This document shows positions 1 to 64,000 of a stretch of DNA of 64,000 nt, piece after piece (within the stretch, counting starts at the first letter, position 1; each line of letters begins with the position of its first letter). Location of the stretch: the NCBI GenBank assembly GCA_938015435.1, contig CALLPN010000001.1, positions 372,001 through 436,000 on the forward strand, given 5' to 3'. This DNA is from an uncultured Saprospiraceae bacterium. GTDB taxonomy: Bacteria > Bacteroidota > Bacteroidia > Chitinophagales > Saprospiraceae. The notes under the pieces are model-generated. The model had not been told where the DNA came from and searched no databases. It saw only the letters and a list, made by a program, of their open reading frames with translations. The position numbers and the translations under genes are program-made.

Positions 1-133
1 CACCAATCAATCTATAATCATAATGAAAATCATGCCCATATCTATCACCAATAGCATCCAAAACTTTAATTGCCTGTTGCATTACTTCTGGACCAATACC
101 ATCACCACCTAAAATTGTTATCTTTTTTTCCAT
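1..133 (-). CDS. leuB: 3-isopropylmalate dehydrogenase, N-terminal part (truncated by window edge)
   Basis: Reverse complement reads MEKKITILGGDGIGPEVMQQAIKVLDAIGDRYGHDFHYDYRLIG, with the GDGIGPE motif of isopropylmalate dehydrogenases; directly downstream of leuD. Not in the ORF track. Confidence 0.9.
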   Translation of the reverse strand, partial: MEKKITILGGDGIGPEVMQQAIKVLDAIGDRYGHDFHYDYRLIG

Positions 134-188
134 CGAATATCGATTATAAATTATTGAGGTTGTTAATTCAAAGTTATTTTTCTACGTA

Positions 189-782
189 TCAATAAATTAG
201 TTGTTGACTTTCAAATTCTTCGATCCTATCTCTTTGAGATAACAAGTAGTCAATATCATCATACCCATTAAGTAAACACATTTTTTTGTAGGTACTTACT
301 TCAAAAGAAAATAATTTATCTGATCCCACAATCTCTAATGTTTGATTCTCCAGGTTTACCTGAAACTCGACTTTTACATTTTCTTCAATTGCTTTAAACA
401 CTTGTTGCAATTCATCTGGGGTAATCTGTATCGGCAACAATCCATTATTCAACGCATTCCCTTTAAAAATATCAGCAAAAAAACTACTTATCACAATCCT
501 AAATCCATAATCATCGAGCGACCAAGCTGCATGTTCACGACTAGACCCACATCCAAAATTATTTCCAGCGACCAGAATCTCTCCACTATACATCCTATTA
601 TTAAGTACAAAATCCTTCACTTCACTACCATCAGAATTATAACGCCAGTCACGAAACAGGTTTTCCCCAAACCCTTCTCTAGTTAAAGCCTTAAGGAACC
701 TTGCCGGAATAATCTGATCTGTATCTACATCCTCTATCGGAAGAGGGATTGCAGTAGATCTAATTTTAGTTAATTTTTTCAT
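189..782 (-). CDS. leuD: 3-isopropylmalate dehydratase small subunit
   Basis: 197 aa; [19 protein letters not shown] and [12 protein letters not shown] motifs; next to leuC. Confidence 0.97.
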
Positions 783-867
783 TAAGAATTATTAATTCAT
801 TTTAATAAAATTAATTCAATACAAATTTTGACAAAATAGAATAACACAGGTTACAATCAATTAATCA

Positions 868-2250
868 TCAATCTATTAATAGCCGAACATCCTCTATCTT
901 GCCGCTTACAGCAGCAGCGGCAGCCATTAATGGACTTGCCAAAATCGTCCTTGCTCCTGGGCCTTGTCTACCTTCAAAATTTCTATTACTTGTAGAAATA
1001 CAGTACTCACCTGAAGGTATTTTGTCTTCGTTCATACCTAAGCAAGCGGAACATCCAGGCTCTCGAAGCTCAAAGCCTGCTTCAATAAATATCTTATCTA
1101 AACCCTCTTGTTTCGCTTGAGCTTCTACTTGTTTTGAACCTGGAACGATCATCACACTTACTTCATTAGATTTTTTCTTCCCACTTACATATTCAGCAAC
1201 TATTCTTAAATCTTCTATTCGAGCATTCGTGCAGCTTCCTATAAATACATGCTGGATTTTTTGACCAAGAAGTGATTCTCCTTTTTTTAATCCCATGTAA
1301 GCCAATGACTTGTCAAAAGAAGCAACATTATTAATCTCTGGAATCAAGTCATCTATTTTGATACCCATTCCTGGATTGGTGCCAAAGGTGACCATCGGTG
1401 AGATATCCTTTGCATAAAATTTTTCTTCCCTATCAAACATAGCATTCGTATCAGAAAATAATGTTTGCCAATAAGATTTTGCATTATCCCAATTATCACC
1501 TTTAGGTACTCTCTCTTTGCCCTTAAGATAAGCATAAGTAACCTCATCTGGTGCTATCAAACCGCCTCTCGCTCCCATTTCTATACTCATATTACAGATT
1601 GTCATACGAGCCTCCATTGACAATGATCTTATTGTCGATCCTGCGTATTCAATAAAATACCCTGTACCTCCAGCTGCTGTCAATTTGGAAATAATGTATA
1701 AAATGATATCCTTGGCAAAAACTCCTTTACTCAGTTCGCCTTCAATCGTAATTCGCATCGTATTAGGCCTATTCATAAGTATGCACTGAGTTGCGAGCGT
1801 CTGCTCTACTTGACTTGTACCTATACCAAAAGCAATACTTCCAAATGCCCCATGAGTACTAGTATGACTGTCACCACATACTATAGTCATACCTGGTTTA
1901 GTAATTCCTAATTCAGGACCTATAATATGCACAATACCATTCTTTTCATGCCCCAACTCATAAAGCTCAACATCAAACTCTCTGCAATTATCTGTGAGCT
2001 TTTTGACTTGTGCCCTGGACATAGGTTCAATTATCGGAAGATGCTGATTGATCGTCGGTACATTATGGTCAGCAGTAGCTAAAGTTTTTTGCGTTCTGAA
2101 TACGGAAATTCCTCTTTTTTTCAATCCATCAAAAGCCTGAGGACTTGTCACTTCGTGAATGAAATGTTGATCAATATAAATCACATCTACACCGTCTATA
2201 GAGTCTACGATATGCGCATCCCAAAGCTTATCAAATAAAGTCTTACTCAT
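868..2250 (-). CDS. leuC: 3-isopropylmalate dehydratase large subunit
   Basis: 460 aa; aconitase-family motifs ([53 protein letters not shown]). Confidence 0.97.
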
Positions 2251-2356
2251 GTATATTGAAATTAAAAAAGATTTGGCAACAGCCTATTACTAACTATTCA
2301 CTTACTTTAAAGCTGCGCCAAATCTAGAAACTGGATTTTATATTACTTGATTTATA

Positions 2357-3517
2357 TTAAATTACTTTTTTGAAAATTGACCTCAATATTAAATTGAGAT
2401 CAGTATCGGTGATCTCCGCTTGCTGATCTGCAACAGTAATAAATTTTTGATAAACAATATCCAACTCATCTTTGGAAAGATCGAAACCTATATTCTTAGA
2501 CCTATAAGCCAACGCCGCCCTACCACTTCGCGCTGTAAGTACTATTTTACTTTGATCTACTCCTACTTCACGAGGATCTATTATCTCATAATTTGCCCTG
2601 TGCTTTATCACTCCATCTTGATGTATACCTGATGAATGTGCAAATGCATTATCCCCAACAATTGCTTTATTAGCCTGAACCGGCATTGACATACTTTCAG
2701 AGACTAACCTACTCAATGGATTAAGCATTGGTGTTTTTATATTCGTTTCGAATATATCCTTATACCTATGTGTCAAAATCATAACCACTTCTTCTAGAGC
2801 AGTATTCCCAGCTCTCTCTCCTATTCCATTGATGGTACATTCTATTTGAGTCGCACCGCCTAACACTGCAGCGATAGAATTAGCAGTCGCCATACCTAGA
2901 TCATTATGACAATGTGCAGAAATATCACATTTGTGAATGCCTCTAACATTCTCTACTAAATATTTGATTTTTGCTCCATATTCGTCAGGCATACAATATC
3001 CCGTAGTATCAGGAATATTGAGCACTGTAGCCCCTTCGTCAACTGCTACTTGTATTACTTTCGCTAAATATTCGTTATCTGTCCGTCCTGCATCCTCTGC
3101 ATAAAATTCAACATCCTCTACAAAAGATTTTGCGTATTTAACGGCTGCTCTTGCCCTATCAATAATTTTATCTGGAGACGAATTGAATTTATATTTGATA
3201 TGATCCGGAGAAGTCCCTATTCCTGTATGAATCCTTGGATATTTAGCATACTTTAATGATTCGGCCGCAATTTTAATATCATTCTCTACTGATCTAGATA
3301 AAGCGCAAACTATAGTATTTCTTAGTTCTTTCGATATCATTTCTACTGCACTAAAGTCACCAGGGCTAGAGACTGGAAAACCTGCCTCTAAAACATCTAC
3401 GCCTAGAACTTCCAATTGCTTTGCCACTACTAGTTTTTGACGGTGATTAAGCTTACATCCAGGTACTTGTTCCCCATCGCGAAGTGTCGTATCGAATATC
3501 TTAATTTGTTTTGCCAT
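2357..3517 (-). CDS. leuA: 2-isopropylmalate synthase
   Basis: 386 aa; [17 protein letters not shown] start, [13 protein letters not shown] and [14 protein letters not shown] motifs; cluster context. Confidence 0.93.
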
Positions 3518-3668
3518 ATCTCATAATTAATTTCCAATTATTATTATCAAATATAGATTACCGAAGATTATGTATATCACGTATATATAATTAACATTAC
3601 GACAGCCACAGCACCCAATTAAACCGCTATTTACTGATTATCAATCACTTAAAACAAGATCAACTACA

Positions 3669-5210
3669 ATGCCTAAGGTATCTACAGAACATCTCTTAGA
3701 AGTAATTCGAAGTCTAACGAAATCAGAAAAACGCAATTTCAGAATACACTCCGAGCGAAATAATAAAAGCTCTGATTTACTTTTTATCCAAGTTTATGAT
3801 TTCTTAGATCGCTTCGATAGATATGATGAAAAACTATTACTAAAGAGGATCCCTAAATTAAAAAAGTCACAACTCTCGAATATAAAAGCACATTTGTACA
3901 AACTGATTCTTGCTAGCCTAAGAAGAATAGACAAAAAATCTGAATTAGACATCAGCATCAGAGACCAATTGGACTACTCGAGAATACTATACAACAAAGG
4001 ATTATATAGAGCCAGTCTCGCACTATTGGACAAAACCAAAAAGCTCGCTTGTCAACATGGCTTTTTCTCTAGTGCCTTGTCCGCGTTGGAATTTGAAAAA
4101 TTTATTGAGAGCCAATATATAACGGGTAGTATGTACCCTAAAGCCAAGCAGATTACTAATGAAACTGCAGATCTTATTGAAAAACTCACACTGACTCATA
4201 GATTATCTAATCTTTCACTATCCATGTATGCCTTTTACCTTCAGCATGGTCACATCAAAATAGGTTCTATATACGATGAAGTGACTAATCATTTTATCTC
4301 TTCACTTCCAGATGTAGAGTACAAGTCGATGGATTTTTATCAAAAACTTTATTTCACTCAATCCAGTGCATGGTACTGCATGATGACGCTCGACTTCCCC
4401 AACCACTTTAAACACGCTAAAAAGTGGCTTGACTTATTTGATGAATATCCGAATAAAAAACAATCAGAAACCACCTTATATATCAAAGGCTTACACAATG
4501 TTCTTTCGGCCTTATTCATGAATAGTGCGACTAAAAAATTCCTTGGGCATTATGATAAATTAATGCACTTTGAAAAATCGGACAAATTTAAAATTACCGC
4601 AAATGAACTTAGCCAATTATCACTTTATCAAACACTTCATACCATTCACAAAATTTACTTAACTGCAGAATATTCCAAAAACGAAAAACACATACCTGCA
4701 ATAGAAAACTTAATCAATGAAAATCCTCACAATTGGGATAGTCATAGGATATTAGTACTCAAGTACAAAGTAGCATGCGTATACTTTGGAGCGAGTAAGT
4801 ACGACAAAGCAACAACCCTACTCAACTTAATCATCAATAAAAACTACAGTGGGATTAGACAAGATATCCAATGCTATGCGCGCATACTCAATCTTGCCGC
4901 ACATTTCAATCTAGGCAATGAAACATTAGTAAGTTATCAAGTTAGAAGTGTATATAGATTTTTATTAAAAATGGATCAGCAGGAAAAAGTGTTACAGGAG
5001 ATCTTTAAATTTTTAAGAAAAACGCCAAACATTTTACCTTCACAACTCAAAACAGAATTCAGAAAATTACGAGCGATTCTTCGACCACTTTCTAAGGACC
5101 CAAAAGAAAGGAGACCTTTCATATATTTTGACATCATCGCGTGGCTTGACAGTAGGATTAATGGAACTAAGATTGAAGTAGAGGTCCAAAAAAAAATTAA
5201 AAATAATTGA
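3669..5210 (+). CDS. conserved hypothetical protein (helical, TPR-like), 513 aa
   Basis: Long ORF with ATG start; alpha-helical sequence typical of a Bacteroidota-restricted family (MPKVSTEHLLEVIRSLTKSEKRNFRIHSER...). Confidence 0.8.
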   Translation: MPKVSTEHLLEVIRSLTKSEKRNFRIHSERNNKSSDLLFIQVYDFLDRFDRYDEKLLLKRIPKLKKSQLSNIKAHLYKLILASLRRIDKKSELDISIRDQLDYSRILYNKGLYRASLALLDKTKKLACQHGFFSSALSALEFEKFIESQYITGSMYPKAKQITNETADLIEKLTLTHRLSNLSLSMYAFYLQHGHIKIGSIYDEVTNHFISSLPDVEYKSMDFYQKLYFTQSSAWYCMMTLDFPNHFKHAKKWLDLFDEYPNKKQSETTLYIKGLHNVLSALFMNSATKKFLGHYDKLMHFEKSDKFKITANELSQLSLYQTLHTIHKIYLTAEYSKNEKHIPAIENLINENPHNWDSHRILVLKYKVACVYFGASKYDKATTLLNLIINKNYSGIRQDIQCYARILNLAAHFNLGNETLVSYQVRSVYRFLLKMDQQEKVLQEIFKFLRKTPNILPSQLKTEFRKLRAILRPLSKDPKERRPFIYFDIIAWLDSRINGTKIEVEVQKKIKNN

Positions 5211-5263
5211 CTTTAATGTACATATAAAACAATCGAACATCTTGACTTACAAAATACTTGACT

Positions 5264-5295
5264 AACTCTTAAGCAGAGTTCTTTTTATTATTTTT
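5264..5295 (+). terminator. Rho-independent terminator of the 3669 gene (abuts the convergent ilvA end)
   Basis: AACTCT-TAAGC-AGAGTT stem followed by CTTTTTATTATTTTTTT. Confidence 0.6.
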
Positions 5296-6558
5296 TTATA
5301 CCAACATATCCATTAGCACAGAGTTCTCATTGAGATAACCACCATAAAATTGTTTGTCTTTCATTCTTGACATCAGAGGATCGAAGTCTTTTTTGTCTTT
5401 CAGTTCGACACCTACAACTGCTGTTCCTTTTCCCCTAGAAGTCTTTTTGGTATATTCAAAATGAGTAATATCATCCGATGGGCCAAGTATATCTACAACA
5501 AACTCTTTGAGTGCTCCTGCACGTTGAGGAAATTTCACTAAGAAGTAATGCTTCAGACCTTGATAAAGCATTGCTCTTTCCTTGATCTCCTCCATCCGCG
5601 TGATATCATTATTCCCTCCACTGATAATACAGACTACGTTCTTTCCTTTGATTTGTTCAGAGTATTGATCTAAGGCAGATATACTTAAGGCTCCTGCGGG
5701 TTCTAATACTATCGCGGCCTTATTATATACGTATAGGATCGTTTCACAGATCTTACCTTCATCGACAGTAATCATATCATCTAGATTAGCTTGACAAATA
5801 TGAAAGTTGCGCTCTCCCACTCTCTTTACCGAAGCTCCATCTACGAACTTATCTACATGATCTAAAGTATAATTAGTTCTATGATCTAAGGATGTCTTCA
5901 TAGAAGGCGCACCTTTCGGCTCTACTCCGATGATCTTAGTTTGCGGCGACAAGGTCTTCAATACTGTACTCAGACCCGCAGCCAATCCACCTCCACCAAC
6001 TGGAAGAAAGATATAATCTATAGGTGCGGTACTTTGCTTTAGTATTTCCAATCCAATTGTAGCCTGCCCTTCTATCACTTTTTCATCATCGAATGGATGT
6101 ATGAATGACATATCATTTGCCACACAATAAACCTTAGCATGTTCGCTGGCTTCATCGAAAGTATCACCTACCAATATCACTTCGACATACTTTTCACCAA
6201 ACATCTTTACTTGATTGATTTTTTGACCTGGCGTCGGACTTGGCATAAATATCTTCCCATATGCTTTGAGTGCTTTGCATGAATATGCAACCCCCTGCGC
6301 ATGGTTACCCGCGCTTGCACATACTACACCTTTAGCTAATTGCTTAGCCGTCAATGATTTCATCTTGTTATATGCACCACGAATCTTATAAGATCGTACT
6401 ATCTGCAAATCTTCACGCTTAAGCATCACATTACATCCATATGCTTTGGAATAATTGATACTCTGATCTAAGGGAGTAATACTTGCTACTCCGTCAAGTA
6501 ACTGCGCCGCTGACTTAACATCTTCAAGATCTGGAAAATAATGATTCGTCGTTTCCAT
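5296..6558 (-). CDS. ilvA: threonine dehydratase, biosynthetic type
   Basis: 420 aa; PLP site KREDLQIVRSYKIRGAYNKM, VGGGGLAAG glycine loop, C-terminal ACT-like region. Confidence 0.95.
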   Translation of the reverse strand: METTNHYFPDLEDVKSAAQLLDGVASITPLDQSINYSKAYGCNVMLKREDLQIVRSYKIRGAYNKMKSLTAKQLAKGVVCASAGNHAQGVAYSCKALKAYGKIFMPSPTPGQKINQVKMFGEKYVEVILVGDTFDEASEHAKVYCVANDMSFIHPFDDEKVIEGQATIGLEILKQSTAPIDYIFLPVGGGGLAAGLSTVLKTLSPQTKIIGVEPKGAPSMKTSLDHRTNYTLDHVDKFVDGASVKRVGERNFHICQANLDDMITVDEGKICETILYVYNKAAIVLEPAGALSISALDQYSEQIKGKNVVCIISGGNNDITRMEEIKERAMLYQGLKHYFLVKFPQRAGALKEFVVDILGPSDDITHFEYTKKTSRGKGTAVVGVELKDKKDFDPLMSRMKDKQFYGGYLNENSVLMDMLV

Positions 6559-6560
6559 AA

Positions 6561-8057
6561 TTATACTTCATCTACTTCGGCAACGTCAGTTTTTATTGAC
6601 TTCATCGCAGTCATTGCAGTTCGCAATTTCTTTCCTATGATTTCTATCTCATGATTTCTAATCGCATCATTCACTCTTATGAGTTCGAGATTGTCAACAT
6701 CATGATTTGTCCTGTAAGGCTTTCCGATGAGATCAGTAGATACCGTCTGCATAAACTCAGATAGCAAAGGCTTACAGGCATGATCAAAAAGATAACAACC
6801 GTACTCCGCTGTATCAGAGATTACTCGATTCATTTCATATAATTTTTTCCTAGCAATCGTATTGGCAATCAATGGTAACTCATGCAACGATTCGTAATAT
6901 GCGGAGTCTTCTACGATCCCTGCACTCACCATAGTTTCGAATGCTAATTCTACTCCTGACTTGACAAAAGCAACTAAAAGTAACCCATGATCAAAATACT
7001 CTTGCTCAGAAATATGTTTTTTGCTAATTTCTGTTTTTTCGAAAGCAGTTTCACCAGTGGCTCCTCTCCATTTCAATAGATTAACATCGTCATTATCCCA
7101 GTCTTGCATCATAGTCTGAGAAAAATGGCCAGAAATAACATCATCCATGTGCTTTTCAAATAATGGTCTCATTATATCTTTCAATTCTAATGATAGATCA
7201 TATGCTTTAATCTTAGCTGGATTAGAAAGTCTATCCATCATATTGGTCACACCGCCATGCTTAAGAGCTTCAGTAATCGTCTCCCATCCATACTGTATCA
7301 ATTTAGCCGCATAGCTCGCTTCGATTCCCTCGGCTACCATCTTATCAAATGATAATATCGCACCGGTCTGTAATAGTCCGCAAAGAATAGTTTGCTCTCC
7401 CATCAAATCACTTTTCACTTCCGCTATGAAAGAAGATTCCAATACTCCTGCTTTATCTCCTCCTGTCGCCACTGCATATGCTTTAGCTTGAGACCATCCT
7501 TTATTCTCAGGATCATTTTCTGGATGCACTGCGATGAGTGTAGGTACACCAAAGCCACGCTTATACTCTTCTCTAACTTCAGTGCCTGGGCACTTGGGAG
7601 CCACCATAATCACTGTAAGATCATCTCGCACCTTCATCCCTTCTTCGACTATATTAAATCCGTGAGAATAACTTAACGTTGCTCCTTTTTTCATTAGTGG
7701 CATTACGGCTTGTACCACATTGGTGTGTTGCTTATCTGGAGTTAGATTAAGTACTAGATCCGCAGTTGGAATAAGCTGATCATATGTACCCACATTAAAC
7801 CCATTCTCTGTTGCATTTACAAACGAAGCTCGCTTCTCATCTATCGATTGCTGTCTCAGTGCATAAGAGATATCTAAACCTGAGTCTCTCATATTTAATC
7901 CTTGATTGAGTCCTTGCGCACCACAACCAACTATTACTATCTTTTTACTTTTCAATGTTTCTACTCCATCTTCGAATTCAGATGCCTCCATAAAGCGGCA
8001 TTTCCCTAATTGATCTAGTTGATTTCTAAGTGATAATGAGTTAAAATAATTTGCCAT
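6561..8057 (-). CDS. ilvC: ketol-acid reductoisomerase (long, class II form)
   Basis: 498 aa; [28 protein letters not shown] Rossmann motif; length and duplicated C-terminal domain match class II KARI. Confidence 0.96.
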
Positions 8058-8109
8058 CTTGATATATTTTTATGTTCTTGTTTTCTATTAAATAATAATT
8101 GCGAAAATT

Positions 8110-8637
8110 CTACTTCATTGCTTCTAGCGTTTTGGAAATTTCCAAAGGCTCTTTGGTTACTGCAATACGACCCGCTCTTACGAACTGTAATATTCCAAAT
8201 GCTTTGAGCTTCTCATAAAGCGTTTCTACTTCTTTTTTTAAGCCTGATTTTTCCAGAACAAAAAACTCTTTAAAAACACTGACAATATTAGCGTTACTTT
8301 CCTTAATAATATTTTGAATCTCAGCATCCTCCAATAGCAAATTAGAAGACATCTTAAACAAACATGATTCTTGATAGATTGTATCTTCATCGAGATGATA
8401 ATAAGCCTTTATTACTTCTACTTGTTTTTCAATTTGTCCAATTATTTTTTTCATCTGATCTTCACTTACAGATATCAAAATAGTCCATCTCGAAACTCCT
8501 TCTACCTCAGATACGGATGAGTTTATGCTTTCAATATTAACATGACGCCTTTGAAATATAGCAGATATTCTATTAAGTAATCCGATATTATTTTCTGTAT
8601 ATACAGATACTGTATATAGGTGTATTTTATTTTCCAT
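8110..8637 (-). CDS. ilvN: acetolactate synthase small (regulatory) subunit
   Basis: 175 aa; N-terminal ACT domain (YTVSVYTENNIGLLNRISAIFQRRHVNIESINSSVSE); follows ilvB. Confidence 0.93.
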   Translation of the reverse strand: MENKIHLYTVSVYTENNIGLLNRISAIFQRRHVNIESINSSVSEVEGVSRWTILISVSEDQMKKIIGQIEKQVEVIKAYYHLDEDTIYQESCLFKMSSNLLLEDAEIQNIIKESNANIVSVFKEFFVLEKSGLKKEVETLYEKLKAFGILQFVRAGRIAVTKEPLEISKTLEAMK

Positions 8638-8639
8638 AA

Positions 8640-10355
8640 TTATTTTAATCTTATCTCTGATACACTAGCACCACTAGGCACCATTGGAAATACATTATTT
8701 TCTTTTCCTACCATCACTTCCAGTAAATAACTTCCTTTACTATTTAAAAAAGCATCGAGAGCAGTATCTAAATTTTCTCTTTGCTCCACTTTATTAGCAG
8801 GAATATGATAGCCTTTTGCTATTATCTGAAAATCAGGATTAACCATCTCCGTAAATGAATAACGACGATCAAAAAACATCTCTTGCCATTGTCTTACCAT
8901 ACCCAAAAATTCATTGTTTAGTATAAGAATTTTGACATCCACACCTGATTGATATATAGTACCGAGTTCTTGTATTGTCATCTGAAAACCTCCATCTCCG
9001 ATCACGGCTATCACTTGTCGGTCTGGTGCACCAAACTTAGCACCAATTGCCGCTGGCAATGCAAACCCCATCGTCCCAAGGCCTCCAGAAGTAATATTAG
9101 ATCTCCACTTAGAAAATTCGTAGTAACGCTGTGCTACCATTTGATGCTGCCCTACATCAGTAACCAATACTGACTCTCCTTTCGTTTTGTCAGATATTAA
9201 TTTGATTACTTCTCCCATCGATATAGGTTGGTCATTAGCAGGACTGATTTCTTTTTTGATCACCACATCATATTCTTCTTGATAGAGATCATTAAATTGT
9301 GACAACCATTTAGCATGAGATCTCCGTGTAATCGCTTCTGTAATAAGTGGTAACGTGATTTTACAATCTCCTAAAACTGCGACATCTGCTTGTACGTTTT
9401 TACTGATTTCCGCTGGATCTAATTCCAAATGAATGACTTTGGCCTGTTTAGCATATCTACTCAAATCACCAGTTACTCTATCGTCAAAACGCATTCCGAT
9501 GGCTATTAGTACATCACATTCATTAGTCATTATATTAGGGCCATAGTTACCATGCATTCCAAGCATACCTACATTGAGTGGATGGCTATCCTTAAGAGCA
9601 GACAAGCCCATTATAGTCCATGCAGAAGGAATACCAGACTTATCTACAAAGGCTTCAAATTCTTTTTGCGCATCAGCTAATAATACACCTTGACCAAACA
9701 ATACCAGTGGTTTTTTCGCATGGTTGATAAGATCAGCGGCTTTCCATATAGAGGATTTTTCTATTTCTGGGTCTGCCACGTAACTTCTGACTTGATTGCA
9801 GACTTGATACTCAAATTCGCATTCCCCAAATTGAGCATCTTTCGTAATATCAATCACAACAGGACCAGGCCTTCCACTACGTGCAATATAAAATGCCTTA
9901 GCCACAGCCGCTGGGATTTCTTCTGCCTTCGTAATCTGTACATTCCACTTTGTAACTGGCATAGATATCCCCATCACATCAGTCTCTTGGAAAGCATCCG
10001 TACCTAACAGATGACTAGCTACCTGACCTGTAATACATACCATCGGTGTAGAGTCAATCTGAGCATCTGCAATCCCCGTAATCAAGTTAGTCGCTCCTGG
10101 ACCACTTGTCGCAAATACTACTCCGACTTTGCCAGATATTCTAGCATAGCCTTGAGCGGCATGGGTAGCCCCTTGCTCATGCCTTACTAACAGATGATTT
10201 ATTTTTTCTCGATAGCCATGTAATGCATCATAGATCGGCATGATAGCTCCACCAGGGTAACCAAAAATTGTATCTACTTGCTCAGCCAATAGGCATTCTA
10301 TTAGAGCTTGAGATCCAGAAATTGACTTCGTTTTGTTCTTAGTACTTACTTCCAT
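8640..10355 (-). CDS. ilvB: acetolactate synthase large subunit
   Basis: 571 aa; ThDP enzyme: FGYPGGAIMPIYDAL, GPGATNLITGIADA, GDGGFQMTIQELGT. Confidence 0.97.
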   Translation of the reverse strand: MEVSTKNKTKSISGSQALIECLLAEQVDTIFGYPGGAIMPIYDALHGYREKINHLLVRHEQGATHAAQGYARISGKVGVVFATSGPGATNLITGIADAQIDSTPMVCITGQVASHLLGTDAFQETDVMGISMPVTKWNVQITKAEEIPAAVAKAFYIARSGRPGPVVIDITKDAQFGECEFEYQVCNQVRSYVADPEIEKSSIWKAADLINHAKKPLVLFGQGVLLADAQKEFEAFVDKSGIPSAWTIMGLSALKDSHPLNVGMLGMHGNYGPNIMTNECDVLIAIGMRFDDRVTGDLSRYAKQAKVIHLELDPAEISKNVQADVAVLGDCKITLPLITEAITRRSHAKWLSQFNDLYQEEYDVVIKKEISPANDQPISMGEVIKLISDKTKGESVLVTDVGQHQMVAQRYYEFSKWRSNITSGGLGTMGFALPAAIGAKFGAPDRQVIAVIGDGGFQMTIQELGTIYQSGVDVKILILNNEFLGMVRQWQEMFFDRRYSFTEMVNPDFQIIAKGYHIPANKVEQRENLDTALDAFLNSKGSYLLEVMVGKENNVFPMVPSGASVSEIRLK

Positions 10356-10479
10356 ATCAATGGGTTATTTATTTTATATTTTCTCTTTCAATTCGCTCTT
10401 CCTTTCTTAGACTTTTTCTTCAAGCCTTTTTCTTAGCCTTTTTCTTCAGGACTTTTTCTTGAAAATCTTTCTTGAAAAT

Positions 10480-10557
10480 CTTTCTTCGGAGGGCGGGAGC
10501 CCTTCGAAGAAAGATGATCGCTTAAAGGTTAGCTTTCGTTGAAGGGCTCCTGCCCTC
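10480..10557. repeat. nested inverted repeat in the ilvD-ilvB spacer
   Basis: GAGGGCGGGAGCCCTTCGAAGAAAG (10489-10513) pairs with CTTTCGTTGAAGGGCTCCTGCCCTC (10533-10557); an alternative inner hairpin CTTTCTTCG (10480-10488)/CGAAGAAAG (10505-10513) shares one arm. Confidence 0.8.
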
Positions 10558-10577
10558 TCAACTAAAGCTTTTAGTAT

Positions 10578-12266
10578 TTATTTATCTGTCACACAACCCG
10601 TAGAAGCAGATGACACCTCTCTAGCATATTTAAACAATACTCCTCTACTTACTTTTAGTGGTGGTGCAGTCCAAGAATGCTTTCTATTTTCAATTTCTTC
10701 ATGGGTTATATCTACATTAATTGTATTTAACTCTGCATCTATAGTAATCATATCTCCATCTTGTAGTAATCCAATCATACCCCCGATTTGAGCTTCTGGA
10801 GTAATATGTCCCACAACAAATCCATGCGTCCCACCAGAGAATCTACCGTCAGTAATCAATGCTACATCTTGGCCTAATCCCGCTCCAATAATTGCAGCTG
10901 TGGGCTTCAACATTTCAGGCATTCCTGGACCACCTTTGGGGCCTTCATATCTAATTACAACGACATCACCTTTATTCACTTTTCCATTAGCAATACCATC
11001 GTTAGCAGCATACTCCCCTTCAAATACTTTTGCTGGGCCAGAGAATCGCAATCCTTCTTTTCCTGTAATCTTTGCTACCGATCCTTCTTTCGCTAAATTA
11101 CCAGTAAGTATTCTGATGTGCCCAGTTGATTTTATTGGTGCGTCTATAGATTTTATTATTTTTTGGTTTTCTTTGAGATCATCAACATTAGCAAGATTTT
11201 CAGCTAAAGTTTTTCCAGTGACCGTCATACATTCACCGTGGAGCAGTCCCTGTTCTAATAAGTATTTCATTACTGCAGGTACGCCTCCTACATTATGCAA
11301 ATCTTCCATCATGTATTTTCCACTAGGTTTCAGATCTGCTAGGAAAGGAGTTTTATCACTTATTTTCTGGATATCTTCTAAGCTAAACTGAATACCAGCT
11401 GCATCCGAGATTGCTAAATAATGTAATACTGCATTAGTAGATCCACCGAGTGCTGTAACTACAGTAAGCGCATTCTCTAATGATTTTTTAGAGATAATAT
11501 CAGACGGTTTAATGTCATGAGTGAGTAAGTTCATAATGGCTTTCCCTGCTTTTTCACATTCATCTTGCTTTGCTGCTCCATCTGCTGGATTAGAAGAATT
11601 GTAAGGTAACGCAAAACCTAAAGCTTCTAATGAGGCGGCCATAGTATTGGCTGTATACATACCTCCACAAGCTCCTGCTCCTGGACATGCATTTTCGATT
11701 ACCGCATCAAACTCTTCACTGTCAATCTTACCAGATACTTTTTCTCCCCAAGCCTCAAAAGCAGAAACAATATCTAACTTACGTCCCTTATAATCTCCTG
11801 GAGCAATAGTCCCACCATAAATCAATATTGCAGGTCTATCTAATCTAAGAATTGCCATCATTGCTCCTGGCATATTTTTATCACAGCCTACAACCGTCAC
11901 CAATCCATCATAACTCATTGCACCCATTACCATCTCCATAGAATCTGCAATCAAATCTCTCGATGGTAGTGAATATCTCATACCCGGAGTACCCATAGAT
12001 ATTCCATCACTTACACCAATGGTATTAAACACTAGACCTACTCCATCAGATTCTTTCACACCTTTCTTGACTAGCTGAGCGAGTAAATTGAGATGCATAT
12101 TACAAGGATTTCCTTCATACCCAGTACTTCCTATTCCTACGAATGATTTATTAAAATCATCCTTAGTAAGTCCAACGGCATGCAACATTGCCTTAGCTGC
12201 TGGTTGACTGTCATCTTGGGTTACACATTTACTATACTTCTTATTTATCATTTTTATTTCATTCAA
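10578..12266 (-). CDS. ilvD: dihydroxy-acid dehydratase
   Basis: 562 aa; [33 protein letters not shown] and [24 protein letters not shown] motifs. Confidence 0.97.
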
Positions 12267-12272
12267 TTAGCA

Positions 12273-12310
12273 ACAAAAAAAAAAGCGCTTCTCAAAATTG
12301 AGAAGCGCTT
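12273..12310 (-). terminator. attenuator terminator upstream of ilvD
   Basis: Minus strand AAGCGCTTCTCAA-(TT)-TTGAGAAGCGCTT: perfect 13-bp arms (12298-12310 / 12283-12295), then a run of T on the minus strand (A-run 12275-12284 on plus; last bases overlap the stem). Lies between leader ORF and ilvD. Confidence 0.9.
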
Positions 12311-12340
12311 ATATATTATTTCATAATTAGCAATATCTTC

Positions 12341-12406
12341 TCAGGTCGTACATTGAATAATGACAACAATAATAATGATTGATATAATGCTAAAATTTGT
12401 ATTCAT
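12341..12406 (-). CDS. ilvL: ilv operon leader peptide MNTNFSIISIIIIVVIIQCTT
   Basis: Minus strand ATG AAT ACA AAT TTT AGC ATT ATA TCA ATC ATT ATT ATT GTT GTC ATT ATT CAA TGT ACG ACC TGA: 21 codons with 8 Ile and 2 Val; stop codon overlaps a segment complementary to the terminator 5' arm. Too short for the ORF track. Confidence 0.85.
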   Translation of the reverse strand: MNTNFSIISIIIIVVIIQCTT

Positions 12407-12747
12407 ATTTTTTCGTGCATCTAAGCACTTATAAGTTTGAATGCGTAAATCTATACTATATATTCACATAATTCGCAAAAACCATTAAATTAATTTGATA
12501 AAACTCTACTATATCCTAGTAATTTAGATAATACGAATATGCATCAAGTATATACTTAGCTATTAGTAACCAGACATTTAGAAATGAATTAGCTAAGTGA
12601 TTATTAATAATAATTAAAGAAAAAAACATATGAAAATAAATTTTCGTTTTTTAAAAATTGAATGAAAACTGACACAATTATGTATTTTTCAACTCTAATG
12701 TATCTATAAAACTTGTTGCCCTAAATTAGTAGAAGCTTATAAAAATA

Positions 12748-12786
12748 AAAAAAGCAGTAAAGAATTAAATCTTGACTGCTTTTTTT
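12748..12786 (-). terminator. Rho-independent terminator downstream of the 12830-13207 gene
   Basis: AAAAAAGCAGT...ACTGCTTTTTT inverted repeat with flanking A/T runs. Confidence 0.65.
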
Positions 12787-12829
12787 ATTTTAAAGTATCC
12801 GTGTAACTAGGTACGGTAGTTTCTAGAAT

Positions 12830-13207
12830 TTAATCAACAACGTCTGTGATATTTATCCTTGCAACAATAGCGTCTTCTGCGCCTTTGTTTGCTACCATAA
12901 TCATTGCAGTTATAAACTGCCTTTCTTCGAAATCAAAAGTAGATGCATCAGCTACAGAAATCTTTCCTGTTAAAGGAGTGACCGCTAAAGCTCCTGCTGG
13001 ATCTTGTGACATAATTTCAAAAGTCAAAATACCTCTATTAGTGGTAGCCGCAATACTACCTAAGGTCTGACCGTTTTGAGGATTTTCCGCAACGTCAACC
13101 ACAAACTCTGTGGCTGAAACTTCAATTGGTAAAAGGTCGTCTCCGCAAGACATTAATGATAGTGTAATTGAAGACACTATCAAAAACCCTAAAAAATTAA
13201 TCTTCAT
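12830..13207 (-). CDS. small lipoprotein with one cadherin-like domain
   Basis: 125 aa; lipobox-like SSITLSLMSCGDD; VAENPQNGQTLGSI...TFDFEERQFITAMIMVANKGAED resembles cadherin-repeat core motifs. Confidence 0.65.
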   Translation of the reverse strand: MKINFLGFLIVSSITLSLMSCGDDLLPIEVSATEFVVDVAENPQNGQTLGSIAATTNRGILTFEIMSQDPAGALAVTPLTGKISVADASTFDFEERQFITAMIMVANKGAEDAIVARINITDVVD

Positions 13208-13535
13208 ACTCAGTATTCTCTTATTTTATTAGTCAATCAAAATGCCATCGTTCTCGTAAATGACAACTATCATGCATAAGACACATAAATCTCAAAGTCA
13301 CCCTACCCAATTGTTATTTTTTTTTTATAAGATTATAAAGTTTAATCATCTTATAACTAGAACACTTTAGCTCACAAAAACCACATTGATCTATGCAGAA
13401 AAACTCTGTCTAATGACGAGTTACTACAAGGTTTATCAGACTTATCTGCCAAGCAATACAATCATTTTAAAATTTGTAGTTTAAAATGATATATTATACA
13501 AATTGATAATACAATATCTATACCATTTTGTATAG

Positions 13536-13570
13536 AAGAAGCCCTTGCTACAGAGTAACAAGGGCTTCTT
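13536..13570 (-). terminator. terminator hairpin downstream of topA (possibly bidirectional)
   Basis: AAGAAGCCCTTG...CAAGGGCTTCTT perfect 12-bp arms. Confidence 0.7.
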
Positions 13571-13621
13571 TTGTATAAAATACTATTGACGACCTGAAAA
13601 ATATCGTCGATAAGATTATGT

Positions 13622-16204
13622 CTACTTTTTCTTTGCGGCTGGCTTCTTTTTCGCTGGTGCTTTTTTCTTCTTAGCCGCTGCTTTCTTTTTCTTCACAAAT
13701 GCTCCAGGATATTCAGCCTCAATTAACTTCATAAATTCTTCCTTCTTCATTTCTTTAGCCTGCTCTGGCGTAATCCGCTCATCGTTAATCTTAGGTATCT
13801 TAACGTTTTTCTTTTTGTACTTGATAAATGGGCCCCATCTTCCATTTTCGACTGTAAAGCCTTCATCTGGAAACTGGAATATATATCTATTGGCTTCTTT
13901 CTCTATCTTCGCTGCTATCAATCCATGCATGTCTTCTTGGCTAAGGTTGTCAGCGTCATATCTCGCAGGTATGTTGATGAACATAGACTTATACTTAAGG
14001 AATGGACCAAATCGACCTTTCCCTTTAGTTACATCCTCACCTTGGTATGTTGTGACTGGCTTATCTTCTTCCAGTTTAATCTTAACGTACTCTATGGCTT
14101 TATCGAGATCTAAGGACATTGGATCCTCAGTCTTTGGAATATTTACATATTTCTCATCATACTTGATATATGGACCGAATCGACCTTGATTGATAGTTAC
14201 CTCTACACCTTCGAAGTTTCCAAGCGTCTTAGGAAATTTAAATAACTCTAATACTTCTTCAAGAGTGATCGTCTCCATAGATTGGCCAGGTTGTAGGCTT
14301 GAGAATCTTGGTTTCCCTTCCTCTCCTACTTCTTCTCTAGTACCAATCTGTGCGGCTGGACCATATCTTGACATTTGAACCAATATAGTATGTCCAGTTT
14401 TTTCATCTATTCCTAATTCTCTCTTTCCTTTAGCTCTTTCCGCATTCTCGATCGTATCTTCGACCTTGGCATGGAATGGATCATAAAAACTCATAATCCA
14501 ACTCTGCCAGTCTTTACCCCCTGCCGCTATTCCATCCAGTTGATCCTCTACTTCTGCTGTAAAGTTAAAGTTCATCACATCCTTAAAATGCTCAGTCAAG
14601 AAATCCGTAACTACCATTCCTATATCACTTGCATATAGTCTATTACTCGTAGATCCTGTAATCTCTGTCTGCTTTACCATCTCCACATTACTCCCTCTAA
14701 GGCTATAAAGATCATATTCTCTTTCGATCCCTTCTCTACTTTCTTTTGTAACATAACCTCTTCCTTTATCCATAATCTTGGAAATCGTAGGGGCATATGT
14801 TGATGGTCTTCCGATACCTAGCTCTTCTAGTTTCTTTACTAAACTCGCTTCCGTATATCTTGCTGGACCTCTAGTAAATTTCTCAGTTGCCAACATCTCA
14901 TCAAGATCAAGCATCTGTGCTACATTTAGTGGAGGTAATATTCCTTTAGCTTCACCTTCTTCCTCATCGTCATCTTTGGCTTCCATGTATACTTTTAGGA
15001 ATCCTTCAAATTTCAATACCTCTCCTACTGCCTTTAGCGTTTTATCTGTAATCGTAGAAATGCCGATCGTCACGGTCGTCTTCTCAAGTTCGGCTGGAGC
15101 CATTTGTGATGCTACTGTACGCTTCCATATCAACTCATACAACCTCTTCTGGTCGTCATCTGCACCAAGATTACGCTTATCTATATATGCAGGTCTGATG
15201 GCCTCGTGAGCTTCCTGTGCATTGGAATCTTTTGACTTAAACTTACGTGGCTCTGAGAATTCTTCACCATAATCATTAATAATCGTTGAGGTAATAGCAT
15301 CTTGAGCCGTCTGGCTTAGGGATGTACTATCCGTTCTCATATATGAGATAAAGCCTTGCTCATATAACCTTTGAGCTACGCTCATGGTACGAGATACACC
15401 AAAACCTAATTTTCTACTCGCATCTTGCTGTAGTGTAGAAGTGATAAATGGAGCTGCAGGCTTTCTTTTAAGCGGCTTTTTGACGATGTCATTGATTTTA
15501 AAATCAGCTCCATTACATTTATCTAAAAATGCCTTTGCATCATCTCCTACAGCTATTTTTTCGGATAGTTCTGCTTGCAGTTTGACCATTTGTCCTGCTG
15601 CATTCTTTACATTAAAATCTGCTGTAACTCTATAATAAGGGGTAGTTGTAAATTTCTGAATTTCTCTCTCTCTATCTGCGATCAGCTTAACAGTTACTGA
15701 TTGTACTCTACCTGCAGATAGCTTGTTCTTTACTTTTCTCCATAGTACACCAGACAATTCGAACCCTACAATTCTATCAAGTATTCTACGTGCCTGTTGT
15801 GCGTTGACTAGGTCCATATCAACTAATCGCGGTTCCAATACTGCCTTTTGTATAGCCGGTTTAGTAATCTCACGGAATACGATACGAGGAGTAGTAGCAA
15901 CATCCAAGTTAAGTTCTTCGCAAAGGTGCCATGAAATGGCCTCTCCTTCGCGATCTTCATCCGTCGCTAACCAAACCTCGTCTACCTTTTTGGCAGCCGT
16001 TTTAAGTTCATTTACTACTTTGGTTTTTTCTGGAGAGACTACATAATTAGGTGTAAATCTGTCTTCGACGCTGATCCCATTTTTACCTTTATCTAGATCT
16101 CTGATGTGTCCATAACTAGACTTCACCGTAAAATCTTTACCCAGGTATTTTTCTATGGTCTTTGCTTTCGCAGGGGACTCTACTATAAGGAGTTTCTTAG
16201 CCAT
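13622..16204 (-). CDS. topA: DNA topoisomerase I with Lys/Ala-rich C-terminal tail
   Basis: 860 aa; LLIVESPAKAKTIEKYLG Toprim start, FISYMRTDSTSLS active site, tail KKKKAAAKKKKAPAKKKPAAKKK. Confidence 0.97.
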   Translation of the reverse strand: MAKKLLIVESPAKAKTIEKYLGKDFTVKSSYGHIRDLDKGKNGISVEDRFTPNYVVSPEKTKVVNELKTAAKKVDEVWLATDEDREGEAISWHLCEELNLDVATTPRIVFREITKPAIQKAVLEPRLVDMDLVNAQQARRILDRIVGFELSGVLWRKVKNKLSAGRVQSVTVKLIADREREIQKFTTTPYYRVTADFNVKNAAGQMVKLQAELSEKIAVGDDAKAFLDKCNGADFKINDIVKKPLKRKPAAPFITSTLQQDASRKLGFGVSRTMSVAQRLYEQGFISYMRTDSTSLSQTAQDAITSTIINDYGEEFSEPRKFKSKDSNAQEAHEAIRPAYIDKRNLGADDDQKRLYELIWKRTVASQMAPAELEKTTVTIGISTITDKTLKAVGEVLKFEGFLKVYMEAKDDDEEEGEAKGILPPLNVAQMLDLDEMLATEKFTRGPARYTEASLVKKLEELGIGRPSTYAPTISKIMDKGRGYVTKESREGIEREYDLYSLRGSNVEMVKQTEITGSTSNRLYASDIGMVVTDFLTEHFKDVMNFNFTAEVEDQLDGIAAGGKDWQSWIMSFYDPFHAKVEDTIENAERAKGKRELGIDEKTGHTILVQMSRYGPAAQIGTREEVGEEGKPRFSSLQPGQSMETITLEEVLELFKFPKTLGNFEGVEVTINQGRFGPYIKYDEKYVNIPKTEDPMSLDLDKAIEYVKIKLEEDKPVTTYQGEDVTKGKGRFGPFLKYKSMFINIPARYDADNLSQEDMHGLIAAKIEKEANRYIFQFPDEGFTVENGRWGPFIKYKKKNVKIPKINDERITPEQAKEMKKEEFMKLIEAEYPGAFVKKKKAAAKKKKAPAKKKPAAKKK

Positions 16205-16506
16205 TGCTAATAATCGATTTTGATATGTTATACCAGTTCTACTGCAGAACGGTAATAATTATTTTGGTAAAATACAGACAAACCATAAGATTAACGGACG
16301 TTACGTACATCACAAAACCAATATTTATCCGTAATAAAAGCTCACTAAATGATCATAATTAATCATATAACTAGTGCACTTACTTCGCACAAAGCTATAA
16401 ATATTTACAATTAATATAGAAATGATTTATATATGATGCCATTTTAGTCTTGTCACGTCCAAACTATTCCAGTAGAAAAACACGGTAAAAAAAGTACAAA
16501 TAAGAA

Positions 16507-16533
16507 AAGTGGCTATCAAAAGATAAGCCACTT
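16507..16533 (-). terminator. candidate terminator downstream of the 16582-17115 gene
   Basis: AAGTGGCTATC-AAAA-GATAAGCCACTT imperfect hairpin (one bulge). Confidence 0.4.
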
Positions 16534-16581
16534 CACCACTCCATATAGAGCATAATTTATACCAAATTATTATTAGACCAT

Positions 16582-17115
16582 TTACTTACCTCCATCTTTT
16601 GGAATCGGTGTTGTCTTAATAGTAGTTATATCTTTATTCAATCCATTCTTCTTTTTTCGCGCGTCGCTCAATTGGGCGATCACCTCTTTCTCGTTAGCAG
16701 GATTGCCATTGAGGTCTCTATGGAGCATCATCATTAGGAAAGTCGACATATCATCAGGATGAGATACGCCCATACTTTTGAGGTGTTCTCCTAATCTAGA
16801 TCCTTCATAGAAATTCCAGTTGAATCTGATCCATCTTCCAAGACCAAAATGTAATTTCCTCACTACTTCACCTTCTGAATGAGTACTAAATTTTGCCATA
16901 GCCTCTTTAGGAGACATCTCCTTCAACTCCTTGATTGCTTCGATGTGGTCTTTTGGGATATAAACCCCATTGATACGGCTTTTCTTGATATTCTTAGCGT
17001 ATTTCGCTTCCGCAGCTTCTGGTGTAGTAGGCGAAGGAGAGTTTTCTTGCCCATATGAAGAAGACAATACCAAAGTAGAAAGAATTAAAATTATGGCTCT
17101 TGCGAACATGGTCAT
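16582..17115 (-). CDS. hypothetical exported protein (177 aa)
   Basis: Signal peptide MTMFARAIILILSTLVLSSSYG; DUF-like body (MSPKEAMAKFSTHSEGEVVRKLHFGLGRWIRFNWNFYEGSRLGEHLKSMGVSHPDDMSTFLMMMLHR). Confidence 0.7.
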   Translation of the reverse strand: MTMFARAIILILSTLVLSSSYGQENSPSPTTPEAAEAKYAKNIKKSRINGVYIPKDHIEAIKELKEMSPKEAMAKFSTHSEGEVVRKLHFGLGRWIRFNWNFYEGSRLGEHLKSMGVSHPDDMSTFLMMMLHRDLNGNPANEKEVIAQLSDARKKKNGLNKDITTIKTTPIPKDGGK

Positions 17116-17369
17116 TTGTTTGATGTACGATAAGTATAACTACAACTTTAGTGCTAATAGTTTAAATGTGATGATTTTTGTGGGATTATTAACAGAATCG
17201 TGAGGACACCTATCTTAGATCTACTTTGTAACTGAGGTTTGCAAAATTAACGCTTATATCATCTATTATCGTGGCAAGCTGTAAAATAGTACGTTGAATC
17301 AAAAAACTGCATTTGGCTGAGCAATGCTATCTTTGTGGCATCCATTCATTTAATTAACCGAATCTTTCT

Positions 17370-17657
17370 TTGCCAATAAAATTCATCCGTTCACTTTCAA
17401 TACTTGAGATTAGTCTGATGCAGATTATATTATATAGTCTTATATGGCTAACTAATGAATATCTAGCTACCCTACTGACGTTTATCATGGTGCCTATATT
17501 TCTTGGGATCACATTCATCTCATGGTTAAGTGATCGAGTAGAAGCTTCTCGGGTTGGTGGCAAGTATTATCTGGGTATGATAGTCTCTATTATAATTCCT
17601 CTATTGGTAGCAGCCTTCTTTGTTTGGGCTTATGAAGGTGTGATGGATATATTTTAA
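17370..17657 (+). CDS. small membrane protein (95 aa, probably 3 TM)
   Basis: Hydrophobic segments; the overlapping antisense ORF 17354-17563 is less plausible. Confidence 0.55.
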   Translation: MPIKFIRSLSILEISLMQIILYSLIWLTNEYLATLLTFIMVPIFLGITFISWLSDRVEASRVGGKYYLGMIVSIIIPLLVAAFFVWAYEGVMDIF

Positions 17658-17745
17658 TACCAAGTATAATGTCAGTTTACAAATTCTTCAAGTGATCCAT
17701 CTGATATAATCGCTTGCAGATTCCCTTTAAGCAACATCAATTATC

Positions 17746-19020
17746 CTACGTCTTCCTCTTCTTCTTTTGTGCTGCTGGAAATAAGACATTGTTCAATATC
17801 AATCTATAGCCTGGACTTGTTGGATGCAAATTGAGATCTGTTTCTGGATCCCCTACGAAATGACGGTAATCCTCAGGATCATGGCCACCATAGAATGTAA
17901 ATGTACCGTAACCATAAGGAGAATGAATATACCTCACTTCTCCAGCTGGCTTAGTTTCACCCAATACAAGTACCACTGATTTGAGGTGTTCTTTTCTATA
18001 TGCTGTGGCTTGGCCCATAAAGCCTTTCACTGTACGCGTATGATTTTGATTGAGCATAGTAGGTATAGGATCCCATTTTGCACTGAAATCAAACAATGTG
18101 AAATAGTCATTTTCAGGACTAACCTTTCTGTTCTTATTATCTATAGATGAATGCTCATATTCCATAGGATTCATCCTTAGAGTGAAATCCTTGAAAGCAA
18201 GCGTCTGAGTAAAGTCAAGATGGTCTTGAGCTCCTTTCTCTGCGCCATCTCCATCATATATTTTGGCACATATATCATGACCTTGAGCTGCTAAAGCAAT
18301 ATCATAAGTATCTGTCGCAGAGCACATGGCAAACATAAATCCTCCTCCTTCTACATATTCCTTGATCTGAAGAGCGACTTTGAGTTTGAGTTGAGAGACC
18401 TTTTCAAATCCTAAGCTAGTGGCCAACTCTTCCATCTTTTTTTGATTTTCACGATACCAAGGCTTACTTCCTTGAGAAGCATAGAATTTTCCATACTGAC
18501 CCGTAAAATCTTCATGATGTAAGTGCAACCAATCGTATTCGGCCAATTTATTCTCTATTACGTCTCTGTCGTAAATCGTCTCATAAGGTATCTCTGCGTA
18601 AGTAAGAACCAATGTCACGGCATCATCCCATGGCTGTACTTTTTCACCTCTAGCATTGAAATCTGGTGTATAAACCGCAATCTTGGGAGCTTTCTCAAGC
18701 TTAATAGCTTCTTGATTCTTTTCTGGATCTGCTATTTCTTCTCTAATCGCTAAAAACTTAGCATTAGGAATCACTTCGTAGTCTACTCCTCGGACCTTTA
18801 GCTCTGCTTCTGCTCTATTGCTGTGCTGAAAAGCGAAACTTCCTCCTCGGTAATTGAGTAACCAATAAGTCTCAACTTCATTTTCTAGTACCCAGAAAGT
18901 GACACCATATGCTTTGAGATGATTACGCTGAGACTTAGCATCCATTGGAATCAGTATGTAAGATGCCTTAGCCACAAGGCTAATCGTTACAAATGCGAGT
19001 AGGAATATTATTTTTTTCAT
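17746..19020 (-). CDS. secreted protein of the Bacteroidota family often labelled 'asparagine synthetase B'
   Basis: 424 aa; signal peptide; SYILIPMDAKSQRNHLKAYGVTFWVLENEVETYWLLNYRGGSFAF start recognised from memory; no Asn-synthetase motifs seen. Confidence 0.7.
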   Translation of the reverse strand: MKKIIFLLAFVTISLVAKASYILIPMDAKSQRNHLKAYGVTFWVLENEVETYWLLNYRGGSFAFQHSNRAEAELKVRGVDYEVIPNAKFLAIREEIADPEKNQEAIKLEKAPKIAVYTPDFNARGEKVQPWDDAVTLVLTYAEIPYETIYDRDVIENKLAEYDWLHLHHEDFTGQYGKFYASQGSKPWYRENQKKMEELATSLGFEKVSQLKLKVALQIKEYVEGGGFMFAMCSATDTYDIALAAQGHDICAKIYDGDGAEKGAQDHLDFTQTLAFKDFTLRMNPMEYEHSSIDNKNRKVSPENDYFTLFDFSAKWDPIPTMLNQNHTRTVKGFMGQATAYRKEHLKSVVLVLGETKPAGEVRYIHSPYGYGTFTFYGGHDPEDYRHFVGDPETDLNLHPTSPGYRLILNNVLFPAAQKKKRKT

Positions 19021-19286
19021 ATTTCTTATCTTTGATTAGATCTAAATACTTGGCAATCATTAATTTTCAAGCCGATAACAGACCCCTTCAACATTTTTTG
19101 GCTTTATTAGCCAATCAAAATAACGATTATCACGTTACTTTAATTCTATTAGGAAGATTTACATTAGGTGAAAGTTTTCTTAATAGTCACCAAAATTAGG
19201 ATCATTACCCTATAACACCTACACAGTTTAGATTTATTTTTAATATTTGCATAGCATTTTCACTAGCAGTGACTCAATAGATATAC

Positions 19287-21386
19287 GTGATTCAGAATTT
19301 ACATTTTCAATATCCTACTTGGTTTTTACTTATTTGCCTACTCTTAGGCGTTGGGTATTCACTGTTTTTATATTTTCGAGAACGGAAGTTTGACGAAGCA
19401 CCCAAGTGGACTCGTCCAGTATTGGCAGTGCTTAGATCTTTGTCTGTAGCCGCTATAGCAGCATTATTACTTTCACCGTTTATCAAGACGGTCAAAGAAG
19501 ATATCCAAGAAGCGATTGTAATAGTCGCTCAAGATCATAGTAGTTCAGTGACTTCGGAGATGAGTGATAGTGAGTTGTCGCAGTTTATCGCCAGCTCTAC
19601 TGCTATGACAGATAAACTTGGTACTAAGTATGAAACTAAGCGACTTTCATTCGGAGAAGCGGTAACAGAAGGTTCTATTGATACTTTTTCACAGCAAGTG
19701 ACTAACTTATCATCTTTGATCGATTATGTAAATGACAACTATGCGGACCAAAATCTGGGCGCTTTGATCATTACATCTGACGGCATCTATAATGAAGGTA
19801 AAAATCCGATTTATAGCAAACTAAATATGACCGCTCCCATCTACACAGTAGCTATGGGAGATACAACTAGAAGAAAGGATATATTGATAAAAAACGTATT
19901 CCACAATAAGATAGCCTATCTCGGTGATAAGTTCTCTATCCAGGCAGATGTACAAGCGATCAATGCTTCTGGTGAAAGTACTAAGCTCAAAGTACAGCAA
20001 ATGAGTACCGGTGGCAAAGTACTCAAAGAGCAAGTGATCAAGATCAAAGGTGACGATTATTTCTCTACTAAAGACATCGTACTAGAGGCAAGTACTACCG
20101 GTAATATCAAATATCGAATCAGTGTGCAAGGCATCAAAAACGAAATGTCGTCGGCCAATAATTACAAAGACATATTCATAGAAGTACTCGATGCCAGGCA
20201 AAAAATATTGATACTAGCTAATTCTCCACACCCTGATTTGGGTGCCATAAAGTCACTAATCACTACGAACAAAAACTATGAAGTAGATATCAAATATCCA
20301 CAAGGAAAGAACTACAACATTAACGATTATAATGTAGTCATAATGCATAATCTACCTTCAAAAACAAACAAGGTTGTGGGAGATTTGGATCAAATCAAAA
20401 GAAGAAATATATCTACTTTGTATGTCCTAGGATCTCAGACTGATATCACGGCTTTCAACAAAGTACAGAATGTGGTAAGCCTAGGTGGTAATAGCACATC
20501 ATTAGAAAATATACAAGCTGAGGTAAACCAAAGCTTTAGTCTATTCACTACTTCTGATGATATCAAAAGGAAGCTTGGTCAGTTTCCTCCGTTAGTTACA
20601 CCATTTGGAAAATATGTTGCCAGCGCTACGACACAATCTTTGATCAATCAAAATATTAGTAAAGTAAAGACTGAATATCCATTACTTGCATTTAGTAATA
20701 GTGAAGGAAAACGTCAAGCGATACTTGCTGGAGAAGGCATATGGAAATGGAGAGTTTTCGATTACTTGCAACACGATAGTTACTTGCTTACCCAAGAGTT
20801 AGTTAATAAGACTATCCAATATCTATCGTTGAAAGATGATAAACGAAAATTCCGATCATCGAATAGCAAAAACATCTATAAAGAAAATGAGAGTGTCATA
20901 CTCGATGCTCAGCTCTATAATGAGAATTACGAATCTATTAACGATCCAGAAGTAAACGTAACCATCTCAAATGCCGGAGGTAAAGAATTTAACTTTATAA
21001 TGAATCGAACTCAAAACTTCTACACGCTTGACGCGGGTAGATTTGCAGAAGGAAATTATAGATATACCACAAGGACTAATCTTGGAGGTAAATCGTATGA
21101 AGACAAAGGAAGATTCTCAGTGCAATCTATTCAACTAGAAAACTTTGATCTTACAGCAAGGCATAGCGTACTGAAATCACTAAGTGAGAAGTACGGTGGG
21201 AAGATGATTTACCCTAATGAAATGGACGCACTTGCGACTGAGATTGTAGAGTCTGATTCCCTCAAACCAGTTATATTCCAATCGAGTAAAACGCAATCTA
21301 TTATGCACCTCAGATGGCTATTCTTTGTATTGGCAGGACTGCTAATCCTCGAATGGTTTATCAGGAGATATATGGGATCGTACTAA
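19287..21386 (+). CDS. membrane-anchored VWA-like conserved protein
   Basis: 699 aa; two N-terminal TM segments, VWA-like core (AIVIVAQDHSSSVTSEMSDSE, LGALIITSDGIYNEGKNP), C-terminal TM; GTG start. Confidence 0.7.
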   Translation: MIQNLHFQYPTWFLLICLLLGVGYSLFLYFRERKFDEAPKWTRPVLAVLRSLSVAAIAALLLSPFIKTVKEDIQEAIVIVAQDHSSSVTSEMSDSELSQFIASSTAMTDKLGTKYETKRLSFGEAVTEGSIDTFSQQVTNLSSLIDYVNDNYADQNLGALIITSDGIYNEGKNPIYSKLNMTAPIYTVAMGDTTRRKDILIKNVFHNKIAYLGDKFSIQADVQAINASGESTKLKVQQMSTGGKVLKEQVIKIKGDDYFSTKDIVLEASTTGNIKYRISVQGIKNEMSSANNYKDIFIEVLDARQKILILANSPHPDLGAIKSLITTNKNYEVDIKYPQGKNYNINDYNVVIMHNLPSKTNKVVGDLDQIKRRNISTLYVLGSQTDITAFNKVQNVVSLGGNSTSLENIQAEVNQSFSLFTTSDDIKRKLGQFPPLVTPFGKYVASATTQSLINQNISKVKTEYPLLAFSNSEGKRQAILAGEGIWKWRVFDYLQHDSYLLTQELVNKTIQYLSLKDDKRKFRSSNSKNIYKENESVILDAQLYNENYESINDPEVNVTISNAGGKEFNFIMNRTQNFYTLDAGRFAEGNYRYTTRTNLGGKSYEDKGRFSVQSIQLENFDLTARHSVLKSLSEKYGGKMIYPNEMDALATEIVESDSLKPVIFQSSKTQSIMHLRWLFFVLAGLLILEWFIRRYMGSY

Positions 21387-21490
21387 AATTTTAAACACTA
21401 AGAATCTCTTCTATAAAGAAACACGGTAAACTTTGACCCGCAAATTTCAATGCTTAAACTAATCTTTACAGGCTCAATGGATGACTCCTA

Positions 21491-21515
21491 AGTTATAGGG
21501 AATTTCCCTATAACT
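21491..21515. repeat. perfect palindrome (12-bp arms, 1-nt centre)
   Basis: AGTTATAGGGAA-T-TTCCCTATAACT, followed by a partial direct copy AATTCCCTATA. Confidence 0.85.
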
Positions 21516-21667
21516 AATTCCCTATACTCCCTTTGATCTTGGAAAGAAGTATTACTTAAGAATCATATATAAAAGATTAACCTTATCATGCGTAAAACCT
21601 TCCTAGGCAAGAGATGTTAACTACCTTTGGAGTTCATACTATTATTACTATATAAACCTATACCAAC

Positions 21668-23434
21668 TTGCGTAATCTTTCAGTCCTTAATAAATACTTT
21701 GTAAAATATCGCTGGAGGCTATTATCTGGAATCGTAATCGTAGCGCTAAGTAACTACTTCGGAGTACTAATCCCTCAAAAAATTAGGCAAGCATTGGACT
21801 ATGTCAATGGCATAGAAGATAAAACTGCAATGATGAGTGGTGAAGGCGCTGCATTTGATAGTGTAAGTGATGCGCTCTTTTGGTTTGGACTTTCTATCAT
21901 AGGTTTGGTTTGTCTCAAGGGAATATTTATGTATTACATGCGTCAGACAATCATCGTAATGTCTAGGCTGATTGAGTATGATATGCGTAAAGAGATATTT
22001 GAGCATCTTGAAAAAATGGATCTTGGATTTTACCGTAGAAATAAGACTGGAGATCTTATGGCTAGAGTGTCGGAAGATGTATCCAAAGTTAGGATGTATG
22101 TTGGACCCGCTCTGCTTTACGGCATCAACTTGGTGACTCTATTTAGCATGACTATCTATGCTATGTTTCAAGTCAACGCTACCCTCTCTTGGTGGACCTT
22201 ACTTCCATTACCATTTTTATCTCTTTCGATTTATTGGGTCAGTAGCCGTATTCATAATCGTAGTGCAATCATTCAAGCTCAGTTGGCCGATCTCAACTCG
22301 ACAGCACAAGAAGTATACTCTGGTATCAGGATTGTAAAATCTTATGTCAAGGAAAATCAATTTGGAAAATACTTCCTACAAGAAAGTGAAGATTTCAAGA
22401 GCAAATCGCTTGACTTAGCGCGCATCAATGCCTTTTTCTTTCCACTGATGATCCTCTTGATCAGCACAAGTACTCTATTAGTATTATTTATAGGAGGTAG
22501 AGAAATAGCCGCTGGCAATGTTACACCTGGTAATATAGCCGAGTTTATTATATACGTGAATTATCTCACATGGCCAGTGACTAGTATCGGGTGGATAGCC
22601 AGTCTAATACAACAAGCAGATGCTTCTCAAGAAAGAATCAATTACTTGCTCGATCAAGATCCTGTGATCAAAAACCCAACAATAAACCCTATAGATATCA
22701 AGGGCGATATTCGATTTGAAAATGTTTCGTTTACATATCCAGATACTGGGATCAGGGCAGTTAACAATGTCTCTTTCCATCTCAAACAAGGTCAAAAGAT
22801 GGCAATCATAGGAAAGACTGCGAGTGGAAAAACTACACTAGCGGATCTAATATTACGAATGTACGATACGGCCGAAGGCAGTATAAAAATAGACGGACAT
22901 GAACTGAGAACTATGGATATCGATCACTTAAGAGATCGTATTGGATATGTATCTCAGGATGTATTCTTATTCTCCGATACGGTGAGTAATAACATACGTT
23001 TTGGTAAGGATGAAGTAGATGATGAAACCGTGAAACGATACGCCCATTATGCTTCGGTCAAAGAAGATATAGAAGGTCTCCCTCAAGGATTTGAAACTCG
23101 TGTAGGCGAACGTGGCGTAACGCTCTCTGGGGGACAGAAACAGAGAATATCCTTAGCAAGGGCTCTGATCAAGGATCCAGATATTGTCATCTTAGATGAT
23201 TGCCTATCCGCTGTAGATACCAAGACTGAGCAACACATCTTATCATACCTCAATGAGGAACTCAAAGATAAAACTAGTATCATCATCACCCACAGAGTAC
23301 ACAATCTGTTAGATTTTGATCAGATAATTGTACTTGAAGAAGGCTCTATTGCAGAGCAAGGTACTCATGAAGAACTCCTGGCTCTTGGAGGATATTATGC
23401 TGAATTACAGGAAGCAAATGCGATCGAAGCATAG
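21668..23434 (+). CDS. ABC transporter, fused permease/ATPase (MsbA/MdlB-like)
   Basis: 588 aa; TM domain, then Walker A GKTASGKTTL, signature LSGGQKQRISLARAL, Walker B DIVILDDCLSAVD; TTG start. Confidence 0.93.
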   Translation: MRNLSVLNKYFVKYRWRLLSGIVIVALSNYFGVLIPQKIRQALDYVNGIEDKTAMMSGEGAAFDSVSDALFWFGLSIIGLVCLKGIFMYYMRQTIIVMSRLIEYDMRKEIFEHLEKMDLGFYRRNKTGDLMARVSEDVSKVRMYVGPALLYGINLVTLFSMTIYAMFQVNATLSWWTLLPLPFLSLSIYWVSSRIHNRSAIIQAQLADLNSTAQEVYSGIRIVKSYVKENQFGKYFLQESEDFKSKSLDLARINAFFFPLMILLISTSTLLVLFIGGREIAAGNVTPGNIAEFIIYVNYLTWPVTSIGWIASLIQQADASQERINYLLDQDPVIKNPTINPIDIKGDIRFENVSFTYPDTGIRAVNNVSFHLKQGQKMAIIGKTASGKTTLADLILRMYDTAEGSIKIDGHELRTMDIDHLRDRIGYVSQDVFLFSDTVSNNIRFGKDEVDDETVKRYAHYASVKEDIEGLPQGFETRVGERGVTLSGGQKQRISLARALIKDPDIVILDDCLSAVDTKTEQHILSYLNEELKDKTSIIITHRVHNLLDFDQIIVLEEGSIAEQGTHEELLALGGYYAELQEANAIEA

Positions 23435-23593
23435 CCATGTATCCGAAGGCATTGTTTTTATATCGCCACATTTTATATCCGTTTAAGTATATTTTGCAGT
23501 AAGATTCACTCGTTTTGAAAGGAATAGTTATTTTAGCAATAGAATTTGTAATAAAACAGGCTAATTAGTAACCTTCACCAAAACAAATAAGAA

Positions 23594-24019
23594 GTGGAAA
23601 ATAATAACAGAGAGAGTGTTTATAGCACAAAAGTGAGAGCAGGAAAGAGGAGAACGTACTTTTTTGATGTTCGTCAAACTAAAAGAGATGATTACTATAT
23701 TACTCTTACAGAAAGCACTAAAAGGTATGAAGGTGAAGGATATGATCGTCATAAAATTTTTCTCTATAAGGAAGATTTCAACAGATTCCAACAACATCTT
23801 GCAGATACTATCACTCACGTAAAAACTGAGCTTCTTCCTGATTTCGATTACGAACAATACGAAAGAAGACAAGCGGAATGGGAAGCTTCTCTAGATGAAG
23901 ATGGTAATCCACCTCCACGACCAGAAGCCGCAGAATCAAAAGCACCCAAAGCTCCTGATGCAAAAGAAACTACCACTGAAGAAACTCCTACAGATACAGA
24001 AGAAGATATGAGCTGGTAA
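23594..24019 (+). CDS. DUF3276 family (PUR-alpha-like) protein
   Basis: 141 aa; VRAGKRRTYFFDVRQTKRDDYYITLTESTKRYEG...HKIFLYKEDFNRF; GTG start. Confidence 0.85.
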   Translation: MENNNRESVYSTKVRAGKRRTYFFDVRQTKRDDYYITLTESTKRYEGEGYDRHKIFLYKEDFNRFQQHLADTITHVKTELLPDFDYEQYERRQAEWEASLDEDGNPPPRPEAAESKAPKAPDAKETTTEETPTDTEEDMSW

Positions 24020-24042
24020 AATCGGCTTAAATACACATAATT

Positions 24043-24079
24043 AAAAAAGAGTAACCAGTCCAACTGTTTACTCTTTTTT
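24043..24079 (+). terminator. Rho-independent terminator after the DUF3276 gene
   Basis: AAAAAAGAGTAA...TTACTCTTTTTT perfect 12-bp arms. Confidence 0.8.
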
Positions 24080-24316
24080 GTGTGCGTACTCTAGGTATTC
24101 ACAACAGCTCAGAATACAATCGAAACGTTGCACAAACCCTATAAAACACGAAGGATTGTGCTCGAAATGTCGTCCAAAAAAGCTACCGATACTTTATACA
24201 TATAAGAACGAGTAGATTATTGAAAACTCGCCAATCAGATTCATATTTTTTTGGTACTTTCGAAAATAGAATGCTTAAGATAGAGACATACCTAATACCC
24301 TTAAGATCAGCATAGC

Positions 24317-27300
24317 ATGAATACCAACCAACCTGTTATCTCTTTTGACTTCAAATGGTCAATAATTTTACTCCTATTTCTTTTTTTCACTATTTCATTC
24401 AATGCAAATGCACAGATAGGTTTACCTTGTATAGTAGGTACTGAAAACTCCTGCCAATGCTCTACTGCTGAAGTGTTATGCAACTTTGCTGATTTGGATG
24501 GATATACGTACTCAATGAGTACCTTCTCGCATCCAGATGATGGTCCAGACCCAATGTGTTCAGGTCCTCAAGGTAATTTTACGACAAGTCATAATCCAAC
24601 TTGGTTCGGTTTCATAGCATGGTGTACAGAGCTTGATTTAAGAGTAACTTATACCAACTGTACAAACGAAGGTAATATTTTCAATCCTTGTGCGGGTATA
24701 CAAGCTGCAGTCTATGATGATTGCTCATTAAACCCCAATTCCGCAATAGCATGTAATACTACTGGTGGTGGCGGACTTTGCGATGCTGATGGTCAAAGAG
24801 ATCTAAGTCTATCAGGAATGACAGTAGGAAATACATATTATTTTTTAGTGGATGGATGTTGTGGTTCCGCTTGTGATATTCTCATCGAAATACTTGCAGA
24901 TTGTGGTGTTGGAGATATCTCTCCTTGGAATCAAGAGATGCTAGGGCCTGAAGAAGTATGTTTACCTGATGGTGAATCAACATATAGTATCACTAGGATA
25001 ATGGGAGGAGATGAATACTATTGGTATGTCGATGGAGTATTCACCGCTTATGACAATCCACAAACTTTAGAGGTAACTTGGACAACTCCTGGTATCCATA
25101 CGATATGCGTAGATGTAGACAAACAACCTTGTATCGACGAATCAGATTTCCCTCCGCAACTTTGTAAGACCATTTGTGTATTACCATCTTCCGCTGATGC
25201 TGGGTCGATTACTGCTACACCGAGCCCCACTTGTCCTGATGATGATATTACAATCCAAGCTTCAGGATATAACAATATACCTGAATTCACCGAATATATA
25301 TTCGTCACCGATGATAGTGGTTCGATAATCTATACTGAACCCGGAGACTCTGGAACATTTATTCCAGACGCGTGTGGTACTTACATTGCATACAGTTATA
25401 ACTTTAAAGATAACGATACGTTTGATCCTCCGATGATTGGGCAAATTATTGCTGATATAGCAGATTGTGATACTACCTGTTTCTGCGCTATGGAGCCGAT
25501 AAATTTCATTATAGAAGACACTGAATTACCTGTATTCACTGCACCACCAGGCAATCTAGATATTGATTGTTTTGATGGATTAGCAGCTATGGAAGACCTA
25601 AACTGGACAGATAATTGTGCAGGTAGCGGAGCCGCTGAAGGTGTCGAAGTTGGGTCCGCAACTTTATGTGATGGTGGTAACTATACACGTACTTGGACCT
25701 ATACGGATCAATGTGATAATGAAGCGACCCATGTACAAACGATAACCGTAAGTGCTGTACCTGTGCCTGTCTTTGACATGGAACCCGCAGATCTAACCGT
25801 AGAATGCTTAGCCGATTTAATGCCTGGAGTAAATCTAGACTTTACCAATAGTTCTGTTGGGAGTTGCTTAATCGATGGTAACATTCCAGCTGTTGAATCT
25901 GGTACGCCAACTGCCTGTGGTGGAACCCTAACTTATACATGGTCATTTACTGATTTATGTGGAAGACTGCTTGAGCACGAGCAAGACATTACTGTGGAGA
26001 TGATAGATCCACCTGTATATGTTGATCCTTTGGGTGATATTACCTACGATTGTATTGATGAAGTACCTGCTGCAATAGACCTTGTTTGGAACTCTAATTG
26101 TGGTGGTACAGGTACTACTGAAGCGGTAGAAATGGACAATACAGATGCGTGTCTGGGTGGTACGATTATACGAACATGGAACTATGTCGATCCTTGTGGA
26201 CAACCGGCAAGTCATATGCAAACTATCACAATCAATCCTGTACCTCAAGTAGTATGGACAAGTGTGTTACCTACTGATATAAACGTAGTCTGTGGAGAAA
26301 CCTTTCCTCCATTTGTAGATTTGAATTATAGTAATTCGGCTTTAGGCGCTTGCCTAGATTCGGGTATGGAGAGTCCAGTTGAAGCGGGTACTCACGATGT
26401 ATGTGGAGATATCGTGACACGTACATGGTCATATACTCCTGACTGTGGTACCCCAATCACTTACGTACAAAATATAACATTAATTGATACTGAAGATCCC
26501 GTATTTACGGATCCTCCTGGGCCTATTACTTTTACTTGTATTTCGGAAGTGCCTGACGCTCCAAATCTAGTATGGACAGATAACTGTGATGGTACAGGAG
26601 ATGTGCCAGCTGGAGAAGTAGATGCAACAGATGCATGTCTAGGAGGCACGATTACTCGTAATTGGATATACACAGATGATTGTGGTAATCCTGTTACTCA
26701 TATGCAAGTCATCACCATAGATCCTATCCCTGATGTGGTCTGGACTTCTATGCTTCCTCCAGATGTTACAATCACTTGTGATGATGCGCTACCTACATTG
26801 AATATGCTAGATTACTCCAATGGTGCTCCAGAAGTTGACTGTCTCGATGAAGGTTCTGTTCCTGGTATGGAAGTCGGAATGCTTGATGTATGTGGAGATA
26901 TAATTACTCGTACATGGATGTACACACCGACTTGTGGACCAGCAATAACTCATACTCAGACTATCGAACTAGAAGATACTGAAGATCCAACATGGCCTGG
27001 TGCTCCAGGAGATATTTCATACGATTGTATATCGGAAGTACCCGCTATGACAGACCAATCGTGGGATGATAACTGTGATGGTACAGGAATGGTAGAAGGA
27101 GTAGAAGATGATATGACATCAGGATGTGCAGGAGGAACGATTATTCGTACTTGGTCTTATACTGATGAATGTGGCAATCCATCCACGCACATGCAGACTA
27201 TAACAGTGAATCCGATTCCTGTGGTAGTATGGACTACTACGCTTCCAGGTGATGAAGAGATTACTTGTAATGAATCAATACCTGCACTCATAGAATTAGA

Positions 27301-30300
27301 ATTTTCAAATGGATCTTCAATAGTGAGTTGTCTTGATGAAGGAATGGTACCAGCTGTCGAAGTAGGAACTCTTGAGATTTGTGGAGATCAAATCATAAGA
27401 AACTGGGAATATCTAACCATTTGTGGTGAGACAATTACCCATATGCAAACTATCACATTGATAGATACTGACGATCCCGTATTTACAGATCCTCCAATGG
27501 ACGAAACCTATGATTGCGTGTTAGATGTACCCGTTGCTACTGACCTGACATGGACAGATATATGTGACGGTACTGGTGAGGTACCTGTTGTCGAAGTCGA
27601 TATGACTGATGCTTGTACTGGAGGGACAATTACGCGAACATGGGAATATACAGATGCTTGCGGTAATACAGCGACGCATCCACAAGTCATTACAGTAAAT
27701 CCCGTTCCTGATGTAGTTTGGATTACTACCCTACCTATTGACGTTACTATCCAATGTGGCGATGATGTTCCTATGGCGATAGACTTAAATTATTCTAATA
27801 GTTCGCCATCTACTAATTGCTTAGACGAAGGAACGATACCTCCAGTTGAAATAGGTGAACTTCTGATTTGTGATGATATGATTACTCGAACTTGGGAATA
27901 TACTCCGACTTGCGGACCCGCTCTGACACACACACAAACTATTACGCTGGAAGATATGATCGATCCTGTATTTGTGGATCCTCCAGGCGATGAGACTTAT
28001 GATTGTGTGGCAGATGTAACTCCAGAAATAGACCTAACCTGGACAGATAATTGTGATGGCACGGGTGTTGTTGAACCTACGATAGATGGTACTTTAGATG
28101 ACTGTACTGGTGGTACGATTACACGTACTTGGGAGTATACAGATAACTGCGGTAATACTGTAACTCACCCTCAGGTGATCACTGTTAATCCTGTTCCAGA
28201 TGTAATTTGGATTACTACTCTTCCTATTGACGTTACTATCCAATGTGGTGATGACATTCCAGATGCTATAGATTTAGATTATTCTAATAGTTCTCCATCT
28301 ACCAATTGTTTAGATGAAGGTACTATACCTCCAGTTGAAGTTGGTGAACTTTTGATATGTGACGATATGATTACTCGTACTTGGGAATATACTCCCACTT
28401 GCGGACCTGTTTTGACACATACTCAAACCATTACTTTGGAAGATATGATTGATCCAGTATTTGTGGATCCTCCAGGCGATGAGACTTATGATTGTGTTGC
28501 AGACGTAATTCCAGAAGTTGACTTGACTTGGACAGACAACTGCGATGGTACCGGTGTAGTAGAACCAACGATTGATGGAACACTAGACGACTGTACTGGT
28601 GGAACGATCACTCGTACTTGGGAGTATACAGATAACTGCGGCAATACGGTAACGCACCCTCAAGTGATCACTGTTAATCCAGTACCAGATGTAATTTGGA
28701 TTACTACTCTTCCTATTGATATTACTATACAATGTGGCGATGATATTCCAGATGCTATAGACTTAGATTATTCAAATAGTTCGCCATCAACTAATTGCTT
28801 AGACGAAGGAACGATACCTCCAGTTGAAGAAGGTGAACTTTTGATTTGTGAAGATATGATTACTCGTACTTGGGAATACACGCCTACTTGCGGACCAGTA
28901 TTGACACACACTCAAACCATCACTTTACAAGATTTGATTAATCCAGTATTTGTAGATCCTCCTGGAGATGAAGTATACGATTGTGTTGCAGATGTAACAG
29001 CATCTACTGATCTCACTTGGACTGACAATTGCGACGGTACAGGTGTTGTTGAACCTACTTTAGACGGTACTTTAGATGCCTGTTCTGGTGGTACGGCTAC
29101 TCGTACTTGGGAATACATTGACGATTGTGGAAACCCAGTGACTCATATTCAAACGGTAATAGTAAATCCTGTTCCAGATGTAGTTTGGATTAATACTCCT
29201 CCTGCCGATGTGACCATACAATGTGGAGATAACGTCCCCATGGCGATAGATCTTGACTACTCCAATGGAGCTTCTGCCAGTTGTGTTGACGAAGGTACTA
29301 TCCCTCCTGTAGAGGAAGGCGAGTTATTAGTTTGTAACGATATGATTACTCGTACTTGGGAATATACTCCGACCTGTGGTCCAGCACTTTTGCATGTTCA
29401 GACTATTACTTTAGAGGATATGATTCCGCCAGTATTTGTGGATCCTCCTGCTAGTGAAACATATGATTGTATCGGTGATGTCATTGCCGAATCTGACCTT
29501 ACTTGGACAGACAACTGTGATGGAACAGGAGAAGTATCTCCTACTATCGATGGTACTATCGATGATTGTACCGGTGGTACTGCAATCCGTACATGGGAGT
29601 ATATTGATGAATGTGGAAACCCTGTGACTCATATGCAGACCGTCATCGTCAATCCTGTACCAGACGTAGTTTGGACTACAGCACCACCAGCGGATGTAAT
29701 TTTGCAATGTGGAGATGATATTCCAGATGCTATAGATCTTAATTATAGCAATAGTGCAGCTTCACCTACCTGCCTTGATGAAGGTGTCTTACCTCCAGTA
29801 GAAGATGGAACACTTACAGTTTGCGGTGACATGATCACTCGTACTTGGGAGTATACTCCGACTTGTGGACCCGCACTTTTACATGTACAAACAATAACTT
29901 TAGAAGATTTAATACCGCCAGTATTCGTAGGAGCACCAACGAATGAAACTTTTGATTGCTTAGCTGATGTCCCTACTGCTATAGACCTCACTTGGACAGA
30001 CAATTGTGATGGTACCGGAATGGTACCACCATCAATAAGTGATACTTCAGATCCTTGTACTGGGGGCAGTATAACTCGCTCCTGGGAATATACCGATGAA
30101 TGTGGAAATCCAGTTACAGCAATGCAACTTATCACTATCAATCCTGTGCCTGATGTAATGTGGACTACTGCATTACCTCCAGACGTAATACTCCAGTGTG
30201 GCGATGCCATACCAGATGCGATTGATCTCAATTATAGCAATGGATTATCAGGAGTAGTGTGCGCTGAAAATGGGATAATCCCTCCAGTAGAAGTGGGTAT

Positions 30301-33300
30301 GATAGTTACTTGTGGAGATATGATCACTCGTACTTGGGAATTTACACCTACTTGTGGACCGGCTATTACACATACGCAAACCATAACATTAGAAGACACA
30401 GAACCTCCAGTATTAGTAGATCCTCTAGGTAATGCTTCGTATAACTGTTTAGCAGATGTACCTGCAGCCGAAGACCTTACTTGGACAGATAATTGTGATG
30501 GAACGGGAACTGTTCCAGTATCAGAATCAGGTACTTTAGACGGATGTACCGGAGGTATACTTACTCGGACATGGGAGTATACAGATGAATGCGGAAATAC
30601 AACACCTCATATCCAAACGATAACAGTAGATCCTGTTCCTGATGTAGTATGGACTAGTAGCCTACCTGCTGATCAAAATCTTAATTGCGGGGATGATATT
30701 CCAACTCTTGTTGACTTAAACTATTCTAATAGTTCATTAAGTGCTTCATGTCTTGATCAAGGAATATCAGAACCAATTGAAGTAGGTACTTTGGTATCTT
30801 GTGGAGATATGATTACTCGTACTTGGGAATATACTCCAGCTTGTGGTCCTGCACTTTCACACACACAAACTATAACTCTTGTAGATACAGAAGCTCCAGT
30901 ATTTACCTTTGAGCCAGCTAATGAAAGTTACGATTGCTTTGGTGATGTAACAGACGCTGTAGATCTTACTTGGACAGACAATTGCGATGGCACAGGTACT
31001 GTAGAGCCCACTATTATCAATGACTTTACTAACTGTGACGGAGGCACAATTACAAGAACTTGGGACTTTACTGATGCCTGTGGAAACCCAGTAACATACT
31101 CTCAATTTATCAATATTGGATCGGTTCCGAATGTAAATTGGGTATCATCGTTACCCACTAATATCACAATCAATTGTGGGGATCCTGTTCCAGACTTAAT
31201 AGACTTAGAATATTCAAATAATGCAATTGGAGACCTGTGTTTAGATACGGGATTTTCTGAGCCTACAGAATCGGGTACTTTGGTAACTTGTGGAGATCAG
31301 ATAACAAGAGAATGGCTGGTAGCACCTGCTTGTGGTCCTCAAATTATGCATCAGCAAATTATTACACTTGATGATATAGAAGATCCTGTTTTTATAAATG
31401 TTCCAATGCAGACTTTAAATATAAGTTGCATCGAGGATCTACCCGTAAACAGTGATCTTACTTGGACTGACAATTGCGATGGTACGGGAACCGTTCCATT
31501 TACACTTGTAAGTGGCCAATTAAATGAATGTGAAGGAGGAACAGTAACTCGTGTTTGGGAATACACCGACAATTGTGGAAATGGTCCTGTTTCATTCTTT
31601 CAAATCATAAATCTTGGCAAACCAGATTCAATGCCTTGTGATGACGACGATGACTGTACTATTAATGATGTAGAAGTAGTCTCATGCTCAGGATTCATCT
31701 GTGAGCCATGCGCTGGTGTACCTACCGATTGTTCGGGTGATACCGAAGCTATAACTTGTGATGATGAAAATGACTGTACTGTCAATGACGTCCAGATGGT
31801 AGCTTGTAATGGTGAGATCTGTGTGCCTTGTCAAGGTACTCCGGCTACTTGCGATGATGGAATAGTATTCGTCGAACCTTGTAATGATATCGACCCGTGT
31901 ACGATTAATGATGTAAGGACAGTAGATTGCCAAGGTGACATATGTATTCCTTGTGCTGGTACTCCTAATCCAACCGATGATCCTATACTTCCTGCTATCC
32001 CTAACACATGTCAAGGGCAACAAGCAACTATAACAGTGACAGGCTGTGAAACTGGAATCAATACTTGGTATAGTGATCCTGCTGGAACTATGATCGTATT
32101 TATAGGATCTACCTTCCAAACTCCAATCCTTAATGCAGACGCCACTTATTATGTGGACTGTACTGTCGATGATTGCCAATCAGAATTGGTAGAAGTCTTC
32201 GTGCCTGTAGTGCCTGCCGAAATGGTAATAATAGAAGGTGATGATTTCATTTGCGAGTATGAAACTACCGTACTCTCGACTAACCTTCCAGGAAATCCTC
32301 ATGTATGGAGTAATGGCGATCTCACACAAGTAATTGTAGAAAACAATGAAGGAGTATACGTAGTCACAGTAACAGATAGTAATGGCTGTACTTCAACAGA
32401 TGACTTTATTTTAACTGTAGCTTTTGATCCAATCATTCAGATCGCTGGATCAACTACATTCTGTACTAACAGTACTACTCTATTGACAGCGCCTTCAGGA
32501 TTTGACCTCTATGCATGGGAACCTAATTTTGAAAATACTGAATCAATCACTGTCAACTCTGCCGGAACATACATCGTAACCGTTACAGATTCTAATGGCT
32601 GTACTGGATCATCTTCAGTAGACGTTACAGAAGCAGATGTATTGAATCCAAATATCTCTGGAGGCGATAACTTTTGTGTCGGTGGCTTCGTAGAACTAAG
32701 CATCGGTAGTGGCTTTTCTAATATCGAATGGCAACCCGGTGGAGAAAACACAGAATCAATAACAGTAGACGAACCTGGCGTATATACTGTGACAGTTCAA
32801 GATGGAACTTGTGCAGGAATGGCTTCAATTACAGTAGTTGAAAATGCATTACCTACACCAATAATCGACGCCCCAGCTGGTATCTGTCCAAATGAATTGG
32901 CAAGCTTAAATGCTAGTAATCCAGACTACTCTAATTATATCTGGAGTACAGGATCTGTTAATGGTAGTATCCTGACTGGAACGCCTGGTGATTACTCCGT
33001 CACAGTTACGGACCTCAATGGATGTACTGCTAGTACCACTGTAACTATGGACTTCTTAGCTCCACCCTTAGCAGAAATTACTGGCGATAATAAAATATGT
33101 CCAGATCCTGGATCATCCATTGCGCTCAGTGCCAATACTGGTACTAACCTTTCATACGAATGGTCTACTGGAGATATGACTAATACAATTACAGTTACCG
33201 GAGCCGGAACTTATATACTTACGGTTACGGATAACAATAATTGTTCAACCACAGCAACAGCTATCATTGGAAATCATATTTCACCAGATGTAATTATATC

Positions 33301-36300
33301 TGGTAGCCAATCATTTTGTACAGATGGATCCACAACAATAGATGCCGGAGATTTCGCATCATATGTCTGGGCTCCAAATGGAGAAATGACAAGAACGATC
33401 GATGTAAATTCTGAAGGAACATACAGTGTAACTATAACTGACGAAAATGGATGTACTGGATCAAGCTCAACTGCCATTCTGGAATTAACAGAACTCCTTC
33501 CCGTCATAGGTGGACCAAGTCAAGTTTGTCCAGGAGAAAATTCTACTTTATTTATTGGCGGCAATTTCGAAACTTATGCTTGGTCAACTGGAGAAATGGG
33601 AGTTAACACGATTACAGTACCTCCAGGAATGAGTTATTCAGTTACTGTAAGCGATGCTAGTGGATGTACTGGATCGAGTACTGTAATGGTGAGCAACTAT
33701 AATGTTACTCAAGTCACGATCGACGGAGATTCAGAGTTCTGTGCAGGAGAATTATCAGAATTAACAGCCTTGTCGGGATTCGCAGAATATGAATGGTCTA
33801 ATGGCTCTGCAGGCCAAATGATTACCATAAACGAAGCACAAACATATACTGTAACCGCTACAGATTCCAATGGATGTACAAGTGAAGCATCGACAGTGGT
33901 GAGCCAAATTGATAACCCAACACCTAGTATTTTGGGTGTAAGCGAATTATGTGCAGATGGTCAGACTACCCTATCCACAGAATTGTTTTCTTCCTACGAA
34001 TGGTCCAATGGATCAATGGATCAGACTACAGTTGTAAATGTGGGTGGAGCTATCTCTGTGACAGTAACAGATGCTAACGGATGTATCGGAAGTACATCGA
34101 TCATAGTCACTGAATTTAACTTACCCAATGTTACGATTACAGGATCACCGTCTTTCTGTCTTGGTGGATTTACGACCCTAGGTACACTCGACGAATACGA
34201 ACTATATAATTGGAGTCCTGGAGGAGAAATAACTCAAACTATCATTGCGGATACTGAAGGGACGTATACCGTAACGGTTACCGATATGAATGGATGTACA
34301 GCAAGTACAAGCATCAACACTTCGCTTGAGACCTCATTATCACCAACGATAAATGGAACAACATTACTATGTAGTGGTCAGACTGAAACATTGACCGTAG
34401 GTGCATTTGACACTTACGAATGGTCCACTGGAGCGATGACTCAATCTATAGATATATCGACATCAGATACTTATGCGGTTACCGTATATGATGCTTCTGG
34501 TTGTTCGGGTGAGACTTCTGTAGATGTGACTGTCGTTAACCCAACTCAAGTTTCAATCTTAGGAAGTGATAAGCTTTGTGAAGGCGGCAACGCTTCTTTC
34601 TCAGCTATCGGAGGCACATTCACTAATTATGAATGGTCCACAGGATTCAACACTTCTGGTATCACTATAGACGCAGCAGGAAACTATGCTGTAACTGTTA
34701 CTGACACTAATGGATGTACGAGTTCGTCTTCTATAAACGTAACAGTTGCCAACTTACCGACACCAGAAATAGGCGGTGATCCTAACTTTTGTATCGATGG
34801 TGAAACAGAGCTAAATCTGACTCAATCATTCTCAGCATACGATTGGTCTACTGGAAGTATGGATGCGACTATCACGGTAAACACAACTGGACTATATACT
34901 GTAACGGTAACAGATATCAATGGATGTCAAGCTAGTAGTTCGTTGAATGTATTTACTTATCCAGAAGTCAATCCTACGATAGGTGGAAGTACAACATATT
35001 GCCCTGGTGGAAACACGACGCTTGATGCCGGAAGTGAATATACTGCATGGGAATGGAGCACGGGTGAGATGACTCAGACCATTCAGTTCGCTATGGAAAC
35101 TACTGTGTCTGTAACTGTAACCGACATCAACGGATGTACAGGAATGACCTCGACACCTATTACAGAAGAGCCATCGTTATCACCCTCTATACTTGGTAAC
35201 TTGATAATCTGTGAAGGGCAATCAACAGTGCTTGATGCCGGAGCAGCATTCGATACGTGGCTTTGGAGTACTGGAGAAATGACGCAAACAATCGAAGTAA
35301 CAGAAGCAGGAATATATTCTGTATTTGTAACTCAAGGAACTTGTAGTGGATCTGGAGAAGTCGAAGTAATTGTTAATGCTCTACCTACACCAACTATCGA
35401 TGGACCTGAAAACATTTGTGTTGGAGATATAGGAACTCTAACCGTTATAGGCACTTATAATGTCTACTCATGGTCGACCAATTCTAATTTAGAATCTATA
35501 ATAGTATCTGACCCTGGAATATATATGGTCACAGTAACTGATGGAAATGGATGTACTAACTCTACTTCATTTGAAGTCTTAGAAGTACCATTACCTACAC
35601 CAGAAATATTAGGTGATCCTAACTTCTGTCCAGATGCTAATACTACTCTAAGTTTATCAGAATCATACACTACTTATGAGTGGTCTACTGGTAGTCCAAA
35701 TGCGACTATCGATGTAGCTATGACAGGTCAGTATACTGTTACTGTAACTGATGCTAACGGATGTTCTGGAAATAGTGCGATCAACGTATTTATGTATCCA
35801 GAAGTGAATCCTAATATCGGAGGTAGTACTACTTACTGCCCTGGAGGAAATACAACGCTTGACGGAGGATCACAATATGTAGCTTGGGAATGGAGTACGG
35901 GTGAGATGACTCAAACCATACAATATGCTCAAGAGACATTAGTTACATTACAGGTGACAGACATGAATGGATGTACTGGAACCTCAGCCATAATGGTAAC
36001 TGAAGAACCTTCTTTATCGCCTGCAATCTTAGGCGATCTTGATATCTGTGAAGGAGAGACCACTATCCTAGATGGTGGAGCAGCATTTGACACTTGGATG
36101 TGGAGTACTGGTGAGATGACTCAAACGATAGAAGTAGATGAGTCTGGTGTATATACCCTATTTGTAACACAAGGAACTTGTAGCGGAACTGGAGAAGTCG
36201 AAGTAGTTGTAAATCCTATTCCTACACCTATAATAGATGGAGTAGAAACGATCTGTGTAGATGCCTTAAGTTCATTGAGTGTTACAGAAAATTTTGAAAT

Positions 36301-39262
36301 GTATAATTGGTCAACAGGAGCAAATCTACAATCTATATTTATTTCAGATCCTGGTATCTATACGGTGACAGTCACTGATGTAAATGGGTGTACAAGTTCT
36401 TCATCCTTGGAAGTAATGGAAGTTCCTTTACCTACTCCGGAGATTAGCGGAGATCCTAATTTCTGTCTAGATGGCAGTACTGAGCTAGGCCTTTCAGAGA
36501 CGTTCGAAGTGTATGCTTGGTCAACAGGAAGCGATCAAGCTACGATTAATGTATCGACAATCGGTCAATATATGGTGACCGTAACTGATATCAATGGATG
36601 TGAAGGAAGTGCCTCGATTAATGTATTCCAATATCCTGATGTAGATCCTACGATCGGAGGAAGTACATCATTCTGTCCTGGAGGCACGACTACCTTAGAT
36701 GGTGGTAGCCAGTATGTCGCTTGGGAATGGAGTACGGGTGAGGTGACTCAAACGATCCAGTTCGATCAAGAAACATTAGTGTCTCTAGAAGTTACCGACA
36801 TCAATGGCTGTACAGGTAGTTCTTCTGTGATGATTACTGAAGAAGATTCGCTAAGTCCATCCATCATCGGTGATCTAGAAATATGTGAAAATGAAACTAC
36901 CATACTCGATGGTGGTGCCGCATTCGATACGTGGTTATGGAGTACGGGTGAAATGACACAGACTATCGAAGTAAATACCTCCGGCGTGTATACACTGGAA
37001 GTAACTCAAGGAACTTGTAGTGGTGTAGGTGAAGTAACCGTAATAGTAAATCCATTACCAGAACCGATTGTCGACGGACCTGAAAATATCTGCTTCGGTG
37101 AAGATGCTATCTTGACATGTGTTGATAATTTCCCAGTGTACCAATGGAGTACTGGAGACATTACAAAGTCAGTTAATATCTCTAACCCTGGATCATTTAC
37201 ATTGATTGTAACTGATGACAATGGCTGTACAGCTGCGACTAGTTTTACTGTAATAGCTAAGCCAACTCCTACCATCGAAAATATAATTGCTGTGTGTGGA
37301 GAGGATAAAGACACCTACGATGTTACCTTCAGTACTACGGCCGATGAAGTTTCATGTGCGACATATCCTGTTGAAGCATTGGGTGGAATAGACTACGCAG
37401 TAAATGAAATTGATACTAACGATGTAATTCAAATCTACTTACTAGATACAGAGTCAATGTGCGATACTACACTCACGATTATGAAACCTAATTGTTCGTG
37501 TGGTGCGGTAGCAGATGCTGGACCAAATGCTGAATTAAATTGTGTAGTGCTTGATGTCACTCTTGGAGGAATTAATACTTCTGTAGGGCCAGCGTTTACT
37601 TATGAATGGACAGATGCCAGTGGTACTATTGTGTCTACGGATATGGAATACAATGCGACTTCGGAAGGAACATATACTCTCGAAGTATTTGATGCTGATT
37701 TTGATTGTTCGGTGGAGCAAAGTGTAACGGTAGATAATATTATTAGTGATCCTTCGGCTGATATATTCCCTGACCCAGGCCTTATTATCGATTGTGAAAT
37801 AGGCATTGTGACTCTTACTTCAGCCAACGAAGCAAATGTAAGTTACACTTGGACTACAAGTACGACTATAATCGAAGCGTTATCTATCAATATTGAAACT
37901 GGCACTACAGTAGTTTTATTAGCTACCGATACTATCACTTTCTGTTCTAATATAGATTCTATACTAATCACAGATAATGAGCTATACCCATTAATAAACA
38001 TTGATGATCCAGAGGAGATTACTTGTATAATTGATAGTGTACTTTTAGATGCTACCGGGTCTCAAAACAGTCCAGACATTACATACAATTGGAGTGATGA
38101 AAGTGGTACTTCATTGGGCAATGCAGAACAACTTACTGTAGATGCTTCTGGATGGTATTACTTAGTACTAGAGGATGTTGTGAATGGTTGTATTAATGAT
38201 GATAGCGTATTTGTTTCTGAAAATTTAGAAGCTCCTACTGTCGTTACTGCAGAAGATATATTGTTGCCTTGTGATGAGACTACAGTATCTATATCTGCAA
38301 CAGTCCAAGGTAATGCAGACATACTTTGGTCTACTAATACAGGAGCGATATCTAGTGATGCTGATCAATTGGAGGCAACCGTAACATCTATAGGTATGTA
38401 CTACTTTACGGCTACTAACCCCGCAACTGGATGTTTTGCTATCGATTCGATCGAAGTGATTTCTAATGATGATAAAGTATCTGAAGTGGATCTAGATTTA
38501 CGCCAACCGATGTGCTTTGGAGATGAGACTGGAGATTTGACAATTACAATATTAGCCGGTGGTACACCACCATTCCAATATGAAATAGAATCACTTAATC
38601 TTTCTAATGACAATGGTGTATTTAACAACCTTCTTCCGGGTGCTTATGATGTGTTGATTACAGATGCATTGGGTTGTTTATACTTGGCTCCATTTGAGAT
38701 TACGGATGTCGAAGAAGTAACTTTCGAAAGTCCAACTGCTAATATTGAAATAGATTACGGAAACGATACAACTTTAGTATTAGAAACAAATCTAGATCTT
38801 GATGAAATAGAAACTATCACATGGTCTCCAGATATCGAAGGATCATGTAATACTTGTTTGGAAATAGATGTAGATAATGCAACTCAAGGTCAAACCTACT
38901 TAGTTACATTATTAGACATCTATGGTTGTGAAGTAACTACAACTATCAGATTGAATGTCAACATAGTGGTAGATATACATGTACCGAACATCATCAACCC
39001 AAATTCTTCAACTGGGAACAGCAAGTTTTTCCCTCAGACGGATTTAGATGCTCTCGAAGTAATAGAATTCTATGTTTATGATAGATGGGGTGAGTTAGTT
39101 TATACTGCCAAAAACTTCCCAGTTAATGATCCTAGTTTTGGTTGGGATGGTAAATTCAAAGGACAGAATGTTGTGCCCGGAGTATATGTTTACTATATGA
39201 ATGTTGCTATTCCAGGACTAGAAAATCAATCTTTAGCTGGAGATATAACTGTGATTTATTAA
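24317..39262 (+). CDS. giant multidomain secreted surface protein (4981 aa), T9SS type B C-terminus
   Basis: Single uninterrupted ORF; N-terminal signal segment (WSIILLLFLFFTISFNANAQ); three distinct repeat arrays; C-terminal VPNIINPNSSTGNSKFFPQ...YVYDRWGELVYTAKNFP...WDGKFKGQNVVPGVYVYYM, matching the gliding motility-associated/type B sorting domain. Confidence 0.93.
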   Translation: MNTNQPVISFDFKWSIILLLFLFFTISFNANAQIGLPCIVGTENSCQCSTAEVLCNFADLDGYTYSMSTFSHPDDGPDPMCSGPQGNFTTSHNPTWFGFIAWCTELDLRVTYTNCTNEGNIFNPCAGIQAAVYDDCSLNPNSAIACNTTGGGGLCDADGQRDLSLSGMTVGNTYYFLVDGCCGSACDILIEILADCGVGDISPWNQEMLGPEEVCLPDGESTYSITRIMGGDEYYWYVDGVFTAYDNPQTLEVTWTTPGIHTICVDVDKQPCIDESDFPPQLCKTICVLPSSADAGSITATPSPTCPDDDITIQASGYNNIPEFTEYIFVTDDSGSIIYTEPGDSGTFIPDACGTYIAYSYNFKDNDTFDPPMIGQIIADIADCDTTCFCAMEPINFIIEDTELPVFTAPPGNLDIDCFDGLAAMEDLNWTDNCAGSGAAEGVEVGSATLCDGGNYTRTWTYTDQCDNEATHVQTITVSAVPVPVFDMEPADLTVECLADLMPGVNLDFTNSSVGSCLIDGNIPAVESGTPTACGGTLTYTWSFTDLCGRLLEHEQDITVEMIDPPVYVDPLGDITYDCIDEVPAAIDLVWNSNCGGTGTTEAVEMDNTDACLGGTIIRTWNYVDPCGQPASHMQTITINPVPQVVWTSVLPTDINVVCGETFPPFVDLNYSNSALGACLDSGMESPVEAGTHDVCGDIVTRTWSYTPDCGTPITYVQNITLIDTEDPVFTDPPGPITFTCISEVPDAPNLVWTDNCDGTGDVPAGEVDATDACLGGTITRNWIYTDDCGNPVTHMQVITIDPIPDVVWTSMLPPDVTITCDDALPTLNMLDYSNGAPEVDCLDEGSVPGMEVGMLDVCGDIITRTWMYTPTCGPAITHTQTIELEDTEDPTWPGAPGDISYDCISEVPAMTDQSWDDNCDGTGMVEGVEDDMTSGCAGGTIIRTWSYTDECGNPSTHMQTITVNPIPVVVWTTTLPGDEEITCNESIPALIELEFSNGSSIVSCLDEGMVPAVEVGTLEICGDQIIRNWEYLTICGETITHMQTITLIDTDDPVFTDPPMDETYDCVLDVPVATDLTWTDICDGTGEVPVVEVDMTDACTGGTITRTWEYTDACGNTATHPQVITVNPVPDVVWITTLPIDVTIQCGDDVPMAIDLNYSNSSPSTNCLDEGTIPPVEIGELLICDDMITRTWEYTPTCGPALTHTQTITLEDMIDPVFVDPPGDETYDCVADVTPEIDLTWTDNCDGTGVVEPTIDGTLDDCTGGTITRTWEYTDNCGNTVTHPQVITVNPVPDVIWITTLPIDVTIQCGDDIPDAIDLDYSNSSPSTNCLDEGTIPPVEVGELLICDDMITRTWEYTPTCGPVLTHTQTITLEDMIDPVFVDPPGDETYDCVADVIPEVDLTWTDNCDGTGVVEPTIDGTLDDCTGGTITRTWEYTDNCGNTVTHPQVITVNPVPDVIWITTLPIDITIQCGDDIPDAIDLDYSNSSPSTNCLDEGTIPPVEEGELLICEDMITRTWEYTPTCGPVLTHTQTITLQDLINPVFVDPPGDEVYDCVADVTASTDLTWTDNCDGTGVVEPTLDGTLDACSGGTATRTWEYIDDCGNPVTHIQTVIVNPVPDVVWINTPPADVTIQCGDNVPMAIDLDYSNGASASCVDEGTIPPVEEGELLVCNDMITRTWEYTPTCGPALLHVQTITLEDMIPPVFVDPPASETYDCIGDVIAESDLTWTDNCDGTGEVSPTIDGTIDDCTGGTAIRTWEYIDECGNPVTHMQTVIVNPVPDVVWTTAPPADVILQCGDDIPDAIDLNYSNSAASPTCLDEGVLPPVEDGTLTVCGDMITRTWEYTPTCGPALLHVQTITLEDLIPPVFVGAPTNETFDCLADVPTAIDLTWTDNCDGTGMVPPSISDTSDPCTGGSITRSWEYTDECGNPVTAMQLITINPVPDVMWTTALPPDVILQCGDAIPDAIDLNYSNGLSGVVCAENGIIPPVEVGMIVTCGDMITRTWEFTPTCGPAITHTQTITLEDTEPPVLVDPLGNASYNCLADVPAAEDLTWTDNCDGTGTVPVSESGTLDGCTGGILTRTWEYTDECGNTTPHIQTITVDPVPDVVWTSSLPADQNLNCGDDIPTLVDLNYSNSSLSASCLDQGISEPIEVGTLVSCGDMITRTWEYTPACGPALSHTQTITLVDTEAPVFTFEPANESYDCFGDVTDAVDLTWTDNCDGTGTVEPTIINDFTNCDGGTITRTWDFTDACGNPVTYSQFINIGSVPNVNWVSSLPTNITINCGDPVPDLIDLEYSNNAIGDLCLDTGFSEPTESGTLVTCGDQITREWLVAPACGPQIMHQQIITLDDIEDPVFINVPMQTLNISCIEDLPVNSDLTWTDNCDGTGTVPFTLVSGQLNECEGGTVTRVWEYTDNCGNGPVSFFQIINLGKPDSMPCDDDDDCTINDVEVVSCSGFICEPCAGVPTDCSGDTEAITCDDENDCTVNDVQMVACNGEICVPCQGTPATCDDGIVFVEPCNDIDPCTINDVRTVDCQGDICIPCAGTPNPTDDPILPAIPNTCQGQQATITVTGCETGINTWYSDPAGTMIVFIGSTFQTPILNADATYYVDCTVDDCQSELVEVFVPVVPAEMVIIEGDDFICEYETTVLSTNLPGNPHVWSNGDLTQVIVENNEGVYVVTVTDSNGCTSTDDFILTVAFDPIIQIAGSTTFCTNSTTLLTAPSGFDLYAWEPNFENTESITVNSAGTYIVTVTDSNGCTGSSSVDVTEADVLNPNISGGDNFCVGGFVELSIGSGFSNIEWQPGGENTESITVDEPGVYTVTVQDGTCAGMASITVVENALPTPIIDAPAGICPNELASLNASNPDYSNYIWSTGSVNGSILTGTPGDYSVTVTDLNGCTASTTVTMDFLAPPLAEITGDNKICPDPGSSIALSANTGTNLSYEWSTGDMTNTITVTGAGTYILTVTDNNNCSTTATAIIGNHISPDVIISGSQSFCTDGSTTIDAGDFASYVWAPNGEMTRTIDVNSEGTYSVTITDENGCTGSSSTAILELTELLPVIGGPSQVCPGENSTLFIGGNFETYAWSTGEMGVNTITVPPGMSYSVTVSDASGCTGSSTVMVSNYNVTQVTIDGDSEFCAGELSELTALSGFAEYEWSNGSAGQMITINEAQTYTVTATDSNGCTSEASTVVSQIDNPTPSILGVSELCADGQTTLSTELFSSYEWSNGSMDQTTVVNVGGAISVTVTDANGCIGSTSIIVTEFNLPNVTITGSPSFCLGGFTTLGTLDEYELYNWSPGGEITQTIIADTEGTYTVTVTDMNGCTASTSINTSLETSLSPTINGTTLLCSGQTETLTVGAFDTYEWSTGAMTQSIDISTSDTYAVTVYDASGCSGETSVDVTVVNPTQVSILGSDKLCEGGNASFSAIGGTFTNYEWSTGFNTSGITIDAAGNYAVTVTDTNGCTSSSSINVTVANLPTPEIGGDPNFCIDGETELNLTQSFSAYDWSTGSMDATITVNTTGLYTVTVTDINGCQASSSLNVFTYPEVNPTIGGSTTYCPGGNTTLDAGSEYTAWEWSTGEMTQTIQFAMETTVSVTVTDINGCTGMTSTPITEEPSLSPSILGNLIICEGQSTVLDAGAAFDTWLWSTGEMTQTIEVTEAGIYSVFVTQGTCSGSGEVEVIVNALPTPTIDGPENICVGDIGTLTVIGTYNVYSWSTNSNLESIIVSDPGIYMVTVTDGNGCTNSTSFEVLEVPLPTPEILGDPNFCPDANTTLSLSESYTTYEWSTGSPNATIDVAMTGQYTVTVTDANGCSGNSAINVFMYPEVNPNIGGSTTYCPGGNTTLDGGSQYVAWEWSTGEMTQTIQYAQETLVTLQVTDMNGCTGTSAIMVTEEPSLSPAILGDLDICEGETTILDGGAAFDTWMWSTGEMTQTIEVDESGVYTLFVTQGTCSGTGEVEVVVNPIPTPIIDGVETICVDALSSLSVTENFEMYNWSTGANLQSIFISDPGIYTVTVTDVNGCTSSSSLEVMEVPLPTPEISGDPNFCLDGSTELGLSETFEVYAWSTGSDQATINVSTIGQYMVTVTDINGCEGSASINVFQYPDVDPTIGGSTSFCPGGTTTLDGGSQYVAWEWSTGEVTQTIQFDQETLVSLEVTDINGCTGSSSVMITEEDSLSPSIIGDLEICENETTILDGGAAFDTWLWSTGEMTQTIEVNTSGVYTLEVTQGTCSGVGEVTVIVNPLPEPIVDGPENICFGEDAILTCVDNFPVYQWSTGDITKSVNISNPGSFTLIVTDDNGCTAATSFTVIAKPTPTIENIIAVCGEDKDTYDVTFSTTADEVSCATYPVEALGGIDYAVNEIDTNDVIQIYLLDTESMCDTTLTIMKPNCSCGAVADAGPNAELNCVVLDVTLGGINTSVGPAFTYEWTDASGTIVSTDMEYNATSEGTYTLEVFDADFDCSVEQSVTVDNIISDPSADIFPDPGLIIDCEIGIVTLTSANEANVSYTWTTSTTIIEALSINIETGTTVVLLATDTITFCSNIDSILITDNELYPLINIDDPEEITCIIDSVLLDATGSQNSPDITYNWSDESGTSLGNAEQLTVDASGWYYLVLEDVVNGCINDDSVFVSENLEAPTVVTAEDILLPCDETTVSISATVQGNADILWSTNTGAISSDADQLEATVTSIGMYYFTATNPATGCFAIDSIEVISNDDKVSEVDLDLRQPMCFGDETGDLTITILAGGTPPFQYEIESLNLSNDNGVFNNLLPGAYDVLITDALGCLYLAPFEITDVEEVTFESPTANIEIDYGNDTTLVLETNLDLDEIETITWSPDIEGSCNTCLEIDVDNATQGQTYLVTLLDIYGCEVTTTIRLNVNIVVDIHVPNIINPNSSTGNSKFFPQTDLDALEVIEFYVYDRWGELVYTAKNFPVNDPSFGWDGKFKGQNVVPGVYVYYMNVAIPGLENQSLAGDITVIY
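25514..31617 (+). repeat. tandem array of ~163-aa two-module units in the giant protein
   Basis: 13 copies of the '(D)LTWTDNCDGTG' module and 12 of the 'LDYSNSSPSTNCLDEGTIPPVE...TRTWEYTPTCGPALTH' module; successive copies spaced about 486-489 bp. Confidence 0.9.
31618..31968 (+). repeat. three Cys/Asp-rich repeats in the giant protein
   Basis: CDDDDDCTINDVEVVSCSGFICEPCAGVPTDC / CDDENDCTVNDVQMVACNGEICVPCQGTPATC / CNDIDPCTINDVRTVDCQGDICIPCAGTP. Confidence 0.9.
32215..37272 (+). repeat. 24 Ig/PKD-like ~70-aa modules in the giant protein
   Basis: Repeated pattern P.I.G...FC.....L........Y.WSTG..TQTI.V...G.Y.VTVTD.NGC..S counted 24 times. Confidence 0.88.
34763..37273 (+). repeat. higher-order tandem repeat: 3 units of 837 bp, each of four Ig-like modules
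   Basis: Unit starts (P-E-I-x-G-D-P-N-F-C) at 34763, 35600 and 36437; both intervals exactly 837 bp (279 aa). Confidence 0.92.
38969..39262 (+). other. T9SS type B (gliding motility-associated) C-terminal domain of the giant protein
   Basis: VDIHVPNIINPNSS...FYVYDRWGELVY...GWDGKFKGQNVVPGVYVYYMNV...GDITVIY. Confidence 0.9.
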
Positions 39263-39292
39263 AGATCATTCAAAATATTGAACTTGATAAAC

Positions 39293-39330
39293 GACCTCCG
39301 AGATATGATATTTCGGAGGTCTATTTTTGT
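39293..39330 (+). terminator. Rho-independent terminator of the giant gene
   Basis: GACCTCCGA...TCGGAGGTC stem followed by TATTTTTG. Confidence 0.75.
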
Positions 39331-39376
39331 AACTATATTTGGAGTGGAACGTTTTACTTTTTTAAATGTATTTCAA

Positions 39377-40162
39377 ATGAAAAAATTTCACTTATTAATT
39401 TTCCTACTTTCCTTTCTTACACTCAATTGTCAATCTGAGTCAAGCAACGAGCATGTTATAGAGCCGGTATTAATAAACAAATTAGCGCTCTCTGGAATCG
39501 GCCTCAAGCAATTCGAACAACCCAATGATCCTGGAAAAGAGTTTTATCAAAAAAAGGTTTGCTGGGGAGATGAATTGGGAATTTTTATAGTTTCTACAAA
39601 TTCATATGTCAATAAGATGAATGATTTTCCATTTGATGAGTATGTATATATGCTTCATGGAGAAGCAGAAGTAAGGCCGAAAGATGGAACTACTCAAAGA
39701 TTTAAATCTAGAGAACACTTCTTTGCTCCCAAAGGCTATACAGGTGAATGGGAAATAATGGCAGGTGACCATCTACATTATGAATTGTCAGTGATTACAA
39801 CCAAAAGGGCTGACTCAACTTCCGTTTCCAATTTCAAGTCACACACGCTAATCGATCCGACTTTACTTTCCGGAGTTGATATCCATTTGGATGAAAATGG
39901 AATCTATAAAAAAGAAATCGTCAAAGGCGCTGAACTAACATTTACACTCCATGCAGAAAAATCATCAGATGTAATACTTGAAAAATCTAAAGAAATGTTG
40001 GTTCATGTTCTTAGTGGTATGATAACCATAAAATCCACTAATCAAAATAAACACAACTTTCATACAGGAGATTTTTTCTTTATCCCAAAAGACATGGAAG
40101 GGCAATGGAAGACTGATGGTCATAGCCTCGTGAAATACTTAACCATTGAACGATCTTGGTAA
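39377..40162 (+). CDS. cupin-like lipoprotein
   Basis: Start re-assigned from the track's 39278 to ATG 39377 (MKKFHLLIFLLSFLTLNCQSESS, lipobox LTLNC); two cupin-like segments (YVYMLHGEAEVRPKDG..., MLVHVLSGMITIKSTNQNKHNFHTGDFFFIPKDMEGQW). Confidence 0.7.
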   Translation: MKKFHLLIFLLSFLTLNCQSESSNEHVIEPVLINKLALSGIGLKQFEQPNDPGKEFYQKKVCWGDELGIFIVSTNSYVNKMNDFPFDEYVYMLHGEAEVRPKDGTTQRFKSREHFFAPKGYTGEWEIMAGDHLHYELSVITTKRADSTSVSNFKSHTLIDPTLLSGVDIHLDENGIYKKEIVKGAELTFTLHAEKSSDVILEKSKEMLVHVLSGMITIKSTNQNKHNFHTGDFFFIPKDMEGQWKTDGHSLVKYLTIERSW

Positions 40163-40247
40163 ATGACTTTTGACTTCTAAAGAAGAATCTCGGTATTCAA
40201 TATATCATCCATCCCATTCTCTCAATTATTAGCTAGCTTGCGGCCGC

Positions 40248-41015
40248 ATGAGAAATTTCATTCATTTAGCATATCAAGGGACTAAGTATAGAGGTTGGCA
40301 ACGGCAAGCCAAAGAGCGGAGCGTACAAGCTACTATAGAGGACTTGCTCTCTAAGATGCTTAAGACCAAAACCATAATCCATGGCTGCGGCCGGACGGAT
40401 GCTGGAGTTCATGCAAGTCAATATTTTGTACATGCTAATATTCCAGAAGATCTAGATTACGATCCTGTAGAAAGATTAAATCATATCCTCCCTGATGACA
40501 TAGCTATCTATGAAATCATACCCTTGGAAGATCCTTATTGCAATGTTCAGACTGATGCGATAGCGCGGAGCTATGAGTACTATATGCACTTCGATAAGAT
40601 TCCTCAACTCAAAGATAATAGCACATACTTCAAGGTATCCAATCTTGATATTGATGCTATGCAAGCGGCAATAAAAGTGTTAGAAAACACGGTAGACTTT
40701 CGCTCATTATGCAAAGGTCCAGACATCTATAAACATACCAGATGTAATGTAAAATCTGTATCACTAGAAGTGACTCACGATGGCCAACGAATGCTATTCT
40801 CTATCACCGCTAATAGATTTCTGAGAGCGATGATTCGAAATATCGTCGCTCGACTAATCGATATCGGAAAAGGTGAATTATCGCTAAATCATTTCACGGA
40901 TGTAGTTAGTAATCAAAAGGAATTTGAGTTTCCATTTCATAAGCAAGCTCCACCCACTGGATTGTATTTAAGTAAGGTAATTTATCCATATCTAGAACGA
41001 GATGTGATTAGGTAG
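40248..41015 (+). CDS. truA: tRNA pseudouridine synthase A
   Basis: 255 aa; YQGTKYRGWQRQ...GCGRTDAGVHASQYFVH, FRSLCK, NRFLRAMIRNIV motifs. Confidence 0.93.
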   Translation: MRNFIHLAYQGTKYRGWQRQAKERSVQATIEDLLSKMLKTKTIIHGCGRTDAGVHASQYFVHANIPEDLDYDPVERLNHILPDDIAIYEIIPLEDPYCNVQTDAIARSYEYYMHFDKIPQLKDNSTYFKVSNLDIDAMQAAIKVLENTVDFRSLCKGPDIYKHTRCNVKSVSLEVTHDGQRMLFSITANRFLRAMIRNIVARLIDIGKGELSLNHFTDVVSNQKEFEFPFHKQAPPTGLYLSKVIYPYLERDVIR

Positions 41016-41045
41016 ACTTAGGTGAATCTCTACTCCTTAATCAAT

Positions 41046-41726
41046 TTATAAATACTTGCTCCCTTCTCTTATAGTCAATCTAGCAAGATCTGGATGATCA
41101 TAAATAAACTCGGCCACCGCCTCAGGATTCACTTTAGAATAATTCCTCAAGGCCCAACCTGCAGCTTTCTGAACAAAGAATTCTTGACTACCCTTTCTTC
41201 TCAAAATATATCTAGTTAGCCTATCGAAATCTACTTTGTCTTTGTATCGCAATTGATAAATCAATGCGGACCTTTGAAGCCAAAAGTTATCCGATGTTAT
41301 CCAACGATCTGTATACCTATTTCCTAATGGTAAATTTCTAGAAAATATACTTCCCATCAAATTGGGCGCTAGAAAATCTACCGTATCCCACCATGATTTT
41401 GTTAATATCAATTGTTCAAGAAAATCGATCCACTGGACATCCATTTTCTTAGCTATCGTCCCCATTATATCTGTAGCGATATATTGACATTCGCGATGTG
41501 GATCATTCCAAAGCAATCGGATAAACTCTTGATACTCTACCGTAGGTTTTGGTTTTACGACCGCTTTGATCTCCTTTACTAGTTCTTTACGCAAGGGAGA
41601 TTTGATACCATAGAACTGAAATTGATCACGCATATACTTCGACATTGAAATTGCTTGTTCCGCATTTGAATTTTGCCGAAGGAGTAACTGTACTTCTTTA
41701 ATCTTGGCCTTGTAACTAGATTTCAT
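41046..41726 (-). CDS. DNA alkylation repair (AlkD-like, HEAT-repeat) protein
   Basis: 226 aa; MRDQFQFYGIKSPLRKEL...LWNDPHRECQYIATDIM...KSWWDTVDFLAPNLMG...EFFVQKAAGWALRNYSK. Confidence 0.88.
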   Translation of the reverse strand: MKSSYKAKIKEVQLLLRQNSNAEQAISMSKYMRDQFQFYGIKSPLRKELVKEIKAVVKPKPTVEYQEFIRLLWNDPHRECQYIATDIMGTIAKKMDVQWIDFLEQLILTKSWWDTVDFLAPNLMGSIFSRNLPLGNRYTDRWITSDNFWLQRSALIYQLRYKDKVDFDRLTRYILRRKGSQEFFVQKAAGWALRNYSKVNPEAVAEFIYDHPDLARLTIREGSKYL

Positions 41727-41824
41727 ATGACTAAGGTAAGATCCTTTACATGTAATTATAAGTCTTGGTTCTTATTTCCAAATCACTAAATTTGCATCAC
41801 TCGCTCACTAATCAACAACTACAG

Positions 41825-43099
41825 ATGTCAAAACCCTTAGCAGAAAGGATGCGTCCTAAAAATCTCGACGAATTCGTAGGTCAAAAGCAATTAGTAGCTC
41901 AAGGTGCAGTGTTGCGCAATGTGATCGAGTCAGGTCAGATACCATCATTCATTCTTTGGGGACCTCCAGGAGTAGGTAAGACTACGCTAGCCTCTATGCT
42001 CGCCAATATGCTAAAGAGACCTTACTATGCACTTTCCGCTGTGAACAGTGGTGTAAAAGATGTACGTGAAATGATCGCCAAGGCGGAAAGTAACCGTTTT
42101 TTTAATAGTCCTAATCCAATTTTATTTATAGATGAGATTCACAGATTTAGTAAATCGCAACAAGATTCTTTATTAGGCGCGGTTGAGAAAGGTACTGTTA
42201 CATTGATCGGTGCCACTACAGAGAATCCGTCATTTGAGGTTATCTCAGCCCTACTGAGTAGGTGTCAAGTATATGTCCTCAAACCTTTGGACAAAGAAGA
42301 TCTTATTGGATTAGTGGATAGAGCAGTAAACGAAGATGTACATCTTAAAAATAAAAAAATCACTATTAAAGAATACGATGCCTTGCTCAAATATTCTGGT
42401 GGCGATGCGAGAAGGTTACTGAATTCCCTAGAGATCGTTGTCAATCAATTTCTTGAAGAAGATGTCGTTATCGATAATGAGAAAGTAGGTGAAATCATAC
42501 AAGCCAATATGGCTCTCTATGACAAGACTGGCGAACAGCATTATGATATCGCATCAGCATTCATCAAATCTATCAGAGGGAGCGATCCCAATGCAGCCGT
42601 ATACTACTTAGCACGGATGATAGAAGGTGGAGAAGATGCCAAATTTATCTGTAGAAGGATGGTCATCTCAGCATCCGAAGATATCGGTATGGCAAATCCC
42701 AATGCCCTACTTATATGTAATGCTGTAATGGATGCAGTCAAAAACATAGGTATGCCAGAAGGTCGTATAGCAATGGCGCAAGCAGCTGTGTACTTAGCCT
42801 CATCACCAAAAAGTAATGCTTCTTATATGGCGATCAACTTGGCTCAAGCCGCAGTACGTGAAACCGGTAACCTATCTATACCTTTACCATTGCGTAACGC
42901 TCCGACTCAGATGATGAAAAATCTGAATTACGGCAAAGACTATCAATACGCTCATAATCATGCTAATAACTTTGTAGATATGGAATATCTGCCTGATAAT
43001 CTATCTGGCACTAAGTTCTATGAACCAGGAATCAATGGGGCTGAAGATAAGATAAGAGCCAGTTTGAAAGATAAGTGGAAGGAGAAGTATGGCTATTAA
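41825..43099 (+). CDS. rarA: replication-associated recombination protein A (AAA+ ATPase)
   Basis: MSKPLAERMRPKNLDEFVGQKQLV, Walker A GPPGVGKTT, Walker B LFIDEIHRF; ATG 41825 preferred over TTG 41765 of the track. Confidence 0.93.
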   Translation: MSKPLAERMRPKNLDEFVGQKQLVAQGAVLRNVIESGQIPSFILWGPPGVGKTTLASMLANMLKRPYYALSAVNSGVKDVREMIAKAESNRFFNSPNPILFIDEIHRFSKSQQDSLLGAVEKGTVTLIGATTENPSFEVISALLSRCQVYVLKPLDKEDLIGLVDRAVNEDVHLKNKKITIKEYDALLKYSGGDARRLLNSLEIVVNQFLEEDVVIDNEKVGEIIQANMALYDKTGEQHYDIASAFIKSIRGSDPNAAVYYLARMIEGGEDAKFICRRMVISASEDIGMANPNALLICNAVMDAVKNIGMPEGRIAMAQAAVYLASSPKSNASYMAINLAQAAVRETGNLSIPLPLRNAPTQMMKNLNYGKDYQYAHNHANNFVDMEYLPDNLSGTKFYEPGINGAEDKIRASLKDKWKEKYGY

Positions 43100-43303
43100 T
43101 GGTATCTAGACCGACGAAATTATAGAATCTTCGAATGTCAATGCTGCAAAACATAGTATACCGATAGATACTGTAAAAGCAACACTAAGCATCAAGAACT
43201 GTCAATACGAACAATCGTTTGTATTTCATGCTGTGAATAGTCTAAATAGTCCTTACCTTGCAGACGAAATCTGTTATATCTAACCATACAAGACCTTCAA
43301 ACT

Positions 43304-44458
43304 ATGATGACATCTGAGCAAGTAGAAAACTTAGACATGATTGCTGAAAGCGCAAGACAATTTGCTGAAGCACATATCAGACCTCAAATGATGGAATGGG
43401 ACGAATCTCAACATTTCCCAAAAGATGTAATGCATAAGCTGGGTGAGCAAGGTTTCCTTGGAGTACTAGTACCTGAGGAATATGGTGGAGCTGGATTAGG
43501 CTATCAAGAGTATATTACGGTGATAGAAGAGATCACTAAGGTATGTAGCTCAATAGGTCTATCTGTAGCCGCTCACAATTCACTTTGTACAGGACATATC
43601 TTACAGTTTGGTAATGATGAGCAGAAGAAAAAATGGTTACCTAAACTCGCCGCTGGTGAATGGATCGGAGCTTGGGGCCTAACAGAGGCTAATACAGGAT
43701 CTGATGCGATGCGTATGCAATGTGTGGCAAAGCGAGATGGCGATGACTATATCCTTACAGGAGCTAAGAACTGGATCACACACGGTATCTCTGGTGATAT
43801 CGCTGTAGTTTTGGCGCGCACTGGAGAGTTACTAGATAGTAATGGTATCACAGCATTCGTAGTTGAGCGTGGTACTCCTGGATTTAGCGGAGGAAAAAAA
43901 GAAAACAAACTTGGGATGAGAGCCTCGGAAACAGCTGAGATGATATTTGACGACTGTAGAATACCTGCAGCTAATGTATTGGGTAAAGAAGGTGAAGGAT
44001 TTAAGCAAGCCATGAAAATATTAGATGGTGGACGTATCTCTATAGCTGCATTATCATTAGGTATAGCCAAAGGATCATACGAAGCTTCTGTGAAATATTC
44101 GCAAGAAAGAGAGCAATTCGGTAAGCCAATATCCAGGTTCCAAGCGATCAGTTTTAAATTAGCTAATATGGCTGTTCGTATAGAAGCGGCAGAGCTATTG
44201 ACTCGTAAGGCTGCAGATCTTAAGAACAAGGGAATGAAAATGACGACTATCGCTGCCAAAGCAAAATACATGGCCTCAGAAGTATGTGTAGAAGCTGCGA
44301 CAGATGCAATTCAAATCCATGGTGGATATGGATATACTAAAGATTTCCCAGTAGAGAAATTCTTCAGAGACAGTAAATTATGTACTATTGGAGAAGGAAC
44401 AAGTGAGATCCAAAAGCTCGTAATAAGCAGAAACATCCTAAAAGGCTATGATCAGTAA
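43304..44458 (+). CDS. acyl-CoA dehydrogenase
   Basis: 384 aa; [44 protein letters not shown] motifs. Confidence 0.94.
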
Positions 44459-44489
44459 TTTTGTAATTTCTCCAAAAGAAATTACAAAA
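44459..44489. repeat. perfect inverted repeat after acyl-CoA dehydrogenase stop
   Basis: TTTTGTAATTTCT-CCAAA-AGAAATTACAAAA, 13-bp arms. Confidence 0.8.
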
Positions 44490-44623
44490 AAAGCGTCGAA
44501 TAGAATGTGGCTTGCTTGTAAAGCAAACACATGGGTTCGATGCGTAGATCAGTATTTAGGAAAAATGCAGAAGAAAAGATATAAATTACCCTTCCAATGC
44601 CTTGCGCAGCAAGCATAAAGCAT

Positions 44624-44663
44624 AAAAAAGCAAGATTCATTCAATTATGGATCTTGCTTTTTT
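44624..44663 (+). terminator. strong terminator hairpin
   Basis: AAAAAAGCAAGAT-TCATTCAATTATGG-ATCTTGCTTTTTT, perfect 13-bp arms ending in T-run. Confidence 0.8.
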
Positions 44664-44940
44664 GTTTAACTTCCCTCTGCCTCGATATCAAAGCTGGGTG
44701 GTCAGGAAACCGTCAGCTGAAAGGTCTAATTTTCCTTCAATTATGGATCTTGCTTTTTTGTTTAACCTCCTTTAGCCTCGATATCAAAGCTGGGCGGTCA
44801 GGAAACCGTCAGCTGAAAGGTAGAAAGTACATTTTCGTATAACTATGGACCTTTCAGTTTAATCTCGCTTTCCTTCTGAATTTCCTTATATCCTTCCTCT
44901 TCATACCGCTGAGCGCTCAGGAGGCCGTCATCTAAAGTAT
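44641..44940 (+). repeat. intergenic tandem repeat (two ~96-bp copies plus a degenerate third)
   Basis: TCAATTATGGATCTTGCTTTTTTGTTTAAC...GATATCAAAGCTGGGYGGTCAGGAAACCGTCAGCTGAAAGGT at 44641 and 44737; third copy AACTATGGACCTTTCAGTTTAATC...GCTGAGCGCTCAGGAGGCCGTCATCTAAAG at 44841. Confidence 0.85.
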
Positions 44941-45168
44941 TAGTAGATGAACACTGGTTTACTAACCAACAATATACCTTCCTTTCCAAATAGAAATTTT
45001 GGAAAATCGCCTTTGCTTCTTTCTAAAACCCTTATAGTTTTATGATCACAACAATAAATAAGACCCAATCAGAGTTTTGACAATAACAGAACCTCTTCGG
45101 CATAATAGACCTCCCAAAAGACCTAGTCAGAAAGTTACTACCCTTTCACGCACATTAAACTAGGTACA

Positions 45169-45774
45169 ATGAACAGAAAAGATTTCATTATCACTTCCAC
45201 TTTGACAGCATTTGGAATGTCGACATTTGGTACAATTATCAGATTGCCCAACGGTACTTTTAACGGTGATTGTGATACTACGAATGATATTATGGGGCCT
45301 TTTTATAGAGCTGAAGCGCCTATCAGAAATGACTTAACCTATGAAGGTCTAAAAGGAACTAAAATCCAACTTAAAGGGACCGTATACAAATCTGATTGCA
45401 TTACTCCTCTTGAGAATGTATTAGTGGAAATATGGCATTGTAATGCTGAAGGTGAATACGACAATGATTCAAAAGATTACAATCAAAGAGGGCGTGCCAT
45501 TACCGAAGATGATGGTGTATATTCATTTACTACGATTCTACCTGGAAAATACTTAAACGGAAAGCTTTATCGTCCAGCTCACATCCACTATAGAGTGACT
45601 GAGGCCAATAGTAAAGAACTAATATCACAGATCTACTTTAAGGGAGATCCTCATATAGACAAAGATCCTTGGGCATCTCTAGAAAAAGCAAAATTGAGAA
45701 TCGTAGAATTGAAGCCAGAAGATATTAATGGAAACTTGATGTTGAATTTTGATATCTATCTTCAAGATAAATAG
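45169..45774 (+). CDS. intradiol ring-cleavage dioxygenase-like exported protein
   Basis: 201 aa; MGPFYRAEAPIRNDL, VLVEIWHCNAEGEYDN, LPGKYLNGKLYRPAHIHYRV (Tyr/His ligand pattern of intradiol dioxygenases). Confidence 0.85.
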   Translation: MNRKDFIITSTLTAFGMSTFGTIIRLPNGTFNGDCDTTNDIMGPFYRAEAPIRNDLTYEGLKGTKIQLKGTVYKSDCITPLENVLVEIWHCNAEGEYDNDSKDYNQRGRAITEDDGVYSFTTILPGKYLNGKLYRPAHIHYRVTEANSKELISQIYFKGDPHIDKDPWASLEKAKLRIVELKPEDINGNLMLNFDIYLQDK

Positions 45775-45842
45775 AGCTCAATCTCTATTCAGAAAGGTGA
45801 CAATAATAAACCGTTGGCATAATCTTTTCCTACTTTTGCGGT

Positions 45843-46790
45843 ATGCCCCATACTTTGATCTCTTCACCACTTCAAGGATTTACGGATTATCGATTTCGTA
45901 ATGCTTTTCATAAGTATTTTGGAGGTATAGATACGTACTATGCGCCTTATATAAGGCTTAATGGAAAGATGGAAATCAAGCCAGTATACCAAAGAGATCT
46001 TCAACATAAACATAATAAAGGCCTCGAAGTAATACCGCAAGTGATGACTTGTGACGCAGACGAGTTTCTATTTGTAATAGACTACGTCCAATCACTAGGA
46101 TATACCGAACTTAATTGGAATCTGGGTTGTCCCTACCCTATGGTGACTAATCGTGGAATGGGATCTGGACTGATTGCTAATCCTGAGAAAATAGATCACA
46201 TCCTCGATCGTGCACATAGTGAAACAGATGTCACTATATCGATGAAGATGAGAATGGGTTACGAGGAACCTACAGAGATCTTGCGAGCTTTTCCAATACT
46301 CAATAAGTACCCTCTCAGAAATATAGGAATCCATGCACGTATCGGAAAGCAATTATATGTCGGTGGTGTAGATCTAGATAGCTTCGAAAAATGCTTCGAC
46401 CATACTGAGCATAAGTTGTATTACAATGGTGATATCACCTCTGTAGAGGCATTCAATGACTTAGCGGATAGATTTCCTAATATAGACCATTGGATGATTG
46501 GTAGAGGCTTGATTGCAGACCCTTGGTTACCGAGTATGATTAAAGATGATGACGCAGATTATCCAGAAGATCGTATGGAGGTATTCAGTAATTTTCACGC
46601 GATGCTCTTCCGACAATTTGAAGAAAAACTGACTGGTGATAAAGCAATCATTCGTAAGATGGTAAGCTACTGGGAATACTTTGAAGAAGTGCTTCCTGAT
46701 GCCAAAAGAGAGATCAAGAAACTTAAGAAAACCAAGACGATAGAAGATTATGATTTGGCTTTAGAAAAGGTGTTTGACGTGTATGACTAA
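45843..46790 (+). CDS. tRNA-dihydrouridine synthase (Dus family)
   Basis: 315 aa; SPLQGFTDYRFRNAFHKYFGG, LNWNLGCPYPMVTNRGMGSGL, ISMKMRMGY, NIGIHARI, YNGDI, MIGRGLIADPWL. Confidence 0.92.
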   Translation: MPHTLISSPLQGFTDYRFRNAFHKYFGGIDTYYAPYIRLNGKMEIKPVYQRDLQHKHNKGLEVIPQVMTCDADEFLFVIDYVQSLGYTELNWNLGCPYPMVTNRGMGSGLIANPEKIDHILDRAHSETDVTISMKMRMGYEEPTEILRAFPILNKYPLRNIGIHARIGKQLYVGGVDLDSFEKCFDHTEHKLYYNGDITSVEAFNDLADRFPNIDHWMIGRGLIADPWLPSMIKDDDADYPEDRMEVFSNFHAMLFRQFEEKLTGDKAIIRKMVSYWEYFEEVLPDAKREIKKLKKTKTIEDYDLALEKVFDVYD

Positions 46791-46905
46791 ATATGTAAGG
46801 TCATTCATAACTCCTTTATAATCTCAAGGGTATAAACTTATAAGCTTTGCGTAACTTGCACCTATTGTCTGAGTACAGATAACCATATAATACCTTATAG
46901 CATTC

Positions 46906-47388
46906 ATGACTAACAACGATATACTACGAAGATTAAGATATGCCTTCGACTTCAATGATAAGAAGATGATGAAGATCTTTGAATTAGCTGATTATAAGGC
47001 GACCAGAGAAGAAATCAGCAACTGGCTCAAAAAGGAAGATCATGAAGACCATGTAGGTATATATGATAAACATCTAGCTATATTTCTTAATGGACTTATC
47101 AATCTCAATCGTGGAAAGCGCGAAGGCGAACAGCCTAAGCCAGAAAAGACCCTCACTAATAATATCATATTTCGTAAGCTTAAGATTGCATTGACTCTAA
47201 CTGATGAAGATATAGTTGAATATCTCAAGCTAGTCGATCTTAGAGTAAGTAAGCATGAGATCAATGCCTTTTTCCGTAAGCCAGGCCAACGACAATATAG
47301 ACAGTGCAAAGATCAGATCTTGAGAAATTTCTTACACGGTCTACAAGTAAAGCATAGAGACACTGCCTCATCAGACGAAGAAGAGTAA
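46906..47388 (+). CDS. DUF1456 family protein (YehS-like), two tandem copies of the domain
   Basis: 160 aa; NNDILRRLRYAFDFNDKKMMKIF and NNIIFRKLKIALTLTDEDIVEYL internal duplication. Confidence 0.85.
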   Translation: MTNNDILRRLRYAFDFNDKKMMKIFELADYKATREEISNWLKKEDHEDHVGIYDKHLAIFLNGLINLNRGKREGEQPKPEKTLTNNIIFRKLKIALTLTDEDIVEYLKLVDLRVSKHEINAFFRKPGQRQYRQCKDQILRNFLHGLQVKHRDTASSDEEE

Positions 47389-47392
47389 TCTT

Positions 47393-47968
47393 TTGAGCGA
47401 ACATCGTCATTTCATATTATTCAAACCTTGGGGCTTTCATAGTCAGTTTATCCTAGCCGGAAATAAGAAAAAGCTCCTATTAGGATCATTACATGATTTC
47501 CCTGCAGGAACGATGTCTATTGGTAGATTAGATAAACCTTCTGAAGGATTACTATTACTTACCACTGATGGTAAGATGAGCGAAGCGGTACGGAGTAAAA
47601 AAATAGAAAAAGAATACTACGTACAAGTAGATGGAGAAATCACACCAGAAGCACTCGACCAATTAAGAAATGGCGTAGAGATCATGGTCGAAAAAGAACT
47701 CTATCTCACTCGACCTGGCAAGGCGCATATATTAGAACCCAAGCCTATACTTCCACTCAGAGCAAAGCCGATCCGTGATGATCGACACGGTCCTTCCACT
47801 TGGGTCGCTATCACAATAGTGGAAGGTAAAAATCGCCAAATCAGAAAAATGACTGCAGCCGTTGGGTTTCCTACACTGAGATTAGTAAGATACCGTGTAG
47901 GAGAGATTACGATAAGTGATATGGATGCTGGCGAAGTGAGAGAGATGGATCTAACCAACTTTTTCTAG
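47393..47968 (+). CDS. pseudouridine synthase (RsuA/RluE family)
   Basis: 191 aa; GRLDKPSEGLLLLTTDG catalytic motif, KEYYVQVDG, EGKNRQIRKMTAAVGFPTLRLVR; TTG start. Confidence 0.9.
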   Translation: MSEHRHFILFKPWGFHSQFILAGNKKKLLLGSLHDFPAGTMSIGRLDKPSEGLLLLTTDGKMSEAVRSKKIEKEYYVQVDGEITPEALDQLRNGVEIMVEKELYLTRPGKAHILEPKPILPLRAKPIRDDRHGPSTWVAITIVEGKNRQIRKMTAAVGFPTLRLVRYRVGEITISDMDAGEVREMDLTNFF

Positions 47969-48163
47969 ATATCGGTCGCTTCCACCTGGAACTTAGATGG
48001 ACGTACTGCCAACCTTATTGGTTCGTATCGCGTCTTCCAAGGCATGTACCCGTGTTGAAACACAATCCTATAACATAGTTAACGTTATCAAAAACACATA
48101 CACATTATACTATAGTACCACTTGTATTCATACCTTAACATCAACAATAACACCTTTACCTAT

Positions 48164-50539
48164 ATGTCTAATACCTTAAGTAGATTACTAACACTAGTAA
48201 TCCTGTGTGTCTTTGGCAGTAATATATCTGCACAAACGTATACCATATCAGGATATATCTCCGACGAAGCATCCAACGAGATGTTGATATCTGCCAATCT
48301 TTATGATTTTGCAAGTAGCTCTGGAACAGTAAGTAATACCTATGGATTCTATAGTATTACTTTGCCCGCTGGCGAAGTAAAGCTACGAGCCTCTTATATA
48401 GGATTTACTGATGTCAACACCGTATTCACATTAAGTCAAGATACTACAATTAACTTCCCATTACCCTCATCTGTAGAAATGGAAGAAGTGGTCATCGTAG
48501 CCGACAAAGCATCTGAAGGGCGTATAGAAGAGCGCACACAGATGAGTACTGTAGAAGTACCCGTCGAGCAAATCAAGAAAATCCCAGCCTTACTGGGAGA
48601 AGTTGATGTAATCAAAGCATTACAATTACTTCCAGGAGTACAATCTGGTGGCGAAGGTGCAAGTGGATTATATGTAAGAGGTGGATCACCTGACCAAAAT
48701 CTAATTCTTCTTGATGGGGTGCCTGTATATAACGCTAATCACCTATTTGGATTTTTCTCGGTATTTAATGCAGATGCGATCAAGGATGTGAAGCTAATTA
48801 AAGGTGGATTTCCTGCTCGATATGGTGGACGACTTTCATCTGTATTGGAAATCAATCTAAAAGAAGGAAATCAAAACGAATTTCATGGAGAAGGATCAAT
48901 AGGGCTTGTCGCTTCTAAATTAACAGTAGAAGGACCGCTCTCTAAGAAAACTTCTTTTATTGTATCTGGAAGAAGAACATATATAGATCTTTTAGCCAAA
49001 CCATTTATCCAATCTAGTCTTGAAGAAGATGGCCAAGAAGGTGGTACAGGATACTATTTCTATGATTTCAATGCCAAAATAAATCACAAATTTTCTGAAA
49101 AAGATAGGCTATACATTAGTACATACACCGGAAAAGATAAATTTTATTTCGATAGCAAAGAACTAGATCAAGAACCGTCAGATGTATTAGAATTTGGATT
49201 AGGATGGGGGAATCTTACAACCGCTATAAGATGGAATCATCTGATTTCACCAAAGCTATTTGGTAATCTAACCGCGACCTATAGCAATTATGAATTTGAT
49301 GTATTATCAAGATTTGGTGAAGAGTACAGTAACTCATCACTCAATGAAGAATTTAGATTAGAATACGATTCTGGTATCCGAGACTTCGCGTTAAAATTAG
49401 ATTTTGATTATCTACCAAACCCAGAACATTTTATCAGATTTGGTGTCAATGGTATAAATCACGAATTCAATCCAGGAACATTTGATCTTAGGTTTACTGA
49501 TCCTGATGCTGCTAATTTTTCTACAACAATAAGTCAAAAAAAAGTTGATGCTCAAGAAATATCTGCCTATGTAGAAGATGATATGCAATTGTTTGATGGG
49601 TTCAAAATGAATGCTGGTGTCCATACTTCAGCTTTTCTAGTTGATGGCAAAACATATTTCTCCTTGCAACCAAGATTAAGCATGAGATATCTCCTGAATA
49701 ATGGCGTAGCTATAAAAGGATCATTCGCTACTATGAACCAATATATTCACTTACTTTCCAATGAAGGAATTGGATTACCTACTGATCTCTGGCTTCCTAG
49801 TACCGCTAGAGTAAAACCCCAAAATTCTTGGCAAGCCGCGGCAGGATTGGCTAAGACATTAAACGATACTTATGAGGTAAGCATAGAAGGTTACTATAAG
49901 AAAATGAATAACCTTATTGCATATCAAGACGGTTCTGGCTTATTTGAATTTGGAGATTGGCAGGATAGAATTGTAACAGGTCAAGGAGATTCTTATGGTT
50001 TAGAAGTATTTATACAGAAGAAAAAAGGAAGACTTTCTGGATGGATCGGATATACTTGGTCGCAGAGTAATCGTCAATTCGACGACCTCAATTTTGGCGA
50101 AGAATTTCCTTATACATATGACAGAAGACACGACATATCCGTAGTAGCCACTTATAAAATATCAGATAAACTCGACTTTGCAGGCACTTGGGTATACGGT
50201 ACAGGTAATGCAATAACTTTAGGTAATTCTAACTATAGAGCATTGTATGATACCGGATCATTTACTGATGGTGGAAGCTATACTTATTACGATGGTAGAA
50301 ACAACTTTAGAATGAATGCTTACCATAGAATGGATCTAGGTATTACTTATACTAGAAAGAAAAACAACTTTGATAGTGTATGGGCGTTCGGAGCATATAA
50401 TGCTTACAACCGCAAAAATCCATTCTTTATTTTTACTGACACTGACTTTGATCCAAATACTCAAGCAAGTAAAACAGTACTCAAGCAAGCCAGCTTATTT
50501 CCTATCATTCCTTATATCACTTATAGCTTTAAATTCTAA
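48164..50539 (+). CDS. TonB-dependent receptor with N-terminal carboxypeptidase-like domain
   Basis: YTISGYISDEASNEMLISANLYDF domain, plug LLGEVDVIKALQLLPGVQSGGEGASGLYVRGGSPDQNLILLDGVPVYNANHLFG, beta-barrel C-terminus ending TYSFKF; ATG 48164 preferred. Confidence 0.93.
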   Translation: MSNTLSRLLTLVILCVFGSNISAQTYTISGYISDEASNEMLISANLYDFASSSGTVSNTYGFYSITLPAGEVKLRASYIGFTDVNTVFTLSQDTTINFPLPSSVEMEEVVIVADKASEGRIEERTQMSTVEVPVEQIKKIPALLGEVDVIKALQLLPGVQSGGEGASGLYVRGGSPDQNLILLDGVPVYNANHLFGFFSVFNADAIKDVKLIKGGFPARYGGRLSSVLEINLKEGNQNEFHGEGSIGLVASKLTVEGPLSKKTSFIVSGRRTYIDLLAKPFIQSSLEEDGQEGGTGYYFYDFNAKINHKFSEKDRLYISTYTGKDKFYFDSKELDQEPSDVLEFGLGWGNLTTAIRWNHLISPKLFGNLTATYSNYEFDVLSRFGEEYSNSSLNEEFRLEYDSGIRDFALKLDFDYLPNPEHFIRFGVNGINHEFNPGTFDLRFTDPDAANFSTTISQKKVDAQEISAYVEDDMQLFDGFKMNAGVHTSAFLVDGKTYFSLQPRLSMRYLLNNGVAIKGSFATMNQYIHLLSNEGIGLPTDLWLPSTARVKPQNSWQAAAGLAKTLNDTYEVSIEGYYKKMNNLIAYQDGSGLFEFGDWQDRIVTGQGDSYGLEVFIQKKKGRLSGWIGYTWSQSNRQFDDLNFGEEFPYTYDRRHDISVVATYKISDKLDFAGTWVYGTGNAITLGNSNYRALYDTGSFTDGGSYTYYDGRNNFRMNAYHRMDLGITYTRKKNNFDSVWAFGAYNAYNRKNPFFIFTDTDFDPNTQASKTVLKQASLFPIIPYITYSFKF

Positions 50540-50544
50540 TTACG

Positions 50545-51444
50545 ATGAAACATTTATATCAACTATATATTTTAATGATCGTCATTGCATTCAGTTTTAG
50601 TGGATGTGAAGATGCGTTTGAAACCACACTTGAAATAGACCCACCTGAGCATACAGACAGGCTCGTTATACATGCGTATGGATCTACTAATGATAGAGAT
50701 TTAAAAGTACACCTAACGAGATCTAGTGGCCTTTTAGATAATGTTCAAAACAATCTAATCTCCGGAGCCAAAGTAACTCTATGGAAAGGGCAAACTCAAA
50801 TTATCGAACTTATAGAATTACCTTTTGGTAATTCTGCATTCAACTATATACTTCCTGAAGGCAGTTTAGTTTATGAGAAAGGAGCAACTTATAGGTTAGA
50901 AGTGGAAGCAGATGGATTTGAAAAAGCGATTGGTACCTCTACGGTACCCAACGATATCCCTTTACTGAAACAAAGATTTGAAGTAAATGGTACTTCCTTG
51001 GAATCTGGAGATTCAAATAGTGAAATTGAGATTGAATTTCAAGATCCAGCAAATGAAGAAAACTTCTATGAAGTAGGCGTCATATTACAAGTAGATAATA
51101 ATGGAAATCCATATAATCAAGAAGTGTATACCGAAACTTATGATCCCGCTGCACAAGATGGAATTAGTTATGCTAATTTGATTGTCAACGATCTTTCCTT
51201 TGATGGCGAACTAAAGAACTTTCCTCTCATAATTGACAAATTCGAAGAACAAGACATTGACAATATGTATGTCCTTTGGAGAGTTACTTCTGAAGGTCAT
51301 TACCTATTCAACAAGACGGCCAGAAAACATGATGACCAAGATGGAAACCCATTTGCAACTCCGGTACAAGTCTATAGTAATATCCAAAACGGTATTGGTA
51401 TATTTAGTATTATGAATGAAGAGTATGTAAAGGTAAACCTCTAG
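50545..51444 (+). CDS. DUF4249 family lipoprotein (partner of TonB receptor)
   Basis: 299 aa; lipobox FSFSGCEDAFETTLEIDPPEHTDRLVIHAYGS; 6 bp downstream of the receptor gene. Confidence 0.82.
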   Translation: MKHLYQLYILMIVIAFSFSGCEDAFETTLEIDPPEHTDRLVIHAYGSTNDRDLKVHLTRSSGLLDNVQNNLISGAKVTLWKGQTQIIELIELPFGNSAFNYILPEGSLVYEKGATYRLEVEADGFEKAIGTSTVPNDIPLLKQRFEVNGTSLESGDSNSEIEIEFQDPANEENFYEVGVILQVDNNGNPYNQEVYTETYDPAAQDGISYANLIVNDLSFDGELKNFPLIIDKFEEQDIDNMYVLWRVTSEGHYLFNKTARKHDDQDGNPFATPVQVYSNIQNGIGIFSIMNEEYVKVNL

Positions 51445-51544
51445 TATAACTAGTTTTAAACTTCATTTACACTCTTTTACAATTGAAAATGGCTATTTGA
51501 AACCGATTGACATAACTTAGCATTGAACTTATCAATTATAGAAT

Positions 51545-52330
51545 ATGAACACTCAAACACATCTCAGTAAAAGACTATTAATTCTTTGTGGCCTAATCAT
51601 AATTAGTGCTATTACTATATCCGCGCAAGACAACGAGAAGTCAGACTTCAGCTATCAAATTAATAGAGTACAAAAGTACCTATCGATATCCCCTGCACAA
51701 TTAGAAGATGCTACGATACTATCTGATCTCAATCATTTTTATAAAACTGATTGGGTCAAAGAATACAAATCAGTAGCAATTACTGTAACAAGCAATAATG
51801 AAAAAACAGTATTCACTAGTACTTGCGATAAATTGACACCAGAACAAAAAGATGCGATTAGCGCTGCAGATCAAGGAAGTGAAATAGGCGTACTTGTACA
51901 TTACCTACCGAACAACAACCTATCCGATAATGCATTAACTGAAATGGACTTTTCTTTTAAAATAGATCCAGAAAAAGAAGCTATTTACAGCGGTGGCGAA
52001 GATATGTTTGATCAATATATCAAAGAGACTATTCTTGATAAAGTAACAATTAAAGACGTAGCTCAATATCAAGTAGCTGCAGTGAAGTTCATCATAAATG
52101 AAGATGGCGAAGTAGTAGATGCCAACATAGCTCAAGCGTCTAATAACAAAGAGGCTGATCAACTGATACTAAAGACTATTTGCGATATGCCGAAATGGAA
52201 ATCAGCAGAATATTCCGATGGTACTAAGACCACGCAAGAATTTGTATTTACAATTGGAGATCATTACAGTTGTACTATGAATACGCTAGATATCAAAAGT
52301 GAAATACCTCCAAGTACTGAAAATAAATAA
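51545..52330 (+). CDS. exported protein with TonB C-terminal-like domain
   Basis: 261 aa; AAVKFIINEDGEVVDANIAQASNNKEADQLILKTICDMPKWKSAEYSDGTKTTQEFVFTI. Confidence 0.65.
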   Translation: MNTQTHLSKRLLILCGLIIISAITISAQDNEKSDFSYQINRVQKYLSISPAQLEDATILSDLNHFYKTDWVKEYKSVAITVTSNNEKTVFTSTCDKLTPEQKDAISAADQGSEIGVLVHYLPNNNLSDNALTEMDFSFKIDPEKEAIYSGGEDMFDQYIKETILDKVTIKDVAQYQVAAVKFIINEDGEVVDANIAQASNNKEADQLILKTICDMPKWKSAEYSDGTKTTQEFVFTIGDHYSCTMNTLDIKSEIPPSTENK

Positions 52331-52348
52331 CACCTTCTGAGCCTTAAA

Positions 52349-52993
52349 TTACTTCTCTGGATGAATTAACTTCCAAGAAAAAACAGCTACAATAGAACCG
52401 AGAATAGGTGCCAAAATATACATCCATAGGTGTTCTAAATTCACATTTACCACAGCAGGAGCAATAGATCTAATTGGATTCATCGATGCTCCAGTAATAG
52501 GTCCTGCAAACAAAGCTTCTAAGAGCACAGTAGCTCCGATTGCTATACTTGCAATAATCCCTTGTTCTTTTGATCCTGTAGCGACATGAAGAATTACGAA
52601 CATCAAGAAAAAAGTAAGAATAATCTCCATGATAAACGTCTGCATCCAAGGTCCGGACGGTAAGGTCTCCCCCATCGTCAGTGAATCTGGAAAAAGAAAT
52701 CTCAATATTCCACTTGCCAAAAATGCACCTAATGCTTGCGCTATAATATAAGGCAAGACTTGCTGATTATCAAATCGCTTTGCTAACCAAAAACCCAGTG
52801 TTACCGCAGGATTAAAATGTGCTCCTGAGACTTCACCTACAGATGCAATCATAGCCATCACTATCAATCCAAAGGTAATTGCTATACCTACGGTTCCTAA
52901 CGCACCTCCGCTTACACCATCGATGATGATAGCTCCTGTACCACAAAATACTAACGCAAATGTGCCGATGGCTTCGGCTATATATTTATTCAT
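52349..52993 (-). CDS. MIP-family aquaporin/aquaglyceroporin in arsenic operon
   Basis: 214 aa; SGAHFNPAVTLGFW (first NPA) and TGASMNPIRSIAPAVV (second NPA as NPI); overlaps arsC-like gene by 4 bp. Confidence 0.92.
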   Translation of the reverse strand: MNKYIAEAIGTFALVFCGTGAIIIDGVSGGALGTVGIAITFGLIVMAMIASVGEVSGAHFNPAVTLGFWLAKRFDNQQVLPYIIAQALGAFLASGILRFLFPDSLTMGETLPSGPWMQTFIMEIILTFFLMFVILHVATGSKEQGIIASIAIGATVLLEALFAGPITGASMNPIRSIAPAVVNVNLEHLWMYILAPILGSIVAVFSWKLIHPEK

Positions 52994-53604
52994 TTACTTA
53001 CTTGTTGGAATACAAATTTCATCTCTGTCGCAATTTCTTTTACTGTAGCATCATACACCGCAGACATCTCTTCTGTCCCATCAGATCGTTTAGGATCTTC
53101 ATATCTTATGGGTATGCGTTCGGCATTCAGTATGACTGGACAATTGTCATCCGCATGAGCGCAAGTCATAATCGCAGCGAAGTCATCGGCTTTATTATAA
53201 GCATGATCATATACTTTAGAGAAGCAACTTAAGGGTGGACAGGAGTTACTATAGCTCACAAAAACAATAGGATTAATTTCTCCATGTTTTGTCAATTGTA
53301 TTCCAGTACGTGTTATGGCTGCAATCGCATTAGGATGAAACGCTGTCTCCTCTGTACCTCCAGAATAACACAACGCATCTACACCGTAATAAAAAGAAGC
53401 TATCTGTCCCATTATTTGAGAGATTTGACTTCTACGCGAGTTATGTGTACATACATAGTTGAGAATAATAGTCTCTCCTTTTTCTGATTTATTCCTTGCA
53501 TAATCTATCAGTAATTGCAAAATTTCTTTACGATCTGCAGATATCGAATCGGTATCCAGTAATTCAAAATATCTCTTAATCGGTGGTAATAATTGTCTTT
53601 TCAT
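52990..53604 (-). CDS. ArsC-like low-molecular-weight phosphatase family protein
   Basis: 204 aa; P-loop VCTHNSRRSQISQIMG; downstream of arsR and DUF6428. Confidence 0.85.
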   Translation of the reverse strand: MKRQLLPPIKRYFELLDTDSISADRKEILQLLIDYARNKSEKGETIILNYVCTHNSRRSQISQIMGQIASFYYGVDALCYSGGTEETAFHPNAIAAITRTGIQLTKHGEINPIVFVSYSNSCPPLSCFSKVYDHAYNKADDFAAIMTCAHADDNCPVILNAERIPIRYEDPKRSDGTEEMSAVYDATVKEIATEMKFVFQQVSK

Positions 53605-53622
53605 TTTGCTATTCTTTTCGAC

Positions 53623-54096
53623 TTAACAACATCCTCCACCTGGCGTACAACTACTAGTTGCTGTTGCCGTAAGATTAGATAAATCGACTTTTACTTTTTC
53701 CGGTATACCACAGGCATCAGAAGCTAGACAAGCTGTCTCCTTACTGGTAAGATTAAAGTCCTTTCCATCGTAGTCCAGTCCATATTTCTGAATACTATCG
53801 AGGCCTTGATATTCTACTTCTACTTCATGATTACCTATTCCTAGTTTATCTTGAGATAGATTAATAATATTCAGAAGTTTTTCTGGATGTATTCTGTGAT
53901 CATAATCATCAGCAGACCATAATTGAAAAGATACTTTCTTCTCGATACGCTCTACCCCACCACAATCGATAAAGTGCTTTGTAATTTCACCTACTTCCGT
54001 TACATGAAAATGTGATTCTACATATTGTCCACTTGGCAATTTAAAATTGACGCCCGTTGCACTTTCTAATTGAGATTTTACTTCCTGTAGTTTCAT
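53623..54096 (-). CDS. DUF6428 family protein with Cys-rich tail
   Basis: 157 aa; ESHFHVTEVGEITKHFIDCGG...VSFQLWSADDYDHRIHPEKL; ends SSCTPGGGCC. Confidence 0.78.
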   Translation of the reverse strand: MKLQEVKSQLESATGVNFKLPSGQYVESHFHVTEVGEITKHFIDCGGVERIEKKVSFQLWSADDYDHRIHPEKLLNIINLSQDKLGIGNHEVEVEYQGLDSIQKYGLDYDGKDFNLTSKETACLASDACGIPEKVKVDLSNLTATATSSCTPGGGCC

Positions 54097-54128
54097 AATA
54101 ATATGATTTTAATTTATAAAGTCGAATA

Positions 54129-54512
54129 CTAACAGCAGCCTTCTTCATTATTTTTAAACAATAAAAAAAAGTTAGAAATCAAATCTTGTACCTCTGTCCA
54201 AACCTCACTATTTATACAATAACAAACTTTAGTACCGTCAATATTTCCTTTGATCAAGCCTACCGACTTCAGCTCTCGCAGATGCTGAGATATAGTAGGT
54301 TGAGCTAATCCAATCTGATCGACCAGCTCTCCACAAATACAACCTTCCGTCTTGAGTATTTGCTCAAGTATAGCGATTCGCGCTGGATGACCCAGCACTT
54401 TAGCGACACCAGCTAAGTGATTTTGTGCATCGGTAAACATTTCTGATTTCGTAATTCCCATAGCTTTTAATAGGTTCATTGCAATATTACGATTAATCAA
54501 CTCTTCCTGCAA
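54129..54512 (-). CDS. arsR: ArsR/SmtB family metalloregulator
   Basis: 127 aa (TTG start; internal ATG starts possible); AKVLGHPARIAILEQILKTEGCICGELVDQIGLAQPTISQHLRELKSVGLI winged-helix with CxC; ends EEGCC. Confidence 0.92.
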   Translation of the reverse strand: MQEELINRNIAMNLLKAMGITKSEMFTDAQNHLAGVAKVLGHPARIAILEQILKTEGCICGELVDQIGLAQPTISQHLRELKSVGLIKGNIDGTKVCYCINSEVWTEVQDLISNFFLLFKNNEEGCC

Positions 54513-54514
54513 GT

Positions 54515-54532
54515 AATATTCGCTTGAATATT
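54515..54532. promoter_or_regulatory. candidate ArsR operator
   Basis: AATATTC-GCTT-GAATATT, perfect 7-bp inverted repeat immediately upstream of the arsR ORF. Confidence 0.5.
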
Positions 54533-54607
54533 TAAAAAATATTTCTTATAATTATTTCAACAAAGAATAAATTGTATCTTAACTGGCGTCTAAAACCAAC
54601 CATATTT

Positions 54608-57600
54608 ATGAACTATTCTAAAAGATTAATTTCTTATTGTTTCGCAATTTTCTTTGCTTTCAACTTATCAGCTCAGTGTTTCCCTGATCAATCTTATTTT
54701 AATCCTGGAGAATACACATTCACCGTACCCGGAATGAGCAGCGAGACGTTTCTGATTGAAATCGAAGCTAGAGGTGGTGATGGAGGTGATTTCTTATGGG
54801 GTACAAATCCACAAACCGATGGAGGTCAAGGAGCGACAATGGGTGCAAGTTTCAATGTGAACGGTGGGGACGAGTTACTAATTATTGTTGGCCAATCAGG
54901 ATTTGATGCGATAGGTAGTCCTGGCGGTGGTGGTGGCGGCGGTGGAACCGCAGTAATCATTAATAATACCGAGGTACTTATTGCAGCTGCTGCAGGTGGT
55001 GGCGGAGGTCAACAGCAAGTTGGTTTTGGTGCAGGTGCCTCGACAAACAGTACTGCAGGCGGAGGCGCTGGACCTGGTACATCTGGAGGTGGAGGTTTCA
55101 ATCAAGATGGAATGACGGGTGGAGGTGGATCTCCTGGTACAGCAGGTACACTTTTCGGTCAAGGTCAAGGTGGAACACAAGGATTGGTCGCTGGGCCTGG
55201 TGGTAATGGTTTCGGTGGTGGAGCTGGAGGATCAGGAACTGTAGGAGGCGGTGGCGGTGGCTACCAAGGTGGAGATGGAGCTACAGGCACATCTGGAGCA
55301 CATGGCGGATTAGGTGGAGACTCTTTTATAACTTCACTTTATGGGTCTATGGTTCTAATAACAAATGCTGGTTTCAATGGAAGTGGCTCTAATGTAGATG
55401 GAAGTGTTATGATCACATGCCAATCGGCTGTGGATATAGGAATTTCGGTAGTAGCGCAGGTTGATCCTACTTGTTTTGGATCTATGGATGGAAGTATTGA
55501 AGTTGTTGCAGTTGGAGGGACTTCTCCTTATACTTTTTCTATGGATGGCGGTTCTTCTCAATCTATTGGATTGTTCGAAAATCTAGCTGCCGGTACATAT
55601 AATTTGGAAGTACAAGATGCCGATGGAGTATCTGCAAGTGTAGATGTTACGCTTAGTAATCCTGCGCAATTAGAATTTAACCTAGTTGAAATCTTTGACG
55701 TTTCATGCTTTGCTAGTAATGATGGATCTATTGAAATAGTTGGAAATGGTGGCACATCAGCTTCAGGAACATACTCATATAGCATCAGTGGTGGTTCTTT
55801 TCAAAACTCAGGATTATTCTCAGGATTATCCGCTGGAGACTATCTATTGGTAGTTCAAGATGATAATGGATGTACAATCGATGGAAACCTAACTATCGAA
55901 GAGCAATCAGAAGTAATAGTAATCATAGTTAGCCAAACTGATTCCAGTTGTCCAGAATCACCTTCTGGAACAGCATCAGTTACTGCTATTGGAGGTTCAG
56001 GAGGCTTTAGCTATTCTTTAGATGGAATAGACTTCCAGACATCTGCCACGTTTAGCAATCTCGCACAAGGTGATTATACTATAACAGCAATCGACAACAA
56101 CGGTTGTACTGGTACTACTGACTTATCAATAGGTGTCATGGATCCATATTCATTCTTGATACTTAGTACATCTGATAGCAACTGTGGTGACCCAGACGGG
56201 GATGTCAATATGCTCGCTGTTGGAGGAGCCGAAGGATTTACCTACTCCATTGATGGCAGTAATTTTCAGCAGAGTGGAACATTCAATGGATTAGCAGCAG
56301 GTACATATATAGCCACTGCATCTGATGCATCTGGATGTATGCAAGAATTAGAATTTATCATTGGTATGTCTAATGATTTGACGGTCACTTCATCTATCCA
56401 AGAACCTGTGTGCGCTGGAGATATGAATGGAACCATCGATCTGACATTAGATCCAGCGAGAGCACCATATACATTCATGTGGATAGGCGAAGGAGTTGTA
56501 GCCGATTCCGAAGATCAAAATAATATCGGAGGTGGTACATATTCCGTAATTGTAAATGATGTAAATGGATGTAGCCTCACTTTGGACTTTGTATTAGATC
56601 AAGGAATTACCCTTTCAATAGATGGAAGTGATGTCCAAAACGTAACTTGTAATGGAGGGACTAATGGCTTTGTTGCGCTTTCAGTAAGTGGAGGAACAGC
56701 TCCATATACTTATATGCTCAATGGTCTGACGAATACAAATGGTACATTCGAAGGCCTAGCGGCAGGAGACTATCCTGTAGAAGTTACCGATAGTAATGGT
56801 TGCTTTTCGCAAGTAATAGTTACGATTACTGAGCCGCTTGCAATCATTCTTACCGTAACAGATCAAACCGAAGCAGGATGTAATGGTGATACATCAGGTA
56901 CCGTTTCTGTAGATGCAGAAAATGGAGCCGGTAGCATTACTTATGCTCTAAATGGTATAACCAATACATCAGGAAACTTTACAGGATTAGCTGGCGGAAG
57001 CTATACTGCCAATGCTACTGACGAAAATGGTTGCACAGCGGAAATTGTATTAATCATATTGCAAAATTCAACGTTATCAGGCAGTATTATCAGTATGGGT
57101 AATCCTATTTGTAATGGTAGTAATGACGCCTTCGTTACTATCGAAGCTAGTGACGGATCTGGAATATATACATATACTCTAGATAATGGAGATAGCCAAG
57201 ACAATGGAGAGTTTACTGGACTGTCTGCAGGAGCTTATTCTATAGAAATCAATGATTCCGAAGGATGTTCATTTATAGTACCTGTAACGATATCAGAAAC
57301 TGCTTCAGTAGTATTCGTAATTGACAATATCACAGATGCTTCTTGTTTTGGATTAGATGATGGATCAGTCACTTTCCATATAGCAGGTGGAACCGCTCCA
57401 TATAATTTGATCTCTGATGGGAATGAAATAGAAGTTCTAAATAATGAACCACAGCTTTTTGAAGAAGTAATGCCTGGAACTTACCAAGTATTTGTAAGCG
57501 ATGCGAATGGATGTGTGACAGAATCTTCTGTGACTATTAATCAGCCTGAGGAAATAGTTCTTGTAATAGATTACCTTAATCATGTTACTTGTTTTGGAGC

Positions 57601-58555
57601 AGAAGATGCAAGTATTGGCTTTCATATCGAAGGTGGAACTGCGCCCTATTTACTGACAAATACTGATGGAAGTGTAGAAGAAATATCTGACAACAATATT
57701 GTTGAATTTACTGATGGAGGGCCAGAAGTATTTGATCTTGTTATATCCGACGCTAATGGTTGTAGTATCAACAGCACAGTAACAGTCACTGAGCCAGACG
57801 TACTAGAATTTGTAATTAATGAACAACTCCCAGCATCATGCTTCGGTATGAGTGATGCATATATTTCGTTTATGATTGTTGGTGGCACTGCTCCCTATAC
57901 TCTGATCGATGAAGATGGCAATTCCAATGAAGTCGAAAACAGTGAGACTATTGAAAGCGATGAAGCAGAAGCAGGTATCTACCCACTGACAATAATAGAT
58001 GCTAATGGATGTACCATCGAAACTATTGTCACGATTACAGAGCCTGAGTTATTAGTAATAGATGATATCATTATTGTTGATAGTGATGATACTGGAAATG
58101 GTTCGATCACAATTGAAGCTTCAGGTGGAACTGCACCTTACATCTATGCTCTAGATAATGAAGATGATGTTAAAACTAACCCAGTTTTCTCAGGACTTTC
58201 AGTGGGTAGCTATGAAGTAATAGTTATAGACGCCAATGGATGTCGAGTTTCCACTACCGTATCCATTATAACAACTGATGTCAGTGATATATCAGGAGAT
58301 ATTCTTGATATATCAGTCGGTCCTAATCCAGCTTCACAAGCGATCCACATTAATCTAGATATTAAGGAAAATATTGAGATGTATATTCATGTAATAGATA
58401 TTCAAGGTAAATCTGTTTTGGAACTTAATCCAGAATTTTCACTTGGACAACAAACCATTAGTTTAGACATCGAAAACTTTCATTCTGGACTCTACCTAAT
58501 AAATGTTACTACTAAAAAAGGACACTTTACAAAAAGAATTCTTGTTCAGCAATAA
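54608..58555 (+). CDS. large secreted protein: Gly-rich domain, ~12 SprB-type repeats, T9SS type A sorting domain
   Basis: ATG 54608 preferred (MNYSKRLISYCFAIFFAFNLSAQ signal peptide). Repeats of the form ..(T/S)CFG..DGSI...GGT.PY.(Y/F)S..; C-terminus VGPNPASQAIHINL...GLYLINVTTKKGHFTKRILVQQ. Confidence 0.9.
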   Translation: MNYSKRLISYCFAIFFAFNLSAQCFPDQSYFNPGEYTFTVPGMSSETFLIEIEARGGDGGDFLWGTNPQTDGGQGATMGASFNVNGGDELLIIVGQSGFDAIGSPGGGGGGGGTAVIINNTEVLIAAAAGGGGGQQQVGFGAGASTNSTAGGGAGPGTSGGGGFNQDGMTGGGGSPGTAGTLFGQGQGGTQGLVAGPGGNGFGGGAGGSGTVGGGGGGYQGGDGATGTSGAHGGLGGDSFITSLYGSMVLITNAGFNGSGSNVDGSVMITCQSAVDIGISVVAQVDPTCFGSMDGSIEVVAVGGTSPYTFSMDGGSSQSIGLFENLAAGTYNLEVQDADGVSASVDVTLSNPAQLEFNLVEIFDVSCFASNDGSIEIVGNGGTSASGTYSYSISGGSFQNSGLFSGLSAGDYLLVVQDDNGCTIDGNLTIEEQSEVIVIIVSQTDSSCPESPSGTASVTAIGGSGGFSYSLDGIDFQTSATFSNLAQGDYTITAIDNNGCTGTTDLSIGVMDPYSFLILSTSDSNCGDPDGDVNMLAVGGAEGFTYSIDGSNFQQSGTFNGLAAGTYIATASDASGCMQELEFIIGMSNDLTVTSSIQEPVCAGDMNGTIDLTLDPARAPYTFMWIGEGVVADSEDQNNIGGGTYSVIVNDVNGCSLTLDFVLDQGITLSIDGSDVQNVTCNGGTNGFVALSVSGGTAPYTYMLNGLTNTNGTFEGLAAGDYPVEVTDSNGCFSQVIVTITEPLAIILTVTDQTEAGCNGDTSGTVSVDAENGAGSITYALNGITNTSGNFTGLAGGSYTANATDENGCTAEIVLIILQNSTLSGSIISMGNPICNGSNDAFVTIEASDGSGIYTYTLDNGDSQDNGEFTGLSAGAYSIEINDSEGCSFIVPVTISETASVVFVIDNITDASCFGLDDGSVTFHIAGGTAPYNLISDGNEIEVLNNEPQLFEEVMPGTYQVFVSDANGCVTESSVTINQPEEIVLVIDYLNHVTCFGAEDASIGFHIEGGTAPYLLTNTDGSVEEISDNNIVEFTDGGPEVFDLVISDANGCSINSTVTVTEPDVLEFVINEQLPASCFGMSDAYISFMIVGGTAPYTLIDEDGNSNEVENSETIESDEAEAGIYPLTIIDANGCTIETIVTITEPELLVIDDIIIVDSDDTGNGSITIEASGGTAPYIYALDNEDDVKTNPVFSGLSVGSYEVIVIDANGCRVSTTVSIITTDVSDISGDILDISVGPNPASQAIHINLDIKENIEMYIHVIDIQGKSVLELNPEFSLGQQTISLDIENFHSGLYLINVTTKKGHFTKRILVQQ
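54770..55330 (+). repeat. glycine-rich low-complexity segment (GG-repeat)
   Basis: GGGGGGGGTAVIINNTEVLIAAAAGGGGGQQQ...GGGAGPGTSGGGGF...GGGGGGYQGGDGATGTSG. Confidence 0.85.
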
Positions 58556-58573
58556 AAATTAAATTATATACTA

Positions 58574-61500
58574 TTGATAAGATACATTCGATTTCTTCTT
58601 AGCATTATTCTAGGTTTTGGGTCTTTTGCATTGTACGCAGGAGATGATCCTTGTAATGCGACTAATTTATCTACTTCTAGTACTGAGTTTTTAATTTTCG
58701 ACAATAGTGGAAACTCTGATTCTGGTATAGAAGCACCTCCCCTTGGCGGATATTTAGGATCTGACATTTGGTTTAGTTTTACCATGCCAGCAAGTGAACT
58801 TTCGCTCTTACTTCAAAATGCTGGAATGACGGATCCTGCCATGGCTATTTACTCAGGAGACTGCAATGATCCTTTAATTAACTACAACGTTATAGACAAT
58901 AATTGTGATGGTTCTGTAGACCCAGAGTTACTAATTTCGGATCTCAATACCGGAGAAACTTACTTCATTAGAATATGGGCTCAAGACGGAAGCAATGACG
59001 GTACATTTGGGATATTCTTAGGAACTGATGTTCCTACCTTACTTTCATTCGAAGTATATGATGATGCTTCTTTTCAAGGCGACTGTATAGAACTTACACC
59101 CGAAGAAGATACTATGCATGGCTGCGCATGGTATCAACTTCAAATAGATTTTAATGAACCGTTTACTCATGATATGATTGCCAATTTTGGAGACAATTTT
59201 TTTGATGGTGCAGATGGGATTTGCCTAATATACCAGACCAATGGACCAGATTTTTGTGGTAGTACAGGTAGTGGGATTGGAGCAGAAGGGATAAACAATT
59301 CAGCTATTTTTGAATTTGATACTTATCAGAATAGTGGCAATCCATACTTTGACCCATTTTTTGATCATGCTTCGTTTAATGTCAATGGCAATATGACACA
59401 CCCTGCCTCTATTAATGGGCCAGTCAGCTTAGGAAATATAGAAGATGGAAACGATCATACTATTTCCTTTAGTTGGGATCCTGCAGGTAATTCGTACGAT
59501 CTTTTTTTTGACGGTGCTTTGATTTTAAGTGGCTCTTATGACATTATCAACAATTGTTTTGGCGGAAACAATCTTGCTTATTGGGGCTATACAGCCTCTA
59601 CTGGAGGATCTAACAATAATCACATTATTTGTCCTATTGGAGTCGAATATAATCCAGCAACAGTAGCTTATGAAGAGGTACTTATTTGTGCTGATGAATC
59701 TTATAATGGTTGGACGGAATCAGGATTCTACATTAGAGAAGAAGCAATAGCAAACAATTGCATACATCAAGTACATACTCTCCTCACTGTAGCTGAAGAG
59801 TCAGAACCTTACACATTAGAAAAATACATTTGTAACGGAGAAACCTTCGAAGTAGAAGGCGAGTTCTTTATGGATGAAGGAATATATACAATCAATACAC
59901 AAACTACATTAGGATGTGACAGTACCATAAATCTATTTCTTAAGGTGATCAAACCTACGCTTGAAATAGTAGGTGCTGCCGACTTTACTTGCTTGACCGA
60001 TTCTATACTTCTTGCTGTTGATTTCGACGTCAACTACCCTATCGATGAATTAGATTTCTTTTGGCAAACACCTAATGGAACATCACAATCAGATTCTATA
60101 ATAGCAATTTCACCTGGACTATATAGTGTCAATACTTTTATCAATTATGAAGATGTGCTTTGTTTAGTGAGTTTCGAAATTGAATTATTTATAGATACGA
60201 TTCCTCCAATCCTAGAAGAGATTTCGGACCTTACTATATTGTGCAACACACCAATAGAAGATAGAATATTAGTGGCCGCAGAAAACCAAGGTTCTTCAAA
60301 TTTGAGTTGGTTCTTTGACAATACACTAGTCGGCACAGATGATACCTTGTCAGTCAACACTGAAGGAACCTATACATTAGTAGCTCAAGACCCTATCAAT
60401 GGATGTATTAATACTACCACTGCTAATGTAATTCTAGATGGTGATATACCACAAATCGAAATTCAAAATGACTCATTAATTCTCAATTGCTTTATTAATG
60501 AATACATAATCACACCAAATATTACATATCAAGAACCTGGTACGATTGTATGGGAAAACAACTCAACTATAATATCAAATGACGCCTCTATAACTATAAA
60601 CGATCCTGGCGTTTACTTACTGATGGTCACTGACGTAAATGGCTGTAACACAATGGACTCAATAATTGTTTCAATCGATACTTTATCTCCAACTCTAGTA
60701 ATAGATGATATAGTTTTACCTTGTGATCAGATTGACACTTTAATTAATCCCATTACACTTTCCAATAATACTTCTGTACTATGGGACGGCCCACAAGAAC
60801 TAAATAATACGCTTTCACCTTTGATAAATACTGCTGGAATATATACAGTAACCATTACCAATACCAATAACTTTTGTACAGCCACTGGAAATATGATTGT
60901 AGATCTATTAGGGCCTACTCCTGAATTAGAAATATTAGGTAACACCAATTTAAACTGCGATATAAATACTATCGATTTAAATGCTAACGTAAATCAAAAT
61001 GATGCTTCATTAAATTGGTATAATTCCGAAGGAGTTGCGATAGCTAATACTCCAAATTTAAGCGTGACTAATAGCGGCATCTATATCGCAGAAGCCATTA
61101 GCATCAATGGTTGTCAAATTATAGATTCAACCATAATTACAATTGATACTATTTCACCCATTCTGATTTTAAACGATTTACTTATTCCTTGTGATCAAAC
61201 GGATACTTTACTTAATACTATTACACTTTCCGATAATACTTCAGCCCTTTGGGACAGTCCGCAAGAAATTAACAATGAGTTTACACCATTGATAAGTACC
61301 CCTGGAGCATATTCAGTAACCATTACAGACAATACTAATTTATGTACTGCCTCTGGGAATATGTTAATAGACTTTTTAGGAGCCACTCCTGAAGTAGAAA
61401 TAACAGGCAATGATGTTTTAAATTGTAATATTATTAATACCGAAATCAATGCTAATACAAATCAAGATAATGCTTCAATAAACTGGTATAGTTCTGATGG

Positions 61501-63328
61501 AACTTTGATAGCTGCAGACACAGGTATACTTATCGTCAATACAGAAGATATCTACACGGTAGAAATCATAAGCGCTACAGGATGTTCCACAACAGATTCT
61601 ATCGAAATAATCGAAAATATAATATTCCCTATCATCACTTTAGATACAGATACAATCGATTGTGACAACTTACAAGCGACCATCGAAGCTGACATAACCA
61701 ATGGCACAATTGACAACTGGGAAACACCTGCAGATAACAATACGACAACATCTAGCATTACTTCTGATCTTGCAGGAATCTATACACTTAGCGCTATCAA
61801 TATCGAAACTGGATGTATCACTACAGAATCCATCGAAGTGATAGATCTTAGCAACCCTCCTACTTACACATTTGAATCTAACTCGATTAGTTGTAATGAT
61901 CCCAATGTGATATTGAACTTAGATATAACTTCAGTATATCAAAGCTTAACATGGACCTACCCTGATGCAAGTACCAGTAACGAATTATCTCCAGAGATTA
62001 ACATAGGCGGCATTTATAATCTCCACATAGAAGTGGAAGGTTCGTGCGATCTAGATACAATTATTGTTATAGAAATAGATACTATATCTCCGAGTTACGA
62101 ATTAGATTATGGCATCATTGACTGTACCACAAATAACACCTTCCTCAATCTTACTAATGTAAATAATATTGAATCGATTGTAATCTTATCTCCGACTAAT
62201 GAAGTATTTAACAATCTCGAAAACACTGTCACTCAAGGTGGATTGTATAGCATAAGTACTATTGGAAGCAATGGATGCACAACCAATAGTTTCGTAGAAA
62301 TAACCTCTCTTTTATCTGATCCTGAGGTTACAATAGAGCAGGACACATTAGTCAGTTGTGATGATCCTATTGCCACTATTACTGCCTTATCTAACAATAC
62401 CAATCTGACGTATGCTTGGACTGATGAAGAAGCAAATCCAATAGGCAATAACAGCACTCTTGACATTAACAATGGCGGCGTTTACCTTCTAGAAATAGTT
62501 GACGAAAATGGATGTAACAATACTTATAGTGTTACTATCGAAGAACAGCTAGAGCTACCTCAATTTAATCTATCCGCAGATAGTCTTTCATGTGATATTA
62601 CTACAGCAACAATACTATTAGAATCCGAAAACATTCTTTCTGATATCGTATGGAGTGATATGAATGGAACAATTAATACTGAAGATCAATTAGTCGTAGA
62701 TCAAATAGGATGGTATTATACTGAAGTCAGTAATCAGTACGGATGCGTATCTTCAGATTCTATCTTAATAGTAGAGAATATAGATGTTCCGCTTCTAGAT
62801 TTAATTTCAGCAGACTCAGTATTACTCTTTCCTAATGAAGTTTCGAATATATCTATTAACGAACTTTCGAGTGGCAATATTAATTATCAATGGATGCCAA
62901 TAGAAGGATTGTCTTGTTCAGATTGTCTTGAACCTACGATTACCGAATTTGTACATGACAACTACCAACTTATTGTCACCAATGAATATGGCTGCACTTC
63001 TACACTAGCTATTCATGTCAGAATAAAAAAAATTACACAGGTTACTATTCCAAATATATTTTCTCCCAGTTCTAAAGATAGTAGTAACGATCATTTCACA
63101 TTATATGGCAATGAAAATGTAGAGCTCATTAATGAAATGTATGTATATGATAGATGGGGCAATCTTGTATACAGCAACATGAATTTTGCTCCTAATGATC
63201 CTTATCTTGGATGGGATGGCTCGTACAAAGGTAGCTCAGTAGTCAACGGTGTATATGTTTACCTTTTTAAGGTTACAACTAACGATGATGAAGTGCTGAC
63301 ATTTACCGGAGACATCACCAAGATATAG
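58574..63328 (+). CDS. large secreted protein: L-type-lectin-like domain, Ig-like repeats, T9SS type B C-terminus
   Basis: 1584 aa (TTG start); lectin-like segment about 59.03-59.64 kb (DGADGICLIYQTNGPDFCGSTGSGIGAEGINNSAIFEFDTYQN...DGNDHTISFSWDPAGNSYDLFFDG); C-terminus VTIPNIFSPSSKDSSNDHF...YVYDRWGNLVY...GWDGSYKGSSVVNGVYVYLFKV. Confidence 0.9.
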   Translation: MIRYIRFLLSIILGFGSFALYAGDDPCNATNLSTSSTEFLIFDNSGNSDSGIEAPPLGGYLGSDIWFSFTMPASELSLLLQNAGMTDPAMAIYSGDCNDPLINYNVIDNNCDGSVDPELLISDLNTGETYFIRIWAQDGSNDGTFGIFLGTDVPTLLSFEVYDDASFQGDCIELTPEEDTMHGCAWYQLQIDFNEPFTHDMIANFGDNFFDGADGICLIYQTNGPDFCGSTGSGIGAEGINNSAIFEFDTYQNSGNPYFDPFFDHASFNVNGNMTHPASINGPVSLGNIEDGNDHTISFSWDPAGNSYDLFFDGALILSGSYDIINNCFGGNNLAYWGYTASTGGSNNNHIICPIGVEYNPATVAYEEVLICADESYNGWTESGFYIREEAIANNCIHQVHTLLTVAEESEPYTLEKYICNGETFEVEGEFFMDEGIYTINTQTTLGCDSTINLFLKVIKPTLEIVGAADFTCLTDSILLAVDFDVNYPIDELDFFWQTPNGTSQSDSIIAISPGLYSVNTFINYEDVLCLVSFEIELFIDTIPPILEEISDLTILCNTPIEDRILVAAENQGSSNLSWFFDNTLVGTDDTLSVNTEGTYTLVAQDPINGCINTTTANVILDGDIPQIEIQNDSLILNCFINEYIITPNITYQEPGTIVWENNSTIISNDASITINDPGVYLLMVTDVNGCNTMDSIIVSIDTLSPTLVIDDIVLPCDQIDTLINPITLSNNTSVLWDGPQELNNTLSPLINTAGIYTVTITNTNNFCTATGNMIVDLLGPTPELEILGNTNLNCDINTIDLNANVNQNDASLNWYNSEGVAIANTPNLSVTNSGIYIAEAISINGCQIIDSTIITIDTISPILILNDLLIPCDQTDTLLNTITLSDNTSALWDSPQEINNEFTPLISTPGAYSVTITDNTNLCTASGNMLIDFLGATPEVEITGNDVLNCNIINTEINANTNQDNASINWYSSDGTLIAADTGILIVNTEDIYTVEIISATGCSTTDSIEIIENIIFPIITLDTDTIDCDNLQATIEADITNGTIDNWETPADNNTTTSSITSDLAGIYTLSAINIETGCITTESIEVIDLSNPPTYTFESNSISCNDPNVILNLDITSVYQSLTWTYPDASTSNELSPEINIGGIYNLHIEVEGSCDLDTIIVIEIDTISPSYELDYGIIDCTTNNTFLNLTNVNNIESIVILSPTNEVFNNLENTVTQGGLYSISTIGSNGCTTNSFVEITSLLSDPEVTIEQDTLVSCDDPIATITALSNNTNLTYAWTDEEANPIGNNSTLDINNGGVYLLEIVDENGCNNTYSVTIEEQLELPQFNLSADSLSCDITTATILLESENILSDIVWSDMNGTINTEDQLVVDQIGWYYTEVSNQYGCVSSDSILIVENIDVPLLDLISADSVLLFPNEVSNISINELSSGNINYQWMPIEGLSCSDCLEPTITEFVHDNYQLIVTNEYGCTSTLAIHVRIKKITQVTIPNIFSPSSKDSSNDHFTLYGNENVELINEMYVYDRWGNLVYSNMNFAPNDPYLGWDGSYKGSSVVNGVYVYLFKVTTNDDEVLTFTGDITKI

Positions 63329-63464
63329 TACTCGGCTAGTAAATTTATATTAAAATACTATACTGTTCAACGAATACTTTCTGAAAGTTAACGAATACTC
63401 GTTTGCAATATTTACAGTTGGATAATCCATTTTCTTTGAGTAATAATCAAACTCAAATAATACA

Positions 63465-64000
63465 ATGGAACACACTCGCCCACCTCGAAAGAAAATTATT
63501 AACTCTTCTAATTCTATATATTGGAAAGCAGGATTTATAATCCTATTGATGCTCTTACTGATGATTCCAAATGGAATGATACAATCACTAATAAAAGAGA
63601 GACAAAACACTAAGTACGAAGTGCAAAACGAAATTGCTAGCAGCTGGGGAAATCGACAAACTATCGGTGGCCCTATATTAGCGATACCATATACGTTACT
63701 TCATAAAGCAAACAAAGAAGAAAACGATTGGAATACAGAACACGTCTATTTCTTAGCACCGGAACAAGTAAATATTAAAGCTGATGTTGATTCCGAAATA
63801 AGGAAAAAAAGCATCTACGAAGAAGTCCTATATACCTCTGGTCTAGATATCCAAGGAACATTTGATATAGACGAAATTCCTATAGCTGAATTAGAAACTA
63901 TTCATTGGGACAAGGCTTCAATTATATTGAGCATCTTCGACCCTAGTGGTATCAATGCCAATGTGCAACTCAAGTGGAATGATCGGCTAACAAGTATGTC
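63465..64000 (+). CDS. creD: CreD family inner membrane protein, N-terminal part (truncated by window edge)
   Basis: ATG 63465 opens MEHTRPPRKKIINSSNSIYWKAGFIILLMLLLMIPNGMIQSLIKERQNTKYEVQNEIASSWGNRQTIGGPILAIPY; open to window end, hence missing from track. Confidence 0.85.
   Translation, partial: MEHTRPPRKKIINSSNSIYWKAGFIILLMLLLMIPNGMIQSLIKERQNTKYEVQNEIASSWGNRQTIGGPILAIPYTLLHKANKEENDWNTEHVYFLAPEQVNIKADVDSEIRKKSIYEEVLYTSGLDIQGTFDIDEIPIAELETIHWDKASIILSIFDPSGINANVQLKWNDRLTSM

Follow-up and report, generated by a model that had tools for sequence, protein, structure and literature searches.

Predicted ribosome-mediated attenuation of an ilvDBNCA operon in a Saprospiraceae bacterium, and Ile/Val leader peptides upstream of ilvD in Bacteroidota

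The ilvDBNCA operon of an uncultured Saprospiraceae bacterium is predicted to be controlled by a ribosome-mediated transcription attenuator, which would match its expression to how much charged Ile-tRNA and Val-tRNA is available. From the sequence analysis of a 64,000-nt stretch of DNA (the window) and of related genomes, we give this reading a probability of roughly 0.9; it is the comparison with relatives that renders the case strong. The leader codons, the terminator, the antiterminator and the function of the operon all fit, which supports the original prediction of ribosome-mediated attenuation at this site. The kind of regulation is known; less expected are its spread over the phylum and the tandem attenuators found in 14 relatives. 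A broader proposal, towards which we lean only slightly, is that Ile/Val attenuation at ilvD is Bacteroidota-wide, has repeatedly been rebuilt as pairs of identical specificity and keeps the antiterminator at a distance of about one ribosome footprint past the final sensing codon. The features of the locus are compiled in Table 1.

Table 1. Features of the predicted attenuator and its operon (positions in the window)
Feature	Positions	Strand	Details
ilvA, threonine ammonia-lyase	5296..6558	-	TIGR02079
ilvC, ketol-acid reductoisomerase	6561..8057	-	PRK05225 / TIGR00465
ilvN, acetolactate synthase small subunit	8110..8637	-	TIGR00119
ilvB, acetolactate synthase large subunit	8640..10355	-	TIGR00118
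ilvD, dihydroxy-acid dehydratase, first structural gene	10578..12251	-	NCBIfam TIGR00110, 738.7 bits
Intrinsic terminator	12275..12310	-	12-bp stem, 4-nt loop, T-run; AAGCGCTTCTCA-ATTT-TGAGAAGCGCTT at 12310-12283, T-run reaching 12275
Region 3, terminator 5' arm	12299..12310	-	AAGCGCTTCTCA; common to antiterminator and terminator
Region 2, antiterminator 5' strand	12329..12343	-	UGAGAAG-auau-UGCU; overlaps leader stop
Leader peptide ORF	12341..12406	-	MNTNFSIISIIIIVVIIQCTT*; 21 residues, 8 Ile and 2 Val codons; sensing codons 7-17
Possible region 1, inside leader ORF	12382..12394	-	UUAGCA..AUAUC; fold of naked RNA
Candidate Bacteroidota-type promoter	12446..12479	-	read by eye; TTTG (12479-12476), spacer 22 nt, TAGATTTA (12453-12446); consensus TAnnTTTG

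An Ile/Val mini-ORF on the minus strand upstream of ilvD had been described and is read exactly so at 12406-12341. Its codons, from 12406 down to 12341, are ATG AAT ACA AAT TTT AGC ATT ATA TCA ATC ATT, followed by ATT ATT GTT GTC ATT ATT CAA TGT ACG ACC TGA, with the stretch IIIIVVII unbroken. In L083 and L084, the two relatives from the same genus, the mini-ORF is kept with synonymous codon changes, and the Ile/Val run is retained while the sequence farther upstream of the leader diverges. The claim that ilvD is the first gene also holds, its identity being confirmed by TIGR00110 and its ATG lying at 12251. With the order ilvD-B-N-C-A, the operon makes the very amino acids, Ile and Val, that would be sensed.

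The genes leuA, leuC and leuD lie farther on, past a gene on the opposite strand; a 513-aa ORF (window positions 3669-5210, plus strand) stands between them and the ilv genes. By eye, no leucine leader of this kind was seen in the 150-nt gap before leuA. In the same genome, no other leader-peptide attenuator was detected before the aspartokinase genes or in the part of the trpE surroundings that was examined. As a side observation, hisG was not found with TIGR00070 in this genome (about 89% complete), and it is present in 13 of 14 control genomes.

The terminator sits between the leader ORF and the ilvD start codon and begins 30 nt past the leader stop. A perfect 13-bp hairpin with a T-run had been proposed: hairpin and T-run stand, the stem consists of 12 pairs, and a thirteenth would require a 2-nt loop. 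Likewise, the proposed complementarity between TGAGAAG (12343-12337), the TGA of which is the leader stop codon, and CTTCTCA in the 5' arm of the terminator was seen, but the antiterminator is longer than had been stated. UGAGAAG and, beyond a 4-nt bulge, UGCU pair with AGCGCUUCUCA (UGCU with AGCG), which gives 11 pairs and -11.7 kcal/mol. Folding of an RNA ending at 12296, just past the 5' arm, yielded this 11-pair structure. Antiterminator and terminator are mutually exclusive, and the upstream strand of the antiterminator starts at the leader stop. When the whole leader with the 3' arm was folded, the terminator was always the minimum-energy structure. Since the complete leader favours the terminator, the antiterminator must act by timing during transcription, as in trp.

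Folds were calculated for a masking ribosome whose A site held codon 8, 10, 12, 14, 16 or 17, and for one at the stop codon. In agreement with the logic proposed earlier, region 2 is free with the ribosome on the Ile/Val run and covered with the ribosome at the stop. Counted from the first base of the final Ile codon, the antiterminator of the window begins at 15 nt; with this codon in the A site, a ribosome would only just fail to cover region 2. Under plentiful Ile- and Val-tRNA the ribosome would thus be expected to reach the stop codon and mask region 2, so that the terminator would form and the transcript would end near 12275. Under scarcity of Ile or Val it would stall at codons 7-17; the exposed region 2 would then pair with the 5' arm of the terminator ahead of synthesis of the 3' arm, and transcription would continue into ilvD. 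This timing would need RNA polymerase and the first ribosome to be close together.

In the naked RNA, the possible region 1 can pair with region 2 in a manner resembling the 1:2 helix of trp. The pairing in the window is not better than in synonymous codon permutations, and it is weak and not conserved in the same-genus relatives; region 1 is therefore doubtful, and a textbook 1:2 protector helix is unsupported for this genus. In aggregate, 1:2 pairing gave a weak signal (median z -1.0). The promoter listed in Table 1 would put the start of transcription near 12440. It is a guess, because TTTG/TAnnTTTG-like motifs upstream of the leaders of relatives are only weakly enriched over shuffles.

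The comparison with relatives comprised 233 regions upstream of ilvD from named genomes and from relatives of the window in its family and phylum. A strict detector was used. It required a mini-ORF that starts with ATG, is 8-35 codons long, has Ile, Leu or Val at 6 or more of 10 residues and stops within -6 to 70 nt of a following terminator. Such units were present in 102 of the 233 regions; the controls yielded 7/233 for the reverse strand and 0/233 for every one of three dinucleotide-shuffled sets. The remaining 131 loci are without a strict unit, and many of them probably have another upstream context. Relatives that keep the hairpin and lack the mini-ORF had been named as evidence against attenuation; this expectation was not borne out, as under looser criteria 99 of the 108 regions with a good terminator at most 450 nt from ilvD carry an ILV-rich leader. 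The arrangement noted earlier, in a Bacteroidota context with ilvD first, is common in Bacteroidota and not peculiar to this genome.

Peptides, spacers and terminators vary from locus to locus, and the peptides share little beyond the Ile/Val run. Ile makes up 29.9% of the leader residues, Val 15.9% and Leu 5.5%. Among the Val codons in 116 leader units of relatives, GTC accounts for 194 of 370 (52%), compared to 35 of 313 (11%) in ten genes of the window; as many genomes are compared with one, this excess is a lead only. It possibly reflects a constraint on structure or the sensing of a single Val-tRNA species. In Flavobacteriaceae loci, e.g. L080, L061 and L014, the terminator precedes ilvD by about 200-300 nt, as compared to roughly 30 nt in the window, and the gap in these loci may hold a second promoter.

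These counts bear on the explanation that the mini-ORF arose by chance in AT-rich intergenic DNA, where ATT and ATA codons come easily, and that the hairpin is an ordinary terminator insulating ilvD from the next upstream gene (12830-13207), which lies on the same strand as the leader. We regard this as very improbable. Units were found in 0 of 699 shuffled regions as against 102 of 233 observed, the mini-ORF is conserved synonymously within the genus, and the upstream gene has a terminator-like hairpin of its own far upstream of the leader. The locus-specific pairing of the antiterminator argues in the same direction.

For this pairing, every region 2 was combined with the terminator 5' arms of all loci. 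Matched pairs reached a mean of -10.2 kcal/mol and mismatched pairs -7.0 kcal/mol (Wilcoxon P 8e-18, an approximate value because the loci are related); near relatives within the mismatched set work against this difference. Compared to their own shuffles, 58% of the loci attained p <= 0.05. When the spacer from the last Ile/Val codon onward was used, pairing amounted to -12.4 kcal/mol as compared to -6.6 kcal/mol for shuffled spacers. At the level of sequence, the antiterminator pairing is locus-specific and co-varies among relatives.

The position of the antiterminator is tied to the sensing codons as well. Measured from the start of the last Ile/Val codon, its first base lies at a median of 15 nt (quartiles 13-17), and the standard deviation of this edge is 4.6 from that codon versus 8.8 from the stop codon. 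An edge at 12-18 nt occurs in 72% of the units, in 15% with shuffled spacers and in 53% with the arms of other loci, the last value being high because region-2 motifs recur between loci. A distance of 13-17 nt corresponds to about one ribosome footprint. The simplest reading, we infer, is that the antiterminator is placed by selection so that a ribosome stalling at the final sensing codon stops with its leading edge just short of it.

Two complete Ile/Val units in series were detected at 14 ilvD loci (L014, L022, L043, L056, L065, L070, L076, L085, L087, L105, L109, L110, L129 and L170), whereas the window has one. Their holders belong to Flavobacteriaceae (Bizionia, Gaetbulibacter, Aquimarina, Sinomicrobium and a MAG) and to the family of the window itself. 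On the IlvD tree the tandem state requires 9 changes, at least 7 of them forced by well-supported branches, and it has therefore been gained or lost repeatedly. In this tree the window clusters, with support, with L009 and L053, two loci from named Saprospiraceae, in keeping with its probable membership of that family. A second attenuator in the window was considered and rejected: upstream of the upper terminator-like hairpin there is nothing but the C-terminal part of the 12830-13207 gene, and the hairpin is for this reason most likely the terminator of that gene.

Another mechanism acting on the leader RNA, such as a T-box, a riboswitch or an RNA-binding protein, could drive the terminator, with the ORF serving only for reinitiation or mRNA protection. 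SAM-II riboswitches near ilvD in two relatives point that way; they lie on the opposite strand (L014:2102-2161 and L208:193-302, both minus) and presumably belong to a neighbouring methionine gene. Against such a mechanism, neither the window nor the ilv leaders of 20 relatives contain any Rfam family at gathering score. For the window this means no match to a T-box or any other described cis-regulatory RNA, with sub-threshold matches only (e.g. the trpB motif with 29.7 of 59 bits). No conserved non-coding aptamer was seen either, as only the Ile/Val codons, region 2 and the terminator recur, and the antiterminator edge is positioned relative to the last Ile/Val codon. We therefore hold this explanation, too, to be highly unlikely. 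Least probable of all is that the product is a functional small hydrophobic peptide (membrane or toxin-like), as the strongly hydrophobic IIIIVVII might suggest, given that little sequence is shared outside the Ile/Val run, that Ile and Val are enriched with Leu and Phe rare, that the position before terminator and ilvD is fixed and that an antiterminator is present.

Attenuation by leader peptides is a classical mechanism, and the enterobacterial ilvGMEDA (ilvL) and ilvBN (ivbL) attenuators belong to it. The predicted attenuator of the window resembles ilvL and ivbL in having a leader peptide rich in the end products, a stop codon near the antiterminator strand and an intrinsic terminator before the first gene of a branched-chain operon. 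Unlike them, the leaders here feature Ile and Val only, with few Leu, ilvD is the first gene, the 1:2 protector helix is unsupported and initiation in the host is of the Bacteroidota type. The likeness to ilvL is meant as one of design, the leader being too short and of too low complexity for a claim of homology.

In the same phylum as the window, strong clues for leader-peptide attenuation upstream of amino-acid operons were reported in 2021 for Flavobacterium psychrophilum, in a study whose main text makes no mention of ilv (PMC9723704). Short ORFs reminiscent of leader peptides are described for Bacteroides thetaiotaomicron (PMC7366714). Tandem attenuators with two short ORFs in one leader are found at mgtCBR of Salmonella, where the signals differ, ATP for mgtM and proline for mgtP (PMC3641672). 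The ilv tandems of the 14 relatives are alike in having two leader ORFs, but they repeat one Ile/Val unit, each with its own terminator. Sequence-based surveys of attenuators in Actinobacteria (PMC1262725) and of premature terminators (PMC2965389) treated the same class of device, also by comparative genomics. Among papers accessible without subscription, our search found none that brings together ilvD, Bacteroidota and a leader peptide; such cases may already be listed in a comparative study from 2010 by Lopatovskaya and colleagues, as cited in PMC4833913.

The element lies outside all Rfam families, and its mini-ORF is too short for usual annotation, so that marking MNTNFSIISIIIIVVIIQCTT and its counterparts in relatives would lead to better operon models. 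The mRNAs of Bacteroidota largely lack Shine-Dalgarno signals, and in such a phylum the locus is a clear candidate case of a central biosynthetic operon under classical attenuation. Such an attenuator would work only with the leading ribosome close behind RNA polymerase. As the device requires this close coupling, the leaders would be a direct reporter of coupling in Bacteroidota and, if the broader proposal is true, close coupling of transcription and translation would be implied for the phylum. A serial design would then lower the leak and sharpen the response to starvation, and the tandem units of the relatives offer natural experiments on serial attenuators.
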